64,000 nucleotides of DNA from Trematomus loennbergii (taxonomy: Eukaryota; Chordata; Actinopteri; Perciformes; Nototheniidae): contig JAAOOA010000028.1 in NCBI GenBank assembly GCA_012861695.1, forward strand, positions 15,163,173-15,227,172. Reading direction: 5' to 3'. Positions 1 through 64,000 of the stretch are shown piece by piece; position 1 is the stretch's first letter, and each line of letters opens with the position of its first letter. The notes under the pieces are model-generated. The model saw only the letters and a program-made list of their open reading frames with translations. It made no database searches and was not told the origin of the DNA. A program made the position numbers and the translations under genes.

Positions 1-6
1 TTCTGA

Positions 7-508
7 GCTATGCGTCGAGCCCGGAGACTAAACCGCAGACGGTACTTTGCGCAAGGGCCAAACTACATTTGGCACGTTGATTCCTATGACAAATTAAAGC
101 CCTATGGCATTTGCATAAATGGATGCATAGATGGGTTTTCCTGCAAAATCATCTGGTTGAAAGCGGCATACACAAGCAGTGACCCACATGTCATAGGAGG
201 CTACTTTGTAGAGGCGATGAAGCTGTCCTCGGATCATCTGGACAGATCTGGGAACTGAAAATGTGGTTGTACGAGACATCCAAACCTTCCTCCGTCGCCA
301 TGACAATGACAACAGATCAGGTGATAGGAGCTATATTTCTGGAACCAGTACTTCAAATCAAAGAATTGAGAGTTGGTGGGGGATCCTGCGCAAGGAAGGA
401 ATGGAGTACTGGATACAATTCTTGGGCAAAATGAAAGACGAAGGTCTGTTTGTTGGTGACTTCCTGGACAAATCTCTTGTACAGCTGAGTTTTCAGAACG
501 TTATTCAG
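7..508 (+). pseudogene. DDE integrase-like core exon, frame-broken
   Basis: The translation carries the three acidic positions of a DDE/retroviral-type integrase core in order: D in WHVDSYDKLKPYG (about base 80), D in TDLGTEN (about base 245) and E in NQRIESWW (about base 375). The GCIDGFS and RIESWWG blocks resemble a large fish family of integrase-core proteins. The frame changes by one base near 222-225: the first frame stops at 258, while the second frame carries the second D upstream of its own first Met. A TGA lies at 4-6, just upstream. The reading ends at CAG|GTGAGT (donor at 509-510), which suggests a spliced gene. It is either a decayed copy or a gene with an assembly error. The first exon may begin before the window. 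Family confidence is good; function (transposase or domesticated) is unknown. Confidence 0.7.
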
Positions 509-712
509 GTGAGTTTGAAGAAATCCTGTGGCTTATAGCCTATTATGTGAACTATCCCCACATTAAATCATTTTTTCCCCCCAAAGATGCTTCTGGGATT
601 TAAAAAAAAGCCCTATGACAGTACCTATTTGTTTGCATCTGTGTTTAAAATATGGTATTAACTTAAAGGGGACCTATCATGCAAAATGCACTTTTGTACG
701 TCTTTTATACAT

Positions 713-1530
713 GATTATTACATGGTTTAGTTGAATACTCGATTCTGATTGGTCAATTCAGAACACGTGACACGTTGTTAATCCAGAACAGACAGACCGC
801 TGTCAAGGATTTATGACCGTTGTTAAGGACGCTCAAATCTGCAGAAAGAAGTCCGGTCGATTGAACTGTATACAGTTTGGCAGAAAAGCAAACTGCATGC
901 AGTTTGCTTTTCGAACTGACAAGACAAGAGCGACAAGGAAACAGCGGAGAATTAACGGGCAGAAACCCTCCTTTTTACGCAGCGGTCCAGACATAGACAT
1001 CAAACGGCGACACATATTCAGTTGCCAGTTACTTTTGCATTAGGGCAGGGATATCTAGATACTTTCCAAGGTTTGACATAATGAATTGTGCTACTTTTAA
1101 AGCAAGCAACGATGTTTTCAAATCTGTAATCAAAAAGCTCCTCAAAAACGCTATCGAAGCAGTTCCTGCCGTTGCAACAGCCTAGTTCAAACATCAACAA
1201 CGGACTATTTTTCGTAGCGGATGAATGTCATTTTAAATCAGTTACAACTATGTTTTTAATCATTAAAAACATTTTCTAAAACAATAAAAGCATTTCAATT
1301 AATATTGGGAGTCATATCGTTACTTTGTTGAGAATGTGGCCATGTAATAAGCGGGATAATGTGCAGCGACGCGGTCATTATGGGTAAAAGAACACCGACA
1401 GGCAGATCAGGAGCCCGACGCGAAGCGGAGGGATCTAGATCGGCATGATCCCTCCGCTTCGCGTCAGGCTCCTGATCTGCCTGTCGGTGTTCTTTTACCC
1501 ATAATGACCGCGTCGCTGCACATTATCCCT
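713..1530. mobile_element. Insertion nested in the family 1 MITE
   Basis: Alignment with the uninterrupted copy at 29102 shows that 713-1530 is foreign. TACAT occurs at both junctions (708-712 and 1531-1535), a possible 5-bp duplication. The left edge ATTATTACATGG is mirrored internally by CCATGTAATAAG at about 1340-1351, just before a large hairpin at 1353-1529. A diverged piece of the same hairpin arm recurs at about 43885-43950. Superfamily not recognised; no ORF of note. Confidence 0.6.
1353..1529. repeat. 83-bp inverted repeat hairpin
   Basis: Arms 1353-1435 and 1447-1529 are reverse complements with a single mismatch that I can see (C versus T in the GAGCCCGACG block), separated by an 11-base loop. 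The arms are GC-rich compared with their surroundings. It forms the right end of the insertion at 713-1530. Confidence 0.9.
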
Positions 1531-1978
1531 TACATATGTGTCCCCGGTGTTCCAGGGAACTCACCAAGTGTCAGAAAACACAACCCTCTCTATTTTCCTC
1601 CATACCCAAATCTCTAAAAAAGGGGCTGCAACGGATCTGATCAAAACTGATCCAGATTTGAACACTGTCCTGACGTCAGGACAGTGACGCTACGGCTATT
1701 GGGCCAACTCCACCAATCAGGAGGAGACAGCCACGGCCATTGCCGTTCGAAAGCACTGGAGACGCTGTAGTACATATGCCAGGCCTGTAGATGGTGCTGT
1801 TCTCACAGAATCTGCCCTTGCAAAAACAGAGCTAAAAAATGTCAAATTGAGCAAAATGAGGCATGGCTAAAATGCATGATCTGTTTGGTATTTTGAAAAA
1901 AAAAAAGTATAAATATGCCTTATATAGGTATGGTCCTACACTATATTATTCAAATATAGCATGATAGGTCCACTTTAA

Positions 1979-3242
1979 ATTCAGACAATAAACATGTTCG
2001 TAGCTCAGTCAAATGTCTGCATCTCAATGGCTTGATTATCTTTATCTTCATCTTGAGGGAAAGTACTGTCACTGCTTTTCCCAAAAAATCTAGTCACTTA
2101 TCCAAGCAGAGACCCTTAAAAAGAACTGAATGAATACACCTGACATGTTTGCTGTGAGGCAACTGGTTGGGTAAATTAGAGTTTGGTTAACATATTGAAT
2201 ATCATTTTCTTTTCAAAGAAGGCTTCACAATAATGTCATATTCTGTGATCATAGAGCTGGGGAACATCTGTTTCAGGTTCCCTGTATGTGCTATAGAGCT
2301 GGGAACATAGGACCCTGGGAACACAGGACCATGTGAATATAGGAATGACCCTGCAGGTACAAGGGGCTTTATCTTGACACATTGTATGCTCTGAGGAAGG
2401 CCACATTGCGGTTAAAATGTTTGCAATCACTCACTAGCTTTATATACAGTCATATGCTCACTAGTCAATAAAAACATAATCTCATTCAAACTTAAACTAA
2501 TTTATATCATCTTTAACTGAGTTGCCTGAGCAATTCGCAAATATGACAGCTTAATTCATTACCATTGAATCGAATAGTATTACCACTTTAGTTTATTAAT
2601 TGTGCTTCCTTACTGTTCCTGTTGGCGTTTTTCTCAGTTACAAGCAATGTACATTTTTTATTAATCAATTATAGTGTCAATATCTTATCCTATATTGAGT
2701 TAACATGTATGCCTATCCAGCAGCATATTTGTATGAGCTTGAACTTTCAAAAGCTCTTATGGTTAACCATGTCTCTACATTAGGTATTTATTCAATGTAT
2801 TGATGTCAATTTTTTTAGCAACTAGTAATTAATTAATTAACATATAACACCGCTGTTAAATGTCACCTTAGTGGTACAACATTTCCCATGTATTGTAAGT
2901 GGCTTCATGGATGCAGATGTACAATAAAATGTGGTAATTATTTTGTTAAAGCTTAGGTTTCATTCATATTTATGTTTGCTAGGGTTTGGGCTGCAGGTAA
3001 CAATGTGACAAATCTCTGTTTAAAGTATACCAGCAACTATAGTGTCGGCCTACAATGCATGAGATAAATACAAACGACATGATATTCTTAAACTGTTTAT
3101 TCATGTTGAAATAAATATTTCCAACTTTTCATTATCAAAATGAATTGGTATTTGATTAGTGGTAGGCCCATTATAAAGCAGAAACAAGCTTAACCTAATG
3201 CCTACTTACCAACATTTCAGTAAAGGATGATGCAGATAAACC
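1979..3242. other. AT-rich DNA, no gene recognised
   Basis: No credible coding frame. A short imperfect duplication of an ATAGAGCTGGGAACAT-like phrase lies at about 2252-2310. The rest appears single-copy within this window. Confidence 0.5.
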
Positions 3243-3246
3243 TTAA

Positions 3247-4061
3247 AGGAGAGGTGTCATGGCCATTTCCACTGATCATAATTCCATTGTTGAGGTATAC
3301 TAAAATACATTTATACTGTGCATTTTTCCAAACTCACATTGGTTTCTCATACAGCATCTCTGTAAACTACTTGTATTCACTGAATTTCACTATTTGCCTT
3401 TAACGGCTCGTTGTAGCTCCAAAAGCTCCAGCCCCCACCCTCCCTGTGAGCACAGTGTGCTCTGATTGGTCGGGACGTTGTGAATCGCGCTGAGCTCCGT
3501 GGAGGTGTTGCTTCCTTGTTTAGGATACATAGCGAAACACAGCCAAACTCATCCTGAGCACACACAAACTCACATCCGAAGTAAAAACAATAAGTGTGGC
3601 TTGATATTGAGTAAGAAAAAGGTTGATAAACGCTGTGAGAATGGGTCTGCAGAGAGAATTTTGCCGCGATCCCAACTGTCTGTTATCAGCCTGCAGCCAG
3701 GGAGGAGAAATCAGCTGAGCTGCATGCTCCCTGCACACAGATGTGTGTGTGAGGAAGTCCGTGGATCGGTCAATTTGGACCAATCAGCGGGGGCTTAACG
3801 TAACGGCTCCGCGGACGTAACGTAACGGCTCTTCGGGATTGGTCCATTTCGTTCCGGGTACCGCATGACATCATGCCGTACCCGGAAGAATCAAATGGGC
3901 AGTGACGTATCTCCAACGAGGCGTTTTGGGGAGGTATTTTCTGTGTTAGAGTTTTACTCGCTACTTTGAGGGTTTTGACTCTGCACACCGTTTACATGCA
4001 TAAAAACCTTCATAACACACAAGGGGACGGGTAATAACCGGAAAAGCATGACATGGGAGCT
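3247..4061. mobile_element. TTAA-flanked MITE, family 2, copy 1
   Basis: TTAA at 3243-3246 and 4062-4065 flank the copy. Its interior matches the copy at 6813-7696 over most of its length, including the start after the terminus (GGCCATTTC), a shared CTCACATTGGTTTCTCATAC block and the right end GGGGACGGGTAATAACCGG. Terminal repeats are decayed (AGGAGAGGTGTCATGG versus ACATGGGAGCT). About 815 bp. Short reading frames inside are not conserved between the copies. Confidence 0.8.
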
Positions 4062-4471
4062 TTAACTAACCAATGTTCATACTGGTACGTATGCACATTA
4101 ACTGGAACATAAAACATATCAAACATTGTATCTGACAGTCTGATTTACCTTAAGTGAATTAGGTAGATAATTGTTAAGACTGAATTAACTAAAGCAAATG
4201 TAGTAGTTTCAACTGTAATTCTGATAACATTTCAAAAATGCATTAACAAGCCATTTGTGACCCCTCATAATAATGGCAATGTGGAAAACTGGAAAGAATA
4301 AGGTTACAAGTCTGTTGTGTGGGTCCATAGAAATGATCAGATAACAAAGTCACTCAGCTTTTTCAGATACTGGTTAAGACTGATATAACTAAAGTGAATA
4401 TAAAATAAATTAAAAGATAAATTAGCACATCTGACCTAGCAATTGTGTGCATGTGCTCTTAGGCTCGTGAC

Positions 4472-5222
4472 TTAGATGATGTCTATTACCCAGACTGAGC
4501 TTCTTAGAATAATATCAAAGTCATTACGGAGGTCTGGGTAGTTTTGGTAGTTGACTAGTAACATCAGATAGCACCCACATGTACAGTATGTGACCTTCAG
4601 AGTGGTGTCAGATTCACCGATGTACTTCCGCAAATGCCTTGCCACAGTGTTTTGAGGGGCTGTCATCTCTTTTGGATATTCAAGAAGGTCTTTTACACGC
4701 TTTGGAGTTGGGATTCGTTCTTCCACTATTTCAACAAGCCTCTGTGGAAACAAAGTATCTGTAATGTTCTTATTGGTTATAAATAAGACATGGTCTTGAA
4801 TCTTTAGACTAGCTTTACTAGCCACTTTATTAGCCAACATGCAGTACCAATTCACATCTTGTTCTGCTAACATCTATGTCCATAGATATTATACTGCGCC
4901 TAGTGGTAACATATATGCATTGTAACTAAGCATAAACACCTATCATTACAGTATCTGCCAAGGTTTTTAAGATTGGCTTCCAACAGTCAATTACAAACAT
5001 TGGTGTCTGGATTAGGCTCTTGTGACCCAACTGTGACACTATTCCAGCAATGTTACCTTCAGTGGCAAGCTGGTGGCAGTCATGTGCATCTAACACATCA
5101 AGTAGGTCATCTTTCTCAACAGAGGTAAATGATTTTAAAGCCAGCTCAAGAATTTCCCACTCTTGTGTCGAGACATATCGCAAGAAGCTCTCTGTCACAC
5201 TGCGATAATTGGTTTCATACAT
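4472..5222 (-). pseudogene. HECT E3 ligase-like (G2E3-like) C-terminal fragment
   Basis: Two minus-strand pieces read as the end of the fish HECT-domain family annotated as G2/M phase-specific E3 ubiquitin ligase-like. Exon 1 (5222 to about 4940) contains a PMFVIDCWKPILKTLAD block. Exon 2 starts at 4741 after a good acceptor (TTTCCACAG) and reads RIPTPKRVKDLL, then CTCGCYLML and NYQNYPDLRNDFD up to a stop at 4472. The Cys-rich CTCGC stretch sits where the C-lobe catalytic cysteine (usually in an HTC context) is expected. A segment between KYIGESD and the Cys block seems short, and most of the HECT N-lobe is absent, so this is probably a relic. Function is inferred from the family only. Confidence 0.5.
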
Positions 5223-5333
5223 ACATTATTCCAAGAACGGGAGTGAGAGAAGCAGTGGGAAATATCTGACCTTTGTCTAGCCAGTCACAAGGATCCTAGC
5301 GATGGCAAGCCATTCCTGAACTTGATACTCATG

Positions 5334-6262
5334 CCTAAGGCTGCAGCCACACGAGGACGATAACGGAAATGCACCAAAATCGTTATCAAAAAAGTCTTCC
5401 GTCCACACGCAATAGGCACCAGAAACGTGTCCGTCCACACAAGACAGCTCGAACCGCTGGAGACGCTGTTGTACATATGCCGGGCCTGTAAGTGGCGCTG
5501 TACTTCCGCCACAAAATACACCAAAAGCAGCGAAGAAGACTTCTCGCGCATGCATGGTTGCCATGGTTGCCCTTCTGTTTATTCTCCGCGCTGGATTTAG
5601 AGGTGGGGTTTCGCCGGTCAACATGTCCGTTAAAGTTTAAATCTTCCGGACAAAATTAGAAAAGTGCCGGTTAAAGGTCTTCTTTGTTATTTATTGAACT
5701 TTAAAACAAATGAATAACGACTCTATATATAATATAAGAATAATACACGGAGGACGGAGCCTCTCTTTTCCTCCCCCTCCTGACAGCCCGTCAGTATCCG
5801 TGGTTTCATGCAGCTGGCAGATCCAGTAATGAGTGACCCGACATATTTATAACTAGTTTAGGTAGTTTGAGAGGTAATTAAAATAGCTAAGGCCCGGGTG
5901 ATGATATAACTTGAAGTGTGTGTTTTGTCACAGCGGGCGGAGCTGCAGGTGATCATGCAGAGCTGCGTGTCTCCTCTCCTGCCGATTAGACTTCACTCGC
6001 GTTTATGTCCATATCGATCAAATCTAGCTGGAAGCTCCTGCTGGGTGCACTGTCCTGCGAGATACCGGGTCCTGACTTGAAACACTCGGTTGTTGTTGTT
6101 GGCGAAACACATCAGCAATGACGCGGGGGACGCGGGGGTGAGCAGGAGAGGTGGGGAGAGGCGGGGGCTATTGCGTCATCGTTATCAGGAAATGATCGTT
6201 ATAGGGCGTAATCACGGAGCCGTTTGGCCCCCCAGAGCGTTTCGTCCACAGATCTACCCACC
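5334..6262. mobile_element. Possible MITE with GATAACG-rich ends
   Basis: The left side has GAGGACGATAACGG and CGTTATCAAAAAAG; the right side (6170-6256) reads as a diverged inverted counterpart with TCATCGTTATCAGG and GCGTTTCGTCC. The interior is GC-richer than its surroundings and has CpG-rich stretches. Boundaries are approximate and I found no clean target duplication. A module at about 5457-5505 is shared with the family 1 MITE. Confidence 0.4.
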
Positions 6263-6812
6263 TTGGGACCCTCTATGCCAATTTGAGCTACCCATCTCAC
6301 AGTAGTTAGCACACAAGATTGATATCAATTTTCTCTTCTCGCTCATAAAAGGAAACACTGCTCATAAAAAGACGTCATTCAAATATGTCATTAAAATACC
6401 ATGCATCCTGCCTTTTTTAGTATCAGTTCATTTAATCCAGCTCAACTGTGTGTTTTTCCTCCCACAGACTCTGGAAGGATATAATCTGTGAAATCGGTTT
6501 GTGTCTTACTGTGGCTGCTCCCACATCCCGCCTCTTCAGTCACAGCTCTTTATTTTCCTGATTAAAAGGGAATATAGTCTTTTCAGATTACAGCTGTAGT
6601 GGACAGCCCTCCTACGATTATTATTGTTCTCTTAGTTGTTCTTATGGAGCTGTTTTCACAATGCCACTGTGGGGGCTGAGGGTGGCAGAGTATGGCTAAG
6701 CGATGGCTAATCTCGTCTCAAAACGTAGGTGGTGCTAGTGCTGGCACAATGCTGGCATCGACATAGTTTAGCAGTAATTTCAGGGAGAAAAAGCTTTATT
6801 TTGTGAAGTTAA

Positions 6813-7696
6813 AGGTCCCATGACATGGCCATTTCTACTGATCATAATTCCATTGTTGAGGTCTACTAGAATAGATTTACATTGTGCAATTTTCCAAGCT
6901 CACATTGGTTTCTCATACAGCATCTCTGTATAGTATGTGTATTCACTCTGTCCTAAACGGCTTGTTGGAGCTCCTGCCCCCCCCCCCCCTCCCTGTGAGC
7001 CCAGTGTGCTCTGATTGGTCAGCTCGCCCACTCTGTTCTGATGAGTCCACCACCATTACAGCGGAACATCAGTGATTATGTGTTACAATGGCATTAGCAA
7101 CCCGAAAATGACACCAGTAATGACAAACAGATGAGAATGCTGCGTGGGGTCTGGGTGCCATATTGGCGGGACGTTGCGAGGCTCGCTGCTGCGAGGAGCG
7201 GACAGTGTGAGCTGGCTTACAGGTGTGGTTTCCTGGTTGCTGCGTGGGGTCGGCGAGACAGCGAGACACAGCGAAACCCAGCCAGAGCACACACACACAC
7301 CTGCAGCCTGGCTATGAGTCTGTGTGTGTGCTCACACACAGACTCACAGCCTCGCCGCGTCCCGCCGTCAGGCTGAGAAATCCAGGGAGCGGCAGCTGAG
7401 AAAAGATTGAGTGTGTGTGTGTGAGGCGTAACGTAACGGCTCCGCGGACGTAGCGTAACGGCTCCACAGATTGGTCCATTTGGGTATGGTTACGTCACCA
7501 TACCCAGGAAGAAAACAATGGAAAATGAAAAATCTCCAACGACGCGTTCTGGGGCAGCACAGACAGGTCTTACTGTGTTAGAGTTTTACTCGCTACAGGG
7601 TGTACTTTGAGGGTTTGTGACTTTGCAGACCGTTTACATGCAGAAAAAGCTATACACACAAGGGGACGGGTAATAACCGGAAAAGTCATGGGACCT
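6813..7696. mobile_element. TTAA-flanked MITE, family 2, copy 2
   Basis: Flanked by TTAA at 6809-6812 and 7697-7700. Terminal repeats are AGGTCCCATGACATGG and TCATGGGACCT. About 884 bp, with a C run at 6977-6989 and CpG-rich middle parts. It is the better-preserved copy of the element at 3247-4061. Confidence 0.85.
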
Positions 7697-7700
7697 TTAA

Positions 7701-8505
7701 GGTGCAACGTTTGACATATGAAGTTTCTCATTATATATTATATATATTATAATTGACCACACTAAAGCAGTATAACTCATACTTGATTGCTGTGGATTCT
7801 TGTGAAGTGATAATAAGAAATAAATAAAAACTAAAGAAAGAGAATTGTACATTCCCTTCAAGGTTATTCAGTACTGTATTTGTAGGAAAAGCTAATCCTG
7901 CCCTAAATCACTCTACCGTTATCTATTATACTCTGATCCAGCGTCTGTTCCTGCCTTCTCCATCCCTTCACTTCTACACCTGAAGGTCTTTTGATGAATA
8001 ATTTAATCACATTAGTGAATGGACTGTCTAATGATTGCTGATGCAGTACAGCCTCTATATGAATTCTTATGCATTTATGGAAATATGACCTTAGAAAATG
8101 TGCTTTTTTCAATGTACATTTTCCATACTTTTTTAAGTTTTACGTGATTAAATAGACAAAAACATATTTTAACACAGCAATAGAAACATGCAGCAGTGGG
8201 TCCAACAAACATTTCTGTCCTCTTCTCCTAACACATTTCACCCGTAGACTCAAAAGAAAGTAATGTTGGAGAAGTGAATCATTTTTAGCTGGTTTGAATG
8301 GTAAAGGAGGATCTTGCTATGGTGCATCTTCACCGCCCACAACAAGAACAAAATGTTCTCCTACCCTGACCCTGCCAAAAGAGCATCAGGAGGAATTTAT
8401 AGAATCAAGCTCAGGTTATTAAAGTACACACGTAGTTGAAAAGCGTGAAGGCAGTGTTTTGTGTGCAGCAGCTATAAAACATTGGGTACTGACTTAAGAA
8501 CTCCA
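7701..8505. other. AT-rich DNA, no gene recognised
   Basis: Nothing beyond a short TATATATTATATATATTATA run at 7732-7751 could be supported. Confidence 0.5.
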
Positions 8506-8509
8506 TTAA

Positions 8510-8882
8510 AGGTGGGGTAGGTAAGTTTGAGAAACCGGCTCGAGATACACTTTTTGTTATATTCCATGGAATGCTCTTAACATCCCGATAGCAATGAATA
8601 TCTTATCTCTAAATCCATAAAAAAATTTCATCTGTGGAAGCCGTAGTACTGTAAAAAGCACGACCAATCATTTTAGCCGGCCCAGCTAAAATAACTGGAT
8701 GGCCTACCTGCCTGTCAGCCTTCCATCTGTGCACAAACTTATCTCGTGCCCTCATTGGTCATGTTCGCGTTCATGTGTGTTGGAGGAGGGGCTCTGTAAG
8801 GAAGTGGCAGATTTTTTCCGGCTGTGTATTTTCAAATTCTAGCGATCTCGAGCCGGTTTCTCCAAAATTACCTACCCCACCT
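8510..8882. mobile_element. TTAA-flanked MITE, family 3, copy 1
   Basis: TTAA at 8506-8509 and 8883-8886. Near-perfect terminal inverted repeats of over 30 bp start AGGTGGGGTAGGTAA and include the palindromic CTCGAG next to ACCGGCT. About 373 bp with no coding capacity. A second copy lies in the opposite orientation at 58924-59260. Confidence 0.9.
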
Positions 8883-8886
8883 TTAA

Positions 8887-10837
8887 GGTTGTCTTTCTGT
8901 TGACGTGATGCACCAGCTCAAACGGTTGATTCTTGCCAAGGAATCAAGGCTGTCTTGTGTTGTTTGGTTTTATAAACCTCCACATGGAGTTTGTGGGAGA
9001 AAAATACCCTTCAAATATTCTGATTCAAGGATTGTACACGCCACCGCCGCGGGGGGCATGGGGCTTAACAGGTTAAACTAGCCAACAAATATTTTACCAG
9101 AATGTATTTTGCGAAAACATTTAAGGCAGGTTTTAAGCTGCATTGCTGAATCTGTCTTTCAGGCCCACATTGTCATTGGAAAAGATTTATGGGATGAGCA
9201 GTTTAACTGTTGTAATTTTGTACACCATGTTTTTCCTTCCCTTTTTCAACATTTTCAAATAATGTTTTGCACTTAAATAAAATGTTTTGCTCCCGATTTA
9301 ACTCATAGTTGCTTGGCAATGGCTTGGTTTCATGATTACAACTCTTTCTATAGAGATTTTCTGAAATGTCTATTGAGTGAATAAATAAGAATTCCATTTA
9401 CAAAATTGTAGCTGATTAAAATGTGGGTGGCCACTGTTGAGCTTTAAAATGACAAGAAATTATGCAAATTATGTCCTCACACAGGCAATTAGCACATGAG
9501 TTATTCCTGGGGCTGCTTTAACACCAATCATAGTTTTAATGTAATCAACTAGTGAGCATTGCATTGTGTGAGCACAGTGTAAATTATTAAAACACATATA
9601 CACATATTTTTATATATAAATGCTTGCTATTTTGGATGTACCTTGTTTTGTCACGTTTCAACGAACCCTAACCCTAACCCTAACCTAAATCCTATTCAAC
9701 CATGCTAAGATTACTAGGAGCTGTGTTAAATGTCGGCTAAACCTGTGTATATGCCCTCAAGATGGCAAAGAAATAGCAATCTAAAAAGGTAGGGGAAATC
9801 CTTTCTTTAATATGTTTTGCGTTATTCTCAGTGAACAACACACCAAATCACTATTCACCTACCTTCAGGAAAGTGGCCAACAGTCTTTGTCATGCTGCCT
9901 CTTTCAACTATTTTCAGTGTTCAGTGCTCTGTCCGGTCTGCCAGCCTCCGCTCTCTGTCCTCTCTGGACAGGATTTGTGTCATCAGGGGAACTCTAATGA
10001 TTTGTAATTATCACCCCAAGGACTCAACTAATGACACGTTGTCCAGAACAAAGCCAATGATTTCCTCTCGCATGAAATCCCAGCTCGAATGAACTCTTGT
10101 TTTTAAAATGAGCCTTGACATCATAATGTAATCTCATTCAATCTATTATTTCAAACCATCTTCTCACCCTGCTGACACTTTGATTGTGAACAGGGATTAA
10201 AGTTAGAAAAGGGGAACAATTTGATAAGTAATAAATAAGGAATCATAATGAAATAAAAAAATTATTTCTAAGCGAGTGAATGTAAATGTCTTTGATGGTG
10301 ACTGAACCTTATGTTTGACTTTTAAAAAGAAGCATTGCTCTCGCCAGTGATAAACATCATTGGACCCTTTCTTTTTATTTATAAAAAACTGAAATGACAA
10401 CCATGGTTTTCAAACTTCACCAGTCGCCATATGCTACGGTATAAGAACATTGGATAGACTTACTTCAAATCCCAATAAGTATTGTCACAAGAACAAGCCT
10501 AACGGGCACTGCACTATCGTATCATAAACACATGTACCAGTTGGTACAAAAGGTGAAGGAGAATGACGTGTCTTAAATTCTAATATCAGAAACACCAATA
10601 TTATATTAAGTAACATAATGTAATACCTTGAAGCACTACCCATCATTGAGGAGAAATTGATACCCATTAATAGTCATTAATATCCTATTGATAGCCATGA
10701 TTATCCATATTTAATATACTCTCATCATTTTAAGATCCTGCAGAGTTCTGACACTTTACCTGATATTTCACACACACACAAATCACAGGATCATATTCTT
10801 TAAATAGGAAATGTTTATTCAAATTCAATTCATTCCA
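8887..10837. other. AT-rich DNA with a short telomere-like run
   Basis: No gene recognised. At 9663-9686 there are three full CCCTAA units and one degenerate unit. At about 9061-9079 a GGGGCTTAACAGGTTAAA phrase resembles the terminus of the long TTAA element found at 18-20 kb and 28.5 kb; it may be a stub of a deleted copy. Confidence 0.45.
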
Positions 10838-10950
10838 AGATTCAAGATTCAAGGCTTTTATTGTGATTTGCACATAGCTACAGCGTAGTTATGAGAATGA
10901 ACATTTAGGTCACAGGCCAACAGTGCAATACAATAAAACAGATACAATAG
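10838..10950 (-). mobile_element. 5'-truncated LINE 3' tail
   Basis: The minus strand reads a conserved tail with CTACGCTGTAGCTATG, then CAATAAAAGCCTTGAATC, and ends in TTGAATC-type repeats. It matches the tails at 11391-11500 and about 48650-48745. Such tails belong to fish Rex1/CR1/L2-type LINEs. Only the tail is present. Confidence 0.6.
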
Positions 10951-11059
10951 TACAAGTAATTAAAATAAAATTGGTATCAAACACTGAACTAATTCGAAAA
11001 ATAGTCGGAGTTGGAGAGGAGCCAAAGACACGGCAGCCATCATCACCGGCACCAGTTGT

Positions 11060-12290
11060 GTTCATCTCACACCGGACCTAGGAAGATAAGTATGATAATC
11101 AGAGAGCAGGATAATACAAACATTTGTTTACACAACTTTGAATTTTACTTGACTGACATTTAAGAAGCGTGTAAAAGTAGACATTTCTTAATTTTTACCC
11201 TATTAACCCTAACCCTAGGGTTAATGTTCCCTTTATATGCATGTACTCACAATATAATTTTTATCGCCATACACCACAACTTTATTCCGAAAAGGGGTCG
11301 GGTCGGTCTCACACTGGACCTAGGAAGGTAGGTATGATAATCAGAGAGCAGGATAATACCACTTTTTATTTATTTATAACAAACAGACATTTAGATTCAA
11401 GATTCAAGATTCAAGGCTTTTATTGTCATTTGTGCATAGCTACAGTGTAGTTATGACAATGAAAATCTTAGGTCACAGGCTCCTCCAACGGTGCATCAAC
11501 AATAAAACAGATAATAGTGCATTTAGAGTTAAATGTTAAAACTGCAGATTGTTGACTTGTCAATGAGAGTTATAATCTGTGTGTTTGTTTGCAAAAACTG
11601 AAGCAATGCAGTGTGACTATGCAACATGGGGGTCAGAACAAACCAAACAATTATACTCACTGAAAGTGGCAACTCTTCTGGTTGTAGGAATCCCAACTAA
11701 ATGGCGGGACAACGACATAAAACAAAATTATAACGTATATTATATATTGTTGTAAACTTTTGTTTGATTGTCTGAATTTAGTTTCCTTCTGGTTGGTTCT
11801 GTTAAAGATATACAGTAAAAGGTGACTGTGCAGTTTCAATTGATAATGGGTTCTGTGCCCAGGCTGTAAAGTGCAGCCTTTAGGACGCATCGTCGGTCTG
11901 GCATGTTGTTTAATATTGGAAAAAAAGAAAAAATGTAATGCAGTAAGAATAACTCAGATCACATTTTAACTGACCTACCTTTTACTTTTCTTTAATAACT
12001 TTTTTACACACCTTTTCATTGTACTTGACTGACGTTTAAGAAGTGTGTAGAAGTATACATTTCTTACTTTTTAGGGGTGACAAATCCAAAAGGTTGGTTC
12101 AATACTCTAAGCAATTGTCAAACACATAAATGAGGTAGGGTTAATGTTCCCTTTATGTGCATGTACTCACAGTATAAGTTTTATCGCCATACACCACAAT
12201 TGTATTCCTAGGGGTCGGGTCGGTCTCACACTGGACCTATGAAGGTAAGTATGATAATCAGAGAGCAGGAGAACACAACATTTGTTTTCA
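11060..12290 (+). repeat. Tandem block in three diverged copies with splice-donor-like site
   Basis: Three blocks share GACCTAGGAAG followed by a donor-like site and ATGATAATCAGAGAGCAGGA. The sites are ATAAGT (about 11086), GTAGGT (about 11328) and GTAAGT (12245). Blocks 2 and 3 also share the upstream phrases GGTTAATGTTCCCTTTAT and TTTTATCGCCATACACCACA, and a TTGACTGACATTTAAGAAG-like phrase about 870 bp apart. This looks like a tandem segmental duplication of a possible non-coding exon, or of a repeat. No open frame spans it. Confidence 0.55.
11391..11510 (-). mobile_element. LINE 3' tail inside the tandem block
   Basis: Same minus-strand tail as at 10838-10950, with a longer TTGAATC repeat end (11394-11415 on the plus strand: ATTCAAGATTCAAGATTCAA). 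It is present between duplicate blocks 2 and 3. Confidence 0.6.
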
Positions 12291-12299
12291 TTTATAGTA

Positions 12300-15200
12300 A
12301 CCAGAATTTTTGAAGTTAATGTTATAGTCTGTGGTGTCATGAATTGTATAATATGTGTATGTGTGAAACTGAAACAATATAGAGTGACTAAACAACATGC
12401 TGGAGTCCAACTTGATACTCACAGGAGACGACTCCGCTGGTTCAATAATTTGATCCTGAATGTGAAAAAGCAAGACAATAATATTAAACATAGCAAATAC
12501 AAGGCTTTAGTTTGACATTAAAATGTAACCTAACTTATACTCTGCCTGACCTATTGATGAGCAAATGTGCTTGATGACTGAATAAGAGAATAAGAAAGAA
12601 AATCTCATTAGAAAAGCTAATTTTAAAGGTTAGAAAAAAAACCCACTCTTGAATGCTGACTGCTTATTTAAAATCTAATGCGAGTGATTTTGTTGGTGAC
12701 CTAAAATGGAGGCCTATCCAAATGCACATTGACGCAATGGAAAACAACAAGAGAAAAATGTTGCGTGGCGATTCTCTTATCCAATGTACCAAGCACAAAA
12801 GATACACTGCTTTCATTGATTGTAGCCAAACAAGACTAACCAGCTGTCATAAAAATAATAGATTAAATACTTTAGCATCGCCGAACAATTAAAAGGTTAC
12901 ATCAACAGGCTATGCTAACATGCTAGTTATCAGACTGACGTGGCAATAGTAGACTAAAAAACCTATTGAATTTACTGCTATGGTGTCAGTAACAATAGGC
13001 ATAGACAATCAATTGAAACAATGAGAAAACAACCAATTACGTTACCATTTCAGTAGTGCTTCAAATATTCCAAAAACAAATATGAAGCTGATCGCCAGTT
13101 CAATAATTAAGACTACGGATGTCAAGTATTTTTTATTTCACTTCACTAGCCTCTGATAGGCTATATGGGTCACGTTGTTCAGCCAACAGTCAACAGCCAA
13201 TGGTCATGCTCCCTCCAAACTAAAACCTCTCCCTTTCCGCTTCTCTAATCTACGTCAACCAACTATTGCTCTTGCAATGCACAACTGTTGTTTTTCTTAC
13301 ATTGAAACAATGCGAGACAAACTGACTGACACCAAGACTCATGTTTTTCACCAGAGCGAATTTCATACAGTTTCTTTGTCATTTTTTATTGAGTTTAATT
13401 TGATTTAAAACAACACATCGGATTGAAGATTAGGTTTGTCAATATAATTAGGTTTACGATTTGCCTTTAGTTGCCTTTAGATTTAAGATAGTTCAGGCAG
13501 ATAAGAATTTCCCAATTTGGGATCAATAAAGTACATCTTAATTTATATTATAACTGAAGCTCATTTACAATCATTCATATCATTGATATACTGTATTGAC
13601 CGTTATCAAACAAGGGATACCAGGTAGCATTTATAAGCTGTCAGTTCTTGCAAAACTCAAATTTCAATGCATCTTTACAGCCATTTCTGATTCTGAACTA
13701 TGATGATTTGTTCTCAACACAATCCCTGTTGCTCCGGAAATCTTTCAAAGCTTCTTTAAAAAGCAGTCTTTCTACCAAATCAAACTGTAGAGTAATTTGC
13801 AATAATGTGTCTATTATTTAATGTAAGTGTCTAAATTAAAGGAAAATATAACTCTTAAGAAATCAAACCAATCAACTTCACAATAAGTAATTCAGCTTAC
13901 CAGGGATATTGAGTTTTACGTCTTGTACAAATAATCCAGCTGTACAATTAATCCAGGTGTTTTGTTTCCTGTCAGCTGGAGTGGTCTTCATTAAGTACGG
14001 GTAGATGCTGTGGTGATCATCATCTTTCACTTTTTGCCAAATAAGTCATTTTGTAATATCCATGATTCCTTATGTGTTTACCCCTGACTTTCATTCCAAG
14101 ACATTCTGTTGTCTAGTCACCTAGTCAGTTTTAACTCATTCAATCCTTTGGAATTTTGTCGGGATAACAAAGATTCCATGGAAGCTGCAGTTGAGTACCA
14201 AAATGTTGAATTTAAGGTAACAATGTCTGCTTGAAAATGAAGAAAAACATTAATTAGAAGTAAGTATGACTAATGAAAATTATGACTTTATACATGTGAA
14301 ATAGAAATGAAATATAAAATGCTTACCATTTGTTGCTAATGTCAGTGTCTGTCGACCTCGTCTCTTGAATGTTGTCACACAGGATAATCACTGGTATGTA
14401 TTTCCTTCCCACCAAACCTGTTCAGCATACTTAATGATGACAAGATGTTTTTATGCAAATGAGACACTAAACAGAACACTTTCTCCTTACGCTTGATTAC
14501 AGTCTAATGTATCCTTCAGATTGTAATATAGTTTGGGCAAGTACTTTCCCTATACTACCCTACATAAAAGTGTGGCCCAGAACGTTTTGTGAAGATTGCA
14601 ACCAGATCGAAGTCGCATCTGGTCCATCACTTCCGAGGCTTTAGATACTTACCATTTATGACATTCATATTTTTCAAATATATTTTTTTGTTTACAAAAT
14701 ACTTTCTGGTAAAGGGAACATTCCTGAGCACTTCAATATGTACTTTAAAGCAAAATCACATGTTCCTTGTTATGCAACTCTTTTCACATTTTTTACATCT
14801 ATTACTAAATATTGTTTTTAAAACTTGCTATCATAATTGAATTTATATTATTGTTTGTACATTTATCTTGGATTTTCTATACATTTGTAAATGTTATCGT
14901 TATTAGAACAAGCCCGGTGGGTTTTTCTGCCTCTTCCTGCACTGTATATCTTTTGTTTTCTGTTATGTTTGTGCATTTATACATTGTGCTAAACAATAGA
15001 TCAAATTTCTTTCAATGAAGGAGTAAGCTCTCTTTCATTTTTATCCTCCTTTCTGTCCATAAAACACATCATGAATGAGTTCCCCAAATCCCTGTTCTCA
15101 TATATTTTTATCTGAACTTCATGCGCCATCATTTCTTACACTATGGCATTCAAATGACAACCAACCCCAGCATGGCATGTTGGTGAAACTATGAAGCCAG

Positions 15201-17235
15201 GCGTCATTCCACACAGGGCATGTTGTTGGAACTAAACGTAGGGTGTCACGCCTTATTCCAGTCTTACAGGCTCTGTATGCCACAGTGGTAGTGATTACAA
15301 AAATATTTATATATGAGGACTATTTGAGTTGGTTGTTTTCTTTTCCTGTGTAAACCCCGAGTTAAGTATGATTGTAATTGTAGAAACAATGTGTAGGACT
15401 TAAGTCCAACAGCTACTCAGAGATCTGGTGCTCCTGGTAAAAAAAAAAGACTTACGATCGATTCCTTAAATAGGATTACATTTCTCAAATAAACCCTGTA
15501 TTTGACAGAAGCATTGAGATTGAATGTGTAGGAGACATTTTATGGGTGTTGTTGGTGTCTCAGTTTACCTTATTTATATGTATAGTGCAATATTATTTTG
15601 ATATTGCACCGGGATAAAGGGGTCACAGGTGACAGGAAATGACGAGGACATAGGAGGAAGAGAGCATACCGATTCCACCAGCCCGGCAGATGCTCACCAC
15701 AACCATTAAACTGTATAATTAAAACCTTGGTATGTAAAACGCTAAATAAACATCATTATAAACTGCACCAAAGGACCGGAAAGTCATCTGTTTGTGTCTG
15801 CGTCTGGATCACTCTTCAGCCCTCCTGTGAAGTAATGGCAAAGGATATAGGACATTGGAAGAATAAAATTGCCATTACAGAATGTTTTTGGTAGAAATCT
15901 AAAATATCTATGATTGGTTATTAAGAACTTTAGGAATAATATTTACAGGTGCTGCAAAATGATTTGTTTCTCAATCATTTGTGTTTGAGCTCAGAAATAA
16001 ACATATTTCCAATTACCTATACATTTGTGTGTCTTATTCTTGTAAACGACAACTGCCCAAATTATATATTCAAAATAATAAGTGTTTTACAAAGCTTGAA
16101 AAGAGAAGACTTCCACCTCTGGTTGGCATCCTATAAGCTATTCTCTCTACTCCCAACACAGGCAAGGACTTTGGGATCTCTGAGGATTGCTCTGAGGACA
16201 TTTTCATATTCAGAAATGATCAAGATGATAGTCAATACTGTGTGGAGATAACACACACAACATTTATTATTTAGAGAGGACTTCCACATTGACAACAATT
16301 TGTTTATGCATATTTGAAAATAAAAGTGTCAAGTAAACCTACCCATTATAAAAAGCAATTTAGTATTTCACTTAAATATATCAGTCAGAAATGTTCTCAG
16401 TCCCTGGTATAGGTAGAGGATCATGCTTCAAACACGCTGGGTCCTAGATTTCTCATAACAAAACATTGGAAATAGCCTATTTGGTTAGACCCTTCTTGCA
16501 CAATAAATGTCTACATCTTAACAACTCCAGAATTACAGTTTGTAACAAGTTCATGTGTATCTTTGAAGTGTTGTTTTTACTAAGACTGAAACACCAATCC
16601 AACATACAGGGCAACTGCTATTGTCCTCACTCTTTTGCATATCTGTTTTGCTAATATAATAGAAAATGGGAAATTTGCCCCACTAAAACACATTATTAAC
16701 TTACTATCTTTCTTATTCCCAGATATTGAGGCTCTCTTTAAAGAGAGTCCCTGGGTAAAATTCCAGATTAAATAACTTTCACTATTTCAGTGTTCTGCTT
16801 ATATGTAGAATATTAGTTGGTGGTAATTTGAAAACCTGGGGCAAGGTTGCATTTCAGTTCAGAAAAAAACTGGTGAAATTATAAAAAGACTGGGACAAAT
16901 GTGTGTTCTAGAACATACTTTTTTTTTACTTTGTACAAAATAATGATTTATTTAACACCCTGGGAGAATTATGTATTTTTTCTATTATGTGCGTAAATAA
17001 TGAAACAAGCAAACTAACTAACACACCAGCTCAGATTTGCGCTAAGAATTGTCTGAGCAGTAAACCTCTAAATATTAGAACTGTCTTAATATCTGAGGTT
17101 CAAACATCAAAAGTAACTGAAGGAGTCATTCTGAAAATGTTTTATCAGCTTATATTTTAGGACCAGCCAATCAAGTACTTTTGCACAACAACATTTTAAC
17201 GGACTATTCTTGGCCAACCATACAGTTTAATTGTT
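12300..17235. other. Long AT-rich stretch, no gene recognised
   Basis: No convincing coding region. A probable truncated LINE tail lies at about 13490-13545 (AATTTCCCAATTTGGGATC then AATAAAGTA). Two small perfect stem motifs were seen: GTGCAATAT...ATATTGCAC at about 15583-15608 and CTCTCTTTAAAGAGAG at about 16733-16748. The rest appears single-copy here. Confidence 0.5.
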
Positions 17236-17565
17236 GCAGTGGCTCAGTCAGTAGGGGCTTGGACTGGGAGCTGTAGGGTCGCCGGTTCAAGTCCCCGACC
17301 AGACCTAAAATATGGAGTGTGGACTGCTACTTGGAGAGGTCCCAGTTCACCTCCTGCCCTGCCGTGGTGCCTTTGAGCAAGGCACCGGACACCCCCCTTC
17401 CCCATCACTCCCGTTGCTCCCCGGGCGCTGTACAATAGCTGCCCACTGCTCCTAGTACTAGACTCCTGGTACTAGGATGGGTTAAATGCAGAGAACACAT
17501 TTCACTGTGTGTGCTGTGTGCTCTGCATGTGTGACCATTAAAGAGGGTTTCATCCCTCCCCAATT
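17236..17565 (+). mobile_element. tRNA-derived SINE 1
   Basis: The head has tRNA-like RNA polymerase III boxes: an A-box-like TGGCTCAGTCAGTAGGGG (17239-17256) and a B box GGTTCAAGTCC (17283-17293). The body contains GCCTTTGAGCAAGGCACCG and a tail region GGGTTAAATGCAGAGAACAC. This layout is typical of fish SINEs. No RNA-coding integrity is implied. Confidence 0.8.
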
Positions 17566-17812
17566 CTATTCTAGTGACTGGCAACCTAAAAGAGTAGGAG
17601 GATGTCACATGGCTTAGTATTTTTATTTTATTATTTTATGTTACATGGATTAAGTGTGTGTTTTTATACTTTTTGGTTAGATTTTCTCTCATGCTTTTAT
17701 TTTGAAAAGTGTTGCATTGTGTTTTTTACTTCCACCATGCGGATGGACCTGAAAAACACCCAGGTACTAGCGCAGGAACAAAACCAACAACATATAGGAC
17801 GAAGAGGAGAGA

Positions 17813-17864
17813 AAGGAGAGGAGAGGAGAGGAGAGGAGAGGAGAGGAGAGGAGAGGAGAGGAAA
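17813..17864. repeat. GGAGA pentanucleotide microsatellite
   Basis: About ten units of GGAGA with one variant at the 3' edge. It creates spurious open frames on both strands. Confidence 0.95.
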
Positions 17865-18082
17865 GGATTTGTGAAGCCTTGAGTGTACGGCCGTACAGAG
17901 ATAAGAGGCAGAGGTGAGAGCTCTGCCCAGATGTGTGAACAACACACACTCTTTTGCTAAGGCCTTCCATTGTGTTTTACAAAGAGTAGTCTGCTCTCTT
18001 TCGTTGTCCAATGGGAGCAGAGACTGAGGCGGCATCAGCCAGCAGAAGAGTGCCCTCCACTTTGGAGTGTCCTGTGGAGTCC

Positions 18083-19034
18083 TTAAAGCAAAACCCGCCG
18101 AAGGGTCCGAAAATGCTACATCTGCTAGCACCAGTGTGATCTCTGAAGTGTCATTTATGAAACTATTAATGTTCCACACCCAGCTGACGGGAAGAAACTC
18201 AGCTAACTGACTATACACATTTTTTAAAAACATAATAATAATTCCCACAAGAAGCCTTTCAATGAGCCCTTAGCAAATACGGACTAATGCTATTTCTGCT
18301 CATAACTCACAAAAATTATCATTTATAATTATACTTTCTGCACAAACAACACATCATCTGAAAGCTGAGATTCCACAGATTCCATGGGTATACACCCCAT
18401 CACTGCAGGCAATAATTCACTGAGCTAGCAGCCAGAACATAGCAAATAAACAACATCAGTTTTCAAATCCATGACAATAATTAGCAGGTTAAATTTTACA
18501 ATAATTTCTTTTTTTTTTTCTTTCTTTTTTTTGATGGAATGAATAACTATAGTGATGATTCAATGTTATAAAATGGTTTTTACAGTCTGGTACCTGAAAA
18601 AGGTCAAATGGCACTGATGGAACCAGATGTGCCCAAATGTCCAAAGCTTATTCCGCCTGGACTTTTTTTCCCTAAATATCAATTTTCATTTGTTTTGCCT
18701 CAATCTTGATACAGGGTACTTATTATATGTTATACTTTGGATTCCTACAGCTTTTAGGCTACTAACCCATCATTCAAGGGTGGTTTTCACTATTTTTTTT
18801 TAGGCGGAGGTAAGAATTTACACTTTTTTACTATGTTCCATCTGAATTCACTCTGACACAGAAACATCTATATTGATTCTGACACTTCTACATCCAACTC
18901 ACAGATGTAACCTTGCTTTGAGACAAAAGATTATTAATTTAACCTTTTTAGAAGTGAAGTTATAGTCATTTGTTCTAGGCATGTCATTTTCGAGCCTGAC
19001 ACCTGAAAAACAGGCTTGGGGTCTAACAGGTTAA
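18083..19034. mobile_element. Long TTAA element, copy A
   Basis: Ends at TTAA 19031-19034 after AGCCTGACACCTGAAAAACA. The interior aligns with copies B (19411-20653) and C (28469-33998): shared phrases include TTTATGAAACTATTAATGT, GGGAAGAAACTCAGCTAACT, ATCTTGATACAGGGTACTTA and ATTTGTTCT next to GTCATTTTCGAGCCTG. The left end is decayed. Non-coding; roughly 0.95 kb. Confidence 0.7.
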
Positions 19035-19120
19035 AGGAACCTTTTTTAGTCTTTTTAAAAAAAAAGGCTTTTAGCTTCCTTAGCTTTAAAAATGTTTTGT
19101 GTTTTACATATTTGTGGGCC

Positions 19121-19282
19121 TACTAGTGGCACCCTATTTATTACTTGATTCATATTTTAGAGTCTAAAATATAATCAAGTAATAAATAGTGTGCCACTAG
19201 TACAAAAATCTTCATCACATAAAACACTAGAACTAAAGTTGTCTAAAATGTAGACAACTTTAGTTTTAGTGTTTTATGTGAT
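19121..19282. repeat. Two adjacent perfect-stem hairpins
   Basis: Hairpin 1 (19121-19202) pairs TACTAGTGGCAC... with ...GTGCCACTAGTA across stems of about 40 bases with a few mismatches. Hairpin 2 (19214-19282) pairs ATCACATAAAACACTA... with ...TAGTGTTTTATGTGAT around a 5-base loop. They lie between copies A and B of the long TTAA element. Confidence 0.85.
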
Positions 19283-19410
19283 CAAGATTTCTTTAAAAAA
19301 TAACATTTCTTTTGCTTTTCATTTATCTACTATGTGTATCTAATTTTGTTATAGTTTTATGCAGGTAACTTGTTGAAAAAATAAAACATCTTATAGTGAA
19401 GTGGGAGCTG

Positions 19411-20653
19411 TTAAGGTTAGGGTTAGGGCACTGCCGCAACATCTTGCAGGAAACAGTGTCTGAGGGCATGTTCATTTAATAAACTATGAATGTTTTATAT
19501 CCATGTAACGGGAAGAAACTCATCTAACTGATTTTTTTTTTTTTTTTTTAAAAGAAAACCTACAATGCTAACACTGAGCCTCTGAATTAGCAACGAGCGA
19601 AAAATGCTAACAGTTACTGCACCGAAAATCACTCACAAAACCTTATTATTTATATTTTCTTCACATCCATGACATCGATTCACATCGTGAGGTGGTGAAA
19701 CAGAATCGATGGGTACCCTCATTATCACTGAATTATACGAAATTGCGACGTTATAAGCAAAAACAGACATCAAAACATTTTACGCTAGGTAGTTCAAAAT
19801 GCTAACAAGGTTACCTTGGCTCTGTAGTCTCTCCAAAGTGGTCTTAAATTGCATTAAAACGATAAAAACGCTGCTGAAGTTAATCCATAGGTTAATCCAA
19901 TGTGTCTGTGTCCCTTTGAAATGATTTCTGATAATCCATGAGCAATGAGATTGATAATCCATGCTATTCCGTTTCTAGATGTCAGAGCTAGACTGTAGCT
20001 TCACTCTAATGCAAAATTACATGCGCAAAGCCCCCACCTTTTTTTTTCACAATGAGTGTGTGTGGGGGACTCCCCCTTTGATTCTATTGGCTCTAACGGT
20101 CAGAAAGAGGTGTCAACCATCAAAATCGAGCAAGGGGAGCCAGAGATATGGAAAATCCACCCAAATGACCCCAGAAGTGGTTTATTTTTTGCTAAATCTC
20201 TCTAAAAAGGTCAATGTCACTTGTTTTGCATCAATCTTGATACAGGGTACTTATTATATGTTGTACTGTTTCCCGCAGGTCTCCCTTGAAAAAGAGATCG
20301 TTGATCTCAATGGGATTTTTTAACCTGGTTAAATAAAGGCTACAAACAAACAAACTTTGGATTCCTAAAGCTTTTAGTCTACCTTACCATCATCCAAGGG
20401 TAGTTTTCACTATAAGTAAAAAAGAATTTCTGGACGGACACTATAATTTACAGTATGTAAAATCTGAATTTTTTAAAATAAAAAACATCTATATTGATTC
20501 TGACTTTTCTACATCCACTCACAGGTTTATCATTACTTTGAGAAAAAAGATTATTAATTTAACCCTTTTAGAAGGGAAGATATGGTCATTTGTTCTGGAA
20601 TGTCATTTTCGAGCCTGAGACCTGAAAAACAGGCTCAGGGATTAACAGGTTAA
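19411..20653. mobile_element. Long TTAA element, copy B
   Basis: Bounded by TTAA at 19411-19414 and 20650-20653. Aligns with copies A and C, and keeps a middle stretch (about 20085-20180) that is interrupted in copy C by a LINE. It contains GAGGTGTCAACCATCAAAA and CCACCCAAATGACCCCAGAA. A poly-T run sits at about 19533-19550. Confidence 0.7.
20267..20355 (+). mobile_element. 5'-truncated LINE tail inside copy B
   Basis: Copies A and C supply the empty site (a GTAC/TTTGGATTCC junction). The 89-bp insert reads GATCTCAATGGG, then CCTGGTTAAATAAAGG, and ends in CAAA repeats. That is a typical fish non-LTR retroposon tail. Confidence 0.65.
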
Positions 20654-23600
20654 AGGTAAGATATTAGGCACTATAAGGCCCCTCTCCCACTAGCTTTGGT
20701 TAAGGTGAGAGCTTTGTTGCTATGGAAACAATCTTTTAAAACGTCAGTTAGGATGTTATTGATGTATACACAAAACTGGATACAGCGTTGGAGGCGGGAC
20801 CCCGTTCTTTCCTATGAAAGTTGTTCAGTGGCGCTGAATTCAAAATGGCCTGACGTATGTGGGCCCATAGAGCATGCTCACTTGAGTTTTCCTTAAGTCC
20901 TGCCTCTGATCTCCCGCTCTCGTCTCAGTTAAGGGAGAGAGAAAATAACTCTGGATTTATCTTTTAGCGTATTTGACAAGACCCTAATGATTTAAATAAG
21001 GGCTATAGATGGTCGTACTGGCTAGTACATTTTGTAAACTTACTTCAGGGGCCGACAAATACATTGTAGTACCACCGTTTGGCCACTAGATAGATTTGCA
21101 TTAACGTCCGGCACACTTCCTGGGGGCTTAGTTAGGAGATGCAGAGACCAAGGTGTATTGATGAATTCATCAATGTAAGTTATGCAACACTGTTTTTTTG
21201 TAAATATTTTATTATCAATATTGGATTTTCGGTACCACACTGTATGTTTTTAAAAACACAAATATATTCCAGCAAAAAGCTCACAGTGGGTATTAGCCTT
21301 TTAATGTTTACAGTCTGATCACTCACGCATGAATCGGGCCAATGTGCTTTAAGTTTGTTTTTTAATCGAACATATGAGAAACATTTGTTTATATTGTTTT
21401 TCTAAAATACTGTCTCAGCCTCCAAAAAGGTAAACTCCTATCTACTAATGAGCTTGTTATTCTAAAATCAATAACGCACACAATGTTGCTCTGAGTCTAA
21501 CTGTAGTGTTCCAAAAGAATCAAAAGGAAATTAAATAATCAAAATGTTGTCGCACATAATGTTGAAGTTACAATGTCTACATAGTACTTTTGAAGTATTG
21601 ATGCGCACAATGGCTCACCTGGGAGAACATCCTATCATTAACAACAATTTGCTGATTCTTTCTTTGCTTACTTTTGAAGTTTAAATGTTTTGAAAACATC
21701 TCCAGAGAATCAATTAATATAATGTATTCTTATGTGAAAAAGGAATATAATCAAACACATTTGGATGCTTGCTGTATAATAACTTCTCTTGGGAGCTTAG
21801 GCCACCTGCTGGATGCTACTAGCTAATGTGATTTGGCAAACGGAGATTTGTGAGCTGTTACGAAGACATGAATAATTAATGAATAAATAAATGTGTTCTT
21901 CCAGCTTGAAATCAATTAGCTTTTATTTTCTTCTGTCATTACATTTTACACCTGAAAAACATCCTGTTTAACTGATGTTGAGCCTTCCAAGTAGTGTATG
22001 CTGTTTATAGGGGTGAAGGGCAGGACATACATGAAGAACAGGAGCGTTCAGGAGCTGTTGTGTTTTATGTATGCTAATAAGAAAGTGCCTGAGGTTAGGG
22101 TTAGGTAGGCAACAAAATCAGGTGTTATTCATATACTTTGTTCACAAGCTCTATCACTCATAGCTCTATTGTTCTTTCTGTAATGCATCTTGGAATCTGC
22201 AGCAACCATAATGCAAGTCCAGATGGTTATGAACACATGATGCAGTTAAATGTTATGTAGAAATGACGCAGATTAAGACAAACATTAGTACCCCATTTTA
22301 AGGCTAAAGCTGTCTCTGAATGGCTGATGCAGTCCCCAGGCTTCACACCTGATGATCAGTAAACCGGAAAGAAGACATATGGGAATTAATGGGAATCGTT
22401 TACCTTTCTATTCCCCTGGGCAAACACTTAAGCAGAGTCTCAAGATCTGAAAAACAAAGACTTGGCAATCGGGCAACGCATTTCTGATTAGATTGAAGTG
22501 TACAAACATAAACATGACAGTAACAATAGAACTGAAGAAACCAGCGCCATTCTCTTATCCACAATGTTCAATTGTCCTGTGAATTTTTTGTTTAAATGTT
22601 TAAAATGGATCAGCATCTCTGTTTAAATCATTAATAAGGGAACCATAGTTTTTTCCCTCTGGCTATAGTTTAATGATGAACTTCCCTTAATTGTTGCTAC
22701 AAGGCATGATTATAGCACATACAGTATAGTACCTGTATTCAATTCCTAGGTTAAATGATTGAACAAAACTGAGAATTTAGTTAAAGATCAACATTTGTTT
22801 TTTTAAATATGTGGATGCCATTTTTTAAGATTGTGTGATCACTCTAGTCGGCCTCCTATGTACGTTTTTTTTAGAAAGACTGCGATTAACCCACTGTACC
22901 CCCCGCCTATTAAGCTGCAAAGCACAGACAGACAGTTTGGGTTTAGCTAGTTAGCTATAGTAGTCAAACTTTTAGCTGTTAAGGATCCAGATTTTTTTCC
23001 AAAGAGTTGGTGCAGACCTCACCTTTCATGACAGGTATATCCCAGGAATGTCAATAGATCAGATGAGAATCGTGGGATCCCAAGATCAGAAGCGTCCAGA
23101 CCTTTCTGCGTCCAGTGAGGACCTTTAGGTATCAACAGCTTGTTTTAGGTATGTGACAGCTCCTAAAGAGGTTAGCATAATTCTGATATAGTATAAGTAT
23201 ATCAAAACTGGAATCATCACTGAAAGCCTTTTTCCAATGGGAACATATTTAGTGTTCTCTCTTTTAGGAACTGGATTTGGCAAGAGTTTGATTGACAGAT
23301 GATGCTTTTAATCACCTGCCAGGTTTTTTTTTTAAAGTGCCTGATTTTTGGTAACAGTTTTCAATGATGGTTTCTCAGATGTTTCTAGGTAAGGCAATAG
23401 ATTATAGGAGACCAAAAAAGAGCAAATTATGGACTTGCTTTCCTCAGACACAACTTCAATATACTTCATAAATAGGCAAAAGGAAATTGTTATCCAACAG
23501 CTCTTTATAATGTCAGTATGGAGACCGAACAATAAAAAATGCCACAAACTAATGTTTTAACTAACAGTTGTGTTATGATGATTGACGGACAGAACACAAG

Positions 23601-25056
23601 AAACCGAGTACATGATAAGAAACTAAGTGGTAGCTTTAAGTGACTCTCAGCTGCCAGTCTCTGGAAACACCTGATTGTTTCTTCCTTTTGACTCCTTTTC
23701 TTGTCTCCCCCTCTTTCTCTTTCCTCTCTCTCCATCTGTCTCTCTCCGACTCTCCCTCATGACACTGCAGGGGATCAGTTAGGGCCAGTGTACACACAAA
23801 CTGTGGGAGTTATCTCTGTTACTCCCTTCATGACAGATGCAGTATGAAACGTTTGTTAAAATTCCTTCTTCAAAGGGTAAGCAAAATCTTTATTTTCTCT
23901 AACAAACCTGAGAGAAAGCACACAAGCTGGCATTTGAATGTGGGCTGTCACCAGGAATAAGGACTAATGAGTTATAGGAATTTTTCTCAGGGATATTTCT
24001 CTTTCTGGAGAATTAAAGGCAGGATATTGACAGATTTTAATACTTTTTAAATCTGTCTCTTTAAAGTTCACTTATTGGAGATGCACCTTAAGCTTGATCT
24101 TTTTTGATAAATACACAAGTACACTTCCTTATCGATCTCATATAGCATCTGGGTGATATTTACTTAGACTATTGCATCAGTGCAGTTTTTTATGACCCTA
24201 AAAAAATAATCTTTGTCACTACTGTCTTGTACTGACATTCTCCCATATGTTTGTCTCTAAATAGAAATGTTTATAAATGCATATTGCATGAGGCTCAACA
24301 CCCAGTTTTCAGCTGTGCCACTTATTTTGATGCAAAACCTACTTCCTTTAATAACTAAGCACAAAAACAATCTGACTGTTTAGAAACACAAACGTTGCAT
24401 ATCTCACATTCCCCTTTGTCTGCAGTGCTCCCCCTACCCCAGTCACCCCTTCCCTAGGAAAAAACACAACCAGCCTCCATCGTTACCTCGAAACAAATGG
24501 TAGTATGAATTAGCTACTAGCAGTTGCACTTTGCATTGGACCCATGATGTACTATCATAGGATTACTTTAGTGCTTCAACCCTGGCAGCCACTGCTCTCT
24601 TTACAAACCCCACTGGAGTTATATAAGAGTAATTCAGATACATTGGATAACTTTGAAATAATCAACTTGGCCTGTGTATTTTAGTCTGGAATAAGTTATT
24701 ACTTTAATTATAGGTCAACTTCTTGTTGCTAGGGATACTTGTCACGTTTAGACAGCTTTGCATGACAGATTGACGATTTCTAGGTACATTTTTAGTCATT
24801 GTACAACACAGTGTAGTGGTAGTTTATGCTACACCAGTGTGTATGACAGTGTTTTTTCAAGCAAGCTATATCGAACTTTCTACACAGAAAACCCTTCTTG
24901 TGTTGTTCAATTTGTTGACATTCATTAAAAGGATTAACATTTTTGCATTATCCTTTATATATTAGAGCTAGTGATCAAATGTTGCCTCCATTTTCCCTTC
25001 CTTCATTTCAATCTGTGATTTAGAGGAATGTCGATGGAGGACGAGGATCCAGCTCA
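20654..25056. other. AT-rich DNA, no gene recognised
   Basis: No coding frame with recognisable motifs. A GGTTAGGGTTAGG run occurs at about 22094. Most of this 4.4-kb stretch appears single-copy within the window. Confidence 0.5.
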
Positions 25057-25061
25057 ACTAC

Positions 25062-26178
25062 TGTAGGAGCCATGAAACATGTTTAGTATTCCGTTTTGTT
25101 TTAATATAAGATATTTGTTTGAGCACAATTGATTGGTTGGATTGGGTCACATGGATATGGGCGGCACTCATTATAATCCTGTTCACCTGCGTGAGGTGTG
25201 TGGAAGAGAGGGTGACACAGGGTCGTTGTACTTTTTGTTGACCAGTGGCGAGCCGTCAGGGCCCTCTAGGCCCTCTGTGAGGGCCTAAGATATTCCAAAA
25301 AATAATATTTAAAAACATTAAAAAAATATATATTTTTTTAAATATATATTTTTTAATATTATTTTTGTTATATTTTTCATTAGTTTTACCGAAAAAAAAC
25401 TTGATTTAATAAAATAACATTTCCAAAGAAATAAATCCTTCGAATCTGCCTGTTCAGTCTCTGTTTGAATGTCAGTTACTATAGCGGCCCTCTCTGCGAT
25501 TCACAGAGGGCCCGCTATAGTAACTGAACGAGAGAGTAATGTCAAATGACAGTACAATTGACCAATCATATCTTCCCTCTAAATGGGTGGGTTTTATTAT
25601 CGCGGACTTTATGACGAGTTCCGCCCGCTGTGAAACTGTTCTTGTTTCCATAGCAACAACAACTTCCTGTCAACAGCGTGAACTCGCCTTCAAAATAAAA
25701 GCACGCCAAATTACACTTAAGACATACAACTGCAATGAAAGTAACAAACACAATGCAATATCATTTTCAATGTCAAAGAACACAAATTGGGTTCACAGGT
25801 GTTGTTTTGTGTGGTAGAGGGTCGCTGTCATTGATGCGTTTTGCACCCTGGGCCGTTGTTTTGATATTCCGCTGAAGTATACGCTGTGACGTAATAACGT
25901 CTTTTATTCGAGGGAAGGGGTGGGGGTCAGAGGGCCTAGGTATAAAGCTCACGGCTCGCCACTGTTGTTGACCGCAAGTTGAAATGATTGCTCTGATTAA
26001 TATAACGATGTACATGTCCAAGGAGAATAAGTTGATCATCCCAGTTTTCATTAAACCACATTATTTTGCAACAGAGTTTTTGATCTCAGCAAGTACTTTT
26101 TTGTAGCGTGTCACACAATATCAAACAGGCCCGGCCTCAGCCTCTCAGCGACTTTGTTTGTTTCCTGCTGTCGCTATA
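25062..26178 (+). repeat. BEL/Pao 5' LTR, interrupted by a hAT element
   Basis: Starts TGTAGGAGCCATGAAACATG and ends GCTGTCGCTATA. Without the 722-bp hAT and its 8-bp duplication it is about 387 bp, against 389 bp for the 3' LTR. Few substitutions are visible between the two. Confidence 0.9.
25243..25964. mobile_element. Non-autonomous hAT element in the 5' LTR
   Basis: Perfect terminal inverted repeats CAGTGGCGAGCCGT and an 8-bp duplication TTGTTGAC at 25235-25242 and 25965-25972. The intact 3' LTR gives the empty site. It contains an internal hairpin (25472-25493 with 25505-25527) around GCGATTCAC. No transposase is recognisable. Confidence 0.95.
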
Positions 26179-26595
26179 TTTTGTCAACAAAAAAACAACA
26201 AGCACACAAGACGTAAGAAGAACCATCATCAAACAGCGCATGGATTAAGGATCTATCAAGGAGAATGGAGATAAGCAATTGTTTGAACTAATTCACGGAG
26301 GTAAGCACTGGCTGTTAATAAAGACTGCAATTTTGGAAGCCGCCTTCAACGCGGATCACAGCCAGGTAAGCCTTACCACTGAATGTGCACATTAAGCTCC
26401 ATGGAATGGACGAAGTTTGTATATTCACCGCTGTATATCTCCGCTGTACATCTCCGCTCTGTCACATTGAAGTTGCGCTGCTCTGTTGATGTGGAAATGT
26501 GATGCTTTTGGAATAATTAATTCCCTTCCGATCTGTGAGGGTGTTTTACAATCAAACAAATACACGGAGGAAGTTTGGATAATTAAACGGAGAAA

Positions 26596-28464
26596 ATGAG
26601 TCAAATATATGTTGACATGGTAAAGTGTGAAATGGACTATGGGAAAAAGTCTGCAACTTCTACTGCTTCGTCTGCATGCCTTAAAACAGAGGCTGACTTG
26701 GCAGCTTTAATGGCAAGAAAAAAACTATTAAAGGACAAACATGAACTGGAGGAAGAGGAGGAACAAATTAGGAGCAAACTTCAGATGGAGGAGGAACGAA
26801 TAAGGAGGAGAAAGGAGCAACTTCAGATGGAGGAGGATATTGCAGCACATGTGGCTAAATTAGATGTGTTGCAAACACGGAGCATCCTAAGTGGGAGAAG
26901 TTCAAAAACAAAGCATTCGGATGGAATGAACTCTTATATTGAACAAAGAAACATTAAACCACAAGTCCTCTACACTGCCAAGGACAATATAAATACTCCA
27001 CAAATGTTGCTAAACCAAAGGGAGACTAGCAATGACTTATTGGATCCAACAACACGGCCTAATGAGAACATTTCACCTTGGTTCCTTTCCTCAGAGCCAG
27101 TATCCCTTAAAAAATCCAATTTGAAAACACAAATGAATTATGAAGATCAAAACAACATACTGGGCATTATGAGAAAACAAAATGAAATAACCACACTGTT
27201 AATACAACAGCAATGTCTATCATCCCTGCCAAAGAGAGAGATTCCAGTTTTTGATGGTGACCCCTTAAAATATCACACATTTATGAAGGCTTTTGAGAAT
27301 GGTGTTGAGAAAAACACAAACAGCTACAGTGATCGACTCTATTTTTTGGAGCAGTACACTCAGGGTCATCCCAAAGGACTTGTTCGAAGTTGCCAGCATA
27401 TGGATCCAGAGAGGGGATATGTCAAGGCTAAAGCTTTAATCAGGGAGCTGTTTGGAAATGAGCAGAAAGTGGCATCTGCTTATTTGCAAAAGGCTCTTTC
27501 ATGGCCTCCTATAAGAACAGAAGATGTTAAGGCTCTGCAAGACTACAGTTTCTTCCTTAGAGCATGTGCAAACGCAATGGAAGAGGTGCAGTATTTGCAT
27601 GAGCTTGACATGGCTGCGAATATGATGATCATAATACGAAAGTTACCTTACCAATTCAGAGACAAGTGGAGAACTTTAGCCTGTGAGCTGCAGGAGAGGA
27701 ACAGCCGCAGAGCAACATTCTTTGACATCACACATTTCATTGAGAGACAAGTTAAAATCTTAACCGACCCAGTATTTGGAAACATTCAAGATGCTCCCTT
27801 CATAACACAAAATACTGGTTTAAACAGATCACAGCCTCGTTCACATTTTGTAGGAACTAGCTTTGCCACCACTGTAGCCCTTGTAGAAAATGAAACCCAG
27901 ACAGATACTGAATGGAAGGAACACATTCTGACAAAATGGAGGACATGTCTGTGCTGCGGAGGAGGTCACACCTTGGACTCATGCCATCAGCTTGAAAAAG
28001 GAACACACAAAGAGAAGATAGGCTTCTTGATGGACAAAGGTGACTGTTTGTGCGTGGGGCACATTAGCAGAAATTGCAATAAACAAATTTCCTGTTCAAA
28101 ATGTGGCTTCAAACATCCAACCATACTTCACATCCCTTCCAATGAAGCAAGAAACAATCCTGCTCAAGCCAATAATACATCAGAGTTATCAGTGGTCAGC
28201 ACACTAGTTTCAAGTGGCTTTACCGGGGCTGGTGATGACAATTGTAAACTTCCCATAGTTCCAGTGCAAGTCAAGTCAACGAAGGGCAGCAAGATTGTCA
28301 CCACCTATGCTTTCTTGGACCCAGGAAGTACAGCAGTGTTTTGTACAGAGGATCTGATGCACAAGCTTGGCCTAACTGGAAAGAAGGCGCAGATTATTTT
28401 ACGAACCATGGGCCAGGAGAGGGTCGTAAATAGCCATATTGTGTTCGGACTAGAAGTGGCTGGC
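26596..28464 (+). CDS. BEL/Pao Gag-protease polyprotein, truncated by insertion
   Basis: Begins at ATG 26596 and stays open up to a TTAA insertion at 28465; the apparent stop at 28474-28476 belongs to the inserted element. Residues about 33-92 are a charged coiled coil. Residues about 214-370 match the DUF1759 Gag core typical of BEL/Pao (it starts IPVFDGDPLKY). Zinc-knuckle cysteines and histidines lie at about 451-512; the knuckle at C484/C486/H489/C494 has CX1C rather than the usual CX2C spacing, a possible small deletion. The protease begins at residues 572-583 with FLDPGST, where D575 is the catalytic aspartate. Gag packages the element RNA in cytoplasmic particles. The insertion separates the protease from pol, so this copy is inactive. 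Confidence 0.9.
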
Positions 28465-29101
28465 TTAACCTCTTAAGCCCTGAGCCTGTTTTTCAGGTCT
28501 CAGGCTCGAAAATGACATTCCCAGAACAAATGACCATATCTTCCCTTCTAAAAGGGTTAAATTAATAATCTTTTTTCTCAAAGTAATGATAAACCTGTGA
28601 GTTGGATGTAGAAGAGTCAGAATCAATATAGATGTTTTTTATTTTAAAGAAAATTCAGATTTTACATAGTAAAAAACTGTAAATTATAGTGTCCGTCCAA
28701 ATATTCTTTTTTACTTATAGTAAAAACTTCCCTTGGATGATGGGTTAGTAGACTAAAAGCTTTAGGAATCCAAAGTACAACATATAATAAGTACCCTGTA
28801 TCAAGATTGATGCAAAACAAGTGAAATTTTACCTTTTTAGAGAGATTTAGCCAAAAAACCCCACTTCTGGGGTCATTTGGGTGGATTTGACCTATCTTTT
28901 ATTTATTTATTCATTCATTTATTTAACAGGGACAGTGCACATTAATGAACATTTCTGTAAATGTGCCAGAGTTAGTCAAGAGGCTATTTTTCATCTGTAG
29001 TCCCTGGACAGATTTTAAAAGTCAACCTAAAACACATTTCATTTTAAACAAGTAAATACAATACATTTAAAACATGCAACATACATTACTGGGATACTTA
29101 A

Positions 29102-29590
29102 AGGGGACCTATCATGCAAAATGCACGTTTGTACGTCTTTTATACATGAATATGTGTCCCCGGTGTTCCAGGGAACTCGCCAAGTGTCAGAAAACACAGC
29201 CCTCTCTATTTTCCTCCATACCCAAATCTCTAAAAAAGGGGCTGCAACGGATCTGATAAAAACTGATCCAGATTTGAACACTGTCCTGATGTCAGGACAG
29301 TGGCGCTACGGCTATTGGGCCAACTCCACCAATCAGGAGCAGACAGCCACGGCCATTGCCGTTCGAAAGCGCTGGAGACGCTGTAGTACATATGCCAGGC
29401 CTGTAGATGGTGCTGTTCTCACAGAATCAGCCCTTGCAAAAACAGAGCTAACATTTTTCAAATTGAGCGAAATGAGGCATGGCTAAAATGCATGATCTAT
29501 TTGGTATTTTGAAAAAAAAAAAGTATAAATATGCCTTGTATAGGTATGGTCCTACACTATATTATTCAAATATAGCATGATAGGTCCACT
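29102..29590. mobile_element. TTAA-flanked MITE, family 1, copy 2 (intact)
   Basis: TTAA at 29098-29101 and 29591-29594. Terminal repeats are AGGGGACCTATCATGC and GCATGATAGGTCCACT. It is 489 bp long and uninterrupted, providing the reference for the copy at 667-1974. Innermost layer of the BEL/Pao nest. Short frames inside are shared with the other copy by descent only. Confidence 0.9.
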
Positions 29591-29694
29591 TTAAATAAAA
29601 CAATTTAAAATACAGAACATTAAACAAAACAAATAAAACAAAACAAAAGAACATGTTAAAACATGCAGTGGGTTGTGAGGAGCAGAAGATTGGG

Positions 29695-32476
29695 TCAGTG
29701 TTGGCAGAGCTGATTCCTCACTAACCATATTTTGAGTTTTGATTTAAATAAAGTGAATGTGGACTGGTCTCTGATTGGAGATGGGATTGAGTTCCATTGC
29801 TGAGCAGCTTTAACAGAAAATGAAGACTGACTGAAATAACTTTTTCTGAGTGGAATAATGCAATCTCCTCTCTCTGCACCTCTTGTTACCCTAGTTGCAG
29901 TTGTGTGTATGTTAATAAACTGTCTAAGAGGAGGTGAGGTAAGGCCGTTGACAATCTTATAAAAAAGGCAAGCATTTGCATGTTTAATGAGGTTTTCCCA
30001 GCTTAGCAAGTTGTATTTTTTGAGTATTCGGCAGTGATGCGAATAAACAGATTTTTTGTCCAGTATTTTGAGTGTTTGTTTGTACAATGACTCCAGTGGT
30101 TTTAATGTTGTTGTACTGGCATGTGACCAGGTCGTTAAACAGTAGGTGATGTGTGAGAGAACCATAGTGTGTGTACATCAGAGATGCCTCAATTGACATG
30201 TAATCTCTGGTGAACTTAAAATTCGACAGACTGAATTTGACCCTATTACATATTTCTTTAACCTGAGCCTTGAAATTGAGTGTTGAATCAATCATGACTC
30301 CAAGGTACTTGTATTGTGACACCACCTGTGGCCTCTCCCCTGATACAAAAACATCTGGCGCAACACAAGAGGACTTTGTTTTGGTGAAGAAGATGCATAA
30401 TGTTTTACAAATATTTAGTTGCAAACAGCATTGTTCCAACCAAGTTGTTACATGAACCATGGTGTTTGTCAGTTCATTAGCCACTTGTGTCATATTGCTT
30501 CCATGTACATATATTACAGTGTCATCTGCATACATTTGGATGTTTGTGTCAGGACATACAGATGGTAAATAATTTAAATAGAGCGAAAATAGTAATGGTC
30601 CCAGGATTGAACCTTGTGGGACCCCTGTCGAAAGATGAAGGTCAGCAGATTCATGATTTTGAACTCTCACATACTGAGATCGGTTAAACAAATACGATTC
30701 TAACCATTTAAGTGTTTGTGAAGAAAAGTTAAAACTGGAAAGCTTAGATATGAGTATTTTATGATTGACAGTGTCGAAAGCCTTTTTTAGGTCAAGAAAC
30801 ACAGCTCCTACAACACCACCTTTATCCATTTTTGATTTGATTTGTTCTGTGAAAAAACGGTTGGCGGTCTCTGAGTATTTTGCTCTAAAGCCAAATTGCA
30901 TTGGATGCAGAGAAAATGTGCTAGTGTTTAAATGGTCAATGATTTGCTCAGACACAAGTTTCTCAGCAACCTTTGACACTGTAGGAAGGATGCTAATTGG
31001 CCTGTAGTTACAGGAAGACATGGGGTCTCCACTTTTAAATATTGGGATAACTATAGCCGGCTTCCAAACACTTGGAAACATTCCCTGACTGAAGGAGAGG
31101 TTAATCATTTTGGCAATAGGATTAGAAAGTGTTGTGCTGAGATCTTTTAGCATAACCATGTCCATGCCAAGTATATCCTTTGTTCTCGATGCTTTAAGTG
31201 ATCCAATCACTTTTATAACTTCAGATTCAGTGATATTTCTTATGCTGAAAGCCGGCTCAGTTGTATTAGCATAACAAAAATGTGTGCAGTCAGGTGAGAA
31301 ACACTGTGCAATGGTTGCAACAGAATCAATGAAGTAGTGGTTTAAACCTTCAGCTATGTCAGCTGGATTGTTTATAAGCTTTCCATTGACTTTAAGTTCA
31401 AGCTGTTTTCTTTCCTTATATTTATTTCCAGTGAATAGTTTTAACTGTTTCCAGATCATTTTAGAATTACCCCCTGCCTTGTCTATTATAGTCAAGAAGA
31501 AGTCTGCCTTAGCCTTCCGTAACTTCTTAATGACTTTGTTCCTCAGCATAGCAAAGTGATGCCTGTCATGGCTTAATTTAGTTTTGATTGATTTATTTAG
31601 GACTAGATCACGTTCTTTCATCAGTTTTAAAATATCGTCATTTATCCAAGGGACAGTGTTTTTCTTATTTTTCTGCTTGAATTTGCAATTGAAATCTCTG
31701 ATAGTGCTCTCTAATGTTTTTGAGAACATTTTACTGTCGTCTTCGTGGTCTATTCCCAGCAAAAGATCATCCCATTTAATATGTTGAACAGCATTTATAA
31801 AGGTCTCATATTTGTTTTTGGGAATTCCAAAAGAATAATTTTTCCTGAATGAAGGGCTAAATCGCCTCTTTGTTAGGTTCCTGGCGATTAGAATCATGTT
31901 GTGGTCAGAGAGACCAGTTAACATATTAAAAGATTTAAAAATTCTCTCTGGTTTATTACAAAAAATTAGATCAATTTGTGTCCTGGTGGAATTAGTGATT
32001 CTTGTAGGTCCATTGATCAGTTGCACAAGGTCAAAGTTATCGGTTATCTGTTTAAGATTCTTTCTCACAGATTTATCCTCCCAGTTGATGTTAAAATCGC
32101 CCATTATAATAACTTCTTTGTTAAAATTACATTCTCTTAATAATTTCCTAAAATTCTCATAAAATTGATTGTTTGAAGAAGGAGGCCGATAGATAGCTAT
32201 TACAACAAATGACATTTGTGGTGACAAAGTTATATTGACACCAACACATTCTAGTTCATTGCAATTAGACCACTGAATTTCACTACACTGGATGCTATCC
32301 TTCACATACACCATAACCCCGCCCCCTTTCGAGCCGTGTCTGTCTCTCCGGTAAATGTTAAAACCGGGCATGTCAAAGGCTGCTGTGGGAGCGGACTCAT
32401 GAAGCCAGGTCTCAGATAAACACAGGTAGTCTAGATTAGAGTCCAGTAAAAGATGCTGGATTTGCTCACTTTTAGA
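29695..32476 (-). pseudogene. LINE endonuclease-reverse transcriptase, frame-broken
   Basis: The frame is open upstream of its first Met at 32371 back to the break near 32476, so the true start lies in the upstream segment. Counting from that Met: the apurinic endonuclease has IMGDFNI (residues 89-95) and GLSDHN (153-158). The reverse transcriptase has LDLKKAFDTVNH (526-537), TGVPQGSILGP (582-592) and the catalytic YADD (614-617). A one-base shift in a TG/CA run near 30165 moves the C-terminus to another frame, which continues to 29695 with the usual AAQQWNSIP and FKSKLK tail motifs. All three catalytic RT regions are intact in sequence, but no single frame connects them. Confidence 0.9.
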
Positions 32477-33165
32477 TTAATGCTTCGTATGTTCAAATGT
32501 CCGCCCTTTGGCTTAGCTTTGGGATCCCAGACTGTCCTTGAGTGATTCACAGTTTGAAAGAGACTCCGGTTCCTGTTCTTCGTGATCGCCGGATTCACCT
32601 GTTTCCTGTTTACCTTTTGAGTTGTACTGTTTCCAAATGTACGTGGATTAGTACACCCAGATCCAGCGGTGTTATGAATGTCTTGCCGTGCTGGTGCATC
32701 GTCCCCCCCGCTCCTCGCCGCAGTCCGTCGTAGTCGGTCAGCACCGTACCGCGCAGCTCCAACCAGCCCGCAGCCGTCCGCCGCGACTTCCACTCCAGCT
32801 CCGACACCCGGGGTAGGCCAAACAGCACTCTGTTGGAAATGTGTATTGCGTGTAGCATCCGCCGTGATGTTGGCTTCATTCTCTGGTGTAGTTTGGTATG
32901 GACCAGGGCACGGATGAATATCTCCAGATAGCAGCAGACAGATGGTGATTAGCAGTGCATTACTTTGTTGAAGGCGAGCTTGAGGCTTTGAGTGTTTCTT
33001 TAGCTGTTTGTATAAAGATGGAAAAATGAGAGACACCGCTAGAGTGTGCTTCCCATATCCAAAGTTTCCAAGAGTTGTATGGGTTTGTTGGCTCAACAGA
33101 TCAGCCTTGTTCGCATATTGTGCCTTTTGTTGCTGGTTTATGTCAACAGATCTTAAAAAGTTCAA
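32477..33165 (-). pseudogene. LINE N-terminal region with 2A-like motif
   Basis: Starts at Met 33165. After about 80 residues it has a hydrophobic run followed by LLLSGDIHPCPGP (around residues 76-88). This resembles both the LLLSGDIHPNPGP phrase common at the start of fish LINE proteins and the D(V/I)ExNPG-P 2A ribosome-skipping consensus, here with Cys in place of Asn. A Gly/Ala/Arg-rich stretch follows. The frame then enters the endonuclease (GHLNIRSINLK) and shifts by one base in an A run near 32476; the remaining frame ends at 32431. Confidence 0.75.
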
Positions 33166-33998
33166 AAGTATGCGTGTATTAAGAGAGCTGTGACTGCACC
33201 CACTGCACCTTCCGCCATTGTGTCAGAATGAACTGTCAATCTGTCTCTCTGGCCCCCCTTGGTCGATTTTGATGAATGAAATCTCTTTATAACCGCTAGA
33301 GCCAATGGAATCGAGGGAAAGTTCTATACACACCAACACCTTAACAAATAAGGAGTGAGAGTGACGCGTGACCAAAACCGGAAGCTGCATACACTCTGGT
33401 GGCTACCATTAGCAGCTAACTTTTCCGCTCCGATTTTTACATAAAAATGGAATTATGGATTATAAATATTTTTTTCAAAGGCACAGATACATTATTAACC
33501 TATGGATTAACAGTTGTAGCCTTTTTTTTTCTTCGTTTTAATGCCATTGAACACGTCTTTTGATCTAATTGACAGCTATGGTGAGACGATCTGCCGTAAA
33601 AGCTCCGTAAAGGTACGTGTTGTGATGTCTGTGTTTTCTTCCCCTGTCGCAAGTTTGGATCGATCAGTGATGATACTATACCTAAATAATCTGTGGAGTC
33701 TCAGCTTTAATCGGATATATTGTATGTGCAGCTACGATAAGTAATAAGGGTATCTTTATCTTGAATTGTGTGCCAAAGTCAGTTTGCATTTATTCGCTCA
33801 GGGGTCATTTAGACGCTTCTTATGAGACTTGTGTTTTGTTTTGGTAAAGATGGTTCATATCTTCAGTTAGCTGAGATTCTTCCCGTTAATCTGGTGCTAC
33901 ACATTAATAGTTTCATAAATGTTAAGAAGCCCTGAGACATTGTCTCGAAAAAAAAACGGTAGGAGGGGTCCAATGGGGGGACCTTCGTCCTTAAGAGG

Positions 33999-34430
33999 TT
34001 AAAAAATGACAATTTCTTTGAACTGCCACAAAGCTACACTCAAGAGTGCATGCCTGCCAGCAGTGGGAACATTCCTAGACAAGCGGACCTACAGAGATGG
34101 CCTCATCTAAAATTGTTTAATTTGCCTGAAATAAATGCAGGGATTGGACTGTTGATAGGAACCAATGTTCCTAAGGCCTTGGAACCATTGGAAGTCATAC
34201 GCAGTGTGGATGACGGACCCTATGCAATCAGGACAATCCTAGGCTGGACAGTGAGTGGACTACTTAAAGGAGTGAGTGGGAATGCAATGGATTTGGACAA
34301 ACCAGAAGTATCTGTGAACAGAATCTCAGTTATGAATTTAGATGAACCTTGGCAACAGCAGTTCAGCACAGACTTCCCTGAATGCAGATTGGAGGAACAA
34401 GCTGGAATGTCAAGAGAGGATCTCAAGTTT
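33999..34430 (+). pseudogene. BEL/Pao post-protease remnant (start of pol)
   Basis: The BEL reading resumes after the TTAA insertion. Motifs include LLIGTNVPKALEPLEV, GPYAIRTILGWTVSG and NRISVMNLDEPWQQQF, all typical of the linker between protease and reverse transcriptase in fish BEL/Pao. The reading ends at EQAGMSREDLKF (34430), which is where RT-proximal sequence should follow. Instead the sequence becomes SURF6-like. RT, RNase H and integrase are missing. Confidence 0.85.
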
Positions 34431-34790
34431 AAGAAGTTTGCGAAGAGAGTGTTTTCTCAGCAAGAGTCGAAGAAGAAGTGTAAAAATAAAAGTTTTAAAG
34501 ATGAGAAGAAGCCTCATCCCAAATCCCAACAAAAGCCCTCTCCTTCAACGGCTGCTCAGAAAGGCCCCCGCTACAAACAAAGAAATGGAGAACAAGATGA
34601 AGTGGACCAACGTGCTCTACAAGGCCGAAGGACTCAAAATCAAAGAAGACGAGGACATGCTGCGCTCCTCGTTAAAGGAGTGGGGCGATCAAAGCGAGAA
34701 TATCATGGAGAAGATGCAGAAACGACAGGAAGAGACGGAAGAACATCCGACATCAGTGACATCTTTTCCACAATATTGACTCTTTTCGAC
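34431..34790 (+). pseudogene. surf6: SURF6-like cellular sequence captured in BEL/Pao
   Basis: Directly after the BEL segment the frame reads KKFAKRVFSQQESKKK and lysine-rich sequence. From 34585, in another frame, it reads MKWTNVLYKAEGLKIKEDED, then a WGDQSENIMEKMQKRQ block and, after a further small shift near 34732, RRKNIRHQ before a stop. The conserved C-terminal domain of surfeit locus protein 6, a nucleolar ribosome-biogenesis protein, has this order (MxWxNxLYKAEGxKI, then xxEKMQxRQxxRxxN). Compared with that domain, about ten residues are missing between SSLK and EWGDQ, and most of the central protein is absent. No introns are seen. It looks like a deleted, intronless copy of a cellular mRNA. 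Assignment is from memory of the family, without alignment. Confidence 0.75.
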
Positions 34791-35014
34791 TGACAGACTT
34801 AAATGACACTAAGGATTATCTTTGACTGAGCCTAGGTGGTGGTACCTTTTGGCCTAACTGACTTGTGACTCGTATAAAGAAAAGAAGAAGGGAAACTACA
34901 CGCATGAACTGTAACTGTATGGACTTCATTACCAAGCTATAAATGTCACATGTCTCCCATTTGAATAATGTTAGTAATTATTATGTATACTATCCTAATA
35001 ATTAGAGGCTGGTG
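34791..35014 (+). other. BEL/Pao 3' untranslated region
   Basis: Non-coding sequence between the SURF6-like segment and the 3' LTR. AGAGGCTGG at about 35004-35012 lies just before the LTR and could be part of a polypurine tract. It may be BEL sequence, SURF6 3' untranslated sequence or both. Confidence 0.5.
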
Positions 35015-35403
35015 TGTAGGAGCCATGAAACATGTTTAGTATTGCGTTTTGTTTACATAAAAGATATTTGTTTGAGCACAATTGATTGGTTGGATTGGGT
35101 CCCATGGATATGGGCGGCACTCATTATAATCCTGTTCACCTGCGTGAGGTGTGTGTGGAAGAGAGCGTGACACAGGGTCGTTGTACTTTTTGTTGACCGC
35201 AAGTTGAAATTATTGCTCTGATTAATATAACGATGTACATGTCCAAGGAGAATAAGTTGATCATCCCAGTTTTCATTAAACCACATTATTTTGCAACAGA
35301 GTTTTTTATCTCAGCAAGTACTTTTTTGTAGCGTGTCACACAATATCAAACAGGCCCGGCCTCAGCCTCTCAGCGACTTTGTTTGTTTCCTGCTGTCGCT
35401 ATA
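35015..35403 (+). repeat. BEL/Pao 3' LTR (intact)
   Basis: 389 bp from TGTAGGAGCCATG to GCTGTCGCTATA, followed by the ACTAC duplication. It provides the empty-site reference for the hAT in the 5' LTR. Confidence 0.9.
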
Positions 35404-35408
35404 ACTAC

Positions 35409-36208
35409 TGTAGTGGATCAAAAAGGCCAGATGGGAAGGAGAGTACACAGAGAGCACTTGGGGAATTTAAATGAGCATTTGGGATTTGCTCCTTTGTAAA
35501 AATTAAAATGTCTCTCCCCTAGCTAAACATTGATGCAGACTCTCACACAGATGGACAAGGCTTTGTAAACACACACTTAATCAGGGAAACATACACACAT
35601 ACATAAACACACAGGCTTGTTGTTAGAGCCCATGTGAGGTAGCTATACGTCAAAGCTCACTGCTTGCCCCATAGCCCTTCAGAGGATGTTTGTTGGTGTG
35701 AAAGAGTACTGAAATATAAAAATGGCAGAGACAGATTGAGAAGAGGAACTTGTTTGCGCATATTAGTCATGAGGACTTTGTAGGAGATAAACTGAACAAA
35801 GTAGCCCAAACCTCAAACAGCCATTGAACAAATAAGGACAAGCCAAAATGTCTACACTGTCCGAATATGGCCTCACTCTGGTGGTCAAAAACATGTTCTG
35901 GTCCTCACCTTCTAGCAACTACACACACACACACACCTAAATGCCCAAGACATTTCATTCTATCCTCTCTGTTGGGTCAAAATGCTGAAAGTAGGCCTTC
36001 AGTGTGATGGCCAGCCACAAGAACAAGGCCTTGTCTCCAGTGTCTGGGAGTTCAAACAGTTGCTGAAGGCAATTACCCCTCCTGATTTCCGTAGAAGGCA
36101 GTGTTTCAGACTCACACTCTCTCTGAAGGTTTAACCGATTTAATCATACAGGCCTCTAAGGGAGAGCCACTATGCCACTGCTTATCTTGTAGACACAGTG
36201 AGGACTCC
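35409..36208. other. Unassigned DNA between the two large nests
   Basis: No gene or repeat recognised apart from a short CA run at about 35921-35936. Confidence 0.5.
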
Positions 36209-36217
36209 TTAAATACT

Positions 36218-37600
36218 TATGAGGGGCCGTACAGGCCGTAATTCATACTGGTCCTCTCACACGCATACATTCTCCTTTTACATACACACATATATATTTA
36301 CACTCACACATTCATACATTTTGCTCTCATATTATCATATTTCAATGCACACAGTCATACATCGTCACTCACATATTTATACATTTTTCACTCACATATA
36401 TACATTTTGCTCTCATATTCATATATTGTAATGCCCATATTTATACATTTTGCTCTCATATTCATATATTTTAATGCTCATATTTATACATTTTGCTCTC
36501 AAGCACATTCAATCAATGTTTACATTTAATATTATAAATAATATATGCATGTCTGAAGACAATATATGTATGCAAGAGAAGAATGCATGTATGTGTGAGA
36601 GAAAGTATAGTGGAAACGGAAGGAGTATAGTTGAAACGGAAGGCAGGTAATTATCGTGCTGTGATTGGCTCAGAAGGTCGAGCGGGGCGGGCTCATGTTC
36701 AGAACTTCGGATTCATATCAACATGATGGAGGGAGATAATCCGTGTATCTTCGGACCATTTGTTTTTCTTTATTAAAAAAGTAAACGGAAGAGCATCTGA
36801 GAGGCGTTTTTGCTTTTTGTTTTTTTTGCTGGGAGGCTGTGGCTCAGTGGATAGTGTGCTGGACTTCGAATCAGGGGGTAGCAAGTTCGAGTCCCACTGC
36901 AGTCAGCATGTCGTTGTGTTCCTGGGCAAGACACTTCACCCCAAATTGCTCCTGTGGGGATTGTCCACAGTACTGAATGTATGTAAGTCGCTTTGGATAA
37001 AAGCGTCTAACAAATGACATGTAATGTAATGTAATGGTTTTTACCTTACTAAATGGTCTAATGGTCATTGGAGCGAGGGGCGCGAAACTCACAGAAGTGA
37101 TTTCAAAACAAAAGCACTCGTTTGCTTGGAACAGTGATAATATTATAAACAAGGTGAATTTAGCGATCACAACGAAAACTGCCAAGACACACATTGAGCC
37201 CAGAAAATGAATGTTATTAAGGGCTGTAAATATAATAAGCCTATGTCTAAAATGGACAACATTGTTAGGAGATTTAAACTATACAGCGATTCTGCACTGC
37301 GGTCAACTCAGCCGTCTCTCAAGCTTGATTTTTCAAATCAGCAGCTCTTCATTTTCTTTTTACAAATATATTTTACCACAAGTTCTTAATAAAACTGACA
37401 CTGTTGGACTCTGTACTAGTTTGACTGCTACTAACAATACATTGAAGTACTTTTACTGTGTATTTTTGGAGAATGTCCCCCCTCATTATTTTTTGTTGCC
37501 ATTAGTTCTTCGTGAGATTGATCCTGTTGGACTCAGTACTAGTGGAACTACCCCCACCAGTACTATGAAGTACTTTTACTGTGTACTTACTTTATAAACT
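36218..37600 (+). repeat. Left arm of the long-inverted-repeat element
   Basis: Subterminal tandem phrases (TTTTGCTCTCATATTCATAT, TCACTCACATATTTATACAT) run from 36240 to 36500. Then come AACGGAAGGAGTAT, a GC-richer block near 36650-36720, and by 37390-37600 the start of a repeat of roughly 130-180 bp centred on CTGTTGGACTC, AGTACTAGT and AGTACTTTTACTGTGTA. The right arm shows the same order in reverse. Confidence 0.8.
36828..37036 (+). mobile_element. tRNA-derived SINE 2, in the left arm only
   Basis: The A-box-like TGGCTCAGTGGATAGTGTG and B box AGTTCGAGTCCC are followed by a fish SINE tail (GTCGCTTTGGATAAAAGCG) and a TGTAA repeat end. The right arm lacks it (junction near 44818), so the empty site is present in the same window. 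Confidence 0.9.
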
Positions 37601-38331
37601 CTGAATCTTGTTGTGCTTGAAGAAATACAGACCAGTTAAGCCAGCCAGGTTATATGCCTTTTTTGGAGCCCTTTTTAGCAATATTTATTCAAATGTCACT
37701 ATTTATTTAAACAAACCACTATCTGAGGATAATACAAGCAACCATAAAACACCCTTTATCTAGAGAGCCATTGAAGCCCATGAGGAATGTATCCTTCCAC
37801 AAATAATTTCAACTGCTGTATTAACCCTTCTCTTGCGTTAGGTCATACCCCCCTTCCCATACTATTTTCGGTCAAAATTGACCGGTGTGTTTTGCACAGT
37901 GATATCTCTGGAACCCCTTATCCAATTTTGATGGCTGACATCTCATTTCAACAGTCAAAGCAAGTAGAATCAAGGGGTGACAGACAGAATGACACCAGGG
38001 GTGAATTTCATGTTATAATTTTGCAGTAAGTTCAAAGATAGTGCTTACTGTACATTACTGTATATTATACAAATGCATGCCATGTAGGCTGTATTTACTG
38101 GAGATGGAAATGCTTTAGTTGGTGTTGTAGCTGAGATTCTTCCCGTTCCAATGATGTATGGGATGTATTGATTTGATACAAGCGTACACAGTGTTTCATT
38201 GTGTATTGTCAACTACAGTATATGGTCCGGACCCACCGGTGGGCCCATCAAGTTCAGCATTCACTGTGATGAATATAAAATAAGACATTGATACTGTTTT
38301 CCTCAATGAACATTTAGAGACAAATACATAT

Positions 38332-38523
38332 TCAGGGCTCCTCTCCCTCAGGGGCCTCTTCCTGGTCTGTTGACTGTTGGTCAGGCTCATTATCTGGATT
38401 GCTGTTGTCTTCCATTTCTGAGACATCGTCCTCTATGTCTGGTTCAATCTCCTCTTCATCTGGTTCAAAACATTTGTCCAGAGCCTCTCTGACAGATAAT
38501 CGCCTACTCGGTCGCCTACTCAT
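38332..38523 (-). pseudogene. Short acidic ORF, possible piggyBac transposase N-terminus
   Basis: 63 residues: a basic start (MSRRPSRRLSVREALDKCF) followed by a Glu/Asp-rich run, then a stop. The arrangement is similar to PGBD4-like N-termini. The DDD catalytic region is absent, so at best it is a deletion remnant. Confidence 0.45.
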
Positions 38524-38726
38524 TGTGTCAATGAGTCAAATGTGAGCAAGGCACAAATATAACTGCATGAGAGACAGTAATGGAGGGGCATTTACTGCGA
38601 GAAAGTGAGAGGTTTTTCTTTCTCGAGGGGCACAGAGCTCGCACCTGTGAGAAGGTATGATACAAGTATCATACAGCGCGAGAAAGTGAGAGTTTCCCGT
38701 AAGGTGTGGGGGGGACATAAGCACAA

Positions 38727-38738
38727 GGTGTGTGGTGT

Positions 38739-38786
<48 letters not shown>
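38727..38786. repeat. GT dinucleotide array
   Basis: About 60 bases of GT with GGTGTGG interruptions at the left edge. Confidence 0.95.
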
Positions 38787-38787
<1 letters not shown>

Positions 38788-39073
38788 GAAAACATCATGG
38801 GTGTTTCACTGTTGAATAAATCACTAACAGATCAATGCAAGTGGTGATCATCAATTGTATATGTTCAGAGGCCTAGTGTGGAGGATAACATAAGGTCTTG
38901 AGGCAATTGGATGAAAAACACAATATTTATGATCAAAAACAAAGTAACTTTTAATAACGTTGCTACGTGTTTTCAAATTCAAGTTAAGGCATTATCTGTG
39001 CAGAACATTACAAATATTCTTCATTTGCAGTATTTTATTTTAAAAGTGTTCAGAAGGACTGCATCAATTATAT

Positions 39074-39083
39074 ACTTTGGTTG

Positions 39084-39152
<69 letters not shown>

Positions 39153-39160
39153 ACCAAAGT
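39074..39160. repeat. AT array inside an inverted repeat
   Basis: ACTTTGGTTGATAT at the left pairs with ATATCAACCAAAGT at the right around an uninterrupted AT run of about 60 bases, forming one long perfect cruciform-capable palindrome. Confidence 0.9.
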
Positions 39161-39190
39161 CAATTTAAATAGCGGGCAAAAATGGGTTAA

Positions 39191-39889
39191 TTGCCATGCA
39201 TGTGGTGTTTGATATAGTTTACGTTCAATTTCAACTATTTTAGGCAGAGAAACGCATATTGACTAAACCTTTTTTAATAATTTACTATTTAGAAAGGTTT
39301 TTGTGAGAAGTCATTTCAAAAGTAATTTTTTTTTTCCTTTTGTATTTAAATTTGAAATGTTTGCAAACAACATTATTAATTTATACATTTTTATCAATCT
39401 TTTAAAATTATGAATCCATTTATTTTATTGTATTTCCTTGAGGCTGGGGAAGATATATCAGCATGTAGTTCAACATGCAAATGTTCTAATACAAGTAAGT
39501 ATAATTATAACATAGAAAAGGAAATAAAATAAGTTTCATAGGAGGATGTGGATTTATTTTCTCTCACCTTGTAATTACACAATCAAACAATCTATAATTT
39601 AGCTCTGGCGTTCACTCACAAAAAAACATTTTGTTGAATTGGACACATTTTTCGAAGCTCTATTGACTGACATGCAATGACAGGGACTGATGGAAGAATC
39701 TACGAAGAATGAACTAGGAGCAGAAAAATAATCATATTTTAAAAGACAGCATATTCATAAGAGGCCAACAAGAGTGACAAGGTGTGTCAGTGTGCTGAAG
39801 GATAGTTGTGACCAGCTATCCAGGCCAGACTCTAAAGACTTTCCATGGTGTAAAATGCTGCTGCTGGAGTACTAGTGCTGATATCATAT
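39191..39889. other. AT-rich DNA, no gene recognised
   Basis: Lies between the piggyBac-like relic and the L2 tail. It may be original interior of the long-inverted-repeat element. Confidence 0.4.
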
Positions 39890-39957
39890 AATAATAATAA
39901 TGGTTTCATTTATAAAGCACTTCATATTTGACTTCAAATCCCGAAGTGCTACAAGCA

Positions 39958-40774
39958 GCCCAGCTAGCGGGGAACGTTCTCACAACTTTGGCTAACATTA
40001 CCTACAGGTTCTAATAATGTTTTTGTTACGGCCGCTGACTCCCCGGTCCTATTAACTCTGTTCTTTGTGATATGTAAATGAACTGTGCAGTGGCCCTGAT
40101 GTCATTGGCTGCCCATCCTCTGGTCCGCCCCGAAGACTGTGATTAGAGCTGACGGGCCCGACGCGCTCCAATCCCAGCGCACAACCAGCGCACCCCTTCC
40201 GGGGGAGGACTATAAAGCCGGTCAACTGTCATCATTTGGGAGGCTCTGTTGTGTGTGTACAGATGCCTCACGCTTCTTGCTTATTTGCTGTTAACTGTGT
40301 ACCTCATGTGGTAGTGGTTACTGTTATTGTGATTTATGGTGTTTAGATTAGGTTAGTACTACGGTGAGTTGTTGTACTCAAAGATAGCTGTGTTTTCCTA
40401 CAGTCTCTTTTTGTTGTTCATTTTGTAGTAAACCCTTATCTCTATTTTAAACAGGCTCATTTTATTAGAGTCCTCCTTTTGTTTGCTCTTTAGTTCTTCT
40501 GGGAACCAAAATAAAACGTCCAGCTGAAAACGTTTTAAGAATAGTAGGGCATAATGTTCGAACAATGTTATCAAAAACATCTTAAGAAGGTTATCAAAAA
40601 CATCTTAAGAAAGTTATTACCAAACATTTTAAGAATGTTTTTAGAGAACGTTATCCTATCTTTTCAGAAGAACATTCTGGGAACCAAAGAAAACTTCCCG
40701 CTGAAAACATTCCTAGAACAGTGAATGGTAACATTCTCAGAATGTTTTTAGAACCAAAAATGTCTAGCTGGGAG
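39958..40774. mobile_element. MITE with CCCAGCTAG ends, in the L2
   Basis: Left CCCAGCTAGC and right CTAGCTGGG. Subterminal repeats of AACGTT/GAACC/ATCAAAAACATCTTAAGAA type run from about 40555 to 40745. A GC-rich segment (about 40023-40470) appears to be inserted within it. Confidence 0.6.
40023..40470 (+). other. GC-rich insert with TATA box, possible solo LTR
   Basis: Begins TGTTACGGCCGCTGACTCCC and contains GGACTATAAAGCCGG at about 40207-40221, in contrast to the AT-rich MITE around it. Composition and TG start fit a solo LTR of a gypsy-like element, but I could not fix the right end or a target duplication. Confidence 0.35.
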
Positions 40775-40827
40775 TGAGCATGGAACAGTATAAAAACAGT
40801 ACACAACACGGTAGAATGAATAAAAAG

Positions 40828-41330
40828 TAGGGCTGTCAAGTTAACGCCTTAATAACGCGTTAACGCAAAAAAAAATTAACGCCACTAATTATTTTAACGC
40901 GATTAACGCATGTGTATTTTTTGTCCTCGGCCGCCGTAGTTTCAGAGCGCATCGAGTTTAAAATATCATCTACAAGCTGATGCTGACAGCCCCGCTCCTG
41001 CTGCCCGCTTGTGGCAGACCACACTTCCACGCTCACCGGCAGGCCCGGACTGGCCATCGGGAGGACCGGAGGGTGTGTGTATGTGTGGCGCGAGCGAAGC
41101 ACACCTTACGTGTTGTTGTTAGCATCTGGTGCTAGCTAGCTGAGCTAACGGATATAAGGAGCTGTTTCAATGAAAACAGAGGAGCGACATTTCGCCGACA
41201 ACTGCACAGAGCACTTGACTTTATGCAGGTAGCCAGACAGCACACTCAGCACGGATAGTGCCGCAACACAGCTCATACACACAGGCATATATGCCTTGAG
41301 CTGCACATAGCTCCAACGATCCTCCACATT

Positions 41331-41408
<78 letters not shown>

Positions 41409-41420
41409 ACACACACACAC

Positions 41421-41457
<37 letters not shown>

Positions 41458-41748
41458 GTATGAGAGAGGTTCTAGGTTGAATTGAGGCGAATATTTGTAA
41501 TGTTCAGAGGTTGTTGTGTTTAATATTCATGAGAATATTTGTCATTGTTCAAATGATAATAAACAAACATATAAAGCGTAGTTGTCCACTCATATGTTGA
41601 TAAGAGTATTAAAAACTTGAAAAATATCCCTCTAAGGTACATTTAGAACAGATAAAAAATGTGCGATTAATTTGCGATTAATCGCGATTAACTATGGACA
41701 ATCATGCGATTAATCGCGATTAAATATTTTAATCGACTGACAGCCCTA
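40828..41748. mobile_element. hAT-type MITE with AACGCG/CGATTAATCG subterminal repeats
   Basis: Termini TAGGGCTGTC and GACAGCCCTA; 8-bp duplication ATAAAAAG at 40820-40827 and 41749-41756. Subterminal copies of TTAACGC and GCGATTAATCGCGATTAA are present. It contains a 120-base CA array (41332-41452). Confidence 0.95.
41332..41452. repeat. CA dinucleotide array
   Basis: About 120 bases of CA with a few single-base interruptions. Confidence 0.95.
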
Positions 41749-41810
41749 ATAAAAAGCAATAAAAAACAAACAATACAAATAAAATAAAATGGTGGTAATA
41801 AATAAAAGGT

Positions 41811-42609
41811 CTAGGGAAAGGCTCTATTGAATAGATGGGTTTTGAGGCCTTTTTTAAAAGCTTCCACAGTCTGTGGTGCTCTTATGTGGTCGGGGAGAGC
41901 ATTCCACAGTCTGGGAGCAGCCGAGCAGAAGGCCCGGTCTCCCATAGTACGGAGCTTGGTCCTGGGGGGTCTGAGGAGGTTGGAGTTGCTGGAGCGGGTG
42001 GTCCGCAAGGAGGTATGGGGGTGAGGAGTTCCTTGAGGAAGGGAGGGGCAGTTCGAACCTCAGTTCCACGGGGAGCCAGTGTAGAGATTTAAGGATAGGG
42101 GTGATGTGATCATATTTGCGCACCCTCATCAGGATCCTAGCAGCGCTGTTATGAATGTACTGGAGCTTCTGGATGCTTTTGTTAGGGATCCCGATGAGGA
42201 GTGCATTGCAGTAGTCCAGCCTGGAGGAGACAAAGGCGTGGACTAGCTTTTCGGCCTCAGGCAGAGTGAGTGTGGGGCGGAGTTTGGCGATGTTCCTGAG
42301 GTGATAAAAGGAGTTCTTGCACAGCTGTTTAATGTGGGCCTCAAAGGTCAGATGGGCGTCCATTTTCACACCCAGGTTGGTGACTATTGAGGAGAGGGTA
42401 ATGTCCTGGCCGGAGAAGGTGATGGTGGTGATGGTGGATGACCGAACCTGGTGTGGGGTGCCAACTATAATGGCTTCGGTCTTGGAGCTGTTGAGTTTCA
42501 GGAAGTTTTGCTTCATCCACGCCTGTATCTCCTCCAGGCAGGCAGTGAGTGTGGGTGAAGGCAGGGCTGCAGAGGAGGTAGGGTTGATCCTGAGGTACAT
42601 GTCTACCAT
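41811..42609 (-). pseudogene. L2 reverse transcriptase C-terminus, deleted and frame-broken
   Basis: Reads NLGVKMDAHLTFEAHIKQLC, SSRLDYCNALLIGIPNKSIQ, ILKSLHWLPVELR, then in another frame APRLWNALPDHIRAPQTVEA and LKTHLFNRAF, all hallmark phrases of fish L2 proteins. The region between ELRFE and SPPYLL is shortened and the frame changes near 42000-42040. The catalytic YADD region is missing (5' truncation at about 42612). Confidence 0.85.
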
Positions 42610-42612
42610 ATC

Positions 42613-43115
42613 CTCTTAAAGTACTCTGTCCAACAATATAAGTCTCATGAAGAAAGGTGTTTTAACGCTTATTCAAAATAGTAGAGAAACATGCATTATG
42701 TACTCAGGAGGGGACATTGACAGAGGATTACTAAAAAAGTACACAGTAAAAGTACTTCATAGTATTTGTGGGAGTAGTTTCACCAGTACTGAGTCCAACA
42801 GTGTCAATCTCACGAAGAACTAATGGCAAAAAAATGTTTTTCCCCTCATCAAACTTAGCAGAAGTGGCTTGATTTTGTGCTCAGGAGGGGACATTGACAG
42901 AGGATTTCAACAACACAAAAAACACACTAGACGTAGGCTACTTCATTGTATTGTGGTAGTAGGTGTAAGACTACTGAGTCCAGCAGTATCAATATCATTA
43001 AGAACTAATGGTAAAATTGTCTTTTTATCACTCATCAAAGATAGCAGAAAACATGCATTATGTACTATGGAGGGGACTTTGACAGAGGATTTCTCAAAAG
43101 ATACACAGTAAAAGT
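42613..43115 (-). repeat. Minisatellite of about 130-180 bp units
   Basis: Three units, each with AGGGGACATTGACAGAGGAT (or ACTTTGACAG), ACACAGTAAAAGT and ACTGAGTCCAACAGT-like phrases; a partial fourth follows the hAT at 44403-44480. The left arm has about two units at 37390-37600. Confidence 0.75.
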
Positions 43116-44402
43116 CAGAGGTGTGGACTCGAGTCACATGACTTGGACTCGAGTCACCAATTTGATGACTTTGGACTCGACTTGACAAAATCACAAAACA
43201 CTTGCGACTCGACTTGGACTTGAACACTAATGACTCGGGACTTGACTTGGACTTGAGCTTCTGACTTGAGGTGACTTGATAATTTAATTCAGAGGTCTCC
43301 AACACGCCGATCGCGAGCTGCCATTCAGAAGAGCAGACTCGCGTCGGGGAGAGCAGAATCTTCAGCCGCTCCAACTCTTGCTGTGAATCCATGCAGGCAG
43401 GGGCGGGTACTTTATTTTGCTGAGCCACCATGCGGCCAATCATATGCGAGAACACACTAGGATCATACCATTATGTGAAAGAAGGGTGGGGGGCAGACGC
43501 TCCAAAGACAGCAAGTGTAGTGGTACAGGCCAGCTACACAGAGCGACGGGGAGACGGATTTAAATGCAAGCGCGTCGGAAAAAGTCAAGAAATTTGCGAA
43601 AACCGAAAAAGAAGCAGCATCTGGCTGCATTTCAATGATATTGGAGAAAGCAAAGCTGAGCAGGATTTGTCAAATGAAAATAACCTTCAGAGCAGGGTTT
43701 TGTTTTGGTAACCACTCAGGATTTATTGTCAGAGGTGGGAGAAGTTCAGATCTTGTACTTGAGTAAAAGTACCAGAGTGTAGGAATACTCGGTTACAATA
43801 AAAAGTCCTGCATTCAAAATGTTACAAGTAAAAGTAGAAAAGTATTATCATCAAAATATAGTTAAAGTACCACCTGCAGAAGGATCTAGATTCAGGTGTT
43901 CTTTTCCCCATAGAGACGCCTCGCTGCACATTATCCCTTGCATAAAGATAGAGTGGGTCCCTTATAACATGTTGTACACAGTGGAAATAAACATTCTGGT
44001 TACCTCAACATCAGCGCTTCTTATGCATTGAACTCCTTCTGAATCAAACCGTCACGGTAGCCTAACCTTACTGATCCCTCTTAAAATAGAAAAAAACACG
44101 TTACTTTACCAGCAGAGAGAAAATGGATTATTAAATGATTAATGTGACTAATAAGAGAGTTTGAGTTTGATTAAGTATTATTCTGTTGATCGATGTCATT
44201 ACATTTGTTGAAAAGCACATAAGGACTTGTTTAAGACTCGTTTTGTCAAAGTTTAGGACTTGGACTTGACTTGAACTTGCCCATCCTGACTTGAGACTTG
44301 ACTTGGACTTGAGCGCAAAGACTTGAGACTTGACTCGGACTTGAGCGCAAAGACTTGAGACTTGACTCGGACTTGCAAAACAATGACTTGGTCCCACCTC
44401 TG
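43116..44402. mobile_element. hAT-type element with ACTTGGACTTGA subterminal repeats
   Basis: Termini CAGAGGTG and CACCTCTG; 8-bp duplication GTAAAAGT at 43108-43115 and 44403-44410. Many direct and inverted copies of GACTTGACTTGGACTTGA-like phrases fill both ends. The middle carries other pieces: CAGAGGTGGGAGAAGTTCAG at 43731-43750 starts a second hAT-MITE-like fragment, and 43885-43950 resembles the hairpin arm at 1447-1529. Confidence 0.9.
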
Positions 44403-46683
44403 GTAAAAGTACTTCAATGTGTTAGAAGCAGTCAAACTAGTACCGAGTCCAACAGTGTCAGTTTTATTAAGAACTTGTGGTAACAAATATTTGTAAAAAG
44501 AAAATGAAGAGCTGCTGATTTGAAAAAACAAACTCGAGAGACGGCAGAGTTGACCGCAGTGCAGAATCGCTGTATAGTTTAAATCTCTTAACAATGTTAT
44601 CCATTTTAGACATAGGCTTATTATATTTACAGCCCTTAATAACATTCATTTTCTGGGTTCAATGTGTGTCTTGGCCGTTTTCGTTGTGATCGCTAAATTC
44701 ACCTCGTTTCCCCTTGTTTATAATATTATCACAGTTCCAAGCAAACGAGTGCTTTTGTTTTGAAATCACTTCCTCGAGTTTAGCGCCCCCCCCCGGTCCA
44801 TTAGACCATTTAGTAAGGTAAAAAACAAAAAGCAAAAACGCCTCTCAGAGGCTCTTCCGTTTACTTTTTTAATAAAGAAAAACAAATCGTCCGAAGACAC
44901 ACGGATTCATCTCCCTCCATCATGTTGATTTGAATCCGAAGTTCTGAACATGAGCCCGCCCCGCTCGACCTTCTGAGCCAATCACAGCGCGATAATGACC
45001 TGCCTTCCGTTTCAAATACTCCTTCCGTTTCCACTATACTTTCTCTCACACATACATGCATTCTTCTCTTGCATACATATATTGTCTTCAGACATGCATA
45101 AATTATTTATAATATTAAATGTAAACATTGATTGAATGTGCATGAGAGCAAAATGTATAAATATGAGCGTTAAAATATATGAATATGAGAGCAAAATGTT
45201 TGTGTAAATATGTGAGTGACAATGTATGAATGTGTGCATTGAAATATATATGTGTGTCAGAGGGAAAATGTATGTATGTAAAAGGAGAATGTATGTGTGT
45301 AAAAGTGAAAATGTATGTATGTAAAAGGAGAATGTATGTGTGTAAGATAGGGATGTGCATCTCCATCACTGAGGCCGATACGATGCGCATCTCGATACGC
45401 TACCAACGATACGATCCATTAACGATCCATTTGAAACACCAGGCGATGCGATACGATTCACCCCTGTTGCGATACAGTTCGATACGATTTGATTCAACAT
45501 TATGCGATACGGGGCGATACGATGTGATTCAACACGATGCAAAATAATGATACAATTCAATATGGTACGACAGAGGATTTTGTTTTATTCCTTATATGCA
45601 GCAAATCATACATTAACAAAAAAGTGCTTCATATATTTGCTTCTCTCTACTAGTACTGCACATCCCATCATGCTGTTTATTTTTTACCTTAAAAAAAACA
45701 AACACTTGGACCTTTCACAAACTGGCCTTTTCACAAGTGTAGTAGTGTTCTCTGTCTCCAGAGTACAGTTCAATTTTATAACACCTCACAGTTAAACAAT
45801 TTAAGGCAACCTGATCTCACCAGAATGCGTGACTCCACCACGACTCCTTAACACTGATTGCGTGGTGGAGTCACGAACTTTGTTACATTTACGTGTCTGC
45901 ACCACGCAAACAACGCTAATGTAAAGTGAATGAGGCTCCTTTGTCGTGGTGCACACACGCATTTCTACAATGTCCAGCAGTGAGCTTTTATTCTATAAAC
46001 CGTTTTTAAAATCTACTGTATAGCTTGTAGTAACTCACGGCAGGCTTATTTTATTTTATTTGTATTCATAATAATTTTTATTTTTCGTCAGAATGTATTA
46101 TGGTGCATTATTCACCAATGTTTGTTCTCAAAAAACAATGTATTGTATGTAATACAACTGTGATTTTTATTAAATTAGTTCGTTTTTAAGGAAGGCCAGA
46201 GCTTCAGCTGTGTCAAAGAGATTGTTCCCTTTAGTTAACGTTATTTAAAAGATAATTATATTCCTATTTCATTAAGTACCCTTTATTGTATTACGGACCC
46301 AAAGAGCTGAGCGTCCATTCCCATTGGATAACAGAGCATTATCTGTTAATTACACAACATTGATTGGTTTAAATTGTGTACAATGCTTTTGTATTTTCCC
46401 CTTTCGATTCGGAGAAACAAATATGTTTTCGGAGTGTGTGGATGGTAGAAGACCTACACTACCCAGAATCCTCAGCTATTGTTCCGCTTTGCCTCAAGCT
46501 CTGTGATTGGTTGACCTCCAACTGCATTCCAATGAAAAAAACGTTTCGTCAAAGATCAAATCATACTTTATTCAGCAGTGCTTGCTTTACTCTTTGAAAG
46601 TCATCACATGAATGCATTGTAATGAATGGTTTGGCTGCATTAAACATTACACATCTGTCGTAGTTCTTTATTTATCTACAGAT

Positions 46684-47745
46684 CGGGGTTGCGTTCGAAT
46701 ACTCCAAAAAAACAGCTCCTAAATTCTAATCCTATCGTCTATTCCTTGACCTCGGAGTGAAACGTCATGGGGTTAAGGGATAGTGGATAGGAGAATTCAA
46801 AAGGATTTAGGAGAAGAGACTGCGGTACTTTAGAGAATCCGACTGCACTTTCACTATCCGACGTGTTTATGATGCGCCAGCGGAGGTCATAAATGTGCGC
46901 CTGCTGCTGTGGGGAAACTATGGAAACTACAGTTTTCTATACAGCGGACTACAACATGGATGTTTAATAAGAACGAGGGACTACTGTAAACTCATCTAGA
47001 GACTCTGCACCGTGCTCTGATGCTGTTGTTTTATGCTTTATGAACGGGGACAACAGAGAAACATATTCTTCATGACCAAAGTTGGAATTGAAATAAAAAA
47101 GGAAAGTGAAACTTATGCTCGTCACCCTCTCCCTCCGGTCCACATTAATACAAATGATCCCAATACGTATGATTGTATGAAAAGATCTTAAAATCAATAC
47201 AAATGTATTTATTATAAACGTTAGTCCTTAACATCTATCACTGTGTATATCACCATTCAAACATCTTTTAAAAGTTGAACAAACCCCACACAGCTCAGTA
47301 AAGACTGTGAAATGTTGACTTTATTTGATCATTTCAGTAAAAACTAACGTTCATATTTCTCTTTTTGATTATAATACTGATGAACGTTCAAAACAAAGCA
47401 CTTTGGCAACTTACCACATACGTTTTAAAATGCTTAATAAGCACCGTAACTTTCATGATATCATTTCTCGTTCATAATCGGTTGTTTCCGTGAACGGCCG
47501 ACTGTGTGACGGCAAATGCCGCGGCCGCAAGGCATTGTGGGGCAGCATTTTCTCCTCTCCTTTCGGTTAGGGAGGTCCATGGTTCCTAAGCTAAAGGAGG
47601 TTATAAAGGAAGTTTGAAACCTCCTTTCCTTTTAATTTAGAGAATTCGAACGGCACTTATCATGGCTGCCACTGAGGGACTTCCGGGTCATTTCACTCCG
47701 TTAGGAAGGTTCCTAAGCTAAATGGACTATTCGACCGCAACCCGG
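46684..47745. mobile_element. MITE with GGTTGCG(T/G)TCGAAT ends
   Basis: Left GGGGTTGCGTTCGAATACTCC-like end, right GGACTATTCGACCGCAACCC. Subterminal phrases about AGGAG...TAGGA and GAGTGAAA(C/T)G are mirrored. About 1.06 kb; boundaries within a few bases. No ORF. Confidence 0.65.
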
Positions 47746-48639
47746 GCCTCAGAATAGACCGGAAACTATTCTTTTACCGTTCTGTTTTAATTTCACAATA
47801 AAGTTAGTAGTAATAATTTGTTTTGATATTATTGTTTTTTATTAACTACTAGACCGCTGGGTCATGTTAAGACCATCTTTTCTGTGTTGCTGTGGGTTTT
47901 TTACATCGCTTTTGTGTTACAAATATCAAAACAATAACAGAATATATCCGTCGTAAACTAAACCAGAAACAGCAGTATATTTTATTTTGTTAACACTGTA
48001 AACTTGACAGCTTTTTAACCCGCACCTCCTACTGGTTAAAGCACGTTATTACACGTTTAGAGTAATTGCAATGCAGGTAGATTGTGTTGCTTTTTAATGA
48101 CTGTTTTAAAATGCCTTTTTCTTAATGTCTTTCATTTTTGTAAAGCACTTTTGAATGTGTTATATTTGATGAAAACATTTAAATATTAAGAGTACATACT
48201 CTTAATATAGTGGGAAAGTGGAAGGTCAATGATATAAATAATATAGAATAGAAAATATCAAGAAGATACTGTAAGTGATCTCTACAATAAAACAGTTTAG
48301 TGCCTGATAGGAGGATGTGCAAAACAGACAAACTAATAAGGCTTTATTTAAACATTAAAGAATACTTTAGGTTAAGGTCTTCTTTTAAATAAGAAAAAAG
48401 CTTTGGGGGTATCTACAGATATTAAGCCTGACAAAGTACTTAACGTCTAATATATTGCATGGTTTGTTTTGGAACTTGACAATCAACTTTCCTGCAATGT
48501 TAACTATGTTGAAGCACTTATTTTAACTGATATTATACATATTAATTATACTCTTATAAGATGTATGTAGATAGTATAAGAAATGTGCAGAATATGTTTA
48601 ATGGTGGAGGTACACAGATATCGATAGATGTCTTGTAAT
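47746..48639. other. AT-rich centre of the 4.2-kb element
   Basis: No gene, hairpin or known repeat recognised. Confidence 0.4.
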
Positions 48640-48750
48640 GCACTGTTGAGGAACCTGTGACCCAAGTTTTTCATTCATTGCATAACTACACCGTAGTTGT
48701 GTATATGATATGTCAATAAACCTTAGAAAATCTTGAAATCTTGAAAGGGA
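48640..48750 (+). mobile_element. LINE 3' tail
   Basis: CATAACTACACCGTAGTTG, then GTCAATAAACCTTAGAAAATC and CTTGAAATCTTGAAA. Diverged member of the tail seen at 10838 and 11391, in the opposite orientation. Confidence 0.5.
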
Positions 48751-49019
48751 TGTGCAAAATAGCCATTATATACAGTTTTTAATTAACTATTAGTAGAGAA
48801 TAACGAGTAATGAATATGCTTTATAGGGATCTGCAGATAAATATTTAGTCTTCTCAAGCACCCACTACCAAATATCTCGCCTGATTGTTGGCTGAATTCA
48901 CTGAATTTTACTCAGGTGTAACTAAAGTCTGATTTAAGGGTTGTTTATATTTCACATCATTAATCCAAATCTGTAAAGTAACTAAAATAAATGTAGTGGA
49001 GTAAAAATACCAGGTTAAC

Positions 49020-49135
49020 CTTAAAGAAAGCCCTCAGGATTATAAAAGACCCCCATCACCCCAGCCACAAACTGTTCTGTCTGCTGCCGTCTGGCAGGCG
49101 GTACCGCAGCATCCGGACTAAAACCACCAGGATCA
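49020..49135 (+). pseudogene. LINE reverse transcriptase C-terminal fragment (Rex1/CR1-type)
   Basis: One frame reads ALRIIKDPHHPSHKLF followed by CLLPSGRRYRSIRTKTTRI, the characteristic near-C-terminal motif of Rex1/CR1-like fish LINE proteins. It then runs into a 25-base G tract. No catalytic domain is present. Confidence 0.75.
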
Positions 49136-49160
49136 GGGGGGGGGGGGGGGGGGGGGGGGG
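49136..49160. repeat. 25-base G homopolymer
   Basis: Uninterrupted G run, with quadruplex potential and prone to assembly error. Confidence 0.9.
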
Positions 49161-50143
49161 CACGTTCTAAGCACATGGTGTAGTCCCATAGCTGAGGATT
49201 CTGCTGAGGATTCTGGGTAGTGTAGTGCCTTCTGCCATCCACACACTACGAACAAATATTTGTTTCTCCGAATCGAAAGGGGAAAATACAAAAGCATTAA
49301 ACACAATTTAAACCAATCAATGTTGTGTAATTAACAGGATAATCTGGTGTTTTGAGTTGATGAGTAGTGCAGATATCACTGTAAATAAAATCAATGGACA
49401 GTAAGGAGAATACTTACTTCCGGGTGTAAAATGCTCTGTTATCCAATGGGAATGGACGCTCAGCTCTTTGGGTCCGTAATACAATAAAGGGTACTTAATC
49501 AAATAGGAATATAATTATCTTTTAAATAACGTTAACTAAAGGGAACAATCTCGTTGACACAGCTGAAGCTCTGGCCTTCCTTAAAAACGAACTAATTTAA
49601 TAAAAATCACAGTTGTATTACACACAATGCATTGTTTTTTGAGAACAAACATTGGTGAATAATGCACCATAATACATTCTGACGAAAAATAAAAATTATT
49701 ATGAATACAAATAAAATAAAAGAAGCCTCCTGTGAGTTACTACAAGCTGTAAAGTAGATTTTAAAAACGTTTTATAGAATAAAAGCTCACTGCTGGACGT
49801 TGTAGAAATGCGTGTGTGCACCACGACAAAGGAGCCTCATTCACTTTACATTGGGGTTCTGTTGCGTGGTGCAGACACGTAAATGTAGCAAAGTTCGTGA
49901 CTCCACCACGCAATGCGGTGTTAAGGAGTCGTGGTGGAGTCACGCATTCTGGTGAGACCAGGTTGATTTAAGGATGCCCAGGATTAACAATGTGCAAATA
50001 ACAACTACCATAGTGCAATGCACATACAACTGCCAGCCTGATGTGCTTAACACTCATTCATAGGCTAACTCACTCACCAGTGAGCAGAAAGCAGTGGTTT
50101 CTATAGGAACAATAAAGAAAATAACCTTTCACAAACAGGTATT

Positions 50144-50356
50144 TCATAACTGCTTACTACTTGTGTACTTTAAAGCCGCACGGCATCGTTTACAATTTGT
50201 GAGCGATTTTTCAAGTTGTCCGTCTTTCTTGAAAAATTCGAAGTGTTGCCAAACGTTTGATTTGTAGGTATTTTTCGGTGCGCTGTGTTTCTCTTTCTCC
50301 TCGACTTCCATGTGTGTTGATAACTGAGACTCTCGGCCTCCGTAGTGGCGAAGCAA
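50144..50356 (-). pseudogene. hAT transposase BED zinc finger fragment
   Basis: Contains KSNVWQHFEFFKKDGQ and CKRCRAALKY, the aromatic and first two Cys landmarks of a BED finger (the DNA-binding N-terminus of hAT/ZBED transposases). The sequence leaves the family right after KYT, so the His pair and the catalytic part are lost by deletion. Confidence 0.75.
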
Positions 50357-50694
50357 AGATCAAAGATCGTCTCTGCTGAGTGCTGACAAGATGAGGGGAT
50401 ATTATATGAATGAATCGTTTTTTTACCGATGCAAAGACGCTACAATCGATGCATCGCGAGTTCAACCCAAACTGTAGCACTCTTTCAACCGGTGCACTCG
50501 CATCTTGAACGTTTATGCCGGTGCACCGATGCGAATCGGTGAATCTTAACATCCCTAGTGTAAGAGTGAAAATGTATGTATGTAAAAGGAGAATGTATGT
50601 GTGTGAGAGTGAACATATATGTATGTAAAAGGAGAATGTATGTGTGTGAGAGGACCAGTATGAATTATGGCCTGTACGGCCCCTCTTAAATACT

Positions 50695-51598
50695 CCAATA
50701 TGTTGGAGCCTTAAAATGGTTTCTGTCTTGTGAGAGCCCATTGCAGAACATTGTTGATGTATGTGTTGGGTATGTCACATAAACATGATGGTCTCCATTG
50801 ATTTCAGCTAAGAGAAAGGCAGATTTCCTATGGTAGTGAGGTGGATTGGTAACAGCATTGTCGGGGAACAAGATGTTTTCTCTGGCAGGAACAGTGTTGA
50901 TATTTGGAGTTGCTGATTATTAACCAGCCCAGTCTGAGGAAAGTTCTGTTCTGGCATTGTCTTTACAGCCATCCACTGCCATTTGAGCCCTTAAGCCAAT
51001 GCCCATTGGATTATTGGGCAAAGCATGTAGCCTGTGAATAATACACTACTCTATTATCTGCTTTGATAATTTCATACATTCAGGTTATTTTTATAAGACT
51101 GGCTATAATGACTGTTGGATCATCATGTAGTGCAAATCATTGATTTAACATCATGTAGTGCAATTCATTGTCTCTCTTCCAACTGGGCATTGCAAATGTA
51201 CTTGCACCTTGTGAACATTGCTAAACTGAATCTGATACTGTCGGGTGGCAGTACTCTTGAAACGTATCTTTAATTTTAAGGCAACAAAGTGTTGGTCCAA
51301 TGGCCACCTCGGGTTCTGAAACGTGCAGGAAACACTGCTTGACTTAAATGTGCATTCACTAGCAGGAACCACGCCACAACAGTGTGATGTTTGTACATTT
51401 ATTGAAGTAACATGTGAATGATATGAGGGGGGTGAAGGGATGATCTGGGAGGACGAGCTATGGTCCGTGCAGTGGGAGACTCAGAGTGGGGGTTCCGTCT
51501 CCGGCATGATCTGCGTGGACTGATTACGGGCCCCCAGACGATACCTGGAATTGAATGTTAGTATACGCAGTATATAAATATGCACCGTTTAAATATAA
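50695..51598. other. No gene recognised
   Basis: Mixed-composition DNA after the second nest. The part from about 51370 becomes GC-rich and may already belong to the 3' end of the SAP-like tandem locus. Confidence 0.4.
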
Positions 51599-51735
51599 AT
51601 GGTGATGAGCAGAGGATGTTGGGATGAAGCGATGGAGGGATGAGGGATGTAGGGATGAGGGATGGAGGGATGGAGGGATGAGGGATGAGGGATGGAGGGA
51701 TGAGGGATGGAGGGATGTAGGGATGAGGGATGTAG
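51599..51735. repeat. GGGATGGA/GGGATGA minisatellite
   Basis: Mixed 7- and 8-base units (GGGATGA, GGGATGGA, GGGATGTA) repeat about 17 times. A short GATGGAGGGATGAAGGGATG stretch within unit 2 of the adjacent locus (about 52467-52486) may be its seed. Confidence 0.9.
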
Positions 51736-51740
51736 GGATG

Positions 51741-52850
51741 CTTTGTAGAGGTTGAACAGTCTAGCCTTGTTGTCATTTCGGTGGAAGTGGATGCCGTTTT
51801 CCTTCAGGAACGTTGAAGTTGAATGACTGTCCACCTCCGTAGTTCGGGCTCCGTTTTGGAGCGCGGCTCCGTCTGAGAGGCGTGTCGAGTGCGCCGCTGC
51901 GAGTGGCCGGGGCTGCGAGTGAGGCAGGCTGCCGGTGGTGGGGAGATTGGAGCTCCTTTTCTCTCTTTTCTTCAAAACATTGGGTGTTGGGGAAGGGATG
52001 AAGGGATGTATGTGCACGGGGATTTTGTGACACAGAGGGGAGGGCGATACTACCTGGCCCCCACCAGGGGTGCTGGTGAGTCGGGCTGTGTCCGTGGAGG
52101 AGGAGGGAGGCCTGTGACGTCACGACCCGTGGTGCGCGCGTGCGGTGGTTGACTCTGGAGCGGGAAGAGCTGTGTGTGTTGTTGTTCTTGCCGTTGTGCT
52201 GCTGTAGGCTTTGTAGAGGTTGAACAGTCTAGCCTTGTTGTCATTTCGGTGGAAGTGGATGCCGTTTTCCTTCAGGAAACGTTGAAGTTGAATGACTGTC
52301 CACCTCCGTAGTTCGGGCTCCGTTTCGGAGTGCGGCTCCGTCCGAGAGGCGTGTCGAGTGCGGCGCTGCGAGTGGCCGGGGGCTGCGAGTGAGGCAGGCT
52401 GCCGGTGGTGGGGAGATTGGAGCTCCTTTTCTCTCTTTTCTTCAAAACATTGGGTGTTGGGGAAGGGATGGAGGGATGAAGGGATGTATGTGCACGGGGA
52501 TTTTGTGACACAGAGGGGAGGGCAATACTACCTGGCCCCCACCAGGTGGTGCTGGTGAGTCGGCTGTGTCCGTGGAGGAGGACGGAGGCCTGTGACGTCA
52601 CAACCCATGGTGCGCGTGCGCGGTGGTTGACTCTGGAGCGGGAAGAGCTGTGTGTGTTGTTGTTCTTGCCGTTGTGCTGCTGTAGGCTTTGTAGAGGTTG
52701 AACAGTCTAGCCTTGTTGTCGTTTCGGTGAAAGTGGATGCCGTTTTCCTTCAGGAAACGTTGAAGTTGAATGACTGTCCACCTCCGTAGTCCGGGCTCCG
52801 TTTCGGGGCGCGGCTCCGTCCGAGAGGCGTGTCGAGTGCGCCGCTGCGAG
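51741..52850 (-). repeat. Tandem units of about 470 bp with SAP-like motif
   Basis: Units start at 51741, 52209 and 52687 (spacing 468 and 478 bp); the third is split by a hAT at 52851. Each encodes on the minus strand ELRRWTVIQLQRFLKENGI followed by FHRNDNKARLFNLYKA, which fits the helix-turn-helix outline of a SAP DNA-binding motif. Unit 1 lacks one A (near 51808), shifting that frame. Units differ by a few substitutions, implying recent duplication. Function unknown; the motif and Arg/Ser-rich context are seen in mobile-element proteins of fish. Confidence 0.65.
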
Positions 52851-53800
52851 CAGAGTTGGGTGTAACGCGTTACAAAGTACGCGTTACTGTAATAATATTA
52901 CTTTTGTCGGTAACGGAGTAGTGTAACGCGTTACTTTTATAATTCAGTAATCACACTACAGTTACTAACATTGCCCCGACACGCGTTACTTCGTTACTTT
53001 TATAAATCAGTCATAATCACACTGACAGACAAGAGGGGTTTCCGCCGCAGGTTTATATGTACGTAATCTGCGCGACTTGCGCGTCCACATCCCCACGTGC
53101 AGTGCTGCATAAACATGGCTGAGTCAGCGATAACTTTCGAGGGGTGGAGGTATGCCCATTATTTTGAGTTCGCCAGAAGAATAGACAGGAATGTGACGGT
53201 GAGGTGCAAACTGTGTCCAGGCCAGAAGCTGTTATCCACTGCTGTAAACACCACGTCAAACCTCAACAAACACCTGCAAAGAACACATGCTAAGGTGAAG
53301 CTAATAGCTAAGGACCCCCGAACCCAGAGTGAGGATGTTGTGGTGGTTGTGAGTCGCCGCCGCCGAGTCCGAAGCAGCACAAATTAGAATTTGGAGGACC
53401 GGTAACCAAAGCAGAGATGGACAGGCTTGTAGCATCCTTCATAGTAGAGGTAATGTTGCCCATTTGCACAGTGGAATCACCATCGCATCGTTCAGAGATA
53501 TGCTGCGCAAAATACAGATAGCAGGAGACAGAGGACAGCCATAGTCAGAGCTATCTGGATCAGTCTTATGCGACAATGGAAACTGAACTAAAGAGAACAT
53601 TTGAAACTTTAGCAGTCTGCTGATCTGCCTGTAGGGAGGGGCGGGCCGGCCCTGCGAGTAAAGTAACGTGTAAAGTAACGAGTAAAGTAACGAGTTACTT
53701 TATGTAGAGAGTAACGAAGTAGTGTAATATATTACTTTTTTTAAAAGTAATATGTAATATGTAATATATTACTTTTTTTTTAGTAACGACCCCATCTCTG
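52851..53800 (+). mobile_element. hAT element with AACGCGTTAC subterminal repeats
   Basis: Starts CAGAGTTGGG and ends CCCATCTCTG; 8-bp duplication GCTGCGAG at 52843-52850 and 53801-53808; units 1 and 2 supply the empty site. Subterminal GTAACG/CGTTAC repeats mark both ends. It keeps an N-terminal transposase exon but not the catalytic region. Confidence 0.95.
53097..53387 (+). pseudogene. hAT transposase BED zinc finger fragment
   Basis: Contains WRYAHYFEF, VRCKLCPG (Cys pair) and SNLNKHLQRTHAK (His pair), a complete BED zinc finger. The following region is Val/Arg-rich and stops at 53387. The RNase-H-like catalytic core and hAT dimerisation domain are absent, so this copy cannot be autonomous. 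Confidence 0.85.
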
Positions 53801-54125
53801 GCTGCGAGTGGCCGGGGGCTGCGAGTGAGGCAGGCTGCCGGTGGTGGGGAGATTGGAGCTGGCTGTGCCTGTTGTGGCCCCGGCTGTTTGCCCTCGCTGG
53901 CGGAGCAGACGAAGCCTGGGACCTGTCTGGAGTTGGAGGTATCTCGTTGGGGGAGCTTGAGTGGGAGCGGTGGCGGCTGGTGTGTGGGACACTGATTGCC
54001 GAGCGCACGCGGCTCCGTTCGGATGCTTGGCTTGGATCCGACTGCTGACCCGAGGATGGCGGGTAGCCGATGTCGAAGAGATCTTCATCTGACTCCGGCG
54101 AGTTGATCAGCAGTTCGGGATCCAT
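53801..54125 (-). CDS. Start exon of the SAP-like protein, acidic/Ser-rich
   Basis: Met at 54125 has an optimal Kozak context (CACCATGG). Residues 1-25 are acidic (MDPELLINSPESDEDLFDIG), followed by Ser/Pro/Arg-rich sequence to the hAT junction at 53801. Ignoring the hAT, the frame runs directly into the SAP-like motif of unit 3, so the two parts belong to one protein of at least about 150 residues. The minus-strand TATTTATA at about 54252-54259, roughly 130 bp upstream, could be a weak TATA element. The product is unknown; a mobile-element origin is my inference. Confidence 0.55.
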
Positions 54126-54129
54126 GGTG

Positions 54130-56814
54130 AGTAGAATTTCTCGTGGTAGCGTTTGCTTGTGTTGAACCGTGAGGACGCGCAGCGTGAATCACGGTCTGCC
54201 TGTCAGTCTTTGAAAGGATGGAGACAAGCTGTGGCCGGAAGTTTTGCCGGATATAAATAGGGGTGGCCGTGGTTTGAGGCGGAGTTTTAGGCGTGGCCAT
54301 GCTCCTGAACCTATGTTAACATTTTAACCTCATTTCTTGCGAATGGCCAGCAGGGAACGAAAAAAAGTCTGATTTCCTAGACACTATGACACGTCCTGGC
54401 CAGCTCATGGTCAGAATGGGAGAAAGGTTTTCTGTTATTTTTGTAAATGCTCAAGAGGCTTTGCTTGTTCTATGTGTGTGAACTGTGAAGGTGCAACAAC
54501 ATGACCCTGACTTACTCCCCTGTATTGCTGCTAATGGCTAGGACAGACACAACACACTATCTGAATAGCAATGTGGTTCAGCTTTGGTGAGGTGAAGAGC
54601 ACGACCATCTACTCTAAAATTAATGGCTTATTGTGGTGGTCCATTAAACTTTTACTACATTCAGAATTCATTCAACATTAATTCTGCTTTCCTGCCTGTT
54701 TGTGTTTTTTTCAGGAGACTTTCTCACTACAGCTTTAACTTGTTCTTGAACTTTATAAACTTTTGGATTACATTTTCCCGAAGCTACTACAGCACCCACA
54801 TCCACCCCCTACACACAAAAACATTCAACACCAATTACTTTGAACATAACTCAACCTGCTAGGTGTCCTTTGTATGCGTGGCCATTTCTGAACACATTTG
54901 TGTCCTTGGACTTTGTTTTTGTGTTATCCGTTTATTTCAAACAGTGTTTGTCAGATAAATAGATAATTGATTTAAAAAATAAATCTCTATGACAGCCCTT
55001 TTTGGTAGTAATATTTTCTCAGGATTACCTGAAGCCAGGAGTGAATAAACATAGCTTTGTAATGTGCTTACCTCAGTTTCCATGATATTTCAGCATTTTA
55101 CTAATTTATGAAGATTTAATTAATGAGCTTCTCCTTTATAGTTCATGAAACATTTGATTCTATTTCTTTAACAATTATATTTATTCTATATCAATATATT
55201 TACTCTAAAAAGTATGTTGATCTGTTGAAACCTCTAGCGTTTATGCCTTCTATAAATAGCAACAATTCCAGCATGTAGCTAGAATAAATACAATGGTTTG
55301 AATCAAATATAATGACTCTATGTACCAATTAAGGGGCTCAATTTGGATTATAACAATTTAAAAGTCTGTAACTATGAGGTTAAACAACTGTATAATGTAT
55401 TGTGGTTATTTACCCATTACCAGCATAATCAATTCCACAGATCTGATCAACAGGGGTGCTAGCCAAAATGGTAGCAGAGCATCCCCCCTCCTCCTACCAA
55501 TATAACAACTATAAACTAAAAACAGTGTAATATACTCTTGTCCCAAAGTAAACAAGGAAAATATTCCATTACGTAATTTTGGATTTTTTTTGTTGAAGTT
55601 TCAGATTTATTAAGTTAATTTGAGCTGTATACTGTGGAAAGAACATTTGAGATGGTATTTTTAGTTTTCACAGCAATGACAGAGGGCTTTTGAAAAAGCA
55701 GTCGTTATGTCAAAACGTCAGATGTCAGTGGAGACACAAAATACACAGGGATTATAAACAAATCCATTTTTTAAAATAAGAAACCTAATTGAGAACGGGG
55801 TTGGCCAAGGCCTTAATACATGCTGACTATTCAAAGAGGAGACATCATTAGTAGTGCTAATGATCAACTCTGAGTGTTCCCTGCTGTGCTTTTCTGTCTT
55901 TAAGGATATGAAAAGTCAAAATGGCTGTCACTTCTTTGCATGATAAGTGAAACAAGGCACAGCCGTACCCCCATGCACATACTTGGAACAAGAGGTAGTT
56001 GGAGATTACTGGGATTTACATTGAGTACCCCATAATCCATTATAATAGGACTCTAGATTGTGCGTGGGAGTGCAGGTTCTAATCATAATACTCTTTGAAT
56101 GAGAAACCCATAAAACCTGGCACTTCATCTTACTGTAGTGAAAACACTTCAACCAGTGCCAGTGATTTGCATATTACTATATATGTGACCCGCTCTATCG
56201 AAATCAGTCGGAAGTCGCAGCGGCTCATTTCAAAATAAACGTGGATTTGCGTAAAAAAATAGTTTTTCGGGTGTTTTTTTGATTTTAAATAAACAAAGTC
56301 TTGGCTTTCAGAATATGAAACTTTTATTTCCAAAATCACATGATAAATACATTTTTGAAGCTTGTAAAGGGAAGATGACAGCTCTCACTCGCTACTTTGC
56401 TGTTCCGCAGCGCAGCTCCCCCTCCCTCCGGCTGAAATTATGAATGCAAGGCGTATAGTAATCATAGATAACACGGCAGGGCCGTTAGTTTGTTTTCATC
56501 TGATACTGAGACTGGGTTGGCATTTTCTATAAGGTAAATATTACCCGCTGACACTGATGGGTATAAATGGCAATTGTTTTGGCAATTCTTTCAATCTGAC
56601 TTCATATTGACCATTTTTAACAACGGAGGCTGCTACATAACACACTTTCAGGAAAAGTCACAGACTACGAGACTTGAATATTTTATTGAAAAAAAGTTAC
56701 ATACAATCAAGAAACAGCTGCGGGTAAAATGTACCTGTTGGCTGTTCTAGTGTTCAAAGAAACATGACTTTTACCATTTATTGCAAAGGCTACTTTCACA
56801 ACTTTGTGGTGACA
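54130..56814. other. Upstream GC-rich flank, then AT-rich DNA without genes
   Basis: 54130-54310 is the GC-rich probable promoter/5' leader of the SAP-like locus. From 54310 onward no gene was recognised. A CpG-containing patch at 56190-56240 and 56395-56445 could be part of an uncharacterised repeat. Confidence 0.4.
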
Positions 56815-57075
56815 GTGGCTGCGAGGTAGCTTGGTCGTCTTTCAACCAGAAGGTTGTGGGCTCAATCCCAGCCTTTGCAGTCAACATGTCCATGTAGCCT
56901 TGGGCAAGATACTTAACATAAGTGGTTCCCGATGGAATGGCCAACAGTATGTGAATGTGAATGTTAGCTTACTTGAGCAAATGCATACATTTTTTATGAA
57001 TGAGGTGTGCATGGGTGAATGGTAACTTTGAGGGGTCTTAAAGACTGGATAAAGAGCTACATCAATACAGTTCAT
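56815..57075 (+). mobile_element. tRNA-derived SINE 3, diverged
   Basis: Decayed A box (GGCTGCGAGGTAGCTTGGTC) and B-box-like GTGGGCTCAATCCCAG, then GCCTTGGGCAAGATACTTAAC and GTGAATGTGAATG. The end TACATCAATACAGTTCATTT resembles the common fish SINE tail. Confidence 0.7.
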
Positions 57076-58028
57076 TTAGCATTTAAGCAAGGGCCAATCG
57101 CCATCATTTGACACACATAGCTACCCGGTGCATTTCAAGTGATGTCAAAGAGTCCTGACCAAGAACATTTATATTCGACAAGTGGGCAATGTGAACCGTT
57201 GGAAGTACAATATACAATTTGTACGACTTAATAAGTTAACTATTGCAGCATGTGCCCTAAAGAGAGGAAGGTTGACTGCCACAGGAAGGATATGGTTGTA
57301 GAAAAATATAAAGAGATGGACAAACATTTTGCTGTAGAAAGCTGCTGCTTATTTCCACTAGCCACTGAAAAACTTGTCAACTGTAAAACTGATGATGTTA
57401 ATGTATTAAAATGCAAACTTACTGCCTTGCTTGCACTGGACTGGTCTTAGCTTTATCGGTATTGACATCCAGCACAGATGTGAGGAGCTGAGAAGCTAAT
57501 TACATTTATCAATAGCAGAGAGCTAATGGAGAGTTTCCCTTTGCGCTGTGGATTTTAACACCTGCCATTAACAAGTCAAACTTGACCTGGAACAACCTGA
57601 CTGTGATAGGGCTGTAGATGCATTCAGTTCAGTATGGAGGATCAGGGTCTGTTGCCCATCAGTAACAGATGACTTGTGAAGGCAAAGTGACAGTTTTGGC
57701 TACATGTGCTGACCTATATTCTGTGAGTGTGTGTGTTTGTGCATTTGAGCGTTTGACTGTGCAAGTGACAGATGAAAAAATATCTTTTTGTGAAGGTTCA
57801 ACTGGCAAAAGCAGCAAAGTTCATTCTCTCTGAGTAACTTTCTTTTCTGCTTATACGTTTATAAACTGCAGCAAAAGCTTTTCACTGGACTCTGTGCAGA
57901 AATGTCTGTATTTGTGAGTTGGCCATAAGGGACATCATTTATGTAAGCTTAATATTTGTTCCACAGCTCAGCTTAGTCTGTCAGGACCTCGACACAAACT
58001 GATGGACCCAAATGCACGACCCAGAGAC
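57076..58028. other. No gene recognised
   Basis: AT-rich DNA. From about 57980 (GTCAGGACCTCGACACAAAC) it seems to enter a dispersed repeat that resumes after 58780 and again after 59260, and is interrupted by two MITEs. Confidence 0.4.
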
Positions 58029-58031
58029 AAA

Positions 58032-58777
58032 GGCCCAATCCCACACCACGCCCTACACCCTACCCCTACACACTCCCCCTCCGTGACAGAGTGAACTCCG
58101 TGGAGTGACCCTCGCAGCTCAACGAGGCTCCCTCCTGTCAGATGGAGATAGTAAATACAGCGGCAAGCTTTGGGACAAACTCCCCTCTCTCCGGCAGAAA
58201 CAGGAAATGCCGTAACTGTAACAACGGTTTCAAATCAGCATCTCTTGGACAAAACATTACAATTAATAACTCAAATAAAACTCCAAACATCTTTAATTGT
58301 GTTACTTTTTTGTAAAGTTATTTTAGTTTTAAACCTGATTTTTTATAAGCTTCTTAGTTTTTGCAACAGTCTGTAAATATACACAACTTTATAATAAAAT
58401 GCACACATTTACCTTTTTCTAGACTAAACACAGGTATACGATCCTAAGTTAAACAAATATGAGGTTATCATGAGGTTGTTAACATCGCAGTTTATCAGTG
58501 GATGTTTGCTGGAACAGTTTGTAAACAGCGTGTTTCCTGATGGACACACCCAGCGTGACTCCGGTCAGGTAGAGACCGGTCTCCAGTCAGCACCGCTGCA
58601 GACTCGCTGTTTGAGGGCTTGATAGCCCACTCCCCCTCCACACCGCTCCACACTCGTTGGTTTGGAACAGCGCTTAATGTGGCGGACCCTCCGCGCGAAT
58701 GCGCAAACGGAGGGGTAGTGTGTAGTGTGTAGTGTGTAGTGGTGTGTAGGGCGTAGGGCGTGGTTTGGGATTGGGCC
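58032..58777. mobile_element. Harbinger-like MITE
   Basis: Terminal repeats GGCCCAATCCCA and TGGGATTGGGCC; AAA at both sides (58029-58031 and 58778-58780) as a 3-bp duplication. The ends extend as imperfect repeats of CACGCCCTAC and GTAGGGCGTG. A TAGTGTG repeat lies at about 58716-58741. Superfamily inferred from duplication length. Confidence 0.7.
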
Positions 58778-58923
58778 AAAGTCTTGAATGTAACAAAAAT
58801 GTATATTTTATTTCAAAGATCAGGTCATTCCTTTTAACAGAGTAGGTACTGGAATGAACAAAAAGCGCTCACAAGGAGGAGAAAACTATGCATAACAAAA
58901 GAGAACTTAAGAAAGAAACTTAA

Positions 58924-59260
58924 AGGTGGGGTAGGTAATTTTGGAGAAACCAGCTCGAGTGCACTAGAATTTGAAAATACACAGCCGTAAGAAATCTGCT
59001 ACTTCCTTACAGAGCCCCTCCTCCAACACACATGAACGCGCACATGACCAATGAGGGCACGAGATAAGTTTGTGCACAGATGGAAGGCTGACAGGCAGGT
59101 AGGCCATCCAGTTATTTTAGCCATTTCCACAAATGACATTTTTTTATGGATTTGTTTTCAAAGCACTTAAGATATTCATTGCTATCGGGATGTTAAGAGC
59201 ATTCCATGGAATATAACAAAAAGTGTATCTCGAGCCGGTTTCTCAAACTTACCTACCCCA
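58924..59260. mobile_element. TTAA-flanked MITE, family 3, copy 2 (inverted)
   Basis: Starts after TTAA (58920-58923) with AGGTGGGGTAGGTAATTTT. It matches 8510-8882 in reverse orientation: ATTCCATGGAATATAACAAA and GCTATCGGGATGTTAAGAGC are shared. The right end stops at CTACCCCA and lacks the terminal CCTTTAA, so it is slightly truncated. Confidence 0.85.
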
Positions 59261-60384
59261 CTGCTTAGCTGAGGCCTGGCACGACCATTCGGGGAAACAA
59301 ACAAGACGAACTGACACAGGACAGGGGAGAGACAGGACTATTTAAACATGAGGTGAGTGGGAACAGGTGGAAACAATCAGGGGCGGGGCAGACACTGATG
59401 ATGGCGGGAAAAACACACAAGGGGAGGAAGAAACAGGGCCTGAAATGAAAGAGGTAAGTACAAAATAAAACAGGAAATGACAGACAAAATACATAAACAT
59501 AACTAACACATTTGAGGAGACACAACATAGTCAGATAGATAGATGGATGCTTTTAAAAGGGACCAATTGTTGTTTTTTTTATTTTGTGTTCATGTAATTG
59601 GTCTGCAAAGGCTAACATCCCAAAGGTACCTCTATAAGGGACTTTCTCTCCCCCCCTGCCTGAGTCCACTCTATTGGACTCCTTTGTCCCCTTCCATGAC
59701 AGAGTGTCATCAATTCGTAACACTCACACTTCTGTTGGCTAGTGCATTGACGTTATGAGCTCTTTCTGAGATTGAAGCATGTTACCATGTCACAGTAGAG
59801 GCACAAAATACAAATATGAAACCTGAAAGTTAGCATCAAAGGGCCCCTTTAAACAAATCCAAAACGTTTAAACCTACAAGTCAAATCATCTGTATTCAAC
59901 ACAAGGGGACAGTGGCTTAACAAGTAACCCATTGTTAGAGTTTGGAGGTATTTACTAACAATTAACAGATAGCATAGCTAGCTTAGCCCTAACCGCACAA
60001 ATCATCAAAAAAGTCCTGAGGTTAAGATGTAGCTCATATAATGTAAAAGGATCAAATGAATATTGAAACCTCTCCTGGTTTATTATTGGGCAGCAGATAA
60101 TGATTTTTAACAAATCACATTTTTATTTTATTCTGTGTTTTACAATTAACGATGGCTTATGTTTTTGTTGAACAACTTTTTTATGCACTTGTGTCTCTCC
60201 CACAAATTCCTGTGGTTATCTCAGCTTCTTTTTTGTATGCTATCACGCCTCCTACTGGTCTTTGCATCTCTGCAGCAGCATGCAGAGTGTAAATTGTAAT
60301 TATCACCTCTCGGTCCAGAAATACCCACACAAACCCTATGGTGTACAACATCTGAGGCTTCAGAGGGGTGTTCACACAAGTCTG
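59261..60384. other. No gene recognised
   Basis: Purine-rich first part (to about 59510) may be the remainder of the repeat begun near 57980. The rest is AT-rich and appears unique. Confidence 0.4.
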
Positions 60385-60482
60385 TCTGTGTGTGTGTATG
60401 TGTCTGTGTGTCGTGTGTGTGTGTGTGTGTGGTGTGTGTGTGTGTGTGTGTGTGTTTGTGTGTGTGTGTATGTGTTTTGTTT
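60385..60482. repeat. GT dinucleotide array
   Basis: About 95 bases of interrupted GT/TG repeats. Cys/Val-rich and His/Thr-rich reading frames here are artefacts. Confidence 0.95.
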
Positions 60483-63400
60483 GTTGTGTGTAAATACTTT
60501 GAAAGCTTGCTGAGAGGACCAAAAATACATCTTTCCACACTGTGCATTCTAGAAATAATGCATCTTGGATCATGTTTTTACCAGTTACTTTGCCTACTTT
60601 GTCCAACATTTATTTTAAATAAATAAATATTCTTTAAGACAGATCAATGAATGCATATATACAAATGTTGAAAAGGTTAAATTGATTTATATCGGGTGGA
60701 GGAAAAAGTGAGTATATTTTATGAATGTTGTTGGGTTGAGTCAGTGGTAAGCTCAATACAATTTCAAATAAATGACGAGGGAGATGTTTAATTGTATATC
60801 AATAAATACAAATTATATTCCCTTGCTATAATTTAAATGGATGCATGTTTGTGGATTAGATAACACTCACAGCAAGAGTACCTAAAGAAAAGAAAATTGG
60901 AGACAGGAATAGTAAAGAGTCTGCAGCAATACTAGCAGCCCTGTGAGGACGCACTTAATCTGCAATAAATGATATAAGCTCATATCATTTTCATAATGTT
61001 CACCGTTTAGGTTTAGCACATACAACAAACTCACAAAAAGTTGCTAATATGTAACCTTTTTCATGCAGGGGGGCCAATTAGATTTATGATCTGTGTGATG
61101 CAATACATGTGATTTTCAACAAATTATAAAGCCATTTTCTTATTGTCCTCTGCCTACCTACAAAACACTATTTTCACTTGAGGAAATGTTCAAGTGAACG
61201 GGGCATGAATTAAAGATGCAATCTCAAATGGAAAATAAATGTTAAGAGTGTACAATCAGTCGTAATTATTCACAACAGGATGTGGTACAGTTGTAACGCT
61301 GGAGTAGTGGGCCTCTTATATATCTTTTCTGGCACAGATATCCCTTTCACTGTGAAGACATACGTGCAAAGATGAAGGAAATTACATTACACATTCAATA
61401 TTCATACTACGCCAGTTCACCTTCCACCTTGCTCACTTTCATTCAGTCTATTTCATCCTTTCTGTCTCACCTTATTCCCCTCTGTACTCCACATTGGTAA
61501 AGTTAGGTGTTGTGCCCTAAATGCCATTTTGATGTAGTGTGAAGTAACTACTTGATGGCTTAGGCGCAATTGTTGCTAAAAACAAATTGTGGTGGGAAAT
61601 GACGGGCGGCTCAAGGTCACCCGGGAGAATCATTTCAGAATGTGGTTTCATTTTTGATCCGGTAATGAGAGAAGGGACCTGGATTACAGAGCTGAATGAA
61701 TGCCCCCCCGACTGTCCACTGTTCATAGCTCAATCATTCGCTTTGGCTTCAAGCTGTACCTCTGCTGCTCAGGTACTGTCATCACTCATTTTTAGCACAT
61801 GTCCTCACACTGTTTTTATCAGCGTCTATAGGTTATGTGTTTAAAATGAAAAACCGGTACACAACCTTGTACGTCAGCGAAACTGTTGTTCATTCACAGT
61901 TTGTTTATAGGGAATGTCCAAATAACGCATACATTCCGAAAATGAATTATTAAATAATCATGCAAATGAACACAGATTGTACAATTTATTGTTTACGTCA
62001 ATATATTGTAATGTTATTGTAAGTTGCTATTCAGTAAAAAACACTATATTTTCTTCAAAATAATCTATATCACTGTGTACTTTCAGAGGTTCAGACCATG
62101 GCTCTTTATTTCCAAACAACAAAATACTGACACCCCCGGAGTGAATTTTCCAATGCACCCCTTTGGCAGCTTGCATCACATGTTTCCAACCCATCAGTTA
62201 TGCATGGCAAAAGTAAATGGTTTGAAAATACTGTTATTGCTACAATAATCGTTTTTTCCTTCCAGGTATTGATTACATTTTGGTGGTATTTGCTAATGTC
62301 TGATGTTTAGTTGTCAGGGTTCCCACACTTTCTTAAGAATCAAAATCAAGGACTTTCCAATGACCAATTTTCCTCAAATTCAACAGACACAGATTAGATT
62401 AATCACTGTGACACAGAAGACAATAAAAAGAGAGGGGCTTGTATGTGTAAATACTTCTTAATTGCACTGTATATTCTCAAACACAGCACAGCTATACAAA
62501 ATATTGTGTAAGTTGAGTTTACCACTGATATATAACAAACAGCAATATCCTATAACATCCTTGGACTTTCCATGACTGCAGACAGACAAAAAAGTCTTAG
62601 GCCCCCGAACAAAATAACAATATATATATCTCAGCTGTGACTGGACCAAACAGAGAAAAGCCCACAAGCGCTGCATCCCCTGAGTGTTGGTGCTTGAAGC
62701 AGTAAATCCCTGAAGGGCTCCGAGTGGATCGAGCAGCTGAGACAAAGCAGGGAAGAGACACTCCTTACATGAAAATGTAACTCCAAGCAACTTGTCCTTC
62801 TGGAAAAAAGATTCGGGAAACACTCAAGTTGCTCTTCTAAAAAATGTAATGCGGTACATTCTATTACTGATGTAATCCAGGATACATGTCAGTGTCGAGT
62901 GGGACACCTCATTGCTAAAACACCAAACCAAACAATCCCATCTTTTTTGCACACTATTACTTAACTATGGTGAGGTGATACCAAAATAGGTGTGCAAAAT
63001 GTTTGACTCAAAAGCGTGTCAATTTAAAACTCACTTGTTCTCCAAAACTCTAAATGAGACTAAACTTATTTTAAAAAAGCAGGATAAAAAGTCTTAAAAT
63101 GAAGCAGAGTGACAAAAACAATTTATATTTATATGATTTTGATTTGAAGAAACCATTTACTTTGCAGAGGATTAAGACAACTTAACAGATGTATTTAGCT
63201 CTTGTCAAGTGTTTTTTCCATATACAAACAATAGTAAAACAGTGCTTAGTTTTCTAACTAAGGCAGTGCAGAATTCAGAGAGGCTGCTGGAGCCGACTAA
63301 ACACTTTACATGCAAATATGTCACCATAATGACCATTTTCATTGAACCATACTTCCCAAATGCCCACCATCTGCGCATCAATAGAAAACATACGTTAGTG

Positions 63401-64000
63401 GTTCTGTGGGTGCAACACCAATTTCAAAATAAAGCAAAAAACATGGAAAAAAGTGTCCATGTAGAAAAATCACTAAGCACATTTTCTAAAACATAAAATA
63501 CATTTTCCTAGTTGTTATTCTCATCACTAGAGTATGTTCAGCTATTTCTTTTAAATGCTTTATATCGCAAATCATTTTTTAGTGTAGAGAAGGCCTCTGT
63601 TTTCTCTTTCTCTGCAAGCCAGGTGGCAATTAAACAGCCACTTAGCTTTTCTGAGAATTCTGCTAAATTAGGCTGAGTACTCCAGTCCAGTAGAGAGTGT
63701 CTTGTTTATGTGCTGTGAAGCAATGAAAAAAAGATATTGGCAGAAATCTGTGTTTATCATGTTGGTTACTTGTGTAGACAAACACATGCAGCTGTACTGA
63801 ATAAGACTCTGACAACATTAAGCCACACCCACAACATTTGAAAAACCATTTATAAACAACTACATCTAAATAATCCATACATGTAGACTGATGAGTTACT
63901 TCTGATGTGGACTCTCAGTTTAACTCATAGTTCAGTTATGAGTGAAAATATAGGGGTGCTACAAACAACAAACATGTTTTCAATTGTCCTGTGGTCAATA
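60483..64000. other. AT-rich DNA to the window end, no gene recognised
   Basis: I found no motif-bearing frame, SINE, LINE tail or terminal inverted repeat. It is the longest stretch of apparently single-copy DNA in the right part of the window. A CA/TA-rich patch near 62610-62640 is short. Confidence 0.5.

Follow-up and report, generated by a model that had tools for sequence, protein, structure and literature searches.

An intron-free SURF6 segment in place of most of pol in a BEL/Pao retrotransposon of the fish Trematomus loennbergii

The stretch of DNA that was analysed, called the window below, comprises 64,000 nt of Trematomus loennbergii (assembly GCA_012861695.1, contig JAAOOA010000028.1, positions 15,163,173-15,227,172, forward strand). 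It contains an LTR retrotransposon with the following features, given in window positions:

25057..25061, no strand: left target-site duplication ACTAC, 5 bp, read directly
25062..26178, plus strand: 5′ LTR, TGTAGGAGCC...TGTCGCTATA, matching the 3′ LTR at 95.7% and 99.1%
25243-25964: DNA-transposon-like insert of 722 bp that breaks the 5′ LTR
26587..28476, plus strand: BEL/Pao gag and start of protease, a single open frame of 629 codons from stop to stop
28465..33999, no strand: younger nested insertions, including a minus-strand LINE (reverse transcriptase and endonuclease), recognised by LINE domains and repeats
34000..34432, plus strand: BEL/Pao linker between protease and reverse transcriptase, the pol remnant
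34433..34466, plus strand: piece of SURF6 exon 1, from about position 36 of the coding sequence (cds)
34467..34569, plus strand: piece of SURF6 exon 2, left edge approximate, retaining codons that the host gene has lost
34570..34748, plus strand: pieces of SURF6 exon 4, up to cds 958, in a frame that differs from that of the N-terminal part
34749..35014, plus strand: element tail up to the polypurine tract AATTAGAGGCTGG
35015..35403, plus strand: 3′ LTR
35404..35408, no strand: right target-site duplication ACTAC, 5 bp, read directly

The initial annotation had described the SURF6-like segment as enclosed by an LTR pair sharing a 5-bp duplication, and the two ACTAC repeats agree with this. The LTR ends are further supported by other LTRs of the family: of ten that were examined, eight are solo LTRs flanked by identical 5-bp repeats. 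L035 and L036, which are among these eight, have near-identical flanks and are perhaps one insertion; the other two of the ten are L033, treated below, and L037, which is not clearly of this type. The insert within the 5′ LTR carries 14-bp terminal inverted repeats (CAGTGGCGAGCCGT) and an 8-bp duplication (TTGTTGAC), an anatomy by which we take it to be hAT-like. The younger insertions between gag and the pol remnant are a correction to the initial annotation. In the copies L010 and L011 and in P0001, a predicted protein of Gymnodraco, gag passes directly into the linker. The minus-strand LINE inside the BEL element occupies 29695-33222, and one frame of 830 codons is open in it. Elsewhere in the window there are a tandem repeat with a period of about 470 bp at 51740-52850 (51740-52372 versus 52208-52850, 95.7%) and an inverted repeat (45807-46340 and 49430-49965, 96% alike, with about 3 kb between the arms). 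A search of 25000-36000 against Rfam gave zero matches.

The gag frame matched DUF1759 with 24.2 bits (E=3.8e-5), just below the cut-off of 25.4. Its best protein matches, which are BEL-type with fishes among the sources, showed 57-58% identity at 95% query coverage, and the protein P0145, with 61% identity over 71% of the gag query, carries Pao peptidase and reverse transcriptase (RT) domains. Judged by these likenesses, the gag/protease region can be classed as BEL-type. The BEL homology ends at DLKF (34432), where relatives continue towards RT; fish BEL proteins spanning this joint are 45-62% identical to the linker and then run on into RT. The linker DNA is 70% identical to a high-copy BEL family. 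As only 266 bases lie between the end of SURF6 and the 3′ LTR and the RT of the relatives is missing, most of pol has indeed been replaced. The element has no RT, RNase H or integrase of its own and is therefore a non-autonomous derivative rather than a complete BEL/Pao member. The tail in front of the polypurine tract was assigned to the element because it is common to the chimeric copies and has no match in the SURF6 locus; it is presumably BEL-derived. With the linker on its 5′ side and this shared tail on its 3′ side, the SURF6 segment lies between retrotransposon parts, as had been proposed.

The frame at 34342-34776 matched the Pfam SURF6 profile over residues 72-132 (30.8 bits, cut-off 23.1, E=3.2e-7) and human SURF6 (entry 8fkp) with E=5e-6. 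At the DNA level, exon 1 of the SURF6 gene of the same fish aligned with 34432-34466 (94% identity), exon 2 with 34491-34569 (94%), and exon 4 with 34578-34680 (95%) and 34681-34748 (87%). Over a run of 41 bases the captured sequence is identical to the host coding sequence. These matches confirm the C-terminal SURF6 block of the initial annotation, and the best matches of this block are SURF6, not BEL/Pao proteins. The preceding stretch, described there as lysine-rich, consists of SURF6 exons 1 and 2 from about 34433, and the SURF6 sequence stops at 34748 instead of 34790. SURF6 was correctly reported to be in frame with the pol remnant at the 5′ junction; its C-terminal block, however, is read in a different frame (+1) from the N-terminal portion.

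Contig C26 carries the host SURF6 gene as a separate, intron-bearing locus whose four exons contribute 94, 183, 83, and 681 coding bases. For exons 1-3 the encoded protein does not differ from that of Chaenocephalus aceratus, and for exon 4 the identity is 96.5%, which likely places the host among notothenioids close to the icefishes. The window segment aligns with exons 1, 2, and 4 of this gene without any intron, in agreement with the first reading. The joint between exons 1 and 2 is itself deleted in the window copy, and the border (cds 94) is crossed without a gap by the copies L014 (cds 36-122) and L017 (cds 36-108). Because the fusion of the two exons is exact in both copies, the source of the capture was a spliced mRNA; the comparison with the host gene suggested in the initial annotation thus did reveal a fused exon junction. 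The captured exon 2 still has CKKK-type codons that are present in Eleginops and other fishes and were lost in the host and in Chaenocephalus, so that the capture is likely older than this loss.

When 34400-34800 was searched against the genome, 16 rows resulted. Three of them are the host gene, and the others represent nine chimeric copies: the window copy, two copies on C135, one each on C26, C16, and C86, and three on C1. The 5′ joint between BEL and SURF6 is common to all nine, and the 3′ joint between SURF6 (cds 958) and the element is kept in eight; the C86 copy is truncated. Every one of the ten exon-4 rows in the genome belongs to the host gene or to a chimera. The nine copies, together with the same BEL-to-SURF6 passage in the predicted Gymnodraco protein, show that the junction, which recurs at independent loci, is not a misjoin.

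The captured SURF6 sequence has decayed to different extents, with most of it retained in L015 and nearly all of it lost in L017. A 314-nt deletion (cds 215-528), which removed exon 3 and brought exons 2 and 4 together, with GCCCCC shared at the joint, is common to L012-L015; the same joint was recognised by eye in L016, and an enlarged version of the deletion is present in the window copy, L010, and L011. In the genome search no exon-4 row beyond the host gene begins before base 172 of exon 4. Four deletion joints share 6, 7, 9, and 10 bases, where for the 9- and 10-base joints less-deleted copies (L012 with the host gene; L014) served as proxies for the sequence before the deletion. At least 6 shared bases occurred in about 0.5% of random joints (200,000 draws), a figure that is slightly undercounted as draws running off the sequence end were scored as misses. 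L015 additionally shows a 9-nt slip sharing 8 bases. The remaining deletion joints share just 0-5 bases, and microhomology is thus not found throughout. Some indel characters contradict one another, as expected if short repeats delete repeatedly, and frame-changing deletions are found in the captured SURF6.

Five other copies have gag and were compared with the window. The dN/dS values of the window Gag were 0.29 with L010 (445 codons), 0.21 with L011 (444), 0.28 with L013 (615), 0.23 with L017 (446), and 0.32 with L025 (410), where L017 and L025 are a single copy read twice; these low values thus concern four copies, namely the two on C135 and those at 4.42M and 1.59M of C1. The value with L012 was 0.57. 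After exclusion of one pair that compares identical DNA, 20 of the 21 Gag pairs remained, 11 of them at 0.21-0.32 and nine at 0.37-0.76. The latter are the six L012 pairs (0.37-0.76), L010-L011 (0.62), L013-L025 (0.59), and L013-L017 (0.37). Fisher tests of three window Gag pairs, assuming a synonymous-site share of 20.5%, gave 1.6e-7, 1.9e-7, and 9.4e-5. The linker showed a weaker signal (dN/dS 0.35-1.36, one pair undefined). For SURF6, pN/pS pooled over pairs that are not independent was 1.39 for the N-terminal and 1.86 for the C-terminal part in eight of the nine copies (L011 left out), and 3.27 and 1.43, respectively, in five copies. The captured SURF6 is not a functional retrogene: no purifying selection is seen and its frame is broken. 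Since all copies share the capture, the constraint on Gag dates from after this event, barring an exchange of gag with relatives free of SURF6.

A parent element free of SURF6 was not seen among the scored gag and linker matches, in which every match above 90% was a chimera. For the linker (40 scored of 97 candidates), the best eight matches (92-100%) were all chimeras and the other 32 were at about 70%; for gag, where 40 of 115 candidates were scored and gave 41 rows, the top seven (95-100%) lay in six chimeric copies and the rest were at 69-70%. The LTR is more numerous, with 222 candidates, of which 40 were scored. At L033 (C33:15578730-15580320) the 3′ LTR of the family follows a polypurine tract, with unrelated sequence upstream and a second LTR-start-like TGTAGGAGCC before it; as the 600 bases upstream gave no informative match, we regard this locus as the end of another element and not as the parent. 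L026 on C6 was likewise rejected, being a mere tail fragment amid unrelated sequence. The matches at about 70% in both linker and gag represent a sister BEL family found at L027, L028, and 30 further places with nearly equal scores. Because so many rows score nearly alike, this family was probably active recently, and it is a candidate helper that might supply enzymes.

A protein search with two SURF6 pieces listed 112 proteins, the top five of which came from Gymnodraco, Dissostichus, Eleginops, Pagothenia, and Chaenocephalus, all of which we take to be notothenioids. Three predicted proteins were chimeric: P0001 (Gymnodraco) passes from the BEL linker into SURF6 and P0002 (Dissostichus) from a gag piece into SURF6, the deletion being enlarged in both as in the window copy; in P0004 (Pagothenia) a SURF6 part with the L012/L013 deletion continues into the element tail. 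No further chimera was among the 53 proteins listed by a search with P0001. In P0082, a predicted protein of 132 residues from Gymnodraco acuticeps, the start of a BEL RT (MPNNRCIAEQR...KRK) is joined to the middle and later part of SURF6 (RLHEKIEESRGQ...), which carries younger SURF6 states of icefishes. It may stem from another capture or from a gene model that was stitched together, and no P0082-like copy with exon 4 was found in this genome. That notothenioid BEL/Pao elements took up SURF6 mRNA more than once seems to us rather unlikely. If true, BEL particles would preferentially carry SURF6 mRNA, and the family described here would, as a transduced lineage, have survived its SURF6-free parent.

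We are fairly confident that the window harbours a BEL/Pao element in which an intron-free piece of SURF6 mRNA, likely captured a single time through template switching, replaced most of pol, and which spread to at least seven sites with its Gag under purifying selection and RT and integrase likely borrowed. SURF6 mRNA would have been packaged together with BEL RNA; the enzyme would have jumped from the BEL 3′ tail to SURF6 at cds 958 and, in a second jump, from SURF6 at about cds 36 back to BEL. The chimera could then have retrotransposed repeatedly with its own Gag, founding a gag-only lineage, with the missing enzymes (reverse transcriptase, integrase) provided in trans by other elements, and later copies would have shed more of SURF6 stepwise via jumps between short repeats. 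Template switching, already suggested in the initial annotation, is the best inference for the capture: around the SURF6 part neither poly(A) nor a target-site repeat was seen, both of its ends are internal to the coding sequence, and it lies in sense orientation within the LTRs with element sequence on either side. Microhomology does not prove the switch points, as no more than one to three bases are shared at the 5′ junction and the 3′ joint is not comparable on its BEL side. An alignment of the chimera tail with the sister family scored 49 with the LTR start (shuffle maximum 46) and 43 without it (shuffle maximum 48), and it is unusable for the 3′ switch point because the sister family is too diverged there.

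A two-step transduction is improbable in our judgement, although it overlaps with the explanation just given and the two are not mutually exclusive. A BEL element would have resided in or upstream of SURF6 exon 1, its read-through transcript would have been spliced and packaged, and template switching would have occurred at the 3′ joint only. This is the textbook route of retroviral host-gene capture and would suit the in-frame 5′ joint; since this joint lies inside exon 1 and inside pol, however, a DNA deletion would also be needed. We give clearly less credit to a processed SURF6 pseudogene that was made by a LINE, inserted into BEL pol, and trimmed on both sides by deletions, together with most of pol, before the spread. 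LINEs are present and deletions in the captured part are common in this family, but inspection by eye of the 5′ joint in nine and the 3′ joint in eight copies disclosed neither poly(A) nor a target-site repeat, the position of both SURF6 ends within the coding sequence speaks against this route, and the genome searches with the captured segment and with exon 4 found no other SURF6 retrocopy. It would require an insertion and two deletions ahead of the first spread.

Retrotransposition of the chimera is favoured by its insertion sites. In the eight copies whose 3′ flanks (1,500 bases each) were compared, only the C135 pair is alike and the other six are distinct, which gives seven distinguishable sites. 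Within elements, the K2P distance of the LTR pair is 0.021 for the window copy, 0.026 for L013, and 0.028 for L017/L025; between copies it is 0.04-0.11, with the exception of the C135 pair (0.003). Between-copy distances exceeding those within elements are expected for separate insertions from diverged source lineages. Target-site repeats match on both sides in the window copy; L013, which has both LTRs, shows no matching repeat. In a tree the window copy groups with C135 (support 0.96), most other nodes being weak. It is very improbable that the nine loci arose by duplication of one insertion: the C135 copies, 87 kb apart with shared flanks, would fit, but the other six flanks resemble neither one another nor C135, LTRs are closer within than between copies, and the window copy has its own 5-bp duplication. 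An assembly artefact or a chance likeness to a lysine-rich protein can practically be dismissed, given nine loci, predicted proteins of other species, and 87-95% DNA identity to host exons.

In retroviral transduction, a host mRNA replaces part of the coding region and the resulting defective genome needs help in trans. The element described here likewise has host mRNA in place of part of its coding region; unlike in retroviral transduction, no envelope or infection is seen and SURF6 shows no sign of selection. The kind of event is already known from maize Bs1 and from LTR-mediated retrocopies, as far as the available excerpts of the reports tell. In these excerpts, LTR elements with host-gene retrocopies such as Bs1 usually hold the captured segments in the sense of gag and pol (PMC5408686, PMC13317346, PMC7264820). 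Bs1 is also an LTR element with partial host-gene retrocopies, but a plant element with fragments of three host genes, whereas the present case involves a fish BEL/Pao element and a single gene, found nine times in one genome; here the passenger is progressively lost and selection was measured on Gag. For metazoans, LTR-mediated retrocopies were described in mosquito, zebrafish, chicken, and Drosophila (Tan et al. 2016, as cited in excerpts of PMC5408686, PMC8232201, and PMC9674220), where element RNA and cellular mRNA are joined by template switching at short similarities; template switching is what we propose here as well. In contrast to these, the chimera here is a family of its own that also appears as predicted proteins in several notothenioid genera. 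Pxyfem of Plutella xylostella is similar in that exon-exon joints of a host mRNA (Masc) lie beside gag remnants of an LTR element in multiple copies; according to the excerpt, it forms tandem W-linked clusters yielding silencing RNAs, whereas the copies here are dispersed and LTR-bounded (PMC9674220). A literature search covering mostly titles and abstract starts found no report of a BEL/Pao-SURF6 chimera, in line with the initial annotation, which knew of no such capture by BEL/Pao in fish.

The family is a vertebrate BEL/Pao lineage with a captured host mRNA and, among the scored matches, the only close lineage of its kind in this genome. Its copies form a ladder of one capture at successive stages of decay, in which Gag was kept and the passenger was lost, probably via jumps between short repeats. 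They offer a natural record of the onset, spread, and erosion of a transduction. With the help of the related chimeras in several notothenioid genera, this record could be dated against the radiation of these fishes, the onset of which is put at 10.7 million years in PMC10256766.
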